From assembly GCF_001298525.1 (NCBI RefSeq), contig NZ_CP012678.1, positions 1,860,001 through 1,924,000 on the forward strand: a stretch of DNA of 64,000 nucleotides, written 5' to 3'. Positions 1-64,000 of this stretch are shown in pieces; position 1 is the stretch's first letter; each line of letters opens with the position of its first letter. Source of the stretch: Psychrobacter urativorans. GTDB taxonomy: Bacteria > Pseudomonadota > Gammaproteobacteria > Pseudomonadales > Moraxellaceae. The notes below the pieces were generated by a model. The model saw nothing but the letters and a program-made list of their open reading frames with translations. It ran no database searches and had not been told where the DNA came from. Both the position numbers and the translations under genes were made by a program.

Positions 1-2
1 AA

Positions 3-956
3 AATACCAATCCTGAGCCGGTTGGCACACCCATGGTAACAGAGCAGCAAGCTGGTACAGGCGATAATAAAACGGTCGCCTCTAGTATTGAGCCTGCCTC
101 GTTGCGTATTGCAACCGGTGATGCGGGTGCATTATATGCTTGCCGTATGAACGTTGGTGATGAAACGCTAAAAACCACCGTCATGAACGCGATGAGCGCC
201 ACCTTTGGTGATGATGCGAATAAATGTAGAGCCGATGTTGATGGCAGCTTTGCCATGGATATGCCAGCCGCCGCCCAGCTGGCGTCTATTTTATCCATTA
301 TTAAAAGTGTTCCCAACGCCAGCATGGTGATTAAGGGTAATGAAATCACCGTTAATGCGCCAGATGCCACTACCTTGAAGAAGCTGGTTGCTGATTTGCA
401 AGCTGCTGCACCTGCGATGACTGTCATCGCTGAAAAACCATTAAACTTACAAAGTGAGGTTGATAACAGTATAGCTGCCGCTGGAACGGCGATGGATAAT
501 CTTGGTGCAAACCCAAGTCCACGTGATGTTGCGCGGGCATTAAGTCTACAAGTCGTCCACTTTGGCGTCGATGAAGCCGTTATTCCTGATGCTAATAAGC
601 GTCTGCTTGACCGTGCCGTTGCTTTAATGAAACAAGTGCCAGATATGAAGTTGATGATTATCGGTCATACCGATAAAACGGCTGACGCGGCTTATAATAT
701 GAAGTTATCACAAGAACGCGCGCAATCCATGAAAGATTACATGGTGTCGCAAGGTGCTGATCCTGCAAAACTCATGACCAAAGGTATGGGTGAAACAGAC
801 CCTATCGCTGACAACTCAACGGAGCAAGGTCGCTTCCGTAACCGCCGTATCGAATTTACGGTCTATGATGAATCTGCACAGAATAATAATGGGGTGGTGG
901 CAACGGTAGGCAATGAGTCAGGTATTGCACTTGACCCAAATGCCAACGCTCAATAA
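3..956 (+). CDS. OmpA-family outer-membrane/peptidoglycan-binding protein, 5' end missing
   Basis: The reading frame is open back to the left edge of the window, so the first ATG at 33 is probably internal and the true start and any signal peptide lie outside. The C-terminal third (about residues 175-283 counted from ATG 33) is an OmpA-like domain that binds peptidoglycan non-covalently: it holds IIGHTDKTADAAYN, the SQERAQSMKDYM helix, GMGETDP and a closing NRRIEF. The preceding part is Ala-rich and I do not recognise it beyond two possible small alpha/beta repeats. It probably links the outer membrane to the cell wall. A hairpin terminator follows about 45 bases after the stop. The family call is secure; a specific gene name is not possible. 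Confidence 0.85.
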   Translation, partial: NTNPEPVGTPMVTEQQAGTGDNKTVASSIEPASLRIATGDAGALYACRMNVGDETLKTTVMNAMSATFGDDANKCRADVDGSFAMDMPAAAQLASILSIIKSVPNASMVIKGNEITVNAPDATTLKKLVADLQAAAPAMTVIAEKPLNLQSEVDNSIAAAGTAMDNLGANPSPRDVARALSLQVVHFGVDEAVIPDANKRLLDRAVALMKQVPDMKLMIIGHTDKTADAAYNMKLSQERAQSMKDYMVSQGADPAKLMTKGMGETDPIADNSTEQGRFRNRRIEFTVYDESAQNNNGVVATVGNESGIALDPNANAQ

Positions 957-1002
957 AAATTATGTCTGAGTAACGCTTAGTTAATTAACTGGTATAAAAT
1001 TA

Positions 1003-1036
1003 AAAAACCGCATCTTATGAAAGGTGCGGTTTTTTA
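1003..1036. terminator. Bidirectional Rho-independent terminator
   Basis: An AACCGCATCTT / AAGGTGCGGTT hairpin with one imperfect pair is flanked by A and T runs. It lies between the convergent ends of the OmpA-family gene (+) and nagZ (-), and suits both strands. Confidence 0.8.
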
Positions 1037-1082
1037 TTTGGACAAGTTTTTGAGGGATAAATAAGCGACCACTAATAATGAA

Positions 1083-2168
1083 TTATTTATAGTTGGTTGG
1101 GTCTTTTAAGCCCGTATTATTATCTGTCGCTGCTGTATCCATTTGCGTCTCAAAAAATGTTTGCATGATATTATTTTTTGCCTGTTGCCAATGGTTAAAT
1201 TGCTGGCAAGTCGATTCCAAATCACCTTGCCACCTTGGAATTTGTCCGCACATCGTTTTAATGCGGTTTTGATTGGGATAAGGCAAGTCTTGCGCCGCTT
1301 TAGCCGCTTCGTGAGCCGCAATGCGGTCGTTACAGACCAATGCAATATCGCAGCCTGCGTTAATAGCGGCATGTACGCGTGCGCTAATGTCACCCGCCGC
1401 AGATGCACCTGCCATCGATAAATCGTCAGAGAACAATACACCATCGAATTTTAGCTGGTCTCGCAAGATATCTTGTAGCCAAATTTTAGAAAATCCTGCC
1501 GGCTTATTATCCACTTGCGAAAAAATAACGTGCGCGGGCATTAACGCATCAAGCCACGGCAGCGTTTGGATAAAGGGTTGCATATCATGCGCCATAAGCT
1601 CATCTAAACTACGCTCATCAATCGCTTCTGCGACGTGTGAGTCCGGTGCAATACCACCATGACCGGGGAAGTGCTTGCCCGTCGTTGCCATGCCTGCCGC
1701 CTTCATCCCGCGCATAAACTGCGACGATAACGCCACAATAATTTGCGGATCAGCATGAAAGCTACGATCACCAATCACTTGGCTGATACCATCAGTATCA
1801 AGCACGGGGGCAAAGCTGACATCTATCCCTACCGTCAATACTTCAGCTGCCATTAAATAGCCACAATCGTAAGCGCACGTTAGCGCTCGACTGGGATCTT
1901 GGTCAAATAATTTACCTAACTCACCCATTGCTGGTAACGGCGTAAAGCCTTTACGCAACCGTGCCACCCGTCCACCTTCTTGATCAACGCCGATGAGAAT
2001 ATCTGCATTATGATGGCGTATATGGTCACAGAGTTCGCGTACCTGAGCCGCATCTGCTACATTACGCGCAAATAATATCACGCCCCCAACCTGTGCTTGT
2101 TTGATTAAACTCACATCTTCAGTTGTCAGTGCGGTACTATCGATATCAATCATTAAGACGCCATACAT
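1083..2168 (-). CDS. nagZ: Beta-N-acetylhexosaminidase NagZ
   Basis: Glycoside hydrolase family 3 enzyme of the cytoplasm that removes N-acetylglucosamine from anhydro-muropeptides in peptidoglycan recycling. The 361 residues match the usual single-domain length. Visible motifs: GVDQEGGRVARL (60-71), the family signature KHFPGHG (165-171), the Asp-Ser-His dyad (176-178) that supplies the acid/base His, and the nucleophile Asp248 in FSDDLSM. The start MYGVLMIDID aligns with the usual NagZ N-terminus. It has no signal peptide, as expected. The C-terminal 25 residues are a loose extension rich in Asn, Thr and Asp. It stands alone, convergent with the OmpA-family gene and divergent from prc. Confidence 0.95.
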   Translation of the reverse strand: MYGVLMIDIDSTALTTEDVSLIKQAQVGGVILFARNVADAAQVRELCDHIRHHNADILIGVDQEGGRVARLRKGFTPLPAMGELGKLFDQDPSRALTCAYDCGYLMAAEVLTVGIDVSFAPVLDTDGISQVIGDRSFHADPQIIVALSSQFMRGMKAAGMATTGKHFPGHGGIAPDSHVAEAIDERSLDELMAHDMQPFIQTLPWLDALMPAHVIFSQVDNKPAGFSKIWLQDILRDQLKFDGVLFSDDLSMAGASAAGDISARVHAAINAGCDIALVCNDRIAAHEAAKAAQDLPYPNQNRIKTMCGQIPRWQGDLESTCQQFNHWQQAKNNIMQTFFETQMDTAATDNNTGLKDPTNYK

Positions 2169-2741
2169 CGCGTACTCTCCAGAGAATTATAGGGTCTAGT
2201 CAGCTTTACAATAACAGCACTGCAAAATAACAACAGCCACCCATTACCGTAAGCGATCTATTATGCCAGTTATTCATTCGTGAGCATAACAATGCGCATC
2301 ACTACGAGCTGATTGCTCATGAATAGCTTGGTAAAAAGTGACTAATTAAAGAGCGGCTAACTAAAGGGTGACTCATAAAATAGATATTTATCATCATATA
2401 ATAGCTACAGATAACAGCTATGACAGAAAGTTTGGTATATACCGATATCGTGTGTAAGATTGTTTATACAGATTGAGACAGTGCGGTATAAATAGTCATG
2501 ATAATATCGACTGCCTTTTAATATTAAATTGTCGGTGATATGTGCGCTTATTCGCACTTAGCTTAGACACCTATTATAATAACAATAATGCAAATTAATT
2601 TTATAACTTTATAGATTCACGTTTTTTTAATCTCTATAAATACAAACTGTAATCAACTATTTTTAAGTATCTTCGGTTTAATCGTACAATATTTTAATGG
2701 TACAACAATTTAACATCACAACTTAAAACAACTAGGTGTAT
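2169..2741. other. Intergenic region between divergent nagZ and prc
   Basis: AT-rich, with no convincing ORF or RNA gene. It must hold the promoters of nagZ and prc. A TACAAT -10-like hexamer near 2686 is the best prc candidate, but no good -35 is visible. The prc Shine-Dalgarno is CTAGGTG at 2732-2738. Confidence 0.4.
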
Positions 2742-4976
2742 ATGATGAAAAAACAACCCGCGCAGTGGTTACTCAGTGTGGCGTCAGTGGGCGTCGCTGG
2801 ACTTATTCTTACCCAAAGCTATGGTACTGCGGTGGCGAATACTGAAACCGGCAGCTTTGTCCAAACTCCTGAACAAAAACTGACCACGCGTCAAGTGGCA
2901 GCATTATTAGACCGTAGCCACTATTTAAATCAGCCCTTAGACAGCAAAATGGGCGCTGAGATTCTATCGATGTATATTGATAGTCTTGACCCCAATCACA
3001 CGCTATTTTTACAATCTGACGTTGATGAGTTTAAAAAGAAATATGCCAATGACTTTGGTAATCGTCTGAAACTTGGTGACTTGTCGGCTGGCATTGATGT
3101 TTTTGAACGCTATCGTAAACGCTCGAACGAGTATTTTGCCTTATCAAAAAAATTACTCAAAACCAAGATTAACTTGACCGGAAAAGACACTATTATCCTT
3201 GACCGCGAAAAACTGGGACATTTTAAAACCAAAAAAGAACAGCAAGACTACTGGACACGTCAGTTAAAGTTTCAGCTGATTAGTATTACGTTAGGTCAAG
3301 AAGACGAAAAGGCGAAAGAAAAAGTATTTTTAGACGATCCAGATATCACTCGTGGACAAGATTTGGTGCGTGATGATAAACGTACCCCGAGTGAGATTTT
3401 GCTTAATCGCTTGTCGCGTCAGCAAGAGCAAATGCAGCGTCTTAGTGATGATGAAGTGATGGAAACGGTGTTGAATACTGCCATGCTTACCTACGACCCG
3501 CATAGCAATTATTATGCCCCTGTGCAAGCAAATGAGCTACAGATTCAGTCAAGCTTACAGTTAGAAGGTATCGGGGTTTCTATCCGTCCTGACCGTAAAA
3601 ATCCAGACTATACGCGCATTGCAACTTTAGTAGAAGGTGGACCGGCATCGAAAGGCGGGCAGATTAAGCCGAATGATTTAATCATTAGTATTGCCAAAGA
3701 TGGTAAGAACATGACCGATGTGGTCGGTTGGTCGACGCGTGAAATTGTCGGTCTGATTCGTGGTAAACGTGGTACACCAGTGACGCTCAAAGTACGTCAG
3801 CCTAACGCGCCTGAAGCCAGTGCCCGTACGGTAACGGTGATACGCGATATCATTCAACAGGAAGAATCGGGCGTGACTCAGCGTGTGGTTGAAATTCAGC
3901 GTCCTAACATTGATGCCACGCCTAAGCGTATTGGCGTGCTTGAAATTCCAAGCTTTTATTTAAACTATCGCGCGCGTCGTAATGGCGAAGATTATCGCAG
4001 TGTCAGTATTGATACTGAAAAAGCATTAAAAGAATTAAACAAACAAAATATTGATGGTTTGGTGGTAGATTTACGCAACAATCCAGGTGGCTCGCTCGAT
4101 GAAGTTGCCAAAATGCTCGGTTTGTTTATCAAAAGTGGACCTTTAGTACAAATTCGTGATAACCGTGGCAATGTGCAAGTATTCCGTGATGATGATGGTG
4201 GTAAGCAACTATACGACGGTAAAATGGTCGTACTAACCAACTTAGCGTCCGCTTCGGCAAGTGAGATTTTTGCGGCCGCGATTCAAGATTATGGTCGTGG
4301 ATTGGTGGTCGGTAACACCACTACCGGTAAAGGTTCAGCACAAATTCAACTCGATAATCTAGCACTGGGATCAGCGACATTAACTCAGCGTAAATTCTAT
4401 CGTATCACTGGCGGTAGTACGCAGAATAAAGGCGTCGTTCCTGATGTTGAGCTGGTCAATATATATGATGATGCGACCTTTGGTGAACGTGCACAGAAAA
4501 AAGCGCTGCCTTGGGATACCATTAACACGTCACCGTATAAGCCTGAAGGTAAGTTTAGCGCCAATACCCTAGCGACACTGAATCAACAATCAAAAATTCG
4601 TCAGCAACAAAATCCACAGTTTGCTTATTTAAACGCCATTAACACCATTCGTGATATGGAAGATAGTAAAAAGCCCATTAATCTCGATATCAATAGTCGC
4701 CGTGCCAAGATGCATCTGGTTGAAAAGCGCTCATTAGAGGCTGAGAACCAACGTCTCAAAGCCACTGGTGAACGTCCTTATGCCAACTGGAATACGTATC
4801 AGGCGGCAATGGATGCGAAGTTTGAAGAACGTAGCCAAATGAAAGCGTTGGAACGTCCGCAGTTGCCAGAGGATGAAGCTTATATTAATGAAGCGGCTTA
4901 TCTGATGCTCAGTGCGGATTCAACAGTGACTGTCAGCCCTGAAGAGCAGCTTAAGCTCGCTGCGGCAAAAAAATAA
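2742..4976 (+). CDS. prc: Tail-specific C-terminal processing protease Prc (peptidase S41A)
   Basis: Periplasmic serine protease that trims or degrades proteins from their C-terminus, including envelope and cell-wall enzymes. The order is an export signal (about 1-33, MMKKQPAQW then a hydrophobic stretch), an N-terminal helical region, a PDZ domain (about 265-350) that binds C-termini, the S41 catalytic core, and a long C-terminal region. Ser505, Asp516 and Lys530, numbered from ATG 2742, have the 11 and 25 residue spacing of the Ser/Asp/Lys set of E. coli Prc, in SASASEIF and TTGKGSAQ. A GTG six bases upstream overlaps the Shine-Dalgarno, so ATG 2742 or 2745 is the better start. Length is slightly greater than E. 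coli Prc. The small RNA downstream appears to be a separate unit. Confidence 0.95.
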   Translation: MMKKQPAQWLLSVASVGVAGLILTQSYGTAVANTETGSFVQTPEQKLTTRQVAALLDRSHYLNQPLDSKMGAEILSMYIDSLDPNHTLFLQSDVDEFKKKYANDFGNRLKLGDLSAGIDVFERYRKRSNEYFALSKKLLKTKINLTGKDTIILDREKLGHFKTKKEQQDYWTRQLKFQLISITLGQEDEKAKEKVFLDDPDITRGQDLVRDDKRTPSEILLNRLSRQQEQMQRLSDDEVMETVLNTAMLTYDPHSNYYAPVQANELQIQSSLQLEGIGVSIRPDRKNPDYTRIATLVEGGPASKGGQIKPNDLIISIAKDGKNMTDVVGWSTREIVGLIRGKRGTPVTLKVRQPNAPEASARTVTVIRDIIQQEESGVTQRVVEIQRPNIDATPKRIGVLEIPSFYLNYRARRNGEDYRSVSIDTEKALKELNKQNIDGLVVDLRNNPGGSLDEVAKMLGLFIKSGPLVQIRDNRGNVQVFRDDDGGKQLYDGKMVVLTNLASASASEIFAAAIQDYGRGLVVGNTTTGKGSAQIQLDNLALGSATLTQRKFYRITGGSTQNKGVVPDVELVNIYDDATFGERAQKKALPWDTINTSPYKPEGKFSANTLATLNQQSKIRQQQNPQFAYLNAINTIRDMEDSKKPINLDINSRRAKMHLVEKRSLEAENQRLKATGERPYANWNTYQAAMDAKFEERSQMKALERPQLPEDEAYINEAAYLMLSADSTVTVSPEEQLKLAAAKK

Positions 4977-5002
4977 CAGGCAAATAGCTAGCAAATAGAA
5001 GG

Positions 5003-5020
5003 CGTAAGCATATGCTTACA
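5003..5020. promoter_or_regulatory. GacA-type upstream activating box
   Basis: CGTAAG-CATATG-CTTACA matches the GacA/UvrY box TGTAAG-N6-CTTACA at every defined position except the first. It is centred about 64 bases before the predicted transcription start at 5076, the distance seen for several pseudomonad rsm genes. The match is seen; binding by GacA is inferred. Confidence 0.7.
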
Positions 5021-5040
5021 CGCAATGACGCTACGACCTC

Positions 5041-5076
5041 TTACCAGCCGCCGACGAATCTGCGATGATAGCTTCA
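5041..5076 (+). promoter_or_regulatory. Predicted sigma-70 promoter of the Rsm-like RNA
   Basis: TTACCA (5041-5046), a 17-base spacer and GATGAT (5064-5069) with an extended TG at 5061-5062 fit a sigma-70 promoter, with 4 of 6 bases matching in each hexamer. This predicts a start near 5076, between the GacA-type box and the GGA hairpins. Confidence 0.55.
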
Positions 5077-5291
5077 CTGCACAATTTAATGATACTAGGG
5101 ATTGGTATTTATAAATTGCTTCAGGGATGAACTGCTTATCATGGATGATAAGGCTGGAAGCCTGTTAGTGACAACCGACCTCGGGATTAGGTCAGTTGTT
5201 ACATCAACAAGGATAGTGATACTATTATTATAGTATTGGATAGTGATAGTAATAAAAACCGTGTAACGCTTGCCGTTATACGGTTTTTTTA
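5076..5291 (+). ncRNA. Candidate RsmY/RsmZ/CsrB-type RNA that sequesters CsrA/RsmA
   Basis: A non-coding stretch after prc with seven GGA motifs (5099, 5125, 5143, 5156, 5184, 5211, 5238), five of them in hairpin loops. The hairpins are: ATACT/GGTAT with loop AGGGATT; TTCA/TGAA (5120-5131) with loop GGGA; a perfect 7-bp stem CTTATCA/TGATAAG (5135-5152) with loop TGGA; GGCT/AGCC with loop GGA; and a stem of about 14 bp (5168-5202) with loop CGGGATT. The last two GGA motifs lie in a repeated GGATAGTGAT (5211 and 5238) on either side of a perfect 7-bp AT hairpin. The unit ends in a strong terminator. RNAs of this class titrate the translational repressor CsrA/RsmA and are switched on by GacS/GacA, which fits the box at 5003-5020. 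No CsrA gene lies in the window. Exact 5' end and function are inferred. Confidence 0.75.
5254..5291 (+). terminator. Rho-independent terminator of the Rsm-like RNA
   Basis: AACCGTGTAACG/CGTTATACGGTT, a 12-bp stem with one imperfect pair and a short loop, is followed by seven T. Confidence 0.9.
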
Positions 5292-5390
5292 CGTTTGAGC
5301 AACTATTTTGCTTTGGTTAATAAAATGCGTTTGAGTGAGTACTTTGGTTTATTTTATCTCAATGACCGCCCATAAAAAATGATTGCCCAT

Positions 5391-5426
5391 AAAAAAAGCC
5401 AGTAGACGATGCTACTAGCTTTTTTA
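5391..5426 (-). terminator. Terminator downstream of slyD
   Basis: An AGCCAGTAG/CTACTAGCT hairpin with one mismatch has A and T runs on both sides. It lies about 85 bases beyond the slyD stop on the minus strand and could also stop read-through from the plus strand. Confidence 0.7.
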
Positions 5427-5510
5427 GGTTAAACGACGACACTCTACTCTTATAGTTAGTCGTCTGGTATTTAACACTTACTAACCATCATTTAACGAAT
5501 GGGGATAAAA

Positions 5511-5996
5511 TTAATGCTCAACGCCACCTGCACCATGAACATGACCATGGTTAAGTTCGTCTTCAGTAGCGCCACGTACTTCCTGAATTTCAACCTCAAA
5601 AGTCAGGCGCTTGCCTGCTAACGGATGGTTGGCATCAACGATAACTTCGTCATCAGTCACTTCAGTGACGGTTACTAGCATGACTTGACCGCCTGCTTCT
5701 GACTGAAACTGCATACCCGGTTGGATATCTTCAACGCCTTGGAAGTTGTCGCGTGGTACGTGTTGTACCGCTTGCGCTTGGTATTCGCCGTAACCGTCAG
5801 CAGGTTCAACGACAGCAGTGATGGTTTCGCCAGCTGATCTGCCTTCTAGTTGTTGCTCAAGACCAGGAATGATGTTGCTGTGACCATGCAGATAAGCCAA
5901 TGGCTGACCTTCTGGAGACTGGTCAAGGATATTGCCTTCGTCGTCTTTTAGGGTGTAATTAAATTTGACGGCAGTGTCTTTTGCGATAGTAGTCAT
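5511..5996 (-). CDS. slyD: FKBP-type peptidyl-prolyl isomerase, SlyD-like
   Basis: Cytoplasmic prolyl cis-trans isomerase and chaperone of 161 residues. The N-terminal FKBP half begins with the SlyD pattern (VKFNYTLKDDEGNILDQS; YLHGHSNIIPGLEQQLEG). The inserted chaperone (IF) flap follows at about 65-130, then FKBP closes with NHPLAGKRLTFEVEIQEV. The tail is short and carries four His (NHGHVHG, VEH), a reduced version of the metal-binding tail of E. coli SlyD, so nickel handling may be weaker. It has no signal peptide. It is divergent from the M61 peptidase gene. Confidence 0.9.
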   Translation of the reverse strand: MTTIAKDTAVKFNYTLKDDEGNILDQSPEGQPLAYLHGHSNIIPGLEQQLEGRSAGETITAVVEPADGYGEYQAQAVQHVPRDNFQGVEDIQPGMQFQSEAGGQVMLVTVTEVTDDEVIVDANHPLAGKRLTFEVEIQEVRGATEDELNHGHVHGAGGVEH

Positions 5997-6308
5997 AAAT
6001 TATCCTAAATATGTCGATATAAAAAATTAAATGCGGTTGCAATAAACCTAAAAAAGCCAATGATCAAGCCCAAAAGCCCTATTATCAGTCAATTATCATC
6101 AGTTTATTAGAGTAACTTTAGCAGTTAGCACCTTTAATTGCGATGGTATTAATAACTTTCAAGGTAAAAGTTATAAAAAATCATAATTAATATCAATATA
6201 GATAAAACTTTGCTAAATAAAGGTCATTATAGAGCGATGCCGATACTTAGTGCTGGTTGCGTTTTAGGGTGGGGGCTTTTACCATGATGATAAACATAAC
6301 GATAAGAG
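5997..6308. other. Intergenic region between divergent slyD and the M61 peptidase gene
   Basis: AT-rich stretch that must hold both promoters. No ORF, RNA gene or clear operator was found. Confidence 0.4.
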
Positions 6309-8276
6309 ATGACTATGACTCAAATAATTAAGCATTCTGCACACTTATCTACGAACGCGCACTCTACTGACATTCATTATTGTCTTAACTTCGAGCGCTT
6401 TTATGAGCATCTGATAGACGTCACACTGACTTTTACGGCTGATAGTGATACACCGCAGCTGTGGTTACCGGCATGGATTCCGGGCAGTTATTTGATGCGT
6501 GAATTTGCGCGTCATATTACAGCGGTGCACTATCAAATTACCGATAACAATGACAAGGATGGTGATAATAAGGATAGCAAATCCTACCGTGCCCAAAAAA
6601 TTGATAAGCATACGTGGCAATTACCAGAAGTAAAAACAGGGCAGGCAGTAACCGTCAATTATGAAGTGTATTGTTATGATTTATCGGTACGCACGGCTTA
6701 TGTCGATCAGCAGCGCTTGTATGGAAACTTTACTTCACTGGCATTAGCAGTGGAAGGACAGGAGCATTTACCGATACGTGTGAGTTTACTCGTACCAGCA
6801 GCATTTTTAGCGGATAAAAATGCAGACAATGTGGTGTTGGCATGTGGGCTAGAAGCTACTCATTTACGTAGCGTCAGTGAATACAGTGCTGGGCATGTCT
6901 ATGGACTGTATGCGCACAGTTATGAGCAGCTAATTGACCATCCGTTTGAGATTGCGATTCAAGATAGGTTTGATTTTATTATTCAAGATAATAAGCATCA
7001 AACGCTCAGCCATCGCTTTTTTATATCAGGCAAGCACAGTACAAATATGGGACGGCTACAGCAAGATGTGACGAAGATTTGCCAGACGTATCTGAACTGG
7101 TTGGGAGATGCGCCATTTAGTGACTATACCTTTATGACTTATGCGAGCGGCAACGATTATGGCGGCTTAGAGCATATTAATTCGACCAGTCTGATTACCC
7201 CGCGCCGTGACTTGCCCAGTATTGATGAGCCGCAATTGCCAAGCGCCAGTTATCAGAGATTTTTAGGGCTATGTAGTCATGAATATTTTCATGCGTGGTG
7301 GGTCAAAACGGTACGCCCCGATGTAATGTTAGATGTTGATTTGCGTAAAGAAGCTTTTACGCCACTACTTTGGGTATTTGAAGGCTTCACATCTTATATT
7401 GATGATTTTATGTTGCAAGCGTCTGGAGTGATTGATAAAGCCAGTTATCTGACCTTACTTGCCGACCAAATCAGCCGTTATTATCAAACTCACGGACGAG
7501 CCCATCAAAGCGTTGCTGAATCAAGTTTCGATGCGTGGATTAAACTCTATCGTAATGATGAAAATACCGGTAATGCAGGGATTAGTTATTATAATAAAGG
7601 TGCATTGGTGGCGTTGTGCTTGGATTTAACTTTAATGGAAAAAAGTGCCGGTCGCTATCGTTTATTTGACGTGGTTAAGGCGTTTTATGAACAAGCGAAA
7701 GCCAATGATAACTGCCGAATTGGTATTAGTAGCGCCGATATGGGCACGGTCATTGGGCAGTTTATGCCAGTAGCAGATTGGGAAGAATTTGAGCGTCGTT
7801 ATGTCAATGGGGTGGAGGAGCTGCCGTTAGAAAAATTGCTGACCGCCAATGGTATTAAAATCCATGCTGATATCAAAGACACGGCGGATAAACACGTCCC
7901 GTGGGGTATGCGCTGTAGTGAAACACCAGCTGGACTCAAAGTCAATCGCGTACAGCGTGACAGCATTGCCGCGAAAGCGGGAATATCTGCAAATGATGTG
8001 ATTGTTGCTATGGACGGTATCAAAGCAGATAGCAAACAATTAGCGTCTTTGAAAACGGCACAGCATGATATTGACTGTCATCTGTTCCGCCGTGATGAGC
8101 TGCTGCGTGTTACCGTTGCGCCCAATGCGGATAACGAAAAATCAAGTCTAACCCTGTCCTATCCTCATCAAATAAATTTGCGTTTAGCAAGGATGGATAG
8201 TGTGGCGACAAGTGAATCAAATCACCGAGGGTCTGCACAGGCATGGGAAGCGTGGCTTGATGTGATACATAAATGA
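6309..8276 (+). CDS. M61 family zinc aminopeptidase with C-terminal PDZ domain
   Basis: Glycyl-aminopeptidase-type metalloprotease. It has an N-terminal beta domain of the M61 type (about 20-190, including WIPGSYLMREFARHI), then the catalytic domain with zinc motif HEYFH (His324, Glu325, His328) and the third ligand Glu358 in FEGFTSYID. A PDZ domain follows at about 530-610 (RDSIAAKAGISANDVIVAMDG). I see no signal peptide, so it is probably cytoplasmic. A second in-frame ATG at 6315 lies 6 bases after AAGAG and is the better-placed start. The 655-residue length is normal for the family. Substrates are unknown. Confidence 0.88.
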   Translation: MTMTQIIKHSAHLSTNAHSTDIHYCLNFERFYEHLIDVTLTFTADSDTPQLWLPAWIPGSYLMREFARHITAVHYQITDNNDKDGDNKDSKSYRAQKIDKHTWQLPEVKTGQAVTVNYEVYCYDLSVRTAYVDQQRLYGNFTSLALAVEGQEHLPIRVSLLVPAAFLADKNADNVVLACGLEATHLRSVSEYSAGHVYGLYAHSYEQLIDHPFEIAIQDRFDFIIQDNKHQTLSHRFFISGKHSTNMGRLQQDVTKICQTYLNWLGDAPFSDYTFMTYASGNDYGGLEHINSTSLITPRRDLPSIDEPQLPSASYQRFLGLCSHEYFHAWWVKTVRPDVMLDVDLRKEAFTPLLWVFEGFTSYIDDFMLQASGVIDKASYLTLLADQISRYYQTHGRAHQSVAESSFDAWIKLYRNDENTGNAGISYYNKGALVALCLDLTLMEKSAGRYRLFDVVKAFYEQAKANDNCRIGISSADMGTVIGQFMPVADWEEFERRYVNGVEELPLEKLLTANGIKIHADIKDTADKHVPWGMRCSETPAGLKVNRVQRDSIAAKAGISANDVIVAMDGIKADSKQLASLKTAQHDIDCHLFRRDELLRVTVAPNADNEKSSLTLSYPHQINLRLARMDSVATSESNHRGSAQAWEAWLDVIHK

Positions 8277-8367
8277 TTGGGTTATGTGGTTACTCACTCG
8301 AGCGAAGCTTGTTAGGTATTGGAAATTTTAAAAAATTACTTTTCTAAAAATCCTAAGCAATAGTGAG

Positions 8368-8413
8368 AAGGGCATGAGTGGACTCCGTATCAATTGAGCT
8401 CATTCATGCCCTT
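8368..8413. repeat. Inverted repeat, possible terminator
   Basis: Perfect 10-base arms AAGGGCATGA / TCATGCCCTT surround a 26-base loop that can itself fold (GAGT/ACTC). It sits between the M61 gene and the convergent glutaredoxin-like gene. It lacks a T run, so a terminator role is only probable. Confidence 0.5.
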
Positions 8414-8428
8414 CATTTATCATCAATA

Positions 8429-8794
8429 TTAGCCAAAGCGTTGTTCTAAATAAGCAATAATATCATTGGATTCATACATCCACTGCACGTCACCGTTTTC
8501 TTCAATACGCAAACAAGGTACTTTGATACGCCCACCTTTCTCAGCAAGCTCACTGCGAAACTGCGGGTTGTTTTTTGCATCTCGAAGCTCAATAGGTGAA
8601 TTTAATTGATGCATACGACGACGTACTTTGACGCAAAAAGGACAAGATTGAAATTGATAGAGTGATAAATTTTTACATGCTGCATTGACGTCGGCTTGCT
8701 GTTCCTCAGTGCGTACCATTGCCTTACCTTGAGTTAATACACTCATAGCAGCAATGATGCGTCCTAAACCTTCTCTTATTAAACTAACTAACAT
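8429..8794 (-). CDS. Glutaredoxin-like thioredoxin-fold protein
   Basis: A 121-residue protein with a hydrophobic N-terminal helix (1-20), which may anchor it to the membrane, and a glutaredoxin/GST N-domain fold. Evidence is the redox motif CPFC (51-54), VPCL with the cis-proline (92-95), and the ESNDIIAYL helix at the end. It probably reduces disulfides using glutathione. I chose the start at 8794 because AGAGG sits just before that ATG; the longer reading frame to 8830 has no good ribosome site. A similar layout is common in Moraxellaceae and Pseudomonas proteins named glutaredoxin or GST N-terminal domain protein. Confidence 0.85.
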   Translation of the reverse strand: MLVSLIREGLGRIIAAMSVLTQGKAMVRTEEQQADVNAACKNLSLYQFQSCPFCVKVRRRMHQLNSPIELRDAKNNPQFRSELAEKGGRIKVPCLRIEENGDVQWMYESNDIIAYLEQRFG

Positions 8795-8852
8795 ATAGAC
8801 CTCTATGGATGGCATTTTGAATGATGACATCTTAAATTATGGTGTTTTGTAT

Positions 8853-9641
8853 TTACTGAGTACTATCAGATAGTTTGTCAGTCTCTTTTGCATCAGCTGC
8901 GTTTTTAGCAATCCAATTTTGCATCAACTCAATCTCAGGCTGCTGCGCATCGATAATCTGTTGTGCTAATTTACGCATTTCCTCATTTTTGCCATATTTC
9001 AGCTCAACTTTTGCCATATCCACCGCGCCCACATGATGCGCTAACATACCGCGAGCAAACGCCATATCCGCTACAGGGTCAGCGATACCTGCCATCATCT
9101 CGCCATGCATGGCGTCCATACCATTAGCGTATGCCATTTGCATGTCTGCGGTTTCGGGCTTAGGCTTGACCGCGTCAGGGTGGCTGGCAAGCCATTTATT
9201 CATCACATCAATTTCAAGCTGCTGCGCGTCGATAACGTCTTGCGCTAACTTTTTCATGACTTCATCAGTGCCATATTTTAGCTCAATTTTTGCCATATCA
9301 ACCGCGCCGCGATGGTGTCCGAGCATGCTTTTAGCAAAGGCGGTATCTGGGTCGTTATATGCCATACCTACCATCATTTCATCATGCATAGCAGTCATCG
9401 ACTTGGTGTAGTCCTTTAACATATCAGACATTGGCGCTGCAGCTGTCATATCATGACCCGCATGCGCGTCCATCTCTGTAACGGCTTCAGCGTGTTCTAC
9501 GTGTGCATCTTCAACCGCTGGCGCAACGTCTTCCGTAGGGGTTGCTTCAGTATTCTCATTAGCAGGTTGACAGCCAGTCAGTGCAAGCGCTACAGATATA
9601 CTGGACGCTAAAAACGCAAAACGATAGGTAGAAATGGTCAT
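8853..9641 (-). CDS. DUF305 lipoprotein with two tandem DUF305 units
   Basis: Secreted lipoprotein of 262 residues. The signal ends at lipobox LALTGC (Cys24), followed by an acidic, His-containing linker. Two copies of a ferritin-like helical unit follow at about 83-151 and 177-244, each with a Met-rich EMM start, a GHH or AHH motif (109-110, 202-203), GAVDMAK, ELKYG and DAQQ-EI. The copies are clearly an internal duplication. DUF305 proteins are often linked to metal, especially copper, handling, and the Met and His content fits that, but function is unproven. AAGGA before ATG 9641 sets the start; the longer frame to 9749 lacks one. Confidence 0.88.
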   Translation of the reverse strand: MTISTYRFAFLASSISVALALTGCQPANENTEATPTEDVAPAVEDAHVEHAEAVTEMDAHAGHDMTAAAPMSDMLKDYTKSMTAMHDEMMVGMAYNDPDTAFAKSMLGHHRGAVDMAKIELKYGTDEVMKKLAQDVIDAQQLEIDVMNKWLASHPDAVKPKPETADMQMAYANGMDAMHGEMMAGIADPVADMAFARGMLAHHVGAVDMAKVELKYGKNEEMRKLAQQIIDAQQPEIELMQNWIAKNAADAKETDKLSDSTQ

Positions 9642-9887
9642 GTGATATCCTTCACTTAAATGGGCTAGATGATGAGATGACGCGCTAGAAAAATCTAGTA
9701 CATATATAATAAGGTATTGAATCTTAACAGATAAAACGCCCTCATTCAAAACCCAGTCTACTACAGCTTGTAACTGTACTGAGCGTGCTTGGCGTAATAA
9801 TGAAACATGTTAATCATAGAGTATCTAAGCCTTAAATACCTAAGACTTTAAACAGACAAGCTCTAAATAACTGCTAACCAAAACCGT

Positions 9888-10511
9888 CTAATTATAAATC
9901 CCTAATTGCTCACAGCGCTCCGCATTTAAATGAATGCGTACAAACTCACCAACGCCTAATTCGCCAAGCTCAAACCCAGCTACCGACCAGCGAATGAGGC
10001 GCAAACAAGGCAATCCCACATGCGCCGTCATCCGGCGTACTTGGCGGTTTTTACCTTCGTAAATCGTTAACATCAGCCACGAAGTTGGAACATTTTTGCG
10101 TTCACGGATAGGCGGATTTCGTTGCCATAAGGTAATTGGTAAATCCGCTTCCTCGACTATTTTTGCGATGGCGGGTAAGGTTTTGCCATCTTTTAGCGTC
10201 ACACCATTGGTAAGTTCTGCTAATTGTGCCGCTGTGATGATGCCTTCAACTTGCACTAGATAGGTTTTACCTTGCTTGGCGTTATTTTCAAAATTAGTCG
10301 CACGGGGTGGCTGCGTGATGGCTTTATTCACCCGCCCATCATTGGTAAGAATTAATAGCCCTTCAGAAGTAGCATCCAATCGACCCGCAACGCGTAGTGA
10401 CTTATCGGTAAAATAAGGGGCAAGGGTGGTATGTGCATTGCCACCATCATCGCGAAATTGGCTTTGTACCCCATAAGGCTTGTTAAAAAGAATCAGGCTA
10501 GAGGTCGACAT
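9888..10511 (-). CDS. rluE: 23S rRNA pseudouridine synthase, RluE-like
   Basis: RsuA/RluB/E/F-family enzyme that isomerises a uridine of 23S rRNA to pseudouridine. The catalytic Asp46 lies in GRLDATSEGLL, and the RNA-binding GKNRQVRRM motif is near the C-terminal third. The protein begins directly with LILFNKPYGV and has no S4 domain, as in E. coli RluE, which modifies U2457. Its 207 residues fit RluE. It is the first gene of its unit, with the start just upstream of an AT-rich gap. Confidence 0.85.
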   Translation of the reverse strand: MSTSSLILFNKPYGVQSQFRDDGGNAHTTLAPYFTDKSLRVAGRLDATSEGLLILTNDGRVNKAITQPPRATNFENNAKQGKTYLVQVEGIITAAQLAELTNGVTLKDGKTLPAIAKIVEEADLPITLWQRNPPIRERKNVPTSWLMLTIYEGKNRQVRRMTAHVGLPCLRLIRWSVAGFELGELGVGEFVRIHLNAERCEQLGIYN

Positions 10512-10633
10512 AAAATGGATATTCCTAAAACATAAATGAACTGCAATGAACTGAAACTATCAAACATTGGCAGAATAGCGAGTGGTGACCATTATAGCGG
10601 TTATCTACGCAAAATTATGATAGTTTCCAAGAC

Positions 10634-10676
10634 AAAAAAACACCCCAATAGTATTAAACTGTTGAGGTGTTTTTTG
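10634..10676 (-). terminator. Terminator of the first isocitrate dehydrogenase gene
   Basis: AACACCCCAATAGT/ACTGTTGAGGTGTT hairpin with two imperfect pairs; seven T follow on the minus strand and six on the plus strand. Its core CACCCCAA is shared with the terminator of the second idh copy. Confidence 0.8.
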
Positions 10677-10740
10677 CATTATCTTAAAGATATAAGCTTA
10701 AAAAGCCTTAAGGTGCAAAGCTATTTAAGTGCAATTACAA

Positions 10741-12960
10741 TTATAATGACGCTAACGCCTCATTGAATAACTTACTTGGACGCATTGCTTGCTCAGCAAG
10801 TTTCTCATCAGCAAGGTAGTAGCCTTTGATATCGACAGGATGACCTTGAACGTCATTCAATTCTTTAACAATAGCATTTTCATTGCTGGTTAGTTTTTCG
10901 GCAAGTGGTGCAAACTGTGCTTGTAGCTCAGTATCTTTATTTTGTGCCGCAAGCTCTTGCGCCCAGTACATGGCAAGATAGAAATGACTGCCACGATTGT
11001 CTAATTCGCCCGTTTTACGTGATGGACCTTTGTTATTTAATAGCAGTTTTTCGGTCGCTTTATCTAGCGTATCCGCCAAGATTTGCGCTTTGGCATTGTG
11101 GTCGTTGGTTGCCAAATGCTCTAAAGATACCGTCAAGGCTAAAAACTCACCCAGTGAATCCCAACGTAAATGGTTTTCTTCTAACAACTGTTGCACGTGC
11201 TTAGGCGCTGAGCCACCGGCACCGGTTTCAAACAATCCACCGCCTTTCATAAGTGGCACAACTGACAACATTTTTGCACTGGTGCCTAATTCTAGGATTG
11301 GGAACAAGTCGGTGAGATAGTCTCTGAGGATATTACCGGTCACAGAGATGGTGTCAAGACCGCGAGCGACGCGCTCTAAGGTATAACGCATCGCGCGAAC
11401 TTGTGACATGATTTCGATGTGTAGACCTTCGGTATTATAGTCTTTTAAGTACGTTCTTACCTTTTTGATCAGCTCATTTTCGTGTGGACGGTAAGAGTCT
11501 AACCAAAATACGACAGGTGTATCAGACTCGCGTGCACGGCGTACGGCAAGTTTCACCCAATCTTGAATCGGCTCGTCTTTGACTTGACACATCCGCCAAA
11601 TATCGCCTTTTTCAACACGCTGCTCAAGCAATACTTCACCAGTATCAACATCAACAATACGTGCGATACCTGCATCGCTGGCTTCAAACGTTTTATCGTG
11701 TGAGCCATATTCTTCGGCTTGTTGCGCCATTAAGCCCACGTTAGGTACAGTGCCCATCGTAGTTGGGTCAAAATTACCATGCCATTTGCAGAAATTAATC
11801 ATTTCTTGGTAGATACGAGCAAAGGTAGACTCAGGCATGACCGCTTTACAGTCATACATTTTGCCATCAGCACCCCACATTTTACCACCCGCGCGAATCA
11901 TAGCAGGCATAGACGCATCGACAATCACGTCACTGGGTGAATGGAAATTGGTGATACCTTTTGCAGAATCAACCATCGCCAGACGTGGGCGATGCTCTTG
12001 ACACGCATGCAAGTCACGTTCGATTTCTTCACGTTTACTGGCAGGTAGCTCGGCAATTTTTTCATACAAACTTGCCATGCCGTTATTGACGTTAACGCCT
12101 AATTCGTCAAATAATGCACCATGTTTTTTGAAGGCATCTTTATAGTAGATTTTAACCGCATGCCCAAATACGATAGGGTGCGACACCTTCATCATGGTGG
12201 CTTTTACGTGTAAGGAAAATAAAATGCCGGCTTCACGACAATCTTCCATTTCACGCTCATAAAATTCACACAGCGCTTGTTTGCTCATAAACATCAAGTC
12301 GATGATTTCTTTATCAAGCAACGCAATTTCTGGTTTTAAGACTTTGATAGTGCCATCGTCAGCCAAGCGTTCCATACGTATGGTACGCGCTTTGTCTAAA
12401 GTAAGTGACTGCTCACCGGCATAAAAGTCGCCACTGTGCATGTGCGATACATGCGTCTGCGACCATTGTTTCCATTCACCCATAGAATGTGGATGTTGAC
12501 GGGCAAAGTTTTTAACCGCTTTCGGTGCGCGGCGGTCTGAGTTACCCTCACGTAGTACCGGATTCACAGAACTGCCTAAACTTTTACCATATCGCTGACG
12601 AATTGATTTTTCTTCATCCGTTTTTGGATCATCTGGAAAGTCAGGAATCGCAAAGCCTTTACCTTGTAATTCTTTAATACAGGCTTTTAATTGAGGAATA
12701 GAGGCACTCACGTTAGGTAGTTTAATAATATTGGTATCAGGGTCTTGGGTCAGTTTACCAAGCTCCGCTAGATTATCAGGAACGCGTTGTTCTTCGGTTA
12801 GGTAATCAGGGAATTCAGCCAATACACGCGCGGCAACAGAGATATCACTGGTTTCAACAGCAATGCCTGCGGTATGGGTAAATGCTTTAACAATAGGCAA
12901 GAATGATAGCGTGGCTAACGCTGGTGCTTCGTCAGTTTTGGTATAAATAATTTTTGACAT
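10741..12960 (-). CDS. Monomeric NADP-dependent isocitrate dehydrogenase, copy 1
   Basis: Oxidative decarboxylation of isocitrate to 2-oxoglutarate in the TCA cycle, giving NADPH. At 739 residues it has the length of the large monomeric (IDH-II) class, unrelated in layout to dimeric Icd. Substrate-loop residues [12 protein letters not shown] (133-144), the Mg-binding and catalytic middle section ([10 protein letters not shown]) and the NADP-binding block ([15 protein letters not shown]) are intact, so it should be active. It is the downstream copy of a tandem pair on the minus strand. The N-terminal and central parts differ more from copy 2 than the last 200 residues, which are nearly the same. 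A separate promoter is expected because a terminator lies between the copies. Confidence 0.95.
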
Positions 12961-13161
12961 GGTGGTATGACATTCCTTTAGTTATCGTTAATAATAAGGC
13001 TGAAATCTAAATGAATAGTTCTCAATACCCTTATGCAATAATAAACTGTGCGGTTACATCAAATAACTTAACGCTAATTTTTTGTCGCTTTTGTCGTATG
13101 TATCTGTATATGTACGTCTATAGGCTTGTATATCTGAATGATATTAAGCGTATCAAACGCC

Positions 13162-13198
13162 TTATTCTACCAGTCATCGGCATAAATTTCATCTTTTC
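13162..13198 (+). repeat. Copy A of 37-base duplicated idh-upstream sequence
   Basis: Identical to 16019-16055 except one base. Weaker similarity continues to the left. It marks the shared upstream part of the duplicated idh units. Confidence 0.85.
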
Positions 13199-13293
13199 CA
13201 TACCAACAGTGTTGTTTAAGTTAATATCATGTATTTCAAATACTAGGCACGGTTAATGATTATTTATTTTAATCATAAATCTTGGCAATAAGA

Positions 13294-13326
13294 AGCACCC
13301 CAACCATCTAAGACGGTTGGGGTGCT
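13294..13326 (-). terminator. Terminator of the second isocitrate dehydrogenase gene
   Basis: A perfect 12-bp stem AGCACCCCAACC/GGTTGGGGTGCT with a 9-base loop, 78 bases beyond the stop. The T run on the minus strand is interrupted. Confidence 0.8.
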
Positions 13327-13403
13327 GTGTTGTATAAGCTTAAGTTATATAAACTTAAACAGCTTTAAAGTATAAAGCTATTTAGGTTATAACGTTATTT
13401 CAA

Positions 13404-15668
<2,265 letters not shown>

Positions 15669-15842
15669 TCATGAATCGTTCTATACAGCCCCTATGCAAT
15701 CATGGACTATGTGCTTAGAACGAGTACATTATATGTAGGCTCTTGGAAAATACAGACTCTTAGAGAGTTTTGAGTTTGCTTAGCTGCTTTCGCTGAATGG
15801 TCTTTCGTTAACTGTCGTTAAGTTAAAAAGGCACGGTAGCTA

Positions 15843-15888
15843 GATTATTTGACTTGTCTGAAAGAGATTATTTGACTTGTCTGAAAGT
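15843..15888 (+). repeat. 23-base tandem duplication
   Basis: GATTATTTGACTTGTCTGAA plus three bases, repeated twice head to tail with one difference at the last base. Confidence 0.9.
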
Positions 15889-16018
15889 GAATTATCGAGG
15901 GCTATATTATAGCGAACTCACTATAAATCCGATGCGATGTCAATCTCGCATAATGAACTCAGGATACTGTTTTGACTCGTATCCCATGTATCTGGATTAT
16001 ATTAAACTATTAATAGCG

Positions 16019-16055
16019 TTATTCTACCAGTCATCCGCATAAATTTCATCTTTTC
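16019..16055 (+). repeat. Copy B of 37-base duplicated idh-upstream sequence
   Basis: Matches 13162-13198 with one mismatch and lies about 400 bases upstream of idh copy 2. Confidence 0.85.
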
Positions 16056-16090
16056 TGTGCAAGCACTGCTGCTGAACCTAGTCAAAAGGG

Positions 16091-16873
16091 TTATGAGCAA
16101 CCTTCAACCAACATTATAGCGTCTGGAATACCCAGCTCAATGGTTTCAACCTGCCCTTGTAGCTGTGCTCGTTGCGCTGCTGACCATTTATCAACTGGCT
16201 GCGTCATGCTATTGGCGTTTGCAATTTTTTTACCGCCCCGCATGGTGTATTTAATCTGTAAAGACAAGGTATTTGCTTTAGCAGGAATATCATAAATAAA
16301 ATGGTAGTAATCACCTGTTTCATCGTATTTATCCATGCTATAACGTAAGTTATTCGGATGAGCGCTGATAATTTTATCGACTTTATCACCGCTACGGATG
16401 CCCGTATAAAAATTAATATCAGGCGCATTAAGTCCAATGAGTGCTAATTTTCCATCAATCACCTGATAGTATATTGGTTCAAAGTCAGTGTCGTCTCTCT
16501 TCACGCTGGCTTTAGTAGGGTCTTCGAGATAGTAGCATTCATCATAGCCATGCTCGCCTTTAATCAATCCTAAACGGCTAAGAACTTCAGGCGTGATGGT
16601 TTGTCCAAAGTGCAGACCTTTATAACCCGAAGGACTAAGCGTCTGTGTATTAAAAGGTGCGTCAGAAGTTTCAGCTTGCATGCTGTTTCTATTGATAATT
16701 TCAGGAGTAGTCTGCGCGATATTATTACTACCTACCGTTGATGCGCTGGTGATTTTTTGAGCATCACAGGCGCTTAGTATGCACAAACAACTGCTCATTA
16801 AGGTTGCTGCGACTATGTGTTTTAGAGTGGTCTTGACCGTGGTCTTAAATGGCGTAGTCAGTAAAGTAGACAT
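16091..16873 (-). CDS. Putative lipoprotein of unknown function
   Basis: A 260-residue protein with a lipoprotein signal: charged N-terminus, hydrophobic stretch and lipobox ILSAC (Cys36). The linker is Ser/Thr/Asn-rich. The folded part (about 75-258) has the pattern GLHFGQTIT, then paired Cys at ECYYL and near the C-terminus (VEGCS), suggesting a disulfide. I recognise no family. It is probably inner- or outer-membrane anchored in the periplasm. It diverges from the DUF482 gene. Confidence 0.75.
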   Translation of the reverse strand: MSTLLTTPFKTTVKTTLKHIVAATLMSSCLCILSACDAQKITSASTVGSNNIAQTTPEIINRNSMQAETSDAPFNTQTLSPSGYKGLHFGQTITPEVLSRLGLIKGEHGYDECYYLEDPTKASVKRDDTDFEPIYYQVIDGKLALIGLNAPDINFYTGIRSGDKVDKIISAHPNNLRYSMDKYDETGDYYHFIYDIPAKANTLSLQIKYTMRGGKKIANANSMTQPVDKWSAAQRAQLQGQVETIELGIPDAIMLVEGCS

Positions 16874-17019
16874 ATTGGTCTCCTAAGTATGACAGCGATA
16901 TCATTAACTCCAATTTGCCTATTTTCAGCTTAAATATCCACAGTATTTTTGCAAATTGTGACAGCATAAGCGTAAAAATTTGCTACGCTAGATTCATCTA
17001 AAAATAAGTAGTGAGCATT

Positions 17020-18369
17020 ATGAGTTTACAGTACGCGCTCGTGGGCGATATGAGTTGGCAGCAGCAAACCCAGTGGCAGACACCTGATACGCCATTTATG
17101 TCGTTTGCCTTTTGGCAGGCGCTGATTGATACGGGCGCGATTGGTGAGGATGCGGGTTGGTTGCCTATTTTTATATTGGTATATCGTGATAAAGATATCA
17201 ATAACGCTGCAAGTTTAACCGATGAGAGTTTACCAACTACAGATATAACTGAACCGGTAGCGGTAATGCCGGTATTTGTAAAAGGTCACCATCGCGGTGA
17301 GTTTGTCTTTGACCATGCATGGGCAGAAGCGTATGCGCGTTATGGAATTGATTATTATCCACGTTTGGTGACCAGTGTGCCTTATACACCGATTACAGGT
17401 GAGCGGTTATGGTTGGCACAAGGCGAGAGTCTCAGCGCTGATATTATAAAAATGGCAATGGCGGGGGTTGATGATCTTGCACAGCAAGTTGGCGCGTCAA
17501 GTTGGCATGGCTTGTTTGTAAATTCTGAACTTGCAACGCTTGCTGCATCAACAGATATTGAAATAGATAGTGCCATAGAAACGCTGTATTCACAGTCAGC
17601 GAGCGCCACTTTATCTGCAACGATTCCTATCCTTGAGCGTCAAGGCTGTCAGTTCTTATGGCAAAATAAAGATCTCGTCAATAATGCACAGCCTTTTACC
17701 AGTTTTGATGACTTCTTAATGACACTGACCGCCAAAAAGCGCAAAAATATTCGCGCTGAACGCCGTAAAGTATCGGAACAAGGGATTTCTTGTGTACGAA
17801 AATGCGGGGATGCTATCAGCGCTGACGATTGGAAAATCTTTTATCATTGTTATGTGATGACTTATGCCGTCCGTGGGCAGCAACCTTATTTAACCACTGA
17901 TTTTTTTATGGCATTGGCACAGACCATGCCAGAGCATATTATGCTGGCGCAAGCTTATGACAGCGAAGGCGAGATTATCGCCAGTAGCTTATTTTTATAT
18001 GATGTTGCTCATGATACATGTGATACAAAAAATACGCACAAGCGCACGTTATATGGGCGCTATTGGGGCGCACTGGGTGAGTATGACAGTCTACATTTTG
18101 AGCTGTGTTATTATCAAGGGATTGAATTTGCTATTGAGCAAGGATTGTCGAATTTTGATCCCGGCACCCAAGGTGAGCATAAGCTGATTCGCGGTTTTAT
18201 TCCGACGACGACCCATTCCTTACATCGTATTTATGATCCGCGTTTTGTCCCAACGATTAGCGACTTTTGTAAGCAAGACCGTGCTCATATGGCGCAGTAT
18301 CGTCAGCAGGCACATGAGGCGTTGCCATTTAATAATGACAATATGCCTGATTTTGATAGCAGTCTTTAA
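17020..18369 (+). CDS. DUF482/FemAB-like acyltransferase of the GNAT fold
   Basis: About 449 residues, of the family often named peptidoglycan biosynthesis or GNAT N-acetyltransferase (PF04339). Family features are the early PFMSFAFWQALIDTGAI block, LPIFILVY, a HRGEFVFDHAWA segment, the KKRKNIRAERRKV basic block and the FDPGTQGEHKLIRGF motif near the C-terminus. The substrate is unknown; similar genes sit with ubiquinone or lipid genes in many gamma-proteobacteria. The frame extends to a GTG at 17011, but ATG 17020 follows GTGAG at a proper distance. ubiC starts 50 bases downstream on the same strand, so the two may form an operon. Confidence 0.85.
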   Translation: MSLQYALVGDMSWQQQTQWQTPDTPFMSFAFWQALIDTGAIGEDAGWLPIFILVYRDKDINNAASLTDESLPTTDITEPVAVMPVFVKGHHRGEFVFDHAWAEAYARYGIDYYPRLVTSVPYTPITGERLWLAQGESLSADIIKMAMAGVDDLAQQVGASSWHGLFVNSELATLAASTDIEIDSAIETLYSQSASATLSATIPILERQGCQFLWQNKDLVNNAQPFTSFDDFLMTLTAKKRKNIRAERRKVSEQGISCVRKCGDAISADDWKIFYHCYVMTYAVRGQQPYLTTDFFMALAQTMPEHIMLAQAYDSEGEIIASSLFLYDVAHDTCDTKNTHKRTLYGRYWGALGEYDSLHFELCYYQGIEFAIEQGLSNFDPGTQGEHKLIRGFIPTTTHSLHRIYDPRFVPTISDFCKQDRAHMAQYRQQAHEALPFNNDNMPDFDSSL

Positions 18370-18419
18370 TTCCAGTATTTAGTGTTTTACTTATTTAACT
18401 TGATAATCAGTCATTAACT

Positions 18420-18929
18420 ATGCGCCCTAATCGCTTTAATACGTCAACAAAAATATCGCCACCGCCAGCATTACTGCCATGGCTCGATACCAATGGTTCA
18501 TTGACCGCGATGCTAGAGGCAAAAGCAGGGCAGCCTTTACGGGTGGTTCGAAGTTTTGAAGGTTATCGCTTGTTATCGCTTCGACAAAAGCAGCAGCTTG
18601 GATTACAAGGTGCGGTGCTAAATCGACCACTGCTCGCATGGGTGCGTGAGGCACAATTATATGGTAACGACGAATTGCCATGGGTGACGGCACAAAGTAT
18701 CTTTCCTCTAATCAGCTTGCAAGGGCAGGCGCGACGGTTGCAACAGCTCAAAGGCACACCGATTGGCTATGTATTATTTAAGCGTTGCCGAACCTTGCCT
18801 AATCAGCGTTTTATTGAGTATACAAATGAGGGTTGGCGTCGGCAAACGCGCTACGATTGGTATGGGCGTACCTTGCTCATAAGTGAGACTTTTTTACCGC
18901 ATTTTTGCCAACAAATACTAAAGTTTTAA
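18420..18929 (+). CDS. ubiC: Chorismate lyase UbiC
   Basis: Converts chorismate to 4-hydroxybenzoate and pyruvate, the first committed step of ubiquinone synthesis. The 169 residues match the family. Arg76 in AWVREAQL and Glu156 in ISETFLP correspond to the active-site Arg76 and Glu155 of E. coli UbiC, and LPWVTAQSIFP and GTPIGYVLF are family blocks. ubiA, the usual partner, is not next to it: a terminator follows directly, then glyA. Confidence 0.88.
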   Translation: MRPNRFNTSTKISPPPALLPWLDTNGSLTAMLEAKAGQPLRVVRSFEGYRLLSLRQKQQLGLQGAVLNRPLLAWVREAQLYGNDELPWVTAQSIFPLISLQGQARRLQQLKGTPIGYVLFKRCRTLPNQRFIEYTNEGWRRQTRYDWYGRTLLISETFLPHFCQQILKF

Positions 18930-18967
18930 ATTTAAATGTTTCAATTTAAAACATCATCTATAAACTA

Positions 18968-18996
18968 AAAAAGCTGACCAATTAGTCAGCTTTTTA
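18968..18996 (+). terminator. Rho-independent terminator after ubiC
   Basis: Perfect AAAAAGCTGAC/GTCAGCTTTTT stem with a 6-base loop. Confidence 0.9.
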
Positions 18997-19319
18997 TCTC
19001 TATATGCCTTTATTATCAAGGTATGCAGGCAATATATTAAATAAATCGCTTATGATGAATCATGCTTTATATTTATAGGTTACTGCCAGTTAGACACTTA
19101 TATTTATACGATTATTAATACAATAGACACATGTCCTTTAATCACGCTAGGATGAGGTTTTTTCGCGCTCAGAAGCTAAAGTTTCATGCTACACTGAGTT
19201 ACGGCGATATTAAAGGTGCCCAAGCGCATCAACACTATTGCTAAGCATGATAAGCGGATTCCGAGCTTCTATCTTTTAGTAGCTTCCTTTTCATAAAAGA
19301 AATTATATAGGGTATAAAT
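18997..19319 (+). other. glyA upstream region
   Basis: About 320 bases without a gene, including the glyA promoter and leader. I looked for a glycine-riboswitch-like layout and saw none. A weak hairpin lies around 19265-19290. Confidence 0.4.
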
Positions 19320-20576
19320 ATGTTTCAAGATATCTCGATTAAGGAATTTGACCCAGTACTTGCTGAAGCATTAGCAGCTGAAAGTGTTCGCCAAGAAAAT
19401 CACATTGAGCTGATTGCTTCAGAAAACTACTGCTCACAAGCGGTGATGGAAGCACAAGGTACCGATTTAACCAATAAATACGCTGAAGGTTATCCCGGCA
19501 AGCGTTATTACGGTGGTTGTGAGCACGTTGACGTGGTTGAGCAATTGGCGATTGATCGTGCAAAAGAATTGTTTGGTGCAGAATATGTGAACGTCCAACC
19601 ACATTCTGGTAGCCAAGCCAACTCAGCAGTATTCTTAGCACTTTTAAAAGCTAATGACACTATTCTTGGTATGAGCCTTGATGCGGGTGGTCACTTGACT
19701 CACGGCGCACACATTAACTTTTCAGGCATCAACTACCATGCGGTGCAGTACGGTTTAATCGAAGGCTCTGGTCTGATTGATTATGACCAAGTTGACGCCC
19801 TCGCTCGTGAACATAAACCTAAAATGATTATTGCTGGTTTCTCAGCGTATTCACAAGTGGTCGATTGGCAGCGTTTCCGCGATATCGCGGACGAAGTTGG
19901 CGCTTATCTATTGGTTGATATGGCTCACGTTGCTGGTCTGGTTGCCGCAGGTGTTTACCCAAGCCCAGTACCATTTGCTGACGTGGTTACTACCACTACG
20001 CACAAAACCTTACGCGGTCCACGTTCAGGTATGATTCTAGCTCGTGATGAGAAGCTAGCGAAAAAGCTAAATTCAGCCGTTTTCCCAGGTAATCAGGGCG
20101 GTCCATTAATGCATGTTATCGCTGCCAAAGCGGTATCATTCAAAGAAGCATTAGAAGACAATTTCAAAACCTATCAGCAACAAGTGGTTAAAAACGCGCA
20201 AGCAATGGCGAAAGTAATCATCGACCGTGGCTATGAAATCATCTCTGGCGGCACTGAAAATCATCTCATGCTGATCAGCCTAGTTAAGCAAGAAATGACG
20301 GGTAAAGAAGCGGATAAATGGTTGGGTGATGCGCACATTACGGTCAATAAAAATGCCGTACCAAACGATCCAAAATCTCCATTCGTGACCTCTGGTATCC
20401 GTATCGGTACACCAGCCATTACCACTCGCGGCTTCAATGAAGCGCAAGCAGGTGAGTTGGCAGGTTGGATTTGTGACGTGTTAGACAGCCGTGGCGATGA
20501 AGCCGTGACTGCTGAAGTCCGTGGCAAAGTAGAAGCTATCTGTAAAGAGCTTCCAGTTTATGCTAAAAATCAATAA
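19320..20576 (+). CDS. glyA: Serine hydroxymethyltransferase
   Basis: PLP enzyme interconverting serine and glycine while loading tetrahydrofolate with a one-carbon unit; supplies purine, thymidylate and methionine synthesis. The 418 residues match E. coli GlyA almost exactly in length. The PLP lysine is Lys229 in [14 protein letters not shown]. Other family motifs are [37 protein letters not shown] and [10 protein letters not shown] monocistronic unit is likely, with a terminator directly after the stop. Confidence 0.98.
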
Positions 20577-20620
20577 GCTTTAATTACTGTTTTTAAGCGC
20601 TCTTATTAAGAGTGATATTA

Positions 20621-20657
20621 AAAAAACCGCTTAGCTTATGCTAGGCGGTTTTTTTAT
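20621..20657. terminator. Bidirectional terminator between glyA and gltS
   Basis: AACCGCTTAGC/GCTAGGCGGTT stem with one imperfect pair and a 4-base loop. A and T runs on both sides serve the convergent glyA and gltS. Confidence 0.88.
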
Positions 20658-20680
20658 TCTTCGGACATTAATTTAACAGG

Positions 20681-21952
20681 TTAAAACGGCAATTTCGTAA
20701 ATATCTGCAATACCGTCGCGTTAACGATATCAACAAAGAAAGCACCAACCATCGGTACAATTAAAAACGCCTTAGGTGATGGCAAATAGCGATCGGTAAC
20801 CGCCTGCATATTAGCAATCGCAGTTGGCGTTGCGCCCATACCAAAACCACAGTGTCCGGCTGCTAATACCGCCGCATCATAATCTTTGCCCATGATTCTA
20901 AAGGTGATGAAGTAAGCATAAGCAATCATAACCGCAGTTTGCACCAGTAAAATAATTAAAACTGGACCGGCTAAATCTGTCAATTCCCATAGCTTTAGCG
21001 ACAACAGCGCCATGGCTAGAAACAGGCTTAACGAGGCGTTACCAATCACATCAATCGCGCGGTCAAACATATCAAAGTTAAAGACCATAGTCAGTGCATT
21101 ACGAATAATCACGCCACCTGCTAATGCCCAAACGAAGGTAGGCAACTCAAATGCCGTGCCCTGTGCAACGATGGTCATCAAGTCGGCAAACGCCAAAGCA
21201 CCTGCAAATAACGCCAAACTTTCAATGGTAGAAGAGGCGGTAATCAGACGAATATTATCCGGCTTCTCAAACATCTCTTCATGTCTATTATCACCATCTT
21301 CGTTATGTTTGGTGCTATATAATGACTGCTTACCGGCAAGCTTTTCAACGTCACTTTGATTTGCATTGACTGGAGCTGGTTTAAGCCCCATTTTGTTGAT
21401 CAATCGGCGCGCAACAGGACCACCAACTAGACCACCTGCAACCAAACCATAAGTCGCAGCAGCAATACCAAGGGTCGTGGCACCAACCACGCCGTATTGT
21501 TCTTCTAATACAATACCCCATGCCCCAGCCGTACCGTGTCCACCGGTTAAGGCGATAGAACCTGTTACCAAACCGAGCAGCGGATCAAGCCCAAGTACGC
21601 TTGCCATGGCTACCCCAACCACATCCTGCAAGATAATAAAAACGGATACGACAATGGTAAAAATGAGTAACGGTGAGCCACCCGCTTTAAGACGCCCAAA
21701 GTCGGCACTCAGACCAATTGAGGCAAAAAACATCAGCATGGTCGCCGTCTGTAATGCTTGATTGAAGGTAAAACTATAACCCCATACTAAGTTAAGAGCA
21801 TATACAATCGCGGCAGCAACCAGACCGCCTGCGACAGGCTCTGGAATATTAAAGTCCTCTAAGAACTTAATTTTCTTGACCAAGAAGCGCCCAAGTAGTA
21901 ATACCAACGTCGCTAAAATGAGCGTGTAATATCCATTTAAAGTAACTTCCAT
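20681..21952 (-). CDS. gltS: Sodium/glutamate symporter GltS
   Basis: Inner-membrane Na+-coupled glutamate uptake carrier (ESS family), 423 residues, with ten or more hydrophobic segments. Family blocks are FNIPEPVAGGLVAA near the N-terminus, GGHGTAGAWG in the first half and GHCGFGMGATPTAIANM in the second half: the two re-entrant repeats expected of GltS. The middle hydrophilic loop (about 195-235) carries a charged KHNEDGDNRHEE stretch. Its neighbour proA also uses glutamate-derived carbon. Confidence 0.95.
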   Translation of the reverse strand: MEVTLNGYYTLILATLVLLLGRFLVKKIKFLEDFNIPEPVAGGLVAAAIVYALNLVWGYSFTFNQALQTATMLMFFASIGLSADFGRLKAGGSPLLIFTIVVSVFIILQDVVGVAMASVLGLDPLLGLVTGSIALTGGHGTAGAWGIVLEEQYGVVGATTLGIAAATYGLVAGGLVGGPVARRLINKMGLKPAPVNANQSDVEKLAGKQSLYSTKHNEDGDNRHEEMFEKPDNIRLITASSTIESLALFAGALAFADLMTIVAQGTAFELPTFVWALAGGVIIRNALTMVFNFDMFDRAIDVIGNASLSLFLAMALLSLKLWELTDLAGPVLIILLVQTAVMIAYAYFITFRIMGKDYDAAVLAAGHCGFGMGATPTAIANMQAVTDRYLPSPKAFLIVPMVGAFFVDIVNATVLQIFTKLPF

Positions 21953-22364
21953 GAGTGTGTCCTTTTATAAATATAAATGAACCTGAATTCGGGATAAGTC
22001 TGGCAGTATCTCGAATTTAGGTTTGAAGCATTAGGTTTAAAACATAAGTCACTGCAATAAACAACTTACCAGCATTTGATACCACCATTCATCACAGCGA
22101 CTGACTCAAATTTTTATAAGCATTTTCAGCTAACAGGCTAAAATTAGGTACAAAGCTGTAACTTAAATGCTGCATATCAGTTAAATAGCGTTGTAAATAG
22201 GTTATATTACTATCAGTTAAACATTCTCAAACTATATTTTATGTATATAAAAAGTAGTTTAGGAAATAAATATTGTAAAACTCATCAGTAAAATCAGATG
22301 AGATAGACGCATGATTGAATATCAAAAATAACCTGCCCGCCAATCATGACGCCCAATTTAAAAC
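21953..22364. other. gltS upstream region
   Basis: About 410 AT-rich bases between the gltS start and the proA terminator. No ORF or RNA gene recognised. Confidence 0.4.
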
Positions 22365-22395
22365 TAAAAAAACGCCAGCACTGATGCTGACGTTT
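22365..22395 (-). terminator. Terminator of proA
   Basis: AACGCCAGCA/TGCTGACGTT stem with one mismatch. On the minus strand it ends in seven T, about 50 bases beyond the proA stop. Confidence 0.85.
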
Positions 22396-22444
22396 ATTAT
22401 AAGAGATACATTTTATATCAAATTAACACAATTTTGAATGATTA

Positions 22445-23746
22445 TTACGTTCTAGTTTCGCCATGACCATAGACAATCCACTTTTGTGAGGTTAAGCCTT
22501 GTAGTCCAACTGGACCACGCGCATGGATTTTATCGGTTGAGATACCAATCTCCGCGCCAAGTCCGTACTCAAAACCATCAGCAAAGCGGCTAGAGGCGTT
22601 AATCATGACGCTTGCCGAATCGACTTCACGGATAAAGCGCTGTGACTTGCTGTAATTATCCGTGATAATGACATCGGTATGATGACTGCCGTGGGTATTA
22701 ATGTGCTCAATGGCTTCGTCCAAACCGCTGACAATTTTAATGGCTAAAATGGGCGCTAAATATTCGGTATCCCAATCGGCATCGGTAGCCGCTGATAAAT
22801 GCCCACTAAGTTTGGTATTATTATTTAAAATGGCTTGCGACTTCTCATCAAGACGCAGCTGCATGGCCTCATCGGCTGCAACAATGGCTTCGGCAATTTG
22901 TGGTAATAACGTCTCAGCAATGGCTTCATCGACCAATAACGTCTCCATGGTATTACACGTACCATAGCGATGGGTTTTGGCATTGACGCTAACATCAATC
23001 GCAATTTTTGCCTCAGCGTCACGGTCAATAAAGGTATGACAATTACCATCTAAATGCTTAATCACTGGTACTTTGGCATCCCGGCTAATACGCTCAATCA
23101 AGCCTTTACCACCACGTGGCACAATCACGTCGACATAGTCAGTCATCGTAATCAGCTCGCCAACCGCCGCGCGATCAGTGGTTTGCAATACTTGCACGCT
23201 ATGCTCAGGCAGTTTTGCGTTTTTAAGACCTTGATGAATACACTTGGCAATCGCTTGATTGGATTCAAACGCTTCAGAGCCACCACGCAAAATAATCGCA
23301 TTGCCTGATTTGAGTGCTAATGATGCTGCCTCTAATGTGACATTCGGACGCGACTCATAAATCATGCCGACAACACCAAGTGGTACGCGCATTTTACCCA
23401 AATGTATTCCTGACGGCTGATAGGTCATATCCGTCACTTCGCCAATAGGGTCGGGCAAGGTTGATACGTCTTTTAAGCCCTGCAACATTCCATCAAAGCG
23501 TGCATTATTTAGCTCTAAGCGGTCAAGTAAGGCGGCATCAAGATTATTTTTCGTGCCATTATCCATATCAATTTTATTCGCCGACAAAATGTCTTGTTTG
23601 GACTTGACCAATTCATCATAAATTGCCATTAGCGCAGCATTTTTGATACTCGTATTGGCAGCAGCAAGGGCTCGCGAGGAGACGCGCGCTTGTTTGCCAA
23701 CGGTGTTCATATAGGTTTTGATATCTGATGTGGTCGATTGACTCAT
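22445..23746 (-). CDS. proA: Gamma-glutamyl phosphate reductase
   Basis: Second enzyme of proline synthesis: NADPH-dependent reduction of glutamyl-5-phosphate to the semialdehyde. An aldehyde-dehydrogenase-fold protein of 433 residues. The active-site Cys is about residue 264 in [12 protein letters not shown]. Other blocks are [43 protein letters not shown] and [17 protein letters not shown]. proB is not adjacent. Proline also serves as an osmolyte, but no regulatory site for that is visible. Confidence 0.97.
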
Positions 23747-24246
23747 TAATTAATTTCCTTATATATATAGGCAATAAAAGTGTGCCTGAAATTCTTGTAA
23801 CTGAATTTTAATAAAAAATATCAAGCAGTTTACTAAATAAAGCAAATGCGCATCAGCAGGCGAAGACTATGCTAAATATCGGCAGTGATGAATAAAAATG
23901 GGCGTTTTAACGCATCTATAGCGTTATGCCATTTAAAATAGATTAGATTAGACCGATAGTAAAGACGAATTTTTGAATAGGATTTTTTATGAACGGTGGT
24001 TTTAGTAGCGAAGCTGTATATTTTGAATTGTTTTTATAATGTACTAAAAAATGGCTGATCTTAATCTACATTGTGCTTATATTGTTCCACTGCTTTTCTA
24101 TTTTACAGTTACGTGTTGTCAACACAATACTGCTGCAACTACTAAGGTGGCTACATTTTTTTATTAGTATAGTTAAACAGTAAATAATTTTAGTATTGCC
24201 TAACGTTTAAAATTTTAGCAACCTCAATCAGATACGAGAGAAAACG
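23747..24246. other. Region between divergent proA and a small lipoprotein gene
   Basis: About 500 AT-rich bases. It contains a short perfect palindrome GTGTTGTCAACAC at 24113-24125 which may be chance. No gene seen. Confidence 0.4.
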
Positions 24247-24531
24247 ATGATGTCACAGACAAGCACAGATAAAAAGACAGCACTGACGATCCATAAAAAA
24301 CTGATATTTGTTACCTTAGCAGCAGCGGCATTAACGCTAAGTGCTTGCGGTAAAAAAGATGCGCCTGTGGTACAAGCTGACCCAGCAGTCGATAACCAAG
24401 CTTCAGTAGAGAAACACGAATCAGCGGTGGCTCATGATGAGGTCGCAGTTGCAAGCGCCAATGAGGGCATGGCAACGACAGATATGCCAAACGATGATGT
24501 CGCTGTAGCGACTGCCGACGACTCTAAATAA
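24247..24531 (+). CDS. Small putative lipoprotein
   Basis: 94 residues: a basic N-terminus, hydrophobic helix and lipobox LTLSAC (Cys34), then an acidic Ala/Val/Asp-rich tail without predicted fold. GAGAG before the ATG is an acceptable ribosome site. It resembles many short Moraxellaceae lipoproteins of unknown role. No operon partner: a terminator-like hairpin follows at 24676. Confidence 0.65.
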   Translation: MMSQTSTDKKTALTIHKKLIFVTLAAAALTLSACGKKDAPVVQADPAVDNQASVEKHESAVAHDEVAVASANEGMATTDMPNDDVAVATADDSK

Positions 24532-24675
24532 TAGACGGTAGAAAATGAACGGTAGAATCAGGCGAGAACGTCTCGACTTACTACCCCAAATATTCTAGAA
24601 TGCACCTGAATACAAATGAGTAGAGCAATCTATTAGCTCAATCGTATAAAACAGCATAGCAGTCATTAAAATGAT

Positions 24676-24717
24676 AAAATAAGCTCAGAGTTGCAATGGC
24701 AGTCTGGGCTATTTTTT
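24676..24717 (+). terminator. Probable terminator after the small lipoprotein gene
   Basis: AATAAGCTCAGA/TCTGGGCTATT stem with a one-base bulge and one wobble pair, followed by six T. Confidence 0.65.
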
Positions 24718-24816
24718 ATGGTGCTTATTGTCATTGCTGTTTATTGGTCATTATTTGCTGATAACTATTTTATTAGTCATGATATCACTGATAATTAGTT
24801 CACTAATAATGATTCA

Positions 24817-24862
24817 TTCATCACTATTATTTATTCATCACTATTATTTATTCATCACTATT
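24817..24862 (+). repeat. 17-base tandem repeat just upstream of an ABC ATPase gene
   Basis: TTCATCACTATTATTTA occurs twice in full (24817-24833, 24834-24850) and a third time in part (24851-24862). It ends 16 bases before the ATG of the ATPase gene. Confidence 0.92.
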
Positions 24863-24878
24863 GGAAGTCTGCTAAACC

Positions 24879-25670
24879 ATGCCTGATATTGCCAAAGATT
24901 CGACTCGTCCTATCGCCCTTGAGGTACAAGACCTCCATAAAAGCTATGGCTCTCTAGCTGTACTTAAAGGTGTTTCCCTGACCGCTTATGATGGCGATGT
25001 CATCTCTATTCTGGGGTCGTCAGGCTCTGGAAAGTCAACCCTTTTGCGCTGCATTAATTTGCTGGAAAAACCAACACAAGGTCGCATTATCATTGGTAAT
25101 GAAGAGCTGATATTAAAGCCAACCAAAACGGGCGAAATGCAAGCGGCAAATATCAAGCAATTAGAAAGCTTACGCGCGCGTGTGGGTTTTGTGTTCCAGA
25201 ACTTTAACTTGTGGCCGCATAAAACGATTTTGCAAAACATTATCGAAGGACCGACGCAGGTTCTAAAAATTAAAAAAGACCAAGCTATTAGTGATGCGGA
25301 AAAACTGCTCGATAAAGTCGGTTTACTCGATAAAAAAGATGCGTATCCGGCAAATTTGTCTGGTGGTCAGCGTCAGCGTGTGGCGATTGCGCGCGCCCTT
25401 GCCATGCAGCCACAGGTGTTATTATTCGATGAGCCAACTTCCGCGCTTGACCCTGAACTGGTCAATGAGGTGCTCGCGGTCATGCGTGAGCTTGCCGAAG
25501 AAGGGCGTACCATGCTGATTGTCACCCATGAAATGCGTTTTGCTCGTGAAGTCTCTAGTAAAGTGGTGTTCTTGCATCAAGGCGTTATTGAAGAGATGGG
25601 CACACCCGAACAGGTCTTTGATCATCCAAAATCAGAGCGCGTGCGCGACTTTATGGCATCGCATCGCTAG
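24879..25670 (+). CDS. Polar amino-acid ABC transporter, ATP-binding protein
   Basis: HisP/ArtP/GlnQ-type ATPase of 263 residues that powers uptake through the two permeases encoded 3.4 kb downstream. Motifs: Walker A GSSGSGKS (46-53), Q-loop [11 protein letters not shown], signature LSGGQ (160-164), Walker [14 protein letters not shown], and the switch His in [14 protein letters not shown] precedes the ATG at an 11-base distance, slightly long. The three binding-protein genes that follow are probably part of the same system. Substrate class is basic or polar amino acids by family; the exact ligand is unknown. Confidence 0.93.
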
Positions 25671-25719
25671 GCACGTTTTAGGTTGATTTTAGGTTAAATA
25701 GTAATTAACGAACTCGTCC

Positions 25720-25751
25720 TCATAAACGGTGTATATATAGACCGTTTATGA
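25720..25751. repeat. Perfect inverted repeat between ATPase and first binding-protein gene
   Basis: TCATAAACGGT and ACCGTTTATGA, perfect 11-base arms with a 10-base AT loop. There is no T run, so it may be a transcript-processing or attenuator hairpin, or an operator. Confidence 0.75.
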
Positions 25752-25912
25752 CATCATAATGACAGTCAATATCTAAAACGTTTGTTTTTGATTTTTGAGT
25801 CAGGTATCATCAACAATTTTATAACTTGTCAATATTGTTACTGTTTTTGTTATCTGGCATGGATGTCAGAGGGTAAAAATATCAGCAACACATATCAGCA
25901 ACCAAGGAATGT

Positions 25913-26710
25913 ATGATGTCGACTTCTCGCCTATTGTGGTCATCGCTGACCCTCACTGCCGCGCTAGCGCTTAGTGCCTGTAGCCCATCGCAAGATGCCA
26001 AAGATACCAATGCTGATGCCCAAGCTGCCGGTACAGCTGGCAAGACTTTACGTATTGCGACTGAAGGCGCATATCCTCCTTTTAACTATACCAATGCCGA
26101 TGGTAGTTTAGCGGGCTATGATATTGACGTTGTCAATGCCTTGTGTAAGCAAATGCAAGCCAAGTGTGAGATTGTCGCGCAAGATTGGGATGGCATTATT
26201 CCTGGCTTATTGGCTAAGAAATACGATGCGGTGATTGCCGGCATGTCTATTACTCCTGAACGTCAAGAAAAAGTTGATTTTACCGAGCCTTATTTTGCCA
26301 ATACGATGGTATGGCTGACTGATACCAAAGGTAAGTTTAATCCCAAATCTATCAAAAACTTAACCCTTGGCGGTCAACGCTCAACGACACCAGGCGCGTA
26401 TTTACAAGACAATTATGACGGTAAAGACGGCAACACCGTACAGTTATATGATAACTACGACAATGCCTATTTAGACCTAAAGTCTGGTCGTAGCGATGCG
26501 GTGTTGGCTGAAAAAGTCTCTGCTAAATCTTGGCTAAAAGACAATCCTGCTGGCTTTGGTATCGTTGGTGATGAGATTGACAATAATGACAATATCGCCA
26601 TTGCTGTGCGTAAAGGTGACCCACTCAAAGAAGACTTTAACAAAGCACTCAGCGAGATTCGTAGTAACGGCACGCTGGCACGCCTTGAGCAAGCAAACTT
26701 CGGTCAATAA
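25913..26710 (+). CDS. Amino-acid ABC transporter binding lipoprotein, paralogue 1
   Basis: Solute-binding protein family 3, 265 residues. Lipobox LALSAC (Cys23) anchors it. The fold starts with LRIATEGAYPPFNYTNADG, with QDWDGIIPGLLAKKYDAVIAGMSITPERQ (blocks at about 95-125) as the family core, then the hinge and lobe 2 (DNYDNAYLDLKSGRSDAV). It captures an amino acid outside the inner membrane and delivers it to the permease pair. First of three tandem paralogues; closest to paralogue 3 in the opening block. Confidence 0.92.
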   Translation: MMSTSRLLWSSLTLTAALALSACSPSQDAKDTNADAQAAGTAGKTLRIATEGAYPPFNYTNADGSLAGYDIDVVNALCKQMQAKCEIVAQDWDGIIPGLLAKKYDAVIAGMSITPERQEKVDFTEPYFANTMVWLTDTKGKFNPKSIKNLTLGGQRSTTPGAYLQDNYDGKDGNTVQLYDNYDNAYLDLKSGRSDAVLAEKVSAKSWLKDNPAGFGIVGDEIDNNDNIAIAVRKGDPLKEDFNKALSEIRSNGTLARLEQANFGQ

Positions 26711-26761
26711 ACTAGCGGTCACTATCTATACTGCGGGTCAACTCATAAAGGAAGCGTAAAA

Positions 26762-27679
26762 ATGTCAATTTCAATTACTCATAAAGCATTGTGGCTTGCC
26801 CCGCTTAGTGCTGCAATGCTCATGCTAGCTGGCTGTAGTAATAGCTCAACGCCAGAAGAGGGCGCGGCGACCGATACGGCAACTGATAGCGCGCCGATGA
26901 CTATAAAAATCGCGACCGAATCAAGCTATAAACCGTTTAGCTATACCGACGCGGATGGCAAACTTATTGGCTATGAGATTGAGTTGGTTGATGCTCTTTG
27001 TGCGCAAATGAAGGCGAATTGTGAAGTTATCTCACAAGACTGGGATGGTTTAATCCCAGGATTAAATGCAAAGAAATTCGATGCCATTATGGCAGGTATT
27101 TCCATCACCCCTGAACGTCAAGAAGTGGTCGACTTCTCAGATCCCTACTTTTATACCAGTATTATTTTAATCGGTAAAAAAGGCGATGATGTCCGTATCG
27201 ATGCCCTCAAAGGTCAACCTGTTGCCTCACAGCGTGCCACCGTTGCTTCGCAGTACTTGCAAGATAAACATGCAGAAGCCGATATTAAACTTTATGACAC
27301 CCAAGATAATGCCTATTTAGACCTAACGTCAGGTCGTGTACGCGCCATGATGTCAGATAAAGTCACGGGTATGGATTGGTTAAAAACCCCTGCTGGCAAG
27401 GACTATGAAGTCAAAGGGCAAGAAATCACTACTGATAAAGATGCCATGGGTATTGGCTTCCGTAAAGGGGATCCGTTAGTGGCTAAATTCAATAAAGCAT
27501 TAGCTGAGATAAAAGCTAATGGTACTTATGATCAAATCTCTGGCAGCTACTTTGGCACTAGCTCGACGGCTGCTGCGCAAAAAGTGGTAGCGATTAATGA
27601 CGTAAATAATGACGTAAAAGGCGTCGCAATAGCTAAAGATGCAAATGCTGACGCTAGCAATTCTACTACTGCGAAATAA
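26762..27679 (+). CDS. Amino-acid ABC transporter binding lipoprotein, paralogue 2
   Basis: Solute-binding protein family 3, 305 residues, lipobox LMLAGC (Cys25). It has the same core (IKIATESSYKPFSYTDADG, QDWDGLIPGLNAKKFDAIM) but differs in residues lining the ligand cleft, such as SSYKPF instead of GAYPPF, so its ligand may differ. A 35-residue Ala/Asp/Asn-rich tail follows the fold and looks disordered. It starts 51 bases after paralogue 1 with an AAGGAAG ribosome site. Confidence 0.92.
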   Translation: MSISITHKALWLAPLSAAMLMLAGCSNSSTPEEGAATDTATDSAPMTIKIATESSYKPFSYTDADGKLIGYEIELVDALCAQMKANCEVISQDWDGLIPGLNAKKFDAIMAGISITPERQEVVDFSDPYFYTSIILIGKKGDDVRIDALKGQPVASQRATVASQYLQDKHAEADIKLYDTQDNAYLDLTSGRVRAMMSDKVTGMDWLKTPAGKDYEVKGQEITTDKDAMGIGFRKGDPLVAKFNKALAEIKANGTYDQISGSYFGTSSTAAAQKVVAINDVNNDVKGVAIAKDANADASNSTTAK

Positions 27680-27752
27680 TGCGACGTAAACGTGGTAATA
27701 AACTGATTATAGTCAGCTGTCTTTTTATTGAATAAGTAAGTCAAGGATAAGC

Positions 27753-28652
27753 ATGAGCAAAATTTTAATCCCAATGCTAGCAAGCGTGGCTGTCTTAACA
27801 TTAGCAGGTTGTAGTAATAGTCAAGACAGCGCTACGCCAAGTAATACAGAGGCTACTGAAACGAGCGCTGCCACAACGGGCGAGGTGCTACGCATTGGCA
27901 CAGAAGGCGCTTATGCCCCTTTTAACTATACCAATGCCGATGGTACGCTCGGTGGCTTTGATGTCGATATTGCCAAGGCGTTATGTGCGGACATGAAAGT
28001 CACTTGTGAAATTACCGCCCAAGACTGGGATGGCATTATTCCTGGGCTAAAAGCGGGCAAGTATGATGCGATTGTAGCCGCAATGTCGGCAACGCCTGAG
28101 CGCGCGCAGCAAGTTGCCTTTACCGACCCGTATTTTAGCAATACTTTGGTATTTTTGGCGAAGAAAGACAGCGCATTTGATCCCAGTAAAGACAGCGATA
28201 TTAATGCCCATTCGATTGCCGCTCAACGCGCTACTATCTCCTCACAGTGGTTTGAAAAAGCGTATCCAAAAGCCGATATGAAGCTATATGACACCTTGAG
28301 CAATGCGTTTTTGGACTTAGGTTCAGGTCGTGTTGACGCCATGATATCTGACAAACTACCCGCCTTGCAGTGGCTTGGTTCACCATCGGGTAGCAATTAT
28401 GCCCTTAAAGGGAATGAGATTGATATCAATGACAATTTTGCGATTGCGGTGCGTCCGGGTGATGCGTTGCAAGCCAAAATTAATCAATCTTTAGCCAATA
28501 TAAAAGCCAATGGCATTTACGATAAAATCAATCAACAGTATTTTTCAGTTCCATCAGCCGCCAATACTGCTGCCAACACGGCTCAAACTGAGCCTACAAC
28601 AGACAACAGTAATGACAAAGACGTCAGCACTGAAACCAATACTAAAAAATAG
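27753..28652 (+). CDS. Amino-acid ABC transporter binding lipoprotein, paralogue 3
   Basis: Solute-binding protein family 3, 299 residues, lipobox LTLAGC (Cys20). The opening LRIGTEGAYAPFNYTNADG matches paralogue 1 closely. The second lobe (DTLSNAFLDLGSGRVDAM) is its own variant. It ends in a 30-residue Thr/Asn/Asp-rich tail. A clear terminator follows at 28708, so the three binding proteins can be made in excess over the permeases. Confidence 0.92.
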   Translation: MSKILIPMLASVAVLTLAGCSNSQDSATPSNTEATETSAATTGEVLRIGTEGAYAPFNYTNADGTLGGFDVDIAKALCADMKVTCEITAQDWDGIIPGLKAGKYDAIVAAMSATPERAQQVAFTDPYFSNTLVFLAKKDSAFDPSKDSDINAHSIAAQRATISSQWFEKAYPKADMKLYDTLSNAFLDLGSGRVDAMISDKLPALQWLGSPSGSNYALKGNEIDINDNFAIAVRPGDALQAKINQSLANIKANGIYDKINQQYFSVPSAANTAANTAQTEPTTDNSNDKDVSTETNTKK

Positions 28653-28707
28653 TTGGCAAATGTAAAACAACTATTAAGTATAAAATAGATGTCGAACAAT
28701 CATGTAT

Positions 28708-28742
28708 AAGGATATCGCTACGTCAGCTATATCCTTTTTGTC
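28708..28742 (+). terminator. Terminator after the third binding-protein gene
   Basis: AAGGATATCGCT/AGCTATATCCTT stem with one mismatch, a 5-base loop, and then a T-rich run. Confidence 0.85.
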
Positions 28743-29084
28743 TTTTTAATGAAAAATGCCTTTTTGTATAAAAAAACGGCTTTTTAAAAAATTTACTGCT
28801 CAGTATTGTTAAATATACCTTATTTATACGGGTTTTAAACTAATAAGTGTCTATTTGAGCACCGTTTTTGCGTGCCAGTAGTAACATGACGTGGCGTGAA
28901 TATGATAAAATCACCAGTCATTTTTACCCTGTCAATCGACCATACCTTGATATCGGTCTCATACGTGAGCCTAACCTGTTGCTCTGTTATAGATAGCAAA
29001 AGGCTGTATTTACCGATTTGGGTACCGATTCTTTTCATCAATATTTTGCTAACTGGCTAATATAAAGAGACTAAGTGGACAATT
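28743..29084 (+). other. Permease upstream region
   Basis: About 340 AT-rich bases between the terminator and the first permease. It should hold the permease promoter. A short minus-strand ORF here has no recognisable content and no ribosome site. Confidence 0.4.
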
Positions 29085-29819
29085 GTGTTTGATTTACAAG
29101 GATTTGGCGCGCTATTACTAAGCGGCGCAACCGTCACCATCAAGCTTGCTGCGACCAGTGTCGTGATAGGTCTGATTTTGGGGCTAATGGGTGCCACTGC
29201 CAAGCTGTCTAATGTCTGGCTGTTGCGTAAACTTGCGACCCTTTATACGGCGACGATGCGCGGTATTCCTGAGCTACTATTAGTACTGTTCATTTACTAC
29301 GGCGGCTCCATGCTGCTCATGAGCATTCTCAAAAACTTCGGTTACAATGATTATATTGAGATTAGTGCGTTTTGGGGCGGGGTCATGGCGTTATCAATCG
29401 CCTTTGGTGCCTATGCGACTGAAATCTTCCGGATGTCCATTCAAGAGATTCCGATAGGACAAAATGAAGCGGCGCAAGCGATTGGCATGCGTCCTTTGCA
29501 AACTTTTTATCGTATTACGTTGCCACAAATATGGCAAATTGCGCTACCGGGTTTGGGTAATTTATTTTTGGTGCTCCTAAAAGATACCGCATTGGTGTCA
29601 GTAGTGGGTCTAAAAGACATTATGTATCAGTCATCGCGCGCGGCGCAATCGACGCAGCAGCCGTTTACCTTTTATATGGCAGCCGCAATTATTTATTTAG
29701 GGCTGACTATGCTGATTACTGGCTTTATGATGTGGCTTGAATGGCGCGCCAATCCAGCGGCGCGTTATGCTAAAAAAATTAGCCGTCAATCAACCAACCG
29801 TCAATCGACCATAGGGTAG
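29085..29819 (+). CDS. Polar amino-acid ABC transporter permease 1 (HisQ type)
   Basis: Inner-membrane permease of 244 residues with about five helices. The domain opens with SGATVTIKLAATSVVIGLILG and carries the EAA loop (GQNEAAQAIGMRPLQTFYRITLPQ), which docks to the ATPase. It starts with GTG, supported by an AGTGGA ribosome site. The C-terminal tail ends in a repeated RQSTNRQST. It is followed after 13 bases by its partner permease. Confidence 0.9.
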   Translation: MFDLQGFGALLLSGATVTIKLAATSVVIGLILGLMGATAKLSNVWLLRKLATLYTATMRGIPELLLVLFIYYGGSMLLMSILKNFGYNDYIEISAFWGGVMALSIAFGAYATEIFRMSIQEIPIGQNEAAQAIGMRPLQTFYRITLPQIWQIALPGLGNLFLVLLKDTALVSVVGLKDIMYQSSRAAQSTQQPFTFYMAAAIIYLGLTMLITGFMMWLEWRANPAARYAKKISRQSTNRQSTIG

Positions 29820-29832
29820 AGGAGAGTTACTC

Positions 29833-30558
29833 ATGGATTGGAATTGGCAGGTTATTTTTGATCATATCCCAGATTTATTAGGTGGTGCGGTGCTAACCGT
29901 ACAGCTGGTGGTTATCTCCGGCATTATTGGGCTATTTTTTGGCTTGATTTTAGCGCAGCTGCGCTTGTCTAAAAGCTGGGCAGTACAGGTATTACCATTT
30001 TCTTATATTTTCTTTTTTCGTGGCACCCCGCTACTGGTACAGATATTCCTAATTTACTACGGTCTGGGGCAGTTTGAAGCCGTCCGTAATTCGTTCTTAT
30101 GGGAACCGGTGCTCAGCCAAGCGTATTGGTGCGCCATCATTGCCTTTACCCTGAATACCAGTGCTTATTTGGCTGAGATTATTCGCGGTGCTATTCAGGC
30201 TATTCCGATTGGTGAGCTTGAGGCTGCGGATGCTATTGGCATGTCAAAATGGCAAAAGCTGACGCGTATTACCTTACCGCGTGCCTTTGGTATTGTGATT
30301 CCTGCTTATAGTAATGAAGTTATCTTTATGCTTAAGGGCAGTGCTTTGGCATCAACCATTGCGTTGATGGACATCACTGGCGTTGCCCGTACCATTAGTG
30401 CGCGCACGTATACTTTGATGGAACTGTTCTTTGCCGCAGGTATCGTTTACCTGCTGTTGTCTTGGGTTATCTTATTTAGCTTTAGACTGTTTGAAAAGAA
30501 AATGAATCGTTATACGACCTATGTACCGCCCGATGTGACGACGCATACTATTCCTTAA
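29833..30558 (+). CDS. Polar amino-acid ABC transporter permease 2 (HisM type)
   Basis: Inner-membrane permease of 241 residues with the family opening LLGGAVLTVQLVVISGIIGL, FRGTPLLVQIFLIYYG, and the EAA loop (GELEAADAIGMSKWQKLTRI). It pairs with permease 1 to form the channel used with the ATPase at 24879. A GAGAG ribosome site precedes the ATG. Confidence 0.92.
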   Translation: MDWNWQVIFDHIPDLLGGAVLTVQLVVISGIIGLFFGLILAQLRLSKSWAVQVLPFSYIFFFRGTPLLVQIFLIYYGLGQFEAVRNSFLWEPVLSQAYWCAIIAFTLNTSAYLAEIIRGAIQAIPIGELEAADAIGMSKWQKLTRITLPRAFGIVIPAYSNEVIFMLKGSALASTIALMDITGVARTISARTYTLMELFFAAGIVYLLLSWVILFSFRLFEKKMNRYTTYVPPDVTTHTIP

Positions 30559-30732
30559 CTTTGTCATTAGTTTTTTACAATGGCTATCTTTATTCTTATT
30601 ATATAAAATATGTTAATAGCATATTCATGCTAACACAAGGTCGTGGGTGTATATTTCTGCACGTTTTTTTATTGGCAGCTCGTAATGATGGGTGATTGCC
30701 AATATTGTTTTTATTGAAAAAGTAGGTGAATT

Positions 30733-32574
30733 TTGAGCGATGTTTCAAACAAAAATTTATATAAATATGTGAATGAAGATTTAGATAGCGCGTCCAATGA
30801 TAATGTAAACGAAAATTTAGATGAGAATTTGAATAAGCGTTTACATGATCAGGTAGATAAAGGATTGCATAGCACAGTAAGTGAAGACTTAAAAAGTGAA
30901 AATTTAAACGACACTGAAAGCTTGACTCCAGATTTGAGTGAAAAAAAGAAAAAGAAGAAAAAGGCTAAGTTAGAACTTCCTGCCGAATCTAGCGTAGAAA
31001 ACGCAGTCGATGGTGAGGTTAAAGCACCACTTGGCACGTCAAAAGCGGTCGAAACGATGTTTCGTAATGCGTTGCGTACCGAACTTGATTTAATCGCATT
31101 GGCAGCGACCAAAGCCAATATTATGATTTCGATGAATGGCATCATCATTTCGGCATTGATGATTTCAGGCGCATTTATTTTTGTCTCGTCAGTCGCATTC
31201 TTAATTCCAGCCGGCATGTTTATGTTCACTGCTGCTGCCTCTATCTTTTTCGCTATTCTCGCCGCATCTCCCGAAAAAGCACATTATTTCACTGGTTTTT
31301 CAAAATGGCTTAAAGCACTTATTAAGCGTGAAGCGCATTTTCGTGATTTGCATGGTTTCCTTGCGCGTGCCAATCGGTCGTCAGATGGGGAAGTTAACCT
31401 GCTGATTAATAAAGATCGTATGCAATTGACGCGTGAAGAATATTGGGAACGTATGCAGGCGATGATGCGTGACCGCGATGAGACTTATCATGCGATGAGT
31501 GATCAGTTGTATTGGCTCGGTCAAATTGCAGCGCGCAATGGTAAAATGCTCAATATTTCTTATTCTATCTTCCGCTGGGGCATGCTGTTCTCTGTTTTAG
31601 CATCTATTTTCTTAAAAGCATTATTGTTCTTTTATCCTGCGGCAGCCTCAGACGTTCCACCACAATTGGATGCGTCTGGAATGGGCACGTTAGTCGGTGT
31701 GTATGAGCCGTCAGCCGTTCAGCAACTTCCTGACGGTCGGGTGTTAGTAGTTGAGGATGAAGAGCAACGGGCGATGAATATCATGACGGTCGCTCCTGAT
31801 GGCAGCTTGAGTGAAAATGCCGTAGCAAGCTTACAGCTGACGCGTAGCTTTGGGCGTAAGCTGAATGACTTAGAAGGCTTGACTGCTGATGATAAAGGTT
31901 TTATCTATGCAGTGACGTCGCACTCGTCGGATACCAGTGGCAAACGTGATCCCAATCGCGAGCAACTGATACGCTTTCGCGTCAATGGCAACATCGCTGG
32001 GGACATCTCAGACATGAGTACCTTGCGCGAAGAGATTGCCAAGTCACCTGTGATTAACGCCGCGTTTCAGGCGCGCTTGAATACTGGTATTAACATTGAT
32101 GAGCTTGATATCGAGGGTTTAGCTTATGATAATAGCACGCACTCGTTGATGCTTGGTTTGCGTGGACCGATGGCAGGAAAGTCGTCCGTCATTATTCCTA
32201 TCATAAACTCGGATGACATATTTACTAATAAAGCAGCCCCTGTATTTGGTCAACCAATCTTCCTTGATCTAAACGGTGGCGGTATCCGCTCGTTGTACTT
32301 TGATCCTGTTTTAGGTATGTTCGTGATTGCCAACGAGATTAATGATCCGGCGGGCAATAAGGAAGCGCAAATTTGGACATGGACGGGTGATCCGAAAGAT
32401 AAACCTGCAAAAGTAGAAACGCCTGAATTAGCAGCCCTAAAAAATATAGAAGCCGTTGATTCAATCACCGCTAATGGCACTATTAAAATGATATTTATGG
32501 CGGATGAAGGCGATGCGAAAAAAGGCATTCATGCCCGCTATGTGTTGTTAGATTATAAGAAATTTACGCAATAG
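30733..32574 (+). CDS. Membrane protein: DUF5706 (PycTM, Pycsar-effector-like) module fused to DUF3616 propeller
   Basis: 613 residues in four parts. Residues 1-100 are a highly charged, Asn/Asp-rich segment with a KKKKKKK run. Residues 104-300 resemble DUF5706/PycTM: RTELDLIALAATKANIMISM, two membrane helices (about 134-156 and 157-179), a cytosolic section, then the family-like WLGQIAARNGKMLN and a third helix (283-303). Residues 315-610 match DUF3616, a predicted beta-propeller (EPSAVQQLPDGRVLVVEDEE, LNDLEGLT, TSHSS, LGLRGPMAGKS, GGGIRSLYFD). By the helix count the propeller should be periplasmic. TTG at 30733 is the start: AGGTGA lies just before it and no in-frame ATG occurs before codon 109. 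In Pycsar defence such membrane modules respond to cCMP or cUMP made by a neighbouring cyclase, but no cyclase gene is in this window. Domain calls are from memory of family patterns; role unknown. Confidence 0.65.
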   Translation: MSDVSNKNLYKYVNEDLDSASNDNVNENLDENLNKRLHDQVDKGLHSTVSEDLKSENLNDTESLTPDLSEKKKKKKKAKLELPAESSVENAVDGEVKAPLGTSKAVETMFRNALRTELDLIALAATKANIMISMNGIIISALMISGAFIFVSSVAFLIPAGMFMFTAAASIFFAILAASPEKAHYFTGFSKWLKALIKREAHFRDLHGFLARANRSSDGEVNLLINKDRMQLTREEYWERMQAMMRDRDETYHAMSDQLYWLGQIAARNGKMLNISYSIFRWGMLFSVLASIFLKALLFFYPAAASDVPPQLDASGMGTLVGVYEPSAVQQLPDGRVLVVEDEEQRAMNIMTVAPDGSLSENAVASLQLTRSFGRKLNDLEGLTADDKGFIYAVTSHSSDTSGKRDPNREQLIRFRVNGNIAGDISDMSTLREEIAKSPVINAAFQARLNTGINIDELDIEGLAYDNSTHSLMLGLRGPMAGKSSVIIPIINSDDIFTNKAAPVFGQPIFLDLNGGGIRSLYFDPVLGMFVIANEINDPAGNKEAQIWTWTGDPKDKPAKVETPELAALKNIEAVDSITANGTIKMIFMADEGDAKKGIHARYVLLDYKKFTQ

Positions 32575-32729
32575 CATTCATCAGTCAGAGCCTTGAAACG
32601 TTACCAAAACATCGCTATAAACAGGCGTTTTGTCAGCTCAATAGAGTGTGTGGTTACGTTAAATCACACAATCTATTTAATGACCTACATCATCTCGTTT
32701 TATAATAAATCTTATCCATAATATTTAGC

Positions 32730-33797
32730 ATGAGACGCTTTATGAGCCAACCACAGGCACCGATTATTTCTTCTTCAGTTTTCCGTTGGGCGATACTTGC
32801 TTCGATTTTAGCAGCCGTAGTTATCAGTTTATGTTTGTTTTTCTATCCTAGTACCTCGGTAAAAGCTGCTGCAGCCACTGCTGCACCGCAGTTGACTGAA
32901 GATGGCATGGGGACTTTTAATAAAATTTATGAGCCGTCTGCCGTATTGCAGCTTCCAGATGGTCGGGTACTTATCGTTGAAGATGAAGAGCATCGGGCGC
33001 TAAATATTTTAAAGATTTCGGACAATGGTAGTTTGATTGAGGATGCCGCTGCTAATCTTCAGTTTAACCAAGGGTTTGAGCATAAGCTGGATGATTTAGA
33101 AGGCTTAACTGCCGATCATCATGGTTTTATCTATATCACTACCTCACATTCTTCAATGAAAAATGGTAAGCGCAGACATAATCGTGAACAACTGGTACGG
33201 TTTCGCGTAGACGGTGATACCGTTCAGGATGTCAGAACGGTTAAAACGTTACGTGATGAAATATCCGGATCAAAATCGATTGCCGCGGCGATTAAAGCAA
33301 AAACGGGTAAAAATCCTGATTTTGACACGTTGAATATTGAAGGCTTAACGTATGCCCATAAAACCGAAGATTTGCTGCTTGGCTTACGTGCTCCGATGGC
33401 AGGAAAATACTCTATTATCCTTGCTATTGAAAACCCCGCTGAAGTGTTCGAGAAAAATGCCGCGCCCATATTTGGTAAGCCTATTTTTCTCAATTTAGAG
33501 GGTGGTGGTATTCGTTCCTTGCATTTTAGTACTATCTTAAATAAATATGTGATTGCCAATGAAGTGCTAGATGCAAAAGGTAAGCATTATTCAAAAATAT
33601 GGACGTGGAGCGGGAATCCTAAAGAAGCGCCTGTATTTATTGATATACCTGAGCTTTCAGATTTAAAGAACATCGAAGGTATTGATTCAGTGAACGTTAA
33701 TGGTGTTGCCAAGCTGTTATTTACCGCCGATGAAGGCGATGAGAAAAAGGAAATCCCTGCTAAATATCGCTTTGTAGATGAAACTAGATTTAAATAG
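32730..33797 (+). CDS. DUF3616 beta-propeller protein with one N-terminal membrane anchor, truncated paralogue
   Basis: 355 residues: one membrane helix (about 19-40) then a DUF3616 domain (about 55-350). It aligns with the preceding protein from SSVFRWAILASILA onward (paralogue: YSIFRWGMLFSVLA), so it is a tandem copy of the last helix plus propeller, without the N-terminal segment and first two helices. Shared blocks include EPSAVLQLPDGRVLIVEDEE, DDLEGLTAD, NIEGLTY and FTADEGD. The propeller is expected outside the inner membrane. ATG 32742 is an alternative start. Function unknown; the pair probably acts together. Confidence 0.8.
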   Translation: MRRFMSQPQAPIISSSVFRWAILASILAAVVISLCLFFYPSTSVKAAAATAAPQLTEDGMGTFNKIYEPSAVLQLPDGRVLIVEDEEHRALNILKISDNGSLIEDAAANLQFNQGFEHKLDDLEGLTADHHGFIYITTSHSSMKNGKRRHNREQLVRFRVDGDTVQDVRTVKTLRDEISGSKSIAAAIKAKTGKNPDFDTLNIEGLTYAHKTEDLLLGLRAPMAGKYSIILAIENPAEVFEKNAAPIFGKPIFLNLEGGGIRSLHFSTILNKYVIANEVLDAKGKHYSKIWTWSGNPKEAPVFIDIPELSDLKNIEGIDSVNVNGVAKLLFTADEGDEKKEIPAKYRFVDETRFK

Positions 33798-33840
33798 TAA
33801 TGGTTTGCCCAGTTCCTCGCACTTAATAACTGATGCATAA

Positions 33841-33868
33841 TAACCAATAACCAATAACCAATAACCAA
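33841..33868 (+). repeat. Heptanucleotide tandem repeat (TAACCAA)4
   Basis: Four exact copies of TAACCAA, 74 bases before the FAH-family gene and 44 bases after the DUF3616 gene. Four copies is short for a switch, but the length is not a multiple of 3. Confidence 0.95.
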
Positions 33869-33942
33869 TGCCTAATAATCTATGCCCAAAACATGAGCAT
33901 AATAAATAGTAGCCAAATTAATTATTTTAAGAAGAGTCTATT

Positions 33943-34671
33943 ATGAGTCAATCTTCCCAGCTTACCTCTACCGCACATTTAATTGTCGATAGCGTCCATA
34001 TTAGTGATGAAAAATCGTTACATGCGGAGGCGAATCGTAGCGCGCGTAGTACTATCGGTAAAGTGGTATGTGTGGGTCGGAATTATGCGGCTCATGCGCG
34101 TGAATTGGGTAATGAAGTACCAAGTTCGCCGCTATTGTTTATGAAGCCGGCATCGTCTATCGTTACAGTGCGCAATCCGCTGGTTTGCCCAAATTCAGCT
34201 GTTTTTGGTGAAACCCATTACGAGGCAGAGCTTTGTATTCAGTTAGCGGCTGATTTGAGTAACGCGACTACTGAACAGGCACAGCAAGCAATTGGTGGTG
34301 TCACTTTGGGGCTTGATTTAACCTTACGTGATTTGCAAACCAAGCTAAAAGATAAAGGTCAGCCGTGGGAGCGTGCCAAGTGTTTTGATGGTGCTTGCGT
34401 GCTTGCTGATTGGATTGACCCGCACGCGTTTGGCGATTTTACTCAGGTGCATTATCAGCTTTATATCAATAATGAGCTTAAGCAAGATGGCGATAGCGCG
34501 TTGATGTTGTTTCCGGTTTATGAATTGCTTGCTGAAATCAGTCATGCTTTTAGCTTGCAAGCAGGCGATGTGATTATGACGGGAACGCCAAGCGGTGTTG
34601 GCGTATTGCAAGCGGGTGATGAGCTGAGATTAGTCTTAGGTGCACATGAATGGCGAACGCGCGTGCAATAA
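33943..34671 (+). CDS. Fumarylacetoacetate hydrolase-family protein
   Basis: 242 residues, of the YcgM/FAHD1-like group of small FAH-fold enzymes (acylpyruvate hydrolases, oxaloacetate decarboxylases). Family blocks: VVCVGRNYAAHARELGNE, FMKPASS, the metal ligands in HYEAELC, a Lys-rich WERAKCFDGACV, and MTGTPSGVGVLQAGD near the end. It binds a divalent cation and cleaves a C-C bond in a keto acid. The substrate cannot be told from sequence. A terminator follows, so it is monocistronic. Confidence 0.88.
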   Translation: MSQSSQLTSTAHLIVDSVHISDEKSLHAEANRSARSTIGKVVCVGRNYAAHARELGNEVPSSPLLFMKPASSIVTVRNPLVCPNSAVFGETHYEAELCIQLAADLSNATTEQAQQAIGGVTLGLDLTLRDLQTKLKDKGQPWERAKCFDGACVLADWIDPHAFGDFTQVHYQLYINNELKQDGDSALMLFPVYELLAEISHAFSLQAGDVIMTGTPSGVGVLQAGDELRLVLGAHEWRTRVQ

Positions 34672-34699
34672 TTTTTGCATAAAAAATCTTACTATAAAT

Positions 34700-34732
34700 A
34701 AAAATCCTAAGTTACGGCTTGGGATTTTTTTT
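34700..34732 (+). terminator. Terminator after the FAH-family gene
   Basis: AAAATCCTAAG/CTTGGGATTTT stem with one wobble pair, then eight T. Nearly identical to the hairpin after phoX at 37259. Confidence 0.9.
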
Positions 34733-34761
34733 GGTTTTAATTAAAGGGTTTTAATTAAAGG
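34733..34761 (+). repeat. Short tandem repeat GGTTTTAATTAAAG
   Basis: Two copies of a 14-base unit (34733-34746 and 34748-34761) separated by one base, directly after the terminator. Confidence 0.8.
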
Positions 34762-34807
34762 TTTTTTAATTTAGAAAGGATCAATCAGACATCGTCATAT
34801 TATTGAA

Positions 34808-34829
34808 AAGTCACCAAACCGTCATCAAT
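34808..34829 (+). promoter_or_regulatory. Possible Pho box upstream of phoX
   Basis: AAGTCAC and CCGTCAT, spaced 11 bases apart, resemble the two CTGTCAT-type half sites bound by PhoB. The match is modest (5 of 7 and 6 of 7) but fits a phosphate-starvation gene. A third related GTCAT occurs at 34794. Confidence 0.4.
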
Positions 34830-34934
34830 GCAAAGTAGGATGAAGCGTAATTTATATTGATAAGCACATTTATATATACAACGCCGCTCTTAACTTTGCA
34901 TGACAATCTAGCCTAAAAGCCAAGGTGACTGAAC

Positions 34935-37169
34935 ATGACATTATTAAATAATATAAATAGTAAGCGCAATCTTGCCCACGAAGAAATCGAAGACTCGAAT
35001 CCGAGCAATAATATTGATTTTCAGACCATCATTAGTCGCCGTTTAAACCGTCGCAGCCTATTAAAAGGCGGCACAGGATTAACAGCAGCGGCATTTTTTG
35101 GCACCTTGCCGTTAGTCGGCTGTAATAGCGAGGACAGTAAGCCCAATGGACGTCCGCTGATTAAGAATGATAATACTGCCGCTATACCAGCAACGGGAGA
35201 ATTAAAACGCCCTGAAACGTTAAAGTTCGAAGCAGTTGCCCATTCTAAAGCGGCGGAGATGAGTGTGGCGGCAGGCTATAATGCCGAGATGATATTGCCG
35301 CTTGGTATGCCACTTATTGCAGGTATTGATGACTGGAAAGACAACCGCGAACAGTCTGCTGAGTCCTTTGAATGGCGTATGGGCGATAACCATGATGGCA
35401 TGTGGTTCTTTGGCAAGAACGGTGGCGCTTATGACCCAAAAGCTTCGGATAATGGGCTGCTCGTTATGAATCATGAGTATGTGAATAGCGCTGAGCTAAG
35501 CCCATTTGGCTATCATTTAATCAAAGATAACAATGCTGCGCCTATTTTCCAGAATCGTAGGCTTGCCAGCGATGTACGCCGTGAGGTCAATTGTCATGGC
35601 GTTGCGGTGGTTGAAATGAAGCGCCGTGCTGACGGCAAGGGTTATGAGATGGTGCGCAACTCAAAATATCATCGCCGTATTACCAGTAGCACGGTGGCGC
35701 AATTGACAGGTCCGGTTGCTGGCTCTGATTGGGTCAAAACCAAATTTGATCCGACTGGCTTGCAGACTCGCGGTATTAATAATAACTGCGGTGCAGGGCT
35801 GTCACCTTGGGGCACTTATTTGACCACAGAGGAGAACTTCTTAGGCGTATTTGCTCGTGGTCAGGATGCTAGCCAACTGACAGCGGGGCATCATTATGGG
35901 CGGGAGCGTTATGGGGCAAAAGAGGATTTCCCCGGTTGGGAGTATTTATGGCATACGCCCGAAGCTAAAGACGCCAAAATAGCGGATGAATTTTCCCGTT
36001 GGGACATGACTGCGGTTGGGGTCACGGCAGCGGATGACTATCGCAATGGCTTTAATACCTTTGGCTATATCACCGAGATTGACCCGTTTGACCCGCAGTC
36101 TATCCCACAAAAGCGCACTGCATTGGGGCGTTTTGCTCATGAAAACTGCGCCTATGCGCCCGTTGAACAGGGCAAGCCGATTGTTTTTTACATGGGTGAT
36201 GATGCGAGGGGTGAGTATATTTATAAATTTGTCTCCAAAGCCACGTGGTCAAATAATGATATTGGTGGCGGTCTAAAAGCCGGTAGCAAATATATGGACG
36301 ACGGCACCTTATACGTTGCGGTATTTAATGACGATGGTCGCGGTGAATGGAAAGCTCTGATACATGGGCAAAGCGGACTGGATACTTCTAATAGCGAATT
36401 GCCTTTTCATGGACAAGATGAAGTCTTAATCTTTGCTCGTGCAGCGGCTGATGTATTGGGTGCAACCAAAATGGATCGCCCTGAATGGGTGTCCGTTAGC
36501 CCGATTACTGGCGAGGTTTATGTAACATTGACCAATAATAAATATCGTGGTGTCAGTGCTGACCAACCAGTATCGGCAACCAACCCGCGCAGCTATAACG
36601 TACGCGGCAAAGCAGGCGGCAATGACAACGGTCATATTATTCGCTGGGCAGAAACGGGCGGCGACCATACAGCCACAAGCTTTGAATGGGATGTCTATCT
36701 GTTTGCTGCGCCTTATGATTTAGCCACTGAAAACCTCTCAAAACTGAATAACAATAATGACTTTTCGTCCCCAGACGGCTTATATTTTGACCCACGCGGC
36801 GTGCTATGGATACAAACCGATGATGGCGCGTATACTGATACCAGCAGCTGTATGTTGCTTGCTGCGCTACCGGGTAAGGTGAGTGACGGGGCGCTGACCA
36901 TCACCACTGCAGGGCAACAAACTCGCGTCGGTATGCCGGCTAATAATGACAATATTAAGCGCTTCTTTGTTGGTCCTGAGGGCTGTGAGGTGACAGGCAT
37001 CACCCTTACCCCCGACTTTAAGACGCTGTTTATTAATATTCAACATCCGGGTAATCAATGGGGCGCGGTTGCAGGCGGTAAAATCCCACGTTCAGCCACG
37101 GTGATGATTACTAAAGAAGATGGTGATGTGATATTGGCGGAATCCTTTGCACCATCAAATAGCGGCTAA
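34935..37169 (+). CDS. PhoX-family phosphatase (DUF839), Tat-exported
   Basis: 744 residues. The N-terminus has a twin-arginine signal (NRRSLLKGGTGLTAAAFFG, about 37-55) after a 35-residue leader, so it is exported folded. The rest is the PhoX/DUF839 beta-propeller: MWFFGKNGGAYDPKASDNG, LLVMNHEYVN, VNCHGVAVVEM, NNCGAGLSPWGTYLTTEENF, RFAHENCAYAP, YKFVSKATW, MDRPEWVSVSPITGEVYVTLTNN and PDGLYFDPRGVLWIQTDDG. Members are Ca/Fe alkaline phosphatases that release phosphate from organic esters. It is flanked by near-identical terminators at 34700 and 37259, so it is its own unit. Confidence 0.92.
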   Translation: MTLLNNINSKRNLAHEEIEDSNPSNNIDFQTIISRRLNRRSLLKGGTGLTAAAFFGTLPLVGCNSEDSKPNGRPLIKNDNTAAIPATGELKRPETLKFEAVAHSKAAEMSVAAGYNAEMILPLGMPLIAGIDDWKDNREQSAESFEWRMGDNHDGMWFFGKNGGAYDPKASDNGLLVMNHEYVNSAELSPFGYHLIKDNNAAPIFQNRRLASDVRREVNCHGVAVVEMKRRADGKGYEMVRNSKYHRRITSSTVAQLTGPVAGSDWVKTKFDPTGLQTRGINNNCGAGLSPWGTYLTTEENFLGVFARGQDASQLTAGHHYGRERYGAKEDFPGWEYLWHTPEAKDAKIADEFSRWDMTAVGVTAADDYRNGFNTFGYITEIDPFDPQSIPQKRTALGRFAHENCAYAPVEQGKPIVFYMGDDARGEYIYKFVSKATWSNNDIGGGLKAGSKYMDDGTLYVAVFNDDGRGEWKALIHGQSGLDTSNSELPFHGQDEVLIFARAAADVLGATKMDRPEWVSVSPITGEVYVTLTNNKYRGVSADQPVSATNPRSYNVRGKAGGNDNGHIIRWAETGGDHTATSFEWDVYLFAAPYDLATENLSKLNNNNDFSSPDGLYFDPRGVLWIQTDDGAYTDTSSCMLLAALPGKVSDGALTITTAGQQTRVGMPANNDNIKRFFVGPEGCEVTGITLTPDFKTLFINIQHPGNQWGAVAGGKIPRSATVMITKEDGDVILAESFAPSNSG

Positions 37170-37258
37170 AAGGAACAAAGTAAAAATTTAGAAATCAATC
37201 ACGTCTCATATCTATGAGCGCCTTATTCATATCGTTATTAATAACGTCTATGTGTATC

Positions 37259-37287
37259 AAAAATCCTAAGTTACGACTTGGGATTTT
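37259..37287 (+). terminator. Terminator after phoX-family gene
   Basis: Same AAAATCCTAAG/CTTGGGATTTT hairpin as at 34700, differing in one loop base. The T run is shorter here. Confidence 0.85.
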
Positions 37288-37395
37288 GTGCTTTAGTATT
37301 TAACTTTTTAGTATTTAACGCTATCATTCTCTTCTGTTTATCCTATTTACAGGATAGTATATGAAGCTATCCTTATCGTTGAAACTATCAAAACT

Positions 37396-38859
37396 ATGCC
37401 CAATCAAAAGCCAATCGATACTATTCATGATCTCTTCGCCCATATTCAGGACGAACCTGATGCTTATCCTACTCCTGAATCTAACCAAGATTTTCAGGAT
37501 AATGTCTATGAGCAGCTCGCTGATCTTGATTATATTTATGTGGATAAGCAAACGGCATTGAGTGTGGATGACAGCAATATTGATATTGACCGTGAGCCTG
37601 TCACTTTGGTTGATTTTTTTGAAGGATTGGCGCAACTGGTGACGATGGGTGTGGTTGAAGTCACTGATATTGCAGAAGCCATCCACCGTGAGATTGTTTT
37701 ACGCCCATTAGGACGTTTTAACGATCGCAATCAAAGTAAATGGCAACGCGGTATCGTCGGACGCGTCTATGGAACGGTACGTCAAGCCACGCAACTGATA
37801 GGTGATAATGTCGCATCAGGCGTGAGACTGTATGACAATATGTTCAATAAAAAAAATGCCCAACCGCTGCCTGAAAAGATGAAACGCCTCGTCAATGTTC
37901 TAAATGGCGTCATGGGTGATCATTTGGTCACGCACCATAACCCACTTGCCATTCCAATGGTGCTATACGATAGACACGGGCATTTGCAACATAAGGAAGT
38001 GTCAGGACGTATTGTGATTCTCTGTCATGGTTTGTGTATGAGTCATTTAAGCTGGTATCCCTTCCAAAATGACAGTTTAGGTGAACGCATTATTCAAAGT
38101 CAGCCGACACTCACCGTTCTATATCTGGATTACAATACAGGGCGACACATCTCAAGTAACGGACGCAACTTCTCTAAAGTCATTCAAAACTTAGCAGATA
38201 AGAATCCAAATATCACGCAAATTGATTTGATTGGTCATAGCATGGGTGGATTGGTCGCGCGTAGTGCCCTGTTTTATGGTCAACAACAAGGCTTTAACTG
38301 GGTAAAACGGGTGGGTAATCTCATCACTCTTGGTTCACCGCATCATGGGGCAAGCCTTGAGCGTATTGGTAATTTTGTTCAAGATAGGATTGCTAAGCTT
38401 CCTTTTGCAGGGTCATTAGCCAAACTAGGCGATTTGCGTAGCTCAGGTATCATCGATTTACGTCATGGCAGTATTCGTGATGAAGATTGGAAATTTCTAC
38501 AAGGTCGCAGTGTGCTTTCCCATGAATTTCGCCATCCTGCTCACCTGCCTTTTCATGTGAATACTTATTTTATTGCGGGTACGTTAGCCGAAGCGCTTTA
38601 CGATTCTAAAGCAACTAGCTTGTTGGGCGATGGTTTGGTCACGGTAGACTCTGCGCTAGGCGAACATGATAGCGAACATGCTTTGTCTGTACCAGAAGGG
38701 CGGAAGGCGGTCTTTTATGGCGTCAGTCATTATGACTTACTTTATAACGATAGAGTGCATCAACAAGTCGTCGCGTGGTTATTAGACAATGGGTGGAGCG
38801 ATAATGAGCCTAGCACTTGCATACACTCTTATCCTGATGAGTTGCGGGTGGTGGTTTAA
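37396..38859 (+). CDS. Alpha/beta hydrolase, PGAP1/lipase-like
   Basis: 487 residues. The first 190 are helical and of unknown role. The hydrolase domain runs from about 190 to 470: oxyanion region VILCHGLCMSHLSWYP, nucleophile Ser282 in GHSMGGLVARSA, and the His expected near GVSHYDLL. The GHSMGG plus ITLGSPHHGAS pattern is that of PGAP1-like and triacylglycerol lipase-type esterases. No signal peptide, so it is probably cytoplasmic. The ribosome site before 37396 is weak, so a later start is possible. Confidence 0.82.
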   Translation: MPNQKPIDTIHDLFAHIQDEPDAYPTPESNQDFQDNVYEQLADLDYIYVDKQTALSVDDSNIDIDREPVTLVDFFEGLAQLVTMGVVEVTDIAEAIHREIVLRPLGRFNDRNQSKWQRGIVGRVYGTVRQATQLIGDNVASGVRLYDNMFNKKNAQPLPEKMKRLVNVLNGVMGDHLVTHHNPLAIPMVLYDRHGHLQHKEVSGRIVILCHGLCMSHLSWYPFQNDSLGERIIQSQPTLTVLYLDYNTGRHISSNGRNFSKVIQNLADKNPNITQIDLIGHSMGGLVARSALFYGQQQGFNWVKRVGNLITLGSPHHGASLERIGNFVQDRIAKLPFAGSLAKLGDLRSSGIIDLRHGSIRDEDWKFLQGRSVLSHEFRHPAHLPFHVNTYFIAGTLAEALYDSKATSLLGDGLVTVDSALGEHDSEHALSVPEGRKAVFYGVSHYDLLYNDRVHQQVVAWLLDNGWSDNEPSTCIHSYPDELRVVV

Positions 38860-38969
38860 GGGATTTACAAGTGTGCTTTTGAGTGATAGTAGGGTAGACT
38901 AATATAGTAAGCTATAATCTCAACCGAGCCTTCTATATTAGCTAGGCAGTATGACTGGCTTGCTATTAC

Positions 38970-39806
38970 TTACATCAGTTTTTCTAAAGCAAAAACTTCG
39001 TTGTCAACTTTTAACTGATATAAGTCAGATGATGAGGTGTCGGCATATTGATATTGAAAATTCAAAATTATATCCGAAAAAGTGTTTTCTGAAAATGTGA
39101 TAAAATCTTTTGGAGATAATGTCTGGAAATTATTTCTTAAAGTTAAAACTATTGAGTAGGCAATGAAGCCTTGTTTGATATTCCTATTTAAAGTCCAGTG
39201 CGCTTTAATTTTTTTATTTATCGTTGTTGGTGTAACAGTAACTTCGATATCAATTAATTCAAATACTCCACCAATATTTTTTATCGTAAGATAACATTTA
39301 GCAGAAATATTGCTCCATTCGGATGTGTTAATTTGAGAGACAGTAGTAATATCTAGCGTATTTCCATTCCCGATAGGCTTTTCTATTTTTAACTTGTTAT
39401 AACCATCGTCTAATAAAATAAAGAAGGGTTTTCTACCTTCGTATTCCTTTAAATAAGCACTAAATTGCTGTTCAGTAATTGCCAACTGTGCTTTTAAAGC
39501 TGCTTCTGAACCTTTTTGAGCCATTACAGATTGTTCTAATGCCTTACGTTGTAGAGTCAGCTCTTCACGCTGTAACTCTAATTCTTGACGTTGTAATCCT
39601 AATTCATTGGTTTGAACTCTATAGCTTTTATAAAACCAAAAAAGTGCTAGTGGCGCAAAAATACCGGATAAAAATGCTCCTAATCCACCAAAGCCTTCAT
39701 TACTATCAAAACCCTTCATAAAGAAAGATACCCAAAATATAATCCATAAAGCAGTACAAATAACTGCCCAATCTATTTTTTTATTAATCATTCTACTTAT
39801 TTCCAT
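38970..39806 (-). CDS. Membrane protein with coiled coil, AT-rich, unknown function
   Basis: 278 residues: two membrane helices (about 13-33 and 40-62), then a coiled coil with a LQRQELELQREELTLQRKAL heptad pattern (about 70-115), then a beta-rich soluble domain of unknown fold (120-278). Base composition is clearly more AT-rich than hslO or the hydrolase gene beside it, a sign of transfer. The layout (two helices, coiled coil, soluble domain) is common among accessory genes found near phage-defence systems, but no family is recognised. ATG at 39791 is an alternative start. Confidence 0.7.
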   Translation of the reverse strand: MEISRMINKKIDWAVICTALWIIFWVSFFMKGFDSNEGFGGLGAFLSGIFAPLALFWFYKSYRVQTNELGLQRQELELQREELTLQRKALEQSVMAQKGSEAALKAQLAITEQQFSAYLKEYEGRKPFFILLDDGYNKLKIEKPIGNGNTLDITTVSQINTSEWSNISAKCYLTIKNIGGVFELIDIEVTVTPTTINKKIKAHWTLNRNIKQGFIAYSIVLTLRNNFQTLSPKDFITFSENTFSDIILNFQYQYADTSSSDLYQLKVDNEVFALEKLM

Positions 39807-39872
39807 GAGATAAAATTAATTATAATTGTGTAAGTTATTGGATTCGAAGTTTAATGGAGTCTACCCCTATGA

Positions 39873-39904
39873 AAAAACCCTCAAGCATGACGCTTAAGGG
39901 TTTT
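39873..39904 (-). terminator. Terminator of hslO
   Basis: AAAACCCTCAAGC/GCTTAAGGGTTTT stem with one wobble pair and a 5-base loop, 40 bases beyond the hslO stop on the minus strand. Confidence 0.85.
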
Positions 39905-39943
39905 AGATAACAAGTCAGGTTTAATTAAGCCAATTAGCAATAA

Positions 39944-40936
39944 TTACTCAGCAAATATCTCAGCAACCGCTTCTTTATTAAAACGATAAATCTCACCACA
40001 GAAACCGCAATCCATTTCAAGTTTACCGCCTTGTTCTGCGCAAATCTCTAATGCTTCGCTTTCACCAATCTGCTCAATGGCTTGCTCACATTTTTCTTTT
40101 GAACACGTACAGCCAAAGGTTAACGCCACCGGTTCAGGCAATACCACGTCTTCTTCATTGTACAGACGATATAACAATTCAGTGGTTGGTAATGTGGTCA
40201 ACTCTTCAGGCTTAATCGTACGCGTCAATACCGACAGGCGCGGCCACAAATCATTATCGACGTGCTCTTGCTCTTCATCATCACGACGCGGCAATAACTG
40301 CACCAAGATACCGCCGGCTTGCAAGCCGTCCGATGCCAAGTTAATTAGCGTTGGAATTTGCGCTGATTGCTTTTGATAATGTGCTAAGCAGTCCGCTAGA
40401 TTATCATGACTGCGCTCGACAATACCTTGATACGGCTCGCCACCTTCAGGCTGAATATTAATAAATAATACCCCTTGCCCAAATGTGCCTAGCTCAGCAA
40501 ACGCGTCATTGGCACTGGTCATATTCTCCCACGCTTGCACTTGCTCGTCAGTTTCTGCTTTCCAGCTGGCAAGGGCGCGGATAACACCGGCTTGGTCACA
40601 TTCTGCCATTGCCCAATTAAGCAAGCTATCTTTATCCGACGATTGCAATTGAATGGAGAGATGACCATCAATTTTAACCGTACCAATCAGCAAGCTTGCC
40701 GCGGTGAGCATTTCACCCAATAAGCGTTTGATGGCTTCAGGATAAGGCTTTTGGGCAATAGTAGAAGCATAACTGCGGGAGAGGCGCACCACATCACCAC
40801 GCACGGGTGATTCTTGAATAAAAAACCGTTGACGCACATCGTTATCGATAGCGTTGCTTTGAGGTTGATTGCTTTGAGGCTGATTATCATTAGGCTGATT
40901 GTTTTCAGGGTTCGATGCTTGAGTATCTTGGGTCAT
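39944..40936 (-). CDS. hslO: Redox-activated chaperone Hsp33
   Basis: Cytoplasmic holdase switched on by oxidation. 330 residues; the first 35 are an unusual Asn/Gln/Pro-rich extension (NNQPNDNQPQSNQPQS) before the family start RFFIQESPVRGDVVRL. The zinc centre has four Cys as CTCSKEKC and MDCGFCGEIYRF near the C-terminus. Its neighbour on the same strand, the AT-rich membrane gene, is separated by a terminator. Confidence 0.95.
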   Translation of the reverse strand: MTQDTQASNPENNQPNDNQPQSNQPQSNAIDNDVRQRFFIQESPVRGDVVRLSRSYASTIAQKPYPEAIKRLLGEMLTAASLLIGTVKIDGHLSIQLQSSDKDSLLNWAMAECDQAGVIRALASWKAETDEQVQAWENMTSANDAFAELGTFGQGVLFINIQPEGGEPYQGIVERSHDNLADCLAHYQKQSAQIPTLINLASDGLQAGGILVQLLPRRDDEEQEHVDNDLWPRLSVLTRTIKPEELTTLPTTELLYRLYNEEDVVLPEPVALTFGCTCSKEKCEQAIEQIGESEALEICAEQGGKLEMDCGFCGEIYRFNKEAVAEIFAE

Positions 40937-41284
40937 AAGTCGTTTTTTATGGTTGAGAAGTTGTTAACTTTATGGGGATTATTCATTATTTATCAATATT
41001 TATCACTAATGATACGCCATCGCGTTGTCAGTAGCGTTGTCAGTAGCGTTCGATAAGTTAATAATATTAAGGCATACATAATTGTTTAAGTTGGGTTACA
41101 TTTTAAAAAACTTTACTAACGTCGGGAAAATTGTTGTACAGTAACATTAAGTTGCATGACTATAGTTTGTAGTAACATCAGAGACGTATTGCGTTTATAG
41201 TGATGACAACAATGATGTAATGACGACGATAATAGTGAAAATCCCATTCCAAATTTGTAATGATGTGATAAAAGGATATATCTC
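40937..41284 (+). other. Region between divergent hslO and the glutamate importer
   Basis: About 350 bases holding both promoters and a 12-base tandem repeat GCGTTGTCAGTA (41022-41050, about 2.4 copies). No gene recognised. Confidence 0.45.
41022..41050 (+). repeat. 12-base tandem repeat
   Basis: GCGTTGTCAGTA twice (41022-41033, 41034-41045) and then GCGTT. It lies between the hslO and gltI starts. Confidence 0.9.
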
Positions 41285-42265
41285 ATGGCTTACTCACTCT
41301 CAAAACCTTTAACATTCGCCGCATTTATGGCATTAGGTCTGGTTGGCTGTAATAACGGCAGCCAAACTGCCAATGAAAAAGTGCCAGCAGATGGCGCAAG
41401 TACCGAAGCTGCCACAAATGTGAATGGCACGCTACAAAAAATCAAAGACTCAGGTACGATTGTGGTCGGTTATCGTGACTCTTCGATTCCATTTTCTTAT
41501 ATTGCCGATGATCCGAATCAGCCGATGGGTTACGCGCATGATCTAGAGATGAAAGTGGTGGATGCGGTAAAAGAAAAGCTGAATATGCCTGATCTTAAAG
41601 TGCGTTACAACCTCATCACCTCACAAACGCGTATTCCGTTGGTACAAAACGGCACGGTAGACTTTGAGTGTGGTTCAACGACCAATAACGAAGAGCGCCA
41701 AAAACAAGTCGCTTTTTCCAATGGTTTCTTTGAGATTGGCACACGTTTGCTCACCAAAGCAAACTCGGGTATCAAAGACTTTGCAGACCTCAAAGGCAAA
41801 ACTTTGGTCACGACTGCCGGCACGACTTCAGAGCGTTTTATCCGTCAGTATAATGATGAGAAAAAGCTGGGTATGAACATTATCTCAGCAAAAGACCATG
41901 GTGAAGCCTTCTTGATGCTTGAAAGTGGGCGTGCTGATGCTTTCATGATGGATGACGTATTGCTCGCAGGCGAAAAAGCCAAAGCGAAAAATCCTGATGA
42001 CTGGGTTATTGTCGGTACGCCACAATCGTTTGAGATTTATGGCTGTATGATGCGTAAAGACGATCGTGAATTTAAAGCCGTGGTTGATGAAGCCTTAGCC
42101 AATGTCTACAAATCAGGCGAGATTAACAGCATTTATGACAAGTGGTTCTTAAATCCGATTCCACCTAAAAATGTTAACTTAAAATTTGAGATGTCAGACA
42201 ACTTAAAAGCGCTTATTGCCAATCCTCATGACGGCGCTCAGCCTAAAGTAGCGACTGCCCAGTAA
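41285..42265 (+). CDS. gltI: Glutamate/aspartate ABC transporter binding lipoprotein
   Basis: Periplasmic binding protein of 326 residues, lipobox LGLVGC (Cys22). The family start is LQKIKDSGTIVVGYRDSSIPFSY. Other features: LITSQTRIPLVQNGTVDFECGSTTNNEERQ (spread over about 120-150), TTAGTTSERF and the DHGEAFLMLESGRADAFM hinge. The FECGSTTNN block is typical of the Glu/Asp (GltI/AatJ) group. First gene of a complete four-gene importer. Confidence 0.93.
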   Translation: MAYSLSKPLTFAAFMALGLVGCNNGSQTANEKVPADGASTEAATNVNGTLQKIKDSGTIVVGYRDSSIPFSYIADDPNQPMGYAHDLEMKVVDAVKEKLNMPDLKVRYNLITSQTRIPLVQNGTVDFECGSTTNNEERQKQVAFSNGFFEIGTRLLTKANSGIKDFADLKGKTLVTTAGTTSERFIRQYNDEKKLGMNIISAKDHGEAFLMLESGRADAFMMDDVLLAGEKAKAKNPDDWVIVGTPQSFEIYGCMMRKDDREFKAVVDEALANVYKSGEINSIYDKWFLNPIPPKNVNLKFEMSDNLKALIANPHDGAQPKVATAQ

Positions 42266-42365
42266 TGAATTTTTGTCCCTGAATATGGTTCGCTCATGCG
42301 TCTAGGTGATGGTTTAAATTTTGCCTAGCGTATGAGCCTATTAATCGCTACTCGGAGAGACAATA

Positions 42366-43112
42366 ATGAATTATAGCTGGAACTGGGGTGTGCTCTTTGA
42401 GCAGACTGGCATCGGTAATGAGCTGTATATCCACTGGATGATTACTGGTCTTGGCTGGCTGTTATTGATTGGTAGTATCGCGTGGGCAATCGCGATGGTG
42501 ATTGGTACTATCTTCGGTATCATGCGCACGTTACCCAATAAAACTGCCCGTAGTATCGGCACAGCCTATGTGACGTTTTTCCGTAATATTCCTTTGCTTG
42601 TGCAGTTATTCTTTTGGTTTTATATAGCACCCGGTTGGCTGACACCAGCCTTACAAGAGTGGTGGTATAAGGACTTATCACCAAATACGTCCGCCATGCT
42701 CTCAGCGAGTATTGGTTTAGGGCTATTTACAGCAGCGCGTATTGTTGAGCAGGTGCGTACCGGTATTGATTCCTTGCCAAAAGGTCAAATCAATGCGGCT
42801 TATGCGCTCGGTCTGACCGTTCCGCAAGCTTATAAAGAAGTGCTGTTACCACAAGCGTTTCGCGTCATTTTGCCACCACTTAGCTCGGAGCTGACCAACT
42901 GTTTTAAAAATGCGTCGGTCGCCTCACTTGTTGGCGTCATGGAGCTGATTAGCCAAACCAAAACCATCAGTGAATATACTCAAAATAGCCTTGAGATTTA
43001 TACCTATGCGACGATTATTTATTTGGTATTTAACCTGTCATTGATTGCCATTATGGGCTTCATTGAGCGCAAACTGCGTGTACCTGGGCTTATCGCGGGA
43101 GGTCAAAAATGA
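42366..43112 (+). CDS. gltJ: Glutamate/aspartate ABC transporter permease
   Basis: Inner-membrane permease of 248 residues starting MNYSWNWGVLFEQTGIGN, the typical GltJ/AatQ N-terminus. It has the FFRNIPLLVQLFFWFY segment and EAA loop (GQINAAYALGLTVPQAYKEVLLPQ). A CGGAGAG ribosome site precedes the ATG. Its stop overlaps the start of the next gene by four bases (ATGA). Confidence 0.93.
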   Translation: MNYSWNWGVLFEQTGIGNELYIHWMITGLGWLLLIGSIAWAIAMVIGTIFGIMRTLPNKTARSIGTAYVTFFRNIPLLVQLFFWFYIAPGWLTPALQEWWYKDLSPNTSAMLSASIGLGLFTAARIVEQVRTGIDSLPKGQINAAYALGLTVPQAYKEVLLPQAFRVILPPLSSELTNCFKNASVASLVGVMELISQTKTISEYTQNSLEIYTYATIIYLVFNLSLIAIMGFIERKLRVPGLIAGGQK

Positions 43113-43780
43113 GTATGATGACTGAACTTGCCACCGCCTATCCCGGTTTGATGGGTGGAATGCTCACCACTTTAAAAGTACTTTTTTTAGCGATTATTGG
43201 TGGTATTGGTTTAGGCACGGTGTTAGCGTTAATGCGTCTATCTGGCATTAAGGCACTTGAGATTCCTGCCAAGTTATACGTCAATTATTTTCGCTCAGTA
43301 CCGCTGTTATTGGTATTACTGTGGTTTTACTTTGCTGTACCGATGATTTATTTTTGGATAGCGGGTAAGTATCTACAACTCGATACTGCGTTTACCTCGT
43401 GTGTCGTGGCGTTTATGATGTTTGAGGCGGCGTACTTCTCGGAAGTGGTACGTGCCGGTATTCAGTCCATTGGTAGTGGTCAGGTCAATGCGGCAAAAGC
43501 CATGGGTATGACTTATAGCCAAACGATGCGTTTGATTATTTTGCCGCAAGCTTTTCGTAAAATGCTACCGTTGATTTTGCAACAATGTATTATTTTATTC
43601 CAAGACACTACCCTAGTATTTGCTATTGGCGTCACTGACTTTTTCCGTGCCGCTTACGTTCGCGGTGAGTTGATGGGCTTATTAACGCCTTATATTTTAG
43701 GCGCTGGTGCGGTTTATTTTATCATCAGTGTCAGCGCGTCTATTGGCGTACAGCAGATACAAAAGCGTTTAAGATTTTGA
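43109..43780 (+). CDS. gltK: Glutamate/aspartate ABC transporter permease
   Basis: Second permease, 223 residues, starting within the end of gltJ, so translation is coupled. The EAA loop is GQVNAAKAMGMTYSQTMRLI. It has about five helices (GMLTTLKVLFLAIIGGIGLG first). It partners gltJ to form the pathway. Confidence 0.93.
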   Translation: MSMMTELATAYPGLMGGMLTTLKVLFLAIIGGIGLGTVLALMRLSGIKALEIPAKLYVNYFRSVPLLLVLLWFYFAVPMIYFWIAGKYLQLDTAFTSCVVAFMMFEAAYFSEVVRAGIQSIGSGQVNAAKAMGMTYSQTMRLIILPQAFRKMLPLILQQCIILFQDTTLVFAIGVTDFFRAAYVRGELMGLLTPYILGAGAVYFIISVSASIGVQQIQKRLRF

Positions 43781-43935
43781 TGACTGCTTCTATTTGATGG
43801 CTATTTCTGATAGAAGTTCTGATAGAAATGTTGAAGATAAAGCTTTTGATATGAATGTTTATTGATATATTTTGAGATAAATAGTGCTATTGGTTAATGA
43901 TCGTTATCCAAGAAAGCGACGGCTAGGAGCCAGTA

Positions 43936-44739
43936 ATGAGTAAACCTGATACGTATATGAATGACTTTGGCGGGCTGGTTACGGATAACGGTCATGCCAG
44001 TGATGAGATTGTCATCAAGATGACCGACGTTAGTAAATGGTATGGCGACTTTCAAGTGCTGACCGACTGTACCGCGCATGTGCATAAAGGTGATGTGGTG
44101 GTGGTTTGCGGTCCATCGGGCAGTGGTAAATCCACCTTAATCAAAACGGTTAATGGGCTTGAGCCGTTTCAAAAAGGTGAGATATTAGTTAACGGTATTT
44201 CCGTCGGTGCGCCCAAAACCAATTTGCCAAAGCTGCGTAGTCAAGTGGGCATGGTGTTTCAACATTTTGAGTTGTTTCCGCATCTCACGATTATGGATAA
44301 CTTGACTGTCGCACAGATTAAAGTATTGGGTCGTAAAGAAGATGACGCCAAGAAAAAGGCAATGGCGTATCTTGATCGAGTAGGATTGACCGTACAGGCG
44401 AAAAAGTATCCGGCAGAGTTATCAGGAGGTCAGCAACAACGGGTGGCGATTGCGAGGGCATTAGCAATGGATCCGATAGCGATGTTGTTTGATGAACCGA
44501 CGTCCGCGCTTGATCCTGAGATGATTCAAGAAGTGCTCGATGTCATGATAGAGCTGACTCGTGATGGTATGACCATGATGTGTGTGACGCACGAGATGGG
44601 CTTTGCGCAACAAGTTGCCAATCGGGTTATTTTTATGGATGAAGGGCATATTGTTGAAAACTGTAGCAAGGATGAATTCTTTGAAGGCGCTCGCAGTGAA
44701 CGCGCCCAGAAGTTTTTGTCTAAAATTTTGAATCATTAA
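43936..44739 (+). CDS. gltL: Glutamate/aspartate ABC transporter ATP-binding protein
   Basis: 267-residue ATPase: Walker A GPSGSGKS (59-66), MVFQHFELFPH, signature [17 protein letters not shown], Walker [15 protein letters not shown] and switch His in CVTHEMGFA. It completes the importer, 155 bases after gltK, and is followed by a terminator. The N-terminal 25 residues are an extension not usual for GltL. Confidence 0.93.
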   Translation: MSKPDTYMNDFGGLVTDNGHASDEIVIKMTDVSKWYGDFQVLTDCTAHVHKGDVVVVCGPSGSGKSTLIKTVNGLEPFQKGEILVNGISVGAPKTNLPKLRSQVGMVFQHFELFPHLTIMDNLTVAQIKVLGRKEDDAKKKAMAYLDRVGLTVQAKKYPAELSGGQQQRVAIARALAMDPIAMLFDEPTSALDPEMIQEVLDVMIELTRDGMTMMCVTHEMGFAQQVANRVIFMDEGHIVENCSKDEFFEGARSERAQKFLSKILNH

Positions 44740-44763
44740 CATGCCAGTTCATTAGATTGTATG

Positions 44764-44789
44764 AAAGGCGCCTATTGGGCGCTTTTTTT
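44764..44789 (+). terminator. Terminator of the glutamate importer operon
   Basis: GCGCC/GGCGC stem with loop TATTG, flanked by A and a run of seven T. Confidence 0.85.
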
Positions 44790-44959
44790 ATGACTAGGGA
44801 TATTTGCCTTTAGCTTACTTCAGCTTATTTCGTTGACGCGCTGTGAAGATGAGTCACTTTCTATTTACTGGTATACTCTTGGTCATTATGATGATTTATC
44901 CTTTAAAAATATAACTGATAATAAAGAATTCATTTTACATTCATCACTTTGGAGCTTTT

Positions 44960-46168
44960 ATGAGCGCAGAAAATTCTAATACGCAGTCAGGTGTGGTTAT
45001 CATTGGTGCAGGCTTGGCGGGCTGGCATGTCATTGATGCGATTCGAGCGAAAGATAAAGATATCCCGATAACGTTGGTGACCGCCGATAGTGGCGATCGT
45101 TATCATAAGCCGATGCTGACGATGGCAATCAGTCAAAATAAACGTGCCGCAGACTTAGTACGGGCGACGGGTGCGGATGCCGCCACAGCAGCAGGGGTCA
45201 CTTTACTGGCGAATACCCATGTCACCGATATTGACGCTACTAAAAAACAATTACAGCTTATCTCTGCGCTGCGTTCAGATCCCGCCAATACGCATTACGC
45301 CACTATTGGCTATGAGAAGTTGGTATTGGCAATGGGTGCGCATCCTATTTTCCCCAAAAGCTTACCGCAAGACTTGGTTTGGCATGTCAACCATATTGAG
45401 CGTTTTAGCGAATTGCAGGAACAATTGGCAACTGGTGCGCAGCGTGTGGCGATTATCGGTGCCGGTATGGTTGGTACGGAAATCGCTGAAGATTTGCTCA
45501 AAGCCGGACATGAGGTGACGCTGATTGATTTAAATAATGCGCCATTGTCACAAATGCTGCCAGCGCAAGCCACGGCACGGATTGCCAAAGCTATTGAGTC
45601 ACAAGGCATTACCTTTTTAGGTGGTTGTCTGGTTTCAGACGTTACTCGTAATGACGATGGTAGCTTGCAGGTCAGTTATGCGCCATTGGAATCAGCGAAT
45701 TATGATGAGGCGCAAACGACTCAAACCATTACCGTTGACCACGTGGTTGCCAGTACTGGGCTGACGGTTGATGGTAAATTACCGGCTGCTGCTGGCATTG
45801 AGTTCGATACTCGCACGGGCATTGTGGTCGATGCGCCGACGTTACGCACTACTACGGCAAATATTTATGCCATTGGCGATTGTATGTCTATCAATGGGGT
45901 GGCGTGTCGTTATGTTGCCCCACTGCGTGCGCAGGCAACGACGATAGCTGATGATATCTTAGGTGTTGAGCATAGCGGTTATGATCATAAGCCGCCGATG
46001 ATTCGCCTAAAAAACAAAGCAATTTCAGTCATGGTAACCGGCGTACCGCGTGCCGAGGGTAATTGGCAAATAAAAGCAGATAGTGCTGATGAGCTAATCA
46101 TGGAGTTGCTGGATAATGATGACGCGGTGAGCGCGGTGGTAACGATTAAAGCACCTGCAACGCCTTAA
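44960..46168 (+). CDS. FAD-dependent oxidoreductase, rubredoxin-NAD(+) reductase-like
   Basis: 402 residues with the two dinucleotide-binding sites VIIGAGLAG (about 13-21, FAD) and VAIIGAGMVGTE (about 163-174, NADH). The middle block RYHKPMLTMAIS follows the pattern of the Pseudomonas/Acinetobacter alkane-oxidation rubredoxin reductase, and the closing YAIGDCMSING is the FAD site. It probably passes electrons from NADH to rubredoxin. No rubredoxin or alkane hydroxylase gene lies next to it, so its acceptor is not proven. It is monocistronic, with a terminator after it. Confidence 0.83.
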   Translation: MSAENSNTQSGVVIIGAGLAGWHVIDAIRAKDKDIPITLVTADSGDRYHKPMLTMAISQNKRAADLVRATGADAATAAGVTLLANTHVTDIDATKKQLQLISALRSDPANTHYATIGYEKLVLAMGAHPIFPKSLPQDLVWHVNHIERFSELQEQLATGAQRVAIIGAGMVGTEIAEDLLKAGHEVTLIDLNNAPLSQMLPAQATARIAKAIESQGITFLGGCLVSDVTRNDDGSLQVSYAPLESANYDEAQTTQTITVDHVVASTGLTVDGKLPAAAGIEFDTRTGIVVDAPTLRTTTANIYAIGDCMSINGVACRYVAPLRAQATTIADDILGVEHSGYDHKPPMIRLKNKAISVMVTGVPRAEGNWQIKADSADELIMELLDNDDAVSAVVTIKAPATP

Positions 46169-46217
46169 CCTTACTTTAAGCGCCGCGATTAATCGCTATA
46201 ATTTAGCCATTATTAAT

Positions 46218-46256
46218 AAAAAAAGCAGTAAGTCTAAGACCTACTGCTTTTTTTTA
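46218..46256. terminator. Bidirectional terminator between the reductase and coaX
   Basis: AAAAGCAGTAAGT/ACCTACTGCTTTT stem with one mismatch and long A and T flanks. It serves the convergent genes on both sides. Confidence 0.87.
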
Positions 46257-46306
46257 CGTTATTTTTATGGAATATACTATTTAAGAAATACCTGTTTAAG
46301 AAACCG

Positions 46307-47032
46307 CTACTTTTTACTATGGTCAAAATAACGTGCAAGACCATTTAACAATAAATCATCTCGGATACGTACCGAACGATTAACATGTTGGGCAATCATT
46401 TGTGCATCGCCGCCGGTCATAATCAGCTCAAAGTTTGGATGACGGTTGCTGATTTCATTCACCGCACCGACGATAGATAACAGAATGCCGCGATGTACCG
46501 CGTCTTGTGTGGTCGTGCCTTGAGTGATGCTATCAAACGTGCCGTTCGAAATGGTAATTTGCTTCGTGCCTGAAAATAAGGATTCGCGTTGCAAGTAAAT
46601 ATTAGGAAAAATATAGCCGCCTAAATGCGTTGCATGGTCAATCAAATCAATGGTCACAGCCGTACCACAGCCAATCACGCATTGGCGCTTTGTTTTATCT
46701 ACCGCACCCAGCATTTGTAGCCAACGGTCACAACCCAATTGGTTGGCGTCGTAGGCACTGCGCATCAAGGGATACTCAGCATCAACATGCACAAATTCAA
46801 AGGGAATATTCAATCGACTTAACGTTTTTGACACTTTAGCATTTAACTCGTCGCCGAGCACCGACGAGATACCAATAAAATCGGGCGCGTAACGCTCAAA
46901 ACGATCGGTCAGACCCATTAGCAGTTCCGCAGGCGCTTGCAAATGCTGGGTCGCATCATGAGAAATAATCTGACCAATATCATCGGTAAGCCAGTATTTA
47001 AGACGGGTGTTGCCAAGATCAAGCCAGAGCAT
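46307..47032 (-). CDS. coaX: Type III pantothenate kinase
   Basis: First step of coenzyme A synthesis, phosphorylating pantothenate; about 241 residues. MLWLDLGNTRLKYWL is the family start (ASKHA fold phosphate-1 loop), with GCDRWLQMLGA and GCGTAVTIDLI (phosphate-2) and the MTGGDAQ motif (adenosine loop). I set the start at 47032 because AAGGA sits six bases before that ATG. It follows birA by 35 bases on the same strand; birA-coaX pairs are common in gamma-proteobacteria. Confidence 0.92.
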   Translation of the reverse strand: MLWLDLGNTRLKYWLTDDIGQIISHDATQHLQAPAELLMGLTDRFERYAPDFIGISSVLGDELNAKVSKTLSRLNIPFEFVHVDAEYPLMRSAYDANQLGCDRWLQMLGAVDKTKRQCVIGCGTAVTIDLIDHATHLGGYIFPNIYLQRESLFSGTKQITISNGTFDSITQGTTTQDAVHRGILLSIVGAVNEISNRHPNFELIMTGGDAQMIAQHVNRSVRIRDDLLLNGLARYFDHSKK

Positions 47033-47067
47033 AAGTATCCTTATCACAGTGCCCAATGTTATGCCGT

Positions 47068-48039
47068 TTAAGCATGACCAATAACGTCAATACGACCAGT
47101 AAAAAGCGCGGCAAGCTTACCGTTATCTTGACGTAATTGCAAACATCCCTGTGTATCAATCCCGCAGGCGTGACCATTAATTATTTGCGGTTCGCCATTA
47201 TGGTTTTGCGTCACCCGTAATCGTAATCCGGCAAGGGCATCCATCGCATCAAACTGTTGCAAAAAATTATCCATATAATCAGTCTGCGCCAATTTTTTCT
47301 CAGTAGCTATGTGCTCAAAGCACGTCATAGCAGCCATCAATGCCTGACTAATTTGCTGATAAATGGCTTCTAAACTTGGCAATTCGATTAAAGGGCTATT
47401 ACTCGCTTGCACGGGAATGGTTTGAGCAGTCATTTCGACAATATCTTGTAAGCTTAACGCTTGATAGCTCATGCCCTCGCAGGTTTTGGTAGTCAATACG
47501 GGCGTTGCTTTGACATTCAGACCCACGCCCATCACCACACCAACAAGCTTACTAGCACGCCAAACCGGTTCAATTAAAATACCGGCAAGTTTACTGAAAT
47601 AAATAAGGTTTTCATCAGTCTCCTGAGTGTTTTTGTCAGTTTCTTGAGTATTATAAAAGCCCAAATCATTCGCCCATTTTACCCCGATAGGCGTTAATCC
47701 TTGCGCTTGTAGTTGCTTGTTGAGCATTTGAATAACCGGCATTTTTGCCAATTCAACACCGATAATCAGCGATAATAAGCCGCTCACAGGCATTTGCACC
47801 GGATGATATAACGATAAATAAACATTACCACGTGGCGACTGCCATGAGCGTTCACGTTGCCCGCGTCCTGCCGTCTGGGTTTCAGCGGTTAATAAATGTA
47901 CTTTATCTGCGCACAGCGTACTGTCGCGTATGGCGTCAATCAGCTCACTATTAGTCGATGGGCTGCTGACGACGTGGCGATGGTTAAGGACTGATAGTTG
48001 AGTTGATAGTTGGGCTGAGAGAGGAACGGATAGTGTCAT
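47068..48039 (-). CDS. birA: Biotin-protein ligase, class I (no DNA-binding domain)
   Basis: Activates biotin as biotinyl-AMP and transfers it to the biotin carboxyl carrier protein. The start at 48039 (MTLSVPLSAQ) gives 323 residues. The catalytic domain holds VKWANDLGFY and LAGILIE, the conserved KWPNDI-like and AGIL motifs. The biotin loop reads AGRGQRERSW where E. coli has GRGRRGRKW: Gln replaces Arg118 and Glu replaces Gly120. There is no helix-turn-helix in front, so it should not act as the biotin repressor. A short internal repeat NTQETDKNTQETDEN sits in a loop. The reading frame runs upstream to 48231 but without recognisable content. Confidence 0.85.
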   Translation of the reverse strand: MTLSVPLSAQLSTQLSVLNHRHVVSSPSTNSELIDAIRDSTLCADKVHLLTAETQTAGRGQRERSWQSPRGNVYLSLYHPVQMPVSGLLSLIIGVELAKMPVIQMLNKQLQAQGLTPIGVKWANDLGFYNTQETDKNTQETDENLIYFSKLAGILIEPVWRASKLVGVVMGVGLNVKATPVLTTKTCEGMSYQALSLQDIVEMTAQTIPVQASNSPLIELPSLEAIYQQISQALMAAMTCFEHIATEKKLAQTDYMDNFLQQFDAMDALAGLRLRVTQNHNGEPQIINGHACGIDTQGCLQLRQDNGKLAALFTGRIDVIGHA

Positions 48040-48246
48040 AAGTGTCGTCGATGTGATTAATGGAGCATGGATAATCTTTGATATACTGAGGCGATTGATA
48101 AAAATAAAAGACAGAAAGTGGGCGTCACAGATGAAATACTCAATATCAGTGCCGCGCACTATTATCCTATAAGCATAAGCGCAATAACAGTTAAGTACGA
48201 CAAAATTTAAGTGTGATAAAAATACGCCCAATAAAAGGTAGGCTAG

Positions 48247-49053
48247 ATGATGTTATATGTATGGTTTGTGATTGCAGGCGCGTTTGCGGGTGTTTGCGCT
48301 GGCTTGTTTGGAGTGGGTGGCGGCTTAATTATAGTGCCTGCATTGGTTTGGATTTTTACTGCTTATCATTTTCCGCCTGACGTGGTGACTCATTTAGCGA
48401 TTGGTACATCACTCGCCACTATTATCATCACCTCTATTAGCTCGATGACCGCGCACAATAAGCGCGGCGGCGTGCGTTGGGATATTTGGCGCAATATGGC
48501 AGTTGGTCTGGTCATTGGCAGTTTGGTTGGTGCAGGCGTTGCAGAAATGATTGATGGTAAGTCGCTGCAGGCAATTATCGGCGTTGGTGCGTTATTGGTT
48601 GCCATTAATATGTTATTTATGCGTAGTAAAGAACAGTTGGGTAAACCACTACCACCAAAGGGCGTACAGATAGGTGCAGGAACGGGGATTGGCTTAGCAT
48701 CCGCTATTTTTGGGATTGGCGGTGGTAGTTTAACCGTACCATTTTTAAACTGGGCAGGATTGACGATGAAACAATCGGTCGGTACATCAGCGGCGTGTGG
48801 TTTACCGATTGCCATTGCAGGGGCGCTTGGATTTGCATGGTTTGGTAAAAACGTTGAAAATCTACCGCCTGGGACGATAGGGTTTGTGCATATTTCTGCC
48901 TTCTTATGTATTTCAGCGGTCAGCTTTGTTATGGCAAAAGTCGGTGCTAAGCTGGCGCATCAATTGCCTGCTGCCACATTAAAGCGTGCTTTCGGTATCT
49001 TATTATTATTTGTCGGTGGGCAGTTATTGTTAAATGGACTTGGGGTGTTATAA
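48247..49053 (+). CDS. TauE/SafE family sulfite/organosulfonate exporter-like permease
   Basis: 268 residues with about eight membrane helices in two repeats: GVCAGLFGVGGGLIIVPALVW in the first half and GLASAIFGIGGGSLTVPFLNW in the second. This repeated GxGGG pattern defines the TSUP family. The substrate is unknown; members move sulfite, sulfoacetate or similar anions. GGTAGG precedes the ATG pair at 48247/48250. It diverges from birA. Confidence 0.9.
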   Translation: MMLYVWFVIAGAFAGVCAGLFGVGGGLIIVPALVWIFTAYHFPPDVVTHLAIGTSLATIIITSISSMTAHNKRGGVRWDIWRNMAVGLVIGSLVGAGVAEMIDGKSLQAIIGVGALLVAINMLFMRSKEQLGKPLPPKGVQIGAGTGIGLASAIFGIGGGSLTVPFLNWAGLTMKQSVGTSAACGLPIAIAGALGFAWFGKNVENLPPGTIGFVHISAFLCISAVSFVMAKVGAKLAHQLPAATLKRAFGILLLFVGGQLLLNGLGVL

Positions 49054-49164
49054 GGTGATGTGCCTTAGAGGTGGCTCATAGTTTTAGGTATTTATAAATC
49101 CAAAAAACTCCTCAAATTTTCAGGTAAAATAGCCGCTCATTTTTTGTCCATTTGCTGACTGTTC

Positions 49165-52100
49165 ATGCGCTTAAAATCTCTAAAATTAGCGGGCTTTAAG
49201 TCCTTTGCTAACTCAACCACCTTTACTTTTCCTCGTGGCATTACTGCTATTGTTGGTCCTAACGGTTGTGGCAAATCTAACGTGATTGATGCCATTCGTT
49301 GGGTACTCGGCGAAAGCTCGGCAAAGCAGTTGCGCGGCGGGGCGATGAGCGATGTCATCTTTGCCGGTACGCAAGATAAAGCCGCCAAAAGTGTTGCCAG
49401 TGTTGAGCTGACCTTTGAACATACTCAAGATGAGCAAACCGGCATTCGCCATGAATTTAATTTATATCAAGAGCTGTCTGTCCGTCGGCAAGTCAATTTA
49501 GAGGGGCGCTCTGATTATTTTATTAATGGCACGCGCTGCCGTCGTCGTGATGTCATTGATGTATTTTTGGGCACAGGGCTTGGCGCGCGCAGTTATGCGG
49601 TGATTGAGCAGGGCATGATAGGGCGTATTGTTGATTCTAATCCGTTGCAGTTACGTGAATTTATCGAAGAGGCGGCAGGCGTATCACGCTATCAAGCGCG
49701 GCGTGAGGAAACCCAAAAGAAATTAGAGAAAACCAAAGATAATCTTGCACGTCTGTATGATATGCAAAGCGAGATGGAACGTCAGCAAAAGACGCTGTCT
49801 AAGCAAGCCGCCAGTGCCCAACGCTATAATGAGCTGAACGCCACGCTTGCTGATATCAAGCAACAACTGGCTATTCAGCAGCTATATCAAGCCAAACACA
49901 CCCAGCAGCAGCATAAAGTCGAGCATGAACGCAGCGTGATGACAGTAGCGGCGCTGCAAACAAATTATGAGCAGCTCAAAGCCAAGCAAGACAAGCTCAC
50001 GACGCAGATTAACCAAGAGCAGTGGCTCAAAGACGACGCCCAAAGCGCGCATTATCAACAGCAGCTAAGCTATCAACAAGCAGAACATCAATTAAACGAT
50101 AATCAAGCTCAAATAACTCAAATTGAGCAGCAGCTTGCTAGTCTACTACAGCAGCAAGCGCAAGCAGCGGCTGAGATTGATACGTTAAAAGTGCAAGCAG
50201 TCGAGCAGCAGCGTGAATTGACCTTATTGCGTCCTCAGCTTACCGATATCAATGCCAAGCGCGACGCTTATAAACGTGATGAGCAGCCTTTGCAAAAGGC
50301 ATGGTATGACGCGCAAAATCAACTGACACGCCTGCAAGAAAAATCCCTAACCCTTGAACAACAGCAAGCACTCAATGCCCAATCACAAAATCGTTTGAAA
50401 CTTAGCCAAGATAAATGGGCGCGTCGGCAGCAAAGTTGGCAGACATTATGGGCGCAGCTGCAACCGTCGTTGCCCAGTTCTAATGTGAATGACGCCTACA
50501 CATTAGATAAGTCATCAAGCACTCAAATTACGGCTTTAAATAATCAACTACAGCAAATCATGCGCCAACAAGACAGTGTTGCCGAGCGCTTAGAGGAACT
50601 GCAACCACAAGCCTTAATCCTGCAACAAAATCTATCAAATCAGCAGCGTGAATTGGCTGACAATGAAAAGCGCCACGCGCAGTTAGCAGGCGAATACGAT
50701 ACCTTGCATCAAATATTGCATCCTAAACCGAGTAAAAGTGCAGACCATACCGCGATAACTCATAGTGATAAAAGTACAGCCACCAGCGACCATCAACCGC
50801 TGCCTATTACCACTTTACGCGAACAGATTGAGCTAAGTGCTCAAGGTCAACAGTACGCTCAGTTATTAGATAGCTTATTGGCATTATGGTTGGACAGTCA
50901 TGTGTTGCTAGAAGAGAATAATGCTACAAACTCTAGCTCGGAATTTGTATACAGTACAGGGCTGCTGCTTGACAAGTATTTACCGGAGTTACTCACTTAT
51001 CAGCAGCAAGCAAATGCTACAAAAAACGAGATAAGCCACAGTTTATGGTTGCCAACATCACAAAGTTCAGGTGAGAAAACCCCATTTATTATTAACTTAC
51101 CAAAAGAATTTGCCAATAAAGTGTTGCCGTTAGCGACACTGATTGCCAAGCCTAAATTAGCGTTATGGCAGCAGTGCTATTTATATATCGGCGAAAGCAA
51201 TAATAGCGTTGCAAAAGTTAGCCAAGAGCTGAGCGATATTATAAAAATATTACCGCCATCAGCGTTACTATTGACTGCCGAGGGTTGGTTGATTAATAGT
51301 AATGGTACGATAAACTTAAGTAAACTTGCGGGTGCAAAAGATAATCAGGAAAATAGTCAATTTTTAACCCAACGTCTGACTCAGCGTGCCCGCTTGCAAG
51401 TATTAGAAGATGTACTTGAAGCACTCGAAATTCAAAACCAAGTGCAGCAGCAGAATCTTAAGAAAAATCAACGTGATTATGATTCACTGAGAATTAGCCT
51501 TGAGGAAACGCGCGCCCAAGCTGAGCAATTGACCCATGATAAATATCGTTATCAGCAGCAATTAAGCACTCAGCAAGCTGCGTATGAACGTCTGCAAGCG
51601 GATGAGCAACGTTTGAATGCCGAAAAAGTGCTGCTTGAGCAAGAGCAGCAGGAATTAGCCCAAGAGCAACAGTTATTAGACAATGAAAATCAGCAAATTC
51701 AAGCAGATAAGGACGCGCTGACACCTCAATTAACGGCAGCACAGAATCAGTGTCAGCAACTACAACTGGCACGTAATGAGCGCAGTCGTGCGCGGCAAGC
51801 AGATGATGAAGCTTGGCAAACATTGCAGCTGACTGTTCAGCAAAGTGACATGCGTGTAGAACATAATACGAGTAGCCTTGCGCGCGCCACTGAGCAGTAT
51901 AATAAATCAGTGCAAAGCGAACAGGCGCTACGAATAAGCCTTGAGCGTTATCAACAACAATTGCCTGATTTACAATTGGCATTGCAACAGGCTCAAGCCG
52001 CCCGCGATGAACAGCAACGGTCGTTAACTGAACGTGAGACTGCCTTAACCACGCTTAAACAAAAAAATAGCCAACAGCAAATAGAATTGGATACCTTACA

Positions 52101-53022
52101 AACGGCACTACAAGCCGAGCAAAGTAAATTGGCAAGCTATGCGACTGACCTTGCACTTAGCGAACAGAAATTACAGGATGCGAGCGACCATACGCACAAT
52201 GCTTTAGCCGATTACTATAAAGTGAGTAATGAGCATAAAGTAAGCGGACAGTTATCACAGCAACCGATTAGTGTCTCAAGTGTATTAACCGACTTTATTA
52301 CCCATGAGCGCCGCGTGTGTCCGGATAAAATCGCTGAGCTAAAAACGGAACAGACCAAGCTTGAGCAGCAGTTGGGAAAAATAGGTGCGGTTAATTTAGC
52401 TGCCGTTGCTGAGTTGGAGGAGGTGAATACACGCTTAGCGCCACTAGCTCAGCAAACCGAAGATATTGCTGCCAGTATGGCAACCTTAAAAGCCGCGATT
52501 GCTTCTATTGATGAGACCACCAAGACGCTATTTATGCAGACGTTAGAGGCGGTTAATATCGAAATGGCACATTTATTTGCCAAAGTTTTTGGCGGTGGTC
52601 ATGCTAGCTTAACTTTAAATGTAGATGATATGCCAAGCCATACGCCAAAGTCAGAACAGTGGCGCGCAGGACTTACCTTAATGGCGCAGCCCAAAGGCAA
52701 GCGTAATAGTCGTCTTGCTGTACTTTCCGGTGGCGAGAAAACCTTAACCGCACTCAGCTTAATTTTTGCTATTTTTAAACAGCATCCTGCGCCGTTCTGT
52801 GTACTTGATGAAGTGGATGCGCCGCTTGATGATGCCAATGTGGCGCGCTTTACCAGTCTCATTCATGAGTTAGCAAATGACTTACAATTTATCTTTATCA
52901 GTCATAATAAGTTGGCGATGCAGATTGCTGATGAGCTCAAAGGTATCACCATGCCAAGTGCGGGTATTTCAGCGTTGGTAAGTGTTTCTTTAGAGGAAGC
53001 GGTGCAGTATATTGAGCGTTAG
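49165..53022 (+). CDS. smc: Chromosome segregation protein SMC
   Basis: ATPase of the condensin complex that organises and separates chromosomes. 1285 residues: Walker A GPNGCGKS (31-38), Q-loop region, long coiled coils rich in Gln (about 170-500 and 740-1050), a hinge region (about 540-700), and the C-terminal head with signature LSGGEKT (from about 1187) and Walker B VLDEVDAPLDDAN. It is longer than the roughly 1160 residues typical of Pseudomonas SMC. The hinge section carries Ser/Asn-rich inserts (for example around 590 and 620), so its dimer interface may be unusual. First of the smc-zipA-ligA set. Confidence 0.95.
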   Translation: MRLKSLKLAGFKSFANSTTFTFPRGITAIVGPNGCGKSNVIDAIRWVLGESSAKQLRGGAMSDVIFAGTQDKAAKSVASVELTFEHTQDEQTGIRHEFNLYQELSVRRQVNLEGRSDYFINGTRCRRRDVIDVFLGTGLGARSYAVIEQGMIGRIVDSNPLQLREFIEEAAGVSRYQARREETQKKLEKTKDNLARLYDMQSEMERQQKTLSKQAASAQRYNELNATLADIKQQLAIQQLYQAKHTQQQHKVEHERSVMTVAALQTNYEQLKAKQDKLTTQINQEQWLKDDAQSAHYQQQLSYQQAEHQLNDNQAQITQIEQQLASLLQQQAQAAAEIDTLKVQAVEQQRELTLLRPQLTDINAKRDAYKRDEQPLQKAWYDAQNQLTRLQEKSLTLEQQQALNAQSQNRLKLSQDKWARRQQSWQTLWAQLQPSLPSSNVNDAYTLDKSSSTQITALNNQLQQIMRQQDSVAERLEELQPQALILQQNLSNQQRELADNEKRHAQLAGEYDTLHQILHPKPSKSADHTAITHSDKSTATSDHQPLPITTLREQIELSAQGQQYAQLLDSLLALWLDSHVLLEENNATNSSSEFVYSTGLLLDKYLPELLTYQQQANATKNEISHSLWLPTSQSSGEKTPFIINLPKEFANKVLPLATLIAKPKLALWQQCYLYIGESNNSVAKVSQELSDIIKILPPSALLLTAEGWLINSNGTINLSKLAGAKDNQENSQFLTQRLTQRARLQVLEDVLEALEIQNQVQQQNLKKNQRDYDSLRISLEETRAQAEQLTHDKYRYQQQLSTQQAAYERLQADEQRLNAEKVLLEQEQQELAQEQQLLDNENQQIQADKDALTPQLTAAQNQCQQLQLARNERSRARQADDEAWQTLQLTVQQSDMRVEHNTSSLARATEQYNKSVQSEQALRISLERYQQQLPDLQLALQQAQAARDEQQRSLTERETALTTLKQKNSQQQIELDTLQTALQAEQSKLASYATDLALSEQKLQDASDHTHNALADYYKVSNEHKVSGQLSQQPISVSSVLTDFITHERRVCPDKIAELKTEQTKLEQQLGKIGAVNLAAVAELEEVNTRLAPLAQQTEDIAASMATLKAAIASIDETTKTLFMQTLEAVNIEMAHLFAKVFGGGHASLTLNVDDMPSHTPKSEQWRAGLTLMAQPKGKRNSRLAVLSGGEKTLTALSLIFAIFKQHPAPFCVLDEVDAPLDDANVARFTSLIHELANDLQFIFISHNKLAMQIADELKGITMPSAGISALVSVSLEEAVQYIER

Positions 53023-53175
53023 TAGAGACGACTATTAATCGCGTTTTACATGAACCATTATATGCAATGAGGAAAGCGACACAATGTGATGACGATATGG
53101 GTCAGCCATGCTAGACTATTGCCAATTATTCACCCTTTTATTTCCCCTTTTGTCATATATTAGGATATCTCTCTT

Positions 53176-54183
53176 ATGACCGCTATTCAGTTTATATTGA
53201 TTATTATTGCTGCATTTATACTGTTTGCAGGGCTGTTTATGGTCATCCGTAGCGTGAGCCGTCGCCAAAATGCAGATGCCGTCGCGATTAATTATGATAA
53301 GAATGGTATTCCAATTATCCCTCGTCATGAGCGTAATATCGTTGATCAGCCTGACTTCGATGATACCGTCTCGGGCGAAACCACCATTGGACCGAATCGT
53401 GATTACTTGAATGCGGTGATTGAAGATGTGCCTGCGCAAGGTCATGCGATTACCGATCACGATTATAATGAAAAAAGCAGTGCCGACTTTGCGCGTTGGC
53501 AGGCGGAGCAACAGCACGATAATACTGGATTTGGCTACTTAACCAAAGAGCAGGGCGCTGATGGTCAGCAGCACTCTGGTCAAATGCATGACAACCAAGA
53601 AGCCGATGCTTTTTCTAGTTTAATGTCTGCCACCGACCATTTAATGCCAGTTATTGATACGGTAGAAGAGCCTATCTTTACGGATAACAGCCCGATACTT
53701 GACCATCATCTGCTAGAGCCAGTGGACGAAGCGCAAAATGGTCCACTAATTCATGCGCAAGACAATATCAATATCACTATTTTGCCGCATCAATATCGTG
53801 ACCGTCCGCCTGTTGTCATTCGTGGGCAGGATTTATTGGGTTTGATTGATAAATACGGTCTGCGTTTTGGCGCGATGAATATGTTCCACCGTTATGAGCA
53901 AAAAGACGGTACGGGCATCTTGTGGTTCAGCATGATGGGCATTACAGAAAATGGTATTGCGCCCTTTGACCCGCATAGTGTAGCGACCAATGTTTATAGT
54001 GGTTTGGTGTTGTTTTTATCGCTGCCACATCCGCGCGCGCTTGTCAGCTTTGATAGCATGATGAGTATCGCGTATATGATGGCGAACGATTTAAACGCCA
54101 TGATGCTTGATGAAAATAATGAACCAATTACCCCTGAATATAAGCAACAGCTGCGTAATGAAGTTCGTGATTATCAAGGCTAA
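53176..54183 (+). CDS. zipA: Cell division protein ZipA
   Basis: Divisome protein that anchors FtsZ to the membrane. 335 residues: N-terminal helix (about 4-24, out-to-in topology), a long charged, disordered linker (25-200), and the C-terminal FtsZ-binding domain (about 205-330) with LLGLIDKYGLRFGAMNMFHR, the phrase GTGILWFSMMG, APFDPHS and LFLSLPHPR. It lies between smc and ligA, the usual order in Pseudomonas and Acinetobacter. Confidence 0.93.
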   Translation: MTAIQFILIIIAAFILFAGLFMVIRSVSRRQNADAVAINYDKNGIPIIPRHERNIVDQPDFDDTVSGETTIGPNRDYLNAVIEDVPAQGHAITDHDYNEKSSADFARWQAEQQHDNTGFGYLTKEQGADGQQHSGQMHDNQEADAFSSLMSATDHLMPVIDTVEEPIFTDNSPILDHHLLEPVDEAQNGPLIHAQDNINITILPHQYRDRPPVVIRGQDLLGLIDKYGLRFGAMNMFHRYEQKDGTGILWFSMMGITENGIAPFDPHSVATNVYSGLVLFLSLPHPRALVSFDSMMSIAYMMANDLNAMMLDENNEPITPEYKQQLRNEVRDYQG

Positions 54184-54349
54184 TTCATTTAAAAATCACT
54201 ATAAAAATCATCTCTGAGTTATTAAATAAAAAGTCTAAAAGCTGTAAATAACGTCGCCAGTGTTCGATTTACTATGACGTTATTTGTGCCAGCTCTTGCT
54301 CTAGCGGTGCACTATATCCTATAAACTTGTTATCATATCGGCATCTTGA

Positions 54350-56497
<2,148 letters not shown>

Positions 56498-56499
56498 TG

Positions 56500-58704
56500 A
56501 TGGATATTGATGACTTGAAAGATTTGGATAAAGAGATTCGGAAAGAGATTGAAGGTTTGCAGAGGGTTACGCGTGAACAATATGGCGGAAAAAAATTTGC
56601 GCAAACTCAATATATTATAGGTAAAACTCTACTTCTGAATGGAGAGATTGGGGAAGCCATTAATACGTTGGAAAATATACAAAGATTAGATGATTCAGTA
56701 TGTTACGTATTAGCTCAAATGCATATTGGTGAAATTCTATATAATAAAAATGACTTTGATGGGGCACAACAATCTTGGTCGAAAATTCAAAAAGAGGATA
56801 GTCTGAAACTTTATGGAATTTTTCAAACAAAGATCAGTGATATTCTAGTCAGGAAAAATAAAACTAATGATGCACTATTAGTTTTAAAAAATATTTTAGA
56901 ACTAGATGACATAGAAAACTGTTCGAGAGCGCAACTAAAGATTGGTTATATCTTAAAAGATACAGGAAATTATGAAGAAGCAGTATCATATTGGTCAAAA
57001 ATTAAAAAAAAGGACAATGCTATATACTATGTGCTATCTCAGTTAGAGATAGGAGAAATTTTAAGAGTTGAAGGTGAGCTAGATAAAGCGTTAAATATCT
57101 TTCGAGAAATTTATAAAAGTTCATCTGAAAATCTTGAAAGTTTAGTTAGGTTTAGAATTGGTCAGGTGTATATAGAAAAAGGAGACACTAGGGAGGCTTC
57201 AAAATTTTTGGAAGATATTGAACGGTCGCAAGACTTATATGTTTACGCAATGGCTAAGATTGAAATTGGAAAAATTCTAAAAGAAAGCGGTAATATTGAT
57301 GGAGCTTTAGACGCTTGGTATGATTTCAAAAAGGAAGATAACAATAAAGCTTATTCAGTAGCTAGATTACTAATTGGTGATGCACTTGTTGAAAAAAATT
57401 CTATAGACGAAGCTTTAGAAGCTTGGCGTAGTATAGATCAAGTAGATAGTTTAGCTGAATATATGAAGTGCCAAATGAAAATTGGCACAACTCTCATAGA
57501 CAATGAAGAAAAAAATGAAATCATGAAGGCTAAAAGTGCTTTTGAAGTAGCAAGTGAGTATTATCCTTATGAATCCTCTCGTTATATCAAAATTTGCAAT
57601 TTACTTGTAAATGATAAAGAGGGTGTTGGACGTTTTTTGCTAAAACTACTAAGACAGACAATAGAAACTATTGATTTACTCACACTAGATTTTAATAACA
57701 GCATGAATGTTTCAAAATATCCTGAACGTAAACTTGCCCATTATACGAGTACGTTTACAATGGATAAGTTACTAAACATTGAAAACGAAAAGGGAAAAGC
57801 TAGTTCTTTTCGTCTCAATACAGTAAGTAATTTTAATGATCCTAGTGAAGGGCATTTACTGAATAGCTATTTGAATGATATCAAAGAAGGTAAGTTTTAT
57901 GCACCAGATTTCGACAAAAAATTTCATGCGTTCGTCAGCTGCTTTACCTTCAATCATGATAGCCTCAATCAATTTAGGTTGTACGGCAAGGAAAACAATA
58001 AAGAAGCCTCCGGTGTTAGCTTTGTCTTTAAAAAAGAATTTTTTCAATCGAAAAGCTTATTAGGGGGGATATCCTTGTTATCTCCTACTACTAATATTCA
58101 AACACCGAATGGTGGTTTTGAAATTATTGAAGATAATCAGAGTCATATTGATTTTAAAAACATGCATGTTGATAGGTATCCAGTAATACGATGTATATAC
58201 ATTGAGCCTGTATCAGAGTACGTACAATTAGCCCAACGCAACCAACTAACTTTCTATCGAGAGTTTGAAGCTGAAGAAAATCCTGAAGAGAAATGGAAGA
58301 TATATGAAAAGATGATTGATGATAAAACTAAAAAAGTTGTCGAATCTTTAAAGACACTACGGACTACTTATAGAACAATAAAAGACAAATATTCTGGTAG
58401 TTTCGAAACAAACTCGATTTTAATTGATGAGATTCTTTTACCATTAAAATATCTTATAAAGCACTCTGCTTTTCAAGAAGAGCAAGAATGTCGTATGATT
58501 CATATTACTTCTCTTAAAGACCCTAAAGTAAAAATGGATTTTGGTAAGTTTTTATATGTTGAATATGAAGCCAACGTCAAAGCTCATCTTGATAAAATAT
58601 ACATTGCACCAGCTGCTACTCAGTATCAACCTTATTTAGCTAAACTGCTTTGCAATACTGACGTAAAAATCGAGCTTTCAAACAATCCTTATCGCCAAAC
58701 TTAA
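56500..58704 (+). CDS. TPR-repeat protein with C-terminal DUF2971 domain, AT-rich
   Basis: About 734 residues. Residues 30-370 are degenerate tetratricopeptide-like helical repeats of about 36 residues, each with an A-x-I/K-I-G-x-I pattern and a W or L before SKI. From about 410 comes a DUF2971-like domain: HYTS (414-417), NTVSNFNDPSEG (Asn446-Glu450), FVSCFTFNHDSLNQFRLYGK, SGVSFVF and a closing QEEQECRM. The gene is markedly more AT-rich than ligA. A GTG at 56494 and ATG at 56497 are possible starts, but the GGGGAGGAG at the ligA end best serves ATG 56500, two bases after the ligA stop. DUF2971 proteins occur in mobile and defence contexts; their activity is not settled. Probably acquired. 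Confidence 0.75.
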   Translation: MDIDDLKDLDKEIRKEIEGLQRVTREQYGGKKFAQTQYIIGKTLLLNGEIGEAINTLENIQRLDDSVCYVLAQMHIGEILYNKNDFDGAQQSWSKIQKEDSLKLYGIFQTKISDILVRKNKTNDALLVLKNILELDDIENCSRAQLKIGYILKDTGNYEEAVSYWSKIKKKDNAIYYVLSQLEIGEILRVEGELDKALNIFREIYKSSSENLESLVRFRIGQVYIEKGDTREASKFLEDIERSQDLYVYAMAKIEIGKILKESGNIDGALDAWYDFKKEDNNKAYSVARLLIGDALVEKNSIDEALEAWRSIDQVDSLAEYMKCQMKIGTTLIDNEEKNEIMKAKSAFEVASEYYPYESSRYIKICNLLVNDKEGVGRFLLKLLRQTIETIDLLTLDFNNSMNVSKYPERKLAHYTSTFTMDKLLNIENEKGKASSFRLNTVSNFNDPSEGHLLNSYLNDIKEGKFYAPDFDKKFHAFVSCFTFNHDSLNQFRLYGKENNKEASGVSFVFKKEFFQSKSLLGGISLLSPTTNIQTPNGGFEIIEDNQSHIDFKNMHVDRYPVIRCIYIEPVSEYVQLAQRNQLTFYREFEAEENPEEKWKIYEKMIDDKTKKVVESLKTLRTTYRTIKDKYSGSFETNSILIDEILLPLKYLIKHSAFQEEQECRMIHITSLKDPKVKMDFGKFLYVEYEANVKAHLDKIYIAPAATQYQPYLAKLLCNTDVKIELSNNPYRQT

Positions 58705-58754
58705 TATTCTTTAATAGCGTGTGTAATATGAGCAAAAACATACGCTACCAGTTG

Positions 58755-59294
58755 TTACTCCTGCACCTCTCCATGCCCCTCAACATCACTTTTCTTACCA
58801 TTAGGCTGAATCACGATAGGTAACACCAATCCTTTAGCGAAGTCCTCAGCAAACACGTAATCATAGCGACTGGCAGCGATATCAGGCAGCGTATGAATAA
58901 TCAGGGTCATGTTGTCATCATCGGTCAGCTCATGCGAGGTATAGCTCGTGCCCAGTTGGTCGAGCACTTTTGACAGCGCTTCATTACTTGCCATACTCAA
59001 GGTCAAATTGTGCTGGGCGGTAGCGTTATCGACTTTGAAGTAGTCGGCATAGTCGCGTACATTTTGGCTATCGAGCGCAAACGGATACTGATAATCAGCA
59101 CGGGTGGCGGCTTTTTCGTTGGTAGCAACTTTTGTCCAATCTATCGCTGTAGTCGACTCTTTAGATACTATCGATGATGCAGTGTTGGTTTTTTCGGCTT
59201 CGACCGCAGCCTTATCGGCGCTGTTATCACAGCCAGTGAGTATCCATAAGCTTGCCGCGCTCATGATTAGCATACTGATTAGGCGCTTTGCCAT
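58755..59294 (-). CDS. Putative lipoprotein of unknown function
   Basis: 179 residues: signal with lipobox ILTGC (Cys22), a Lys/Ala/Thr linker, then a small domain of unknown fold (about 50-165) with the phrase WTKVATNEKAATRADYQYPFALDSQ. It ends in KSDVEGHGEVQE. I set the start at 59294, where AAGGAGAG precedes the ATG; the longer frame lacks that. No recognised family and no operon partner. Confidence 0.75.
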   Translation of the reverse strand: MAKRLISMLIMSAASLWILTGCDNSADKAAVEAEKTNTASSIVSKESTTAIDWTKVATNEKAATRADYQYPFALDSQNVRDYADYFKVDNATAQHNLTLSMASNEALSKVLDQLGTSYTSHELTDDDNMTLIIHTLPDIAASRYDYVFAEDFAKGLVLPIVIQPNGKKSDVEGHGEVQE

Positions 59295-59715
59295 CGATCT
59301 CTCTCCTTCATTGATACACTTATGGACTATTAAAGCCTGCATTAAAACGGCTAAAACATACTTAACTATCTTAACCATGTTCTGCGATATTTTGACAGTT
59401 TTTGCCTCACTTCACCATCTAAACTGTCACTTCTAAGTTTTAACCTTCAAAATCTTAACCTTAAAAATTAAAGACGCCCTTTTATAAAGACAGTTTTTTA
59501 TAATAAGTATCCTTATAAAATAAGCAGACATAAAAAAACAGCCACCGTTTGATGACTGTTTCTATGATTGTTTTTTATAAATAGTCGCTATCGTTACTAT
59601 TGCTATACTTACTATTATAGTCGGCTTATTGTTCTAATTATTATAGTTTTAATGAGCCTTGCTATGTCAGTAATTGGTGATAGTCAGTTACTAACTAACT
59701 AAAACCAGTGACAGA
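59295..59715. other. Intergenic region between two minus-strand lipoprotein genes
   Basis: About 420 AT-rich bases with the terminator at 59532 and the promoter of the downstream lipoprotein gene. No gene recognised. Confidence 0.45.
59532..59563 (-). terminator. Terminator after the MliC-like lipoprotein gene
   Basis: AAACAGCCA/TGACTGTTT stem with one mismatch; seven T follow on the minus strand. Confidence 0.7.
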
Positions 59716-60123
59716 TTAGCGTTTTTCACAGTTCACTTGATAGGCAGTACCGTCTTTCCATTTCATGGCAAGGATACCTTTATCGCCCTTCATGTGCCAC
59801 GCATAGGCCACTTCTGGATTAGCATCATTGATATAGCTTGAGGTGTCACCTTCTACACCGCCATTTAATAGGATAGGCTGTTGTGACCATTTAATTTTAG
59901 GCACAGTGGCATTAACCATCACTTGTTGCTTATTGATAGACTGTTTTGCCGTTAATTGAGCACCGTCAGTACAAGTATAAGGCTGTGGCATCATACGGTC
60001 GTATGCCATATCGGTCACGCTTTCTGAAGCATCAGTGGTCGGTACAGTAGGGGCAGTGGTCGCACAAGCGCTAAGTAAAGCAAGCGTTGGTAAGGCAATC
60101 GCAAATTTTAACATTGTTTTCAT
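59716..60123 (-). CDS. Small lipoprotein, possibly MliC-like lysozyme inhibitor
   Basis: 135 residues: lipobox ALLSAC (Cys20), a Thr/Pro linker, then a beta-rich domain. YTCTDGAQLTAK and the closing YQVNCEKR place two Cys as in MliC/PliC inhibitors of C-type lysozyme, and the length fits, but the central LLNGGVEGDTSSY pattern is only loosely alike. GGAG sits before ATG 60123, which I prefer to a TTG at 60135. The MliC assignment is tentative. Confidence 0.7.
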   Translation of the reverse strand: MKTMLKFAIALPTLALLSACATTAPTVPTTDASESVTDMAYDRMMPQPYTCTDGAQLTAKQSINKQQVMVNATVPKIKWSQQPILLNGGVEGDTSSYINDANPEVAYAWHMKGDKGILAMKWKDGTAYQVNCEKR

Positions 60124-60308
60124 GATTTTCTCCAAAGGTAAGGCTTGTCTATCGTTTATTTAATGCGTCTAGCGCATGACGTTCATAGTAGCGAAAACCG
60201 AACTTCGATAATGTTAGAAATTGTTCCTTAGCTGTACTTTAACTGTCCGTCTCGTTACTTAATGAATGACTAATGTAATTGTTTATTATCGCTAATAAGT
60301 GGGTAATA

Positions 60309-60346
60309 AAAAGCGCACATTAGCTTAATGGCTGATGTGCGCTCTT
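60309..60346 (-). terminator. Terminator of the YgiQ gene
   Basis: AGCGCACATTAGC/GCTGATGTGCGCT stem with one mismatch and a 6-base loop, about 65 bases beyond the stop. Confidence 0.75.
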
Positions 60347-60410
60347 ATTATAAGGGACTCTATTTTAGCGTATTGATGCTAATAGGTAGAGGTTAGGCTA
60401 TAAGTAATAT

Positions 60411-62849
60411 TTACTTGGTTTTACGTGGTGGCAGTCCCGTATGCTGAGTTTGGAAATTGCCTTTGCTTACTTTTTTAGCATTTCTACCCGCAGTATTTTT
60501 TGGCGCAGTTGCGCTGTTATTGTTACGTTTTACTGAATCATTACCAAGACGGCTGTTCTTTTTACGCGCTGATTGATAACTGTCTTGAGCACCATCACGT
60601 CCTTCTAAACTGGCATTGAATGGTGGTATCAGGCAACCGCGATTTTTGCCAATAAGGTCACTGCGCCCCATGGCTTTTAACGCCTCACGCAGTAGCGCCC
60701 AGTTCTTTGGATCGTGATAGCGTAAGAATGCTTTGTGCAATTTGCGCTGTTTGCCCGACTTGACGATATCCATGTCGCCGCCTTCACGGCTGACTTTATG
60801 CAGCGGGTCTTTATGGGTGTGATACATGGTGGTCGCGGTCGCCATCGGGCTTGGGTAAAACGCCTGTACTTGGTCAGCGCGATAGCCATAGCTTTTGAGC
60901 CATAGCGCCAGATTCATCATGTCTTCATCTTTGGTGCCCGGATGCGCAGCGATAAAGTAGGGGATTAAATATTGTTCTTTCCCTGCTTCTTGGCTGAACT
61001 GCTCAAACATGGCTTTAAATTTATCGTAACTGCCCATGCCCGGTTTCATCATTTTTGATAGAACGGCTTCTTCTGAATGCTCAGGGGCAATTTTCAGATA
61101 GCCACCAACGTGATGGGTGACCAACTCTTTAACATATTCAGGATCTTTTACGGCTAAGTCATAACGCAGACCAGAGGCGATAAGGATTTTTTTCACGCCT
61201 TTGATATCACGTGCTTTACGATATAGCTTGGTTAAATTGCTATGGTCGGTAATGAGATTTTCGCAAACATCAGGATAGACACAAGAGGGCTTCCGGCAGT
61301 TCTTTTCAATAGTTTCATCTTTACAGCTGAGACGATACATATTGGCAGTTGGACCACCAAGGTCAGATATCACGCCAGTAAAGCTAGGCGCAGTATCACG
61401 AATGGCTTCCACTTCACGCAGGATAGATTCTTCCGAGCGGTTTTGAATAATGCGCCCTTCGTGCTCAGTAATCGAGCAAAAAGTACAGCCACCAAAGCAG
61501 CCGCGCATGATATTGACGGAGAATTTAATCATGTCATATGCAGGAATACGTGCATCACCATAACTTGGATGCGGTAGACGCGCATATGGCAAGTCAAACA
61601 CATAATCCATCTCTTCCGTCGATAGTGGAATCGGTGGCGGATTGAGCCACACATCAATTGAAGTGAATGAGTTACCCGCACCGCTGCTATGACGCTGTAC
61701 TAAGGCGCGCGCGTTACCGGGATTGGTTTCCAGATGTAAAATACGGTTGGCATGCGCGTACAGCACGGGGTCAGATTTGACGTGTTCGTAATCGGGTAAG
61801 CGAATGACCGTCTTTTCGCGTGGCGGCAATTTTAGCTTATGTTTAAGGGCGGTTTTAGGCTTATCGTTTTCAGTTCTATCAAAGCCGCGCATCTGCACCA
61901 CTTGCGTATCTTCATCTACTTGATCAGCATTAATAACTTTATTCGTTACCGGTTCAGATACGAAGCCAGGATACTGAGAAGACATAGAGTTTTGTAACGG
62001 TGATATTGTGGTTTTATCTTGCTCGATTGAGCAAGAATCAACGTCTTCCGTCATCACATACGGATTGATAATCGGGTCAACACGACCCACGGTATCAACG
62101 TCATTACTGACAACCTCGACCATGCCCGCTTGCCAATGGCGACGCGACGGGGTCAATAAATAACACGTACCGCGCAGGCTACTCATTTGCTCAAGGGTAT
62201 AGCCTTTTGATAAGCCATGCACCACATCAACGATAGCGCGTTCGGCATTACCATATAATAAAACATCCGCACGGGCATCAAGTAAAATACTGCGGCGTAC
62301 TTTATCTGACCAGTAGTCATAATGAGCGATACGGCGTAAGCTGCCTTCAATCCCGCCTAAGATAATCGGCACATCCGGATAGGCTTCACGGCAGCGCTGA
62401 CTATAAACGATAGCCGCGCGGTCAGGGCGTTTGTCCGCGACATTTCCCGGTGAGTACGCATCATCACTACGGATTTTGCGGTCAGCGGTGTAACGGTTAA
62501 TCATGCTGTCCATATTGCCTGCGGTTACGCCATAGGCATAAACAGGTTTACCAAGCTCCATAAAGGCATCTTTACTCTTCCAATCTGGTTGGGCAATGAT
62601 ACCGACACGGAAGCCTTGTGCCTCTAATAAGCGCCCAATAATTGCCATGCCAAAGCTTGGATGATCGACATAAGCGTCGCCTGAGATGATAATCACATCA
62701 CAGGCATCCCAGCCCAAATCGTCCATTTCCTTGCGGCTCATCGGTAAATAAGGCGCAGGCTCATAGCAGCTCGCCCAATGTTTATCATAATCGTAAAGGG
62801 GCGTAGTGCCCTGTTTAAAAGCGGTGCGGGCGATGGTATCGGCAGACAT
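60411..62849 (-). CDS. YgiQ-family radical SAM protein
   Basis: 812 residues. N-terminal part (1-330) is the YgiQ-specific domain starting with [23 protein letters not shown] and [23 protein letters not shown], a B12-binding-like fold. The radical SAM cluster is C-x3-C-x2-C at Cys451, Cys455 and Cys458 in [13 protein letters not shown] region at about 280-350 holds a poorly conserved insert. The C-terminal tail (about 745-812) is Lys/Asn/Ser-rich. The substrate of the family is unknown. It stands alone and ends in a terminator. Confidence 0.92.
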
Positions 62850-63104
62850 GGGACAACCTTTGGCTAAAAATGCAGCTATATAATGATAGGGTTCTTAAAG
62901 GTCAGGACAGTAAATTATCCATCACTTTAAAAGGCGCTCATCTTAACATGAATAACCCTCACTATGCGATAAACGATTCGTGATAAGTGTTTGATAGTGT
63001 GAGGTAAACTGCTGTTATATTATAATAGTGCTTATCTACTGAGTATGGGTTTGTTTAAAATTATAATTATCAAACTAAATTGATATTCTTCTGGAATAAA
63101 TAAC

Positions 63105-63407
63105 ATGCTTGCGATGCTGATTTTAGGATTCTTTATGCCGGTAGTGTCACTCATTCATTTGATAGCGACGGTCTATTTTTATAAAAAGGGCTACTATCGT
63201 AGTCAATCTTTTACTATCAAGCATCTGGTAGTGGCGCTTTTCTTTCCGATAGCAGGTATGGCGTTAATCACTTTTGAATATGTGATGAACTTGAGTAAAG
63301 GCGGTATTGATGTCGCCTCATTTTTACTTATTTTATCGCTTTATGGATTATTGGTTGTCATCTTTGCTATTCCTTATCTACTTCATTTAAGGGCTGCCAA
63401 AAAATAG
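63105..63407 (+). CDS. Small hydrophobic membrane protein of unknown function
   Basis: 100 residues with three membrane helices (about 4-26, 43-61 and 69-92) and a basic loop (YKKGYYRSQS). It ends in LRAAKK. Ribosome site is weak (CTGGAA). No family recognised; short enough that coding status is not certain, but the strand has good codon bias and helix pattern. Confidence 0.6.
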   Translation: MLAMLILGFFMPVVSLIHLIATVYFYKKGYYRSQSFTIKHLVVALFFPIAGMALITFEYVMNLSKGGIDVASFLLILSLYGLLVVIFAIPYLLHLRAAKK

Positions 63408-63456
63408 TAATGTTATGCTTTTTCCGGTAGCTGTCAGCAGTAATTAACGGTCGCTA

Positions 63457-63924
63457 TCAATCCAAAAAAATCTTCGTGCCGCTCTTGGTGAAATTCATCA
63501 CAAACTGACTTTTAAAGTTACGCACATTATTCTCATAGGTCAGCAGATGGCGGGTAAATTGGTGATAATCGCCCATATTTTTGGCATTAATCATTAACAT
63601 AAAATCCGCATCACCCGACACTTCATAGCAGCTCATCACTTGCGGCTGGGCATTCATCAGGCGCTCAAAGCGATGCTGCATCGAGGTATTAGAGCGCGCC
63701 ATCTCTATCATCACCACCGCTGTTAGCCCGTAGCCAACCTTATTGGGATTCACGATAGCGACTTGTTTAGTAATAACGCCATTGTCTATCAACGCTTGGA
63801 TACGGCGCTGTGCCGTGGCAATCGACACATGCACATATTCTGCGACAGTTTTTAACGGCAACGTGGCATCGTCTTGCAGTAAATTTAAAATGGCTTTGTC
63901 GGTATCATCTAGATGTTGGGTCAT
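63457..63924 (-). CDS. Lrp/AsnC-family transcriptional regulator
   Basis: 155 residues, normal for the family. The N-terminal helix-turn-helix (about 1-60) reads LDDTDKAILNLLQDDATLP then VHVSIATAQRRIQALIDNGVI. The C-terminal RAM domain (about 65-150) has CYEVSGDADFML and binds an amino acid ligand. It likely responds to leucine or another amino acid. Its target is unknown: the next gene to the right, outside the window, may be a divergent partner. Confidence 0.92.
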   Translation of the reverse strand: MTQHLDDTDKAILNLLQDDATLPLKTVAEYVHVSIATAQRRIQALIDNGVITKQVAIVNPNKVGYGLTAVVMIEMARSNTSMQHRFERLMNAQPQVMSCYEVSGDADFMLMINAKNMGDYHQFTRHLLTYENNVRNFKSQFVMNFTKSGTKIFLD

Positions 63925-64000
63925 GGGCTTCAGCTCTCTTTGAAGTTTTTTTGATAGTCTCTTGGATTAATGCTTTATCGAACACAGGTGTTAGGATAAA

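Follow-up and report, generated by a model that had tools for sequence, protein, structure and literature searches.

A probable GacA-activated, CsrA-sequestering small RNA gene downstream of prc in Psychrobacter urativorans

Introduction

The gap between prc and a slyD-like gene in the chromosome of Psychrobacter urativorans raises the question of whether it holds a regulatory RNA gene and, if so, of which kind. A sequence-only reading of positions 5003-5291 of the window (the whole 64-kb stretch of DNA that was analysed, G000:C1:1860001-1924000) had proposed an Rsm/Csr-type RNA at this place. In CsrB and CsrC, two RNAs of this class, many GGA hairpins titrate CsrA under the control of BarA/UvrY. 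The two E. coli RNAs are named together with the BarA/UvrY system in a published study (PMC8639471, excerpt).

It had also been supposed that no such RNA was described for Psychrobacter or its relatives. For Psychrobacter the statement stands, as none was described among the best-ranked literature matches, a scope outside which most subscription papers fall. The study of Kulkarni from 2006 may have covered the genus. For the relatives, however, the statement does not hold. GGA-bearing small RNAs regulating RsmA were predicted computationally in Acinetobacter ADP1 (PMC5568370, excerpt), a member of the same family, Moraxellaceae, but not of Psychrobacter, at the sites ACIAD0018/0019 and ACIAD2750/2751. 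For A. baumannii, RsmX/Y/Z appear in brackets in a table from 2020 which cites Kulkarni 2006 (PMC7366521, excerpt).

Results

The locus and its promoter region

The upstream neighbour is prc (2736-4976, + strand), the gene of a C-terminal processing (tail-specific) protease (TIGR00225, 256.6 bits against a cut-off of 218.6), whose product shares up to 92% identity with named Psychrobacter proteins, the top match being that of P. frigidicola. The convergent downstream neighbour is a gene of a slyD-like FKBP peptidyl-prolyl isomerase (5511-5996, - strand), for which the best match, PRK10737, reached 157 bits, below the cut-off of 174. No open reading frame of 80 aa or more overlapped positions 5003-5291, and no stop-to-stop frame of more than 44 codons was found inside them on the + strand.

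The stop codon of prc lies 26 nt ahead of the palindrome CGTAAGCATATGCTTACA (CGTAAG-N6-CTTACA, 5003-5020, + strand), which fits the published GacA site consensus TGTAAG-N6-CTTACA (PMC4950607, excerpt). The strict form of this box, YGTAAGN6CTTACR, occurs at two sites in the 2.93-Mb genome, against none for the reversed control pattern, and both sites stand ahead of an RNA with GGA hairpins and a terminator. The RNA at the present locus is referred to below as copy A, and the one behind the other strict box as copy B. The GacA-type box that had been proposed upstream of the RNA is therefore found, in promoter position and at a site that is rare in the genome. Downstream of it, a -35-like TTACCA (5041-5046, + strand) and a -10-like GATGAT (5064-5069, + strand) are separated by a spacer of 17 nt. 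The latter reads GATTAT in most of the aligned relatives (best 30 of 99), and the equivalent elements of copy B are TTAACA-17-CATTAT, with the same arrangement of box, -35, spacer and -10 in both copies. These elements had been described as a good sigma-70 promoter. TTACCA-17-GATGAT is indeed present, but "good" is too strong a word, because it matches 8 of the 12 consensus bases and was not reported by a promoter scan with a threshold of nine matches. Such a weak promoter would fit one that depends on an activator.

With its 5' end predicted from the -10 element, copy A runs over positions 5076-5291 (+ strand, about 216 nt), in the same direction as prc, an assignment based on the fold, the covariance model R1 and covariation. 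The end of the box is 55 nt away from this 216-nt unit, and relative to the predicted start the box covers about -73 to -56.

GGA sites, hairpins and terminator of copy A

All seven GGA motifs that had been claimed were located within 5076-5291, at 5099, 5125, 5143, 5156, 5184, 5211 and 5238. In the minimum-energy fold four of them occupy hairpin loops, on uninterrupted stems of 7, 7, 5 and 12 bp. The earlier figure of five GGAs in hairpin loops is a fair count, because the GGA at 5156 is 75-93% unpaired and lies in a hairpin loop of the consensus structure of 30 sequences (best 30 of 99). The unpaired probability was high for the GGAs at 5099, 5125, 5143, 5156 and 5184, and mixed for those at 5211 and 5238.

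All elements of the RNA lie on the + strand. Hairpin 1 (5091-5109) exposes the loop GGGAT, and its core ACTAGGGATTGG is identical in 30/30 sequences, while the second GGA (5125-5127, within CAGGGAT) is mostly single-stranded and equally present in 30/30 (both best 30 of 99). Hairpin 2 (CTTATCATGGATGATAAG, 5135-5152, loop TGGA) retains its GGA at 5143 in 30/30 sequences of the best 30 of 99; it folds strongly in this genome and is absent from the consensus structure of the same 30, of which two have the local 7-pair stem and the others 3-4 pairs, as counted without a control. By two bases it overlaps hairpin 3 (AGGCTGGAAGCCT, 5151-5163), which was taken from the consensus and has its GGA in 26/30 sequences (best 30 of 99). 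Hairpin 4 (5168-5202) is a long covarying stem with CGGGATT in its loop; the GGA was found in 30/30 sequences and double changes at 9 of the 11 pairs (best 30 of 99). The sixth GGA belongs to ACAAGGATAG (5207-5216), which is conserved in 30/30 (best 30 of 99) and partly paired in this genome. A 29-nt insertion (5218-5246), which brings an extra hairpin and the seventh GGA, at 5238, is present in this genome alone (1/30, best 30 of 99). The strong terminator that had been claimed was likewise found: the intrinsic terminator (5254-5291) consists of a 15-pair hairpin at 5254-5288 followed by a T-rich tail, and has 13 consensus pairs, six of them with double changes (best 30 of 99).

The strand of copy A folds at -65.1 kcal/mol (z -4.73), an energy matched by none of 500 dinucleotide shuffles; the four loop GGAs were also reached by 0/500 (mean 0.49). 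The number of GGAs is by itself not decisive, since seven were reached by 36/500 dinucleotide shuffles and the window contains, on both strands, four stretches with seven GGAs per 216 nt, copy A included. The other stretches with at least seven lie at 35789-36079 (+), 56327-56717 (+) and 32178-32400 (-).

Conservation and distribution in Psychrobacter

The copy A alignment (A1) comprised the best 30 of 99 genomes with DNA matches, two of its rows (L003 and L004) having been trimmed by hand ahead of the T tail. Five GGA sites were identical in 30/30 sequences, one in 26/30 and that at 5238 in 1/30 (best 30 of 99). The conservation sum of the GGA sites was reached by 15 of 20,000 draws of random triplets (best 30 of 99). 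AGG triplets, which belong to the same GGGA/AGGA sites, were conserved as well, and therefore the conservation of GGA is not independent of its context. The GGA loops and the box, whose fate in relatives had been put forward as a check on the proposal, are both kept while the rest of the sequence drifts, the mean triplet identity being 0.84 for the GGA sites and 0.39 for the rest (best 30 of 99). In the consensus structure 98.8% of cells were paired, and double changes occurred at 19 of the 39 consensus pairs (best 30 of 99). On each of the five measures this covariation exceeded that of 500/500 shuffles, and it was also above that of all six slid controls. Moreover, prc and slyD flanked copy A in 30/30 loci as judged by tblastn (best 30 of 99).

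A genus-wide DNA search detected the copy A region in 99/105 genomes, some of the matches consisting of the box only, and missed it in 6/105. The model R1, built from 30 sequences whose genomes are included in the count, gave copy A at least 73 bits in 87/105 genus genomes; the remaining 18/105 scored below 73 bits or had no match. The copy of this genome, itself one of the 30 sequences of R1, scored 172.6 bits. Among the prc loci of named Psychrobacter, R1 detected copy A downstream of the gene in 68 of 73; of these 73, L213 stops inside prc, where copy A could not be seen. Outside the genus, one of 194 genomes (G209, E 2.9e-5) had a match at E 1e-4. The box itself was present at least once in 105/105 genus genomes, namely once in 4, twice in 22 and three or more times in 79, which gave 308 sites against 20 reversed control sites distributed over 16 genomes. 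The values 87/105, 308, 20 and 79/105, and the 35/291 given below, are hand counts from listings. Within the window, an R1 match at 20508-20656 (21.9 bits) was rejected as an apparent coding end with a terminator; it has no GGA hairpins, and R1 scores below about 25 bits were therefore taken as noise. Further weak matches lay at 20619, 39870, 60231 and 18966.

Covarying arms lengthen the copy A box to a palindrome of 28-36 bp in 18 of the 43 distinct Psychrobacter loci compared (for example at L157 3765, L173 3756 and L197 3756); each of these 18 has at least five extra arm pairs, and they represent 11 arm strings, or nine once nested ones are merged. Over the 43 loci the mean was 3.56 extra pairs against 1.22 after re-dealing, and 0/5000 re-dealt sets reached it, whereas the box of copy B had 0.58 extra pairs against 0.27, a value reached in 109/2000. 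The box at 5003-5020 of this genome is without extended arms. The arms could be explained by a 3'-terminal hairpin of the prc mRNA or by palindrome-correcting mutation (template-switch correction).

Copies B and C

Copy B, with its box at G000:C1:1685959, is an RNA of 280 nt (L034:2533-2812) with eight GGAs and a terminator, and contains CTCAAGGATTGAG, ATCAGGATGAT and GGGCAGGATGCC. Its fold had a z of -2.31, 3/200 shuffles being as good, and R1 scored it at 30.7 bits. The copy B region was found by DNA search in 102/105 genus genomes. In alignment A2, made from the best 30 of these 102 genomes with matches after a spurious extra row had been dropped, the conservation sum of the GGA triplets was reached by 10 of 20,000 random draws, and the consensus structure had 79 pairs, 13 of them with double changes. 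The upstream neighbour of copy B is divergent. A neighbouring gene, which we take to be csbD-like and whose NCBIfam match is an unnamed family below the cut-off, was present in 29 of 30 loci (best 30 of 102), the flank count having used 31 rows for the 30 loci, with one spurious row from L083.

The idea that the extra Psychrobacter boxes stand before plain terminators was dropped, since L052 and L124 showed a GGA RNA. The third-box sites that were read comprised these two loci of relatives, each with a third RNA possessing a box, GGA hairpins and a terminator (copy C), and L144 of this genome. Here copy C lies at about 1320-1560 of L144 (region of G000:C1:2477712), with a mismatch in the box and the loss of one loop GGA. 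In this genome, copy C seems to be undergoing decay, which makes two copies, A and B, the ones likely to be active. Boxes also cluster in four further loci (L117, L118, L119 and L120), each of which has two or three of them a few kb apart at most, adjoining the csbD-like gene. A span of 4 kb in L120 (G047) takes in three boxes as well as prc and the csbD-like gene. This proximity hints that copies A and B may have descended from one cluster.

Partner proteins and the wider family

A genome without CsrA had been named as an argument against the proposed RNA; csrA was found, as one gene of 81 aa above the NCBIfam cut-off, with 52/59 residues identical to E. coli CsrA. The GacA candidate (211 aa) combines a receiver and a LuxR-type domain and is identical to UvrY at 93/209 residues (44%; E 1.8e-57, next match 1.5e-12); its best NCBIfam model is GacA/UvrY, with 241 bits against an equivalog cut-off of 280. 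The candidate for a GacS/BarA-like kinase is encoded by a 1254-aa open frame; it has HisKA, HATPase_c and receiver domains and matched BarA at E 1.7e-69 (next match 2.0e-38). Its best NCBIfam model, BarA, gave 460 bits, below the equivalog cut-off of 890, with 1116 of the 1254 residues scanned. The sensor domains of Moraxellaceae BarA/GacS form a separate branch (PMC8639471, excerpt), which could explain the weak scores.

CsrA was found in 291/299 genomes of the family and in 273/274 of the better ones (at least 90% completeness, at most 5% contamination, n=274). The sole better genome with no CsrA match, G151 (genus g10, 2.0 Mb, 100% complete), has no strict box either. The coupling of box and CsrA in the family is loose: the strict box is missing from 35/291 genomes with CsrA, and of the eight genomes without a CsrA match six lack the box and two incomplete ones (G167 and G194) have it. 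In genus g15, which is probably Acinetobacter, the control pattern is sometimes commoner than the box (G254, 0 boxes and 12 controls; G170, 3 and 10), and therefore the strict box alone is no proof of a small RNA in other genera.

Six or more GGAs stood behind the box in 13/30 g15 loci, against 313/3000 positions drawn at random from these loci, and in 13/19 of the loci L125-L143, against 352/1900 random positions. The latter come from 19 genomes chosen for having boxes, one of which (G118) belongs to g15. The enrichment in other genera is about four times the random rate, with the best of both strands taken for each window and with random positions that may fall on the RNAs themselves. An Rfam scan of 13 g15 loci and 16 of L125-L143 returned no sponge family, the matches being tRNAs and a group II intron, the latter near the box RNA of L133 (625-847, - strand; RF02005, 182.9 bits). 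Some other Moraxellaceae thus have GGA-rich RNAs, mostly unlike in sequence, behind a GacA box. "Unlike" is not absolute here, since the RNA of L129 (genus g7) scored 30.1 bits with R1. A GGA-rich stretch with a terminator-like end behind a GacA box, with no match to the Rfam sponge families, was also seen in L088, L093, L107, L116, L126, L129, L135 and L139.

Comparison with Rfam

The sponge families compared were RsmY, RsmZ/PrrB, CsrB, CsrC and RsmX. Copy A matched no Rfam family at the gathering score and no sponge family even at E 10, so that the comparison with the RsmY, RsmZ/PrrB and CsrB models, to which the sequence-only reading had looked for a check, yielded no match. Weak similarities, such as those to the trpB motif, Thr_leader, MicC and others, were discarded; they were far below gathering and several of them lay over the terminator. 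Copy B scored 14.9 bits with RsmY, whose gathering score is 57 (E 0.28).

Discussion

The box, the conserved GGA sites, the covariation and the presence of csrA support the proposed reading as an Rsm/Csr-type regulatory RNA. Very probably, positions 5076-5291 encode an RsmX/Y/Z-CsrB-type small RNA that is activated by GacA, sequesters CsrA and has at least one counterpart in this genome. CsrB has about twice as many GGA sites as copies A and B, which have fewer (seven and eight) and differ from CsrB/CsrC also in the lack of an Rfam match to these families; the likeness lies in the function presumed by analogy, the titration of CsrA. Like RsmX, RsmY and RsmZ of Pseudomonas, copy A has its start preceded by a GacA box of matching consensus and is one of several copies in its genome. 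In P. aeruginosa the GacA site of rsmY is at -75 (PMC4950607, excerpt), and the Rsm RNAs of P. brassicacearum carry between six and ten GGA motifs, of which some are exposed (PMC7911923, excerpt). Copies A and B differ from these RNAs in length (216 and 280 nt) and in location, between prc and slyD and beside the csbD-like gene, respectively. The best reading of these comparisons is that copy A would work like the RsmX/Y/Z-CsrB RNAs, yet stands outside their Rfam sequence families.

The first alternative to be weighed concerns the origin of the 5' end. For the most part the RNA could represent the 3' portion of the prc transcript, produced by read-through to 5254-5291 and then cut out, as is suggested for RsmW of P. 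aeruginosa, which may arise from the 3' UTR of PA4570 (PMC4950607, excerpt) and, like copy A, has seven GGA motifs and stands behind a gene. Such an RNA would still bind CsrA, but it would report the transcription of prc and not the activity of GacA. The upstream position and common direction of prc are consistent with this, as are the neighbourhood of prc, kept in 30/30 loci (best 30 of 99), and the absence of a + strand terminator before 5254 in a scan of 4900-5520. The box, moreover, would fall within the 3' UTR of prc, and in many relatives it has extended, covarying palindromic arms. However, a pure 3' UTR RNA has no need of a box, and the box of copy A comes with its own -35/-10 spacing, common to copy B, whose upstream neighbour diverges. 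The GacA site of RsmW is also weak and about 830 bp off, whereas for copy A a strict box stands in promoter position. An origin mainly from the prc mRNA is therefore improbable, although it differs from the GacA-activated gene in the source of the 5' end and not in CsrA binding, so that both could hold.

A base-pairing, trans-acting sRNA of the Hfq type, with GGA loops by accident, would be compatible with the size, the terminator with its T tail and the conserved single-stranded stretches. What copies A and B have in common, however, is mainly the box, the promoter spacing and the GGA hairpins, and GGA-rich sequence is enriched behind the boxes of other genera, which makes this explanation highly improbable. 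A cis-acting element or attenuator can hardly be credited: the weak similarity to the Rfam trpB motif at 5218-5295 (29.8 bits, E 0.046, cut-off 59) is confined to the private insertion and the terminator, and since slyD (- strand) is convergent, there is no adjacent downstream gene on the same strand to attenuate. That GGAs and hairpins were piled up by chance, as the 36/500 shuffles reaching the GGA count might suggest, is scarcely believable against the conservation, the covariation and the box.

If copy A is the gene of a GacA-activated sponge RNA, as is preferred here, its action may be pictured from the known class and from the proteins encoded in the genome. The GacS/BarA-like kinase would phosphorylate GacA, and GacA-P would bind the palindrome at 5003-5020, which precedes the likely start by about 64 bp, and activate the weak promoter. 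An RNA of roughly 216 nt would then be transcribed up to the terminator at 5254-5291. Its conserved GGA sites would be expected to bind several CsrA dimers, and CsrA titrated off mRNA leaders would alter the translation and stability of its targets. Copy A would presumably act jointly with copy B.

A wider picture may be drawn tentatively, and it is rather unlikely to hold. The GacA-CsrA switch might be used throughout Moraxellaceae by way of fast-diverging sponge RNAs with little in common but the box and the GGA loops. At the same time, the palindrome of copy A in Psychrobacter might have a double role, in DNA as the site for GacA and in RNA, in many species, as an extended, covarying hairpin at the 3' terminus of the prc mRNA. 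Either GacA binding or read-through from prc could in this way couple envelope proteolysis to CsrA titration.

Summarizing, copy A is assigned to a functional class that is well documented in Pseudomonas and E. coli, and the sequence family of copy A is absent from Rfam. Annotation of this genome by way of Rfam would therefore miss two putative global regulators or more. Psychrobacter occurs in cold, marine and food habitats; in this genus copy A is a likely link from GacS/GacA to CsrA, and it offers an example of a class of regulatory RNA in which the sequence turns over while the box and the GGA loops are kept.
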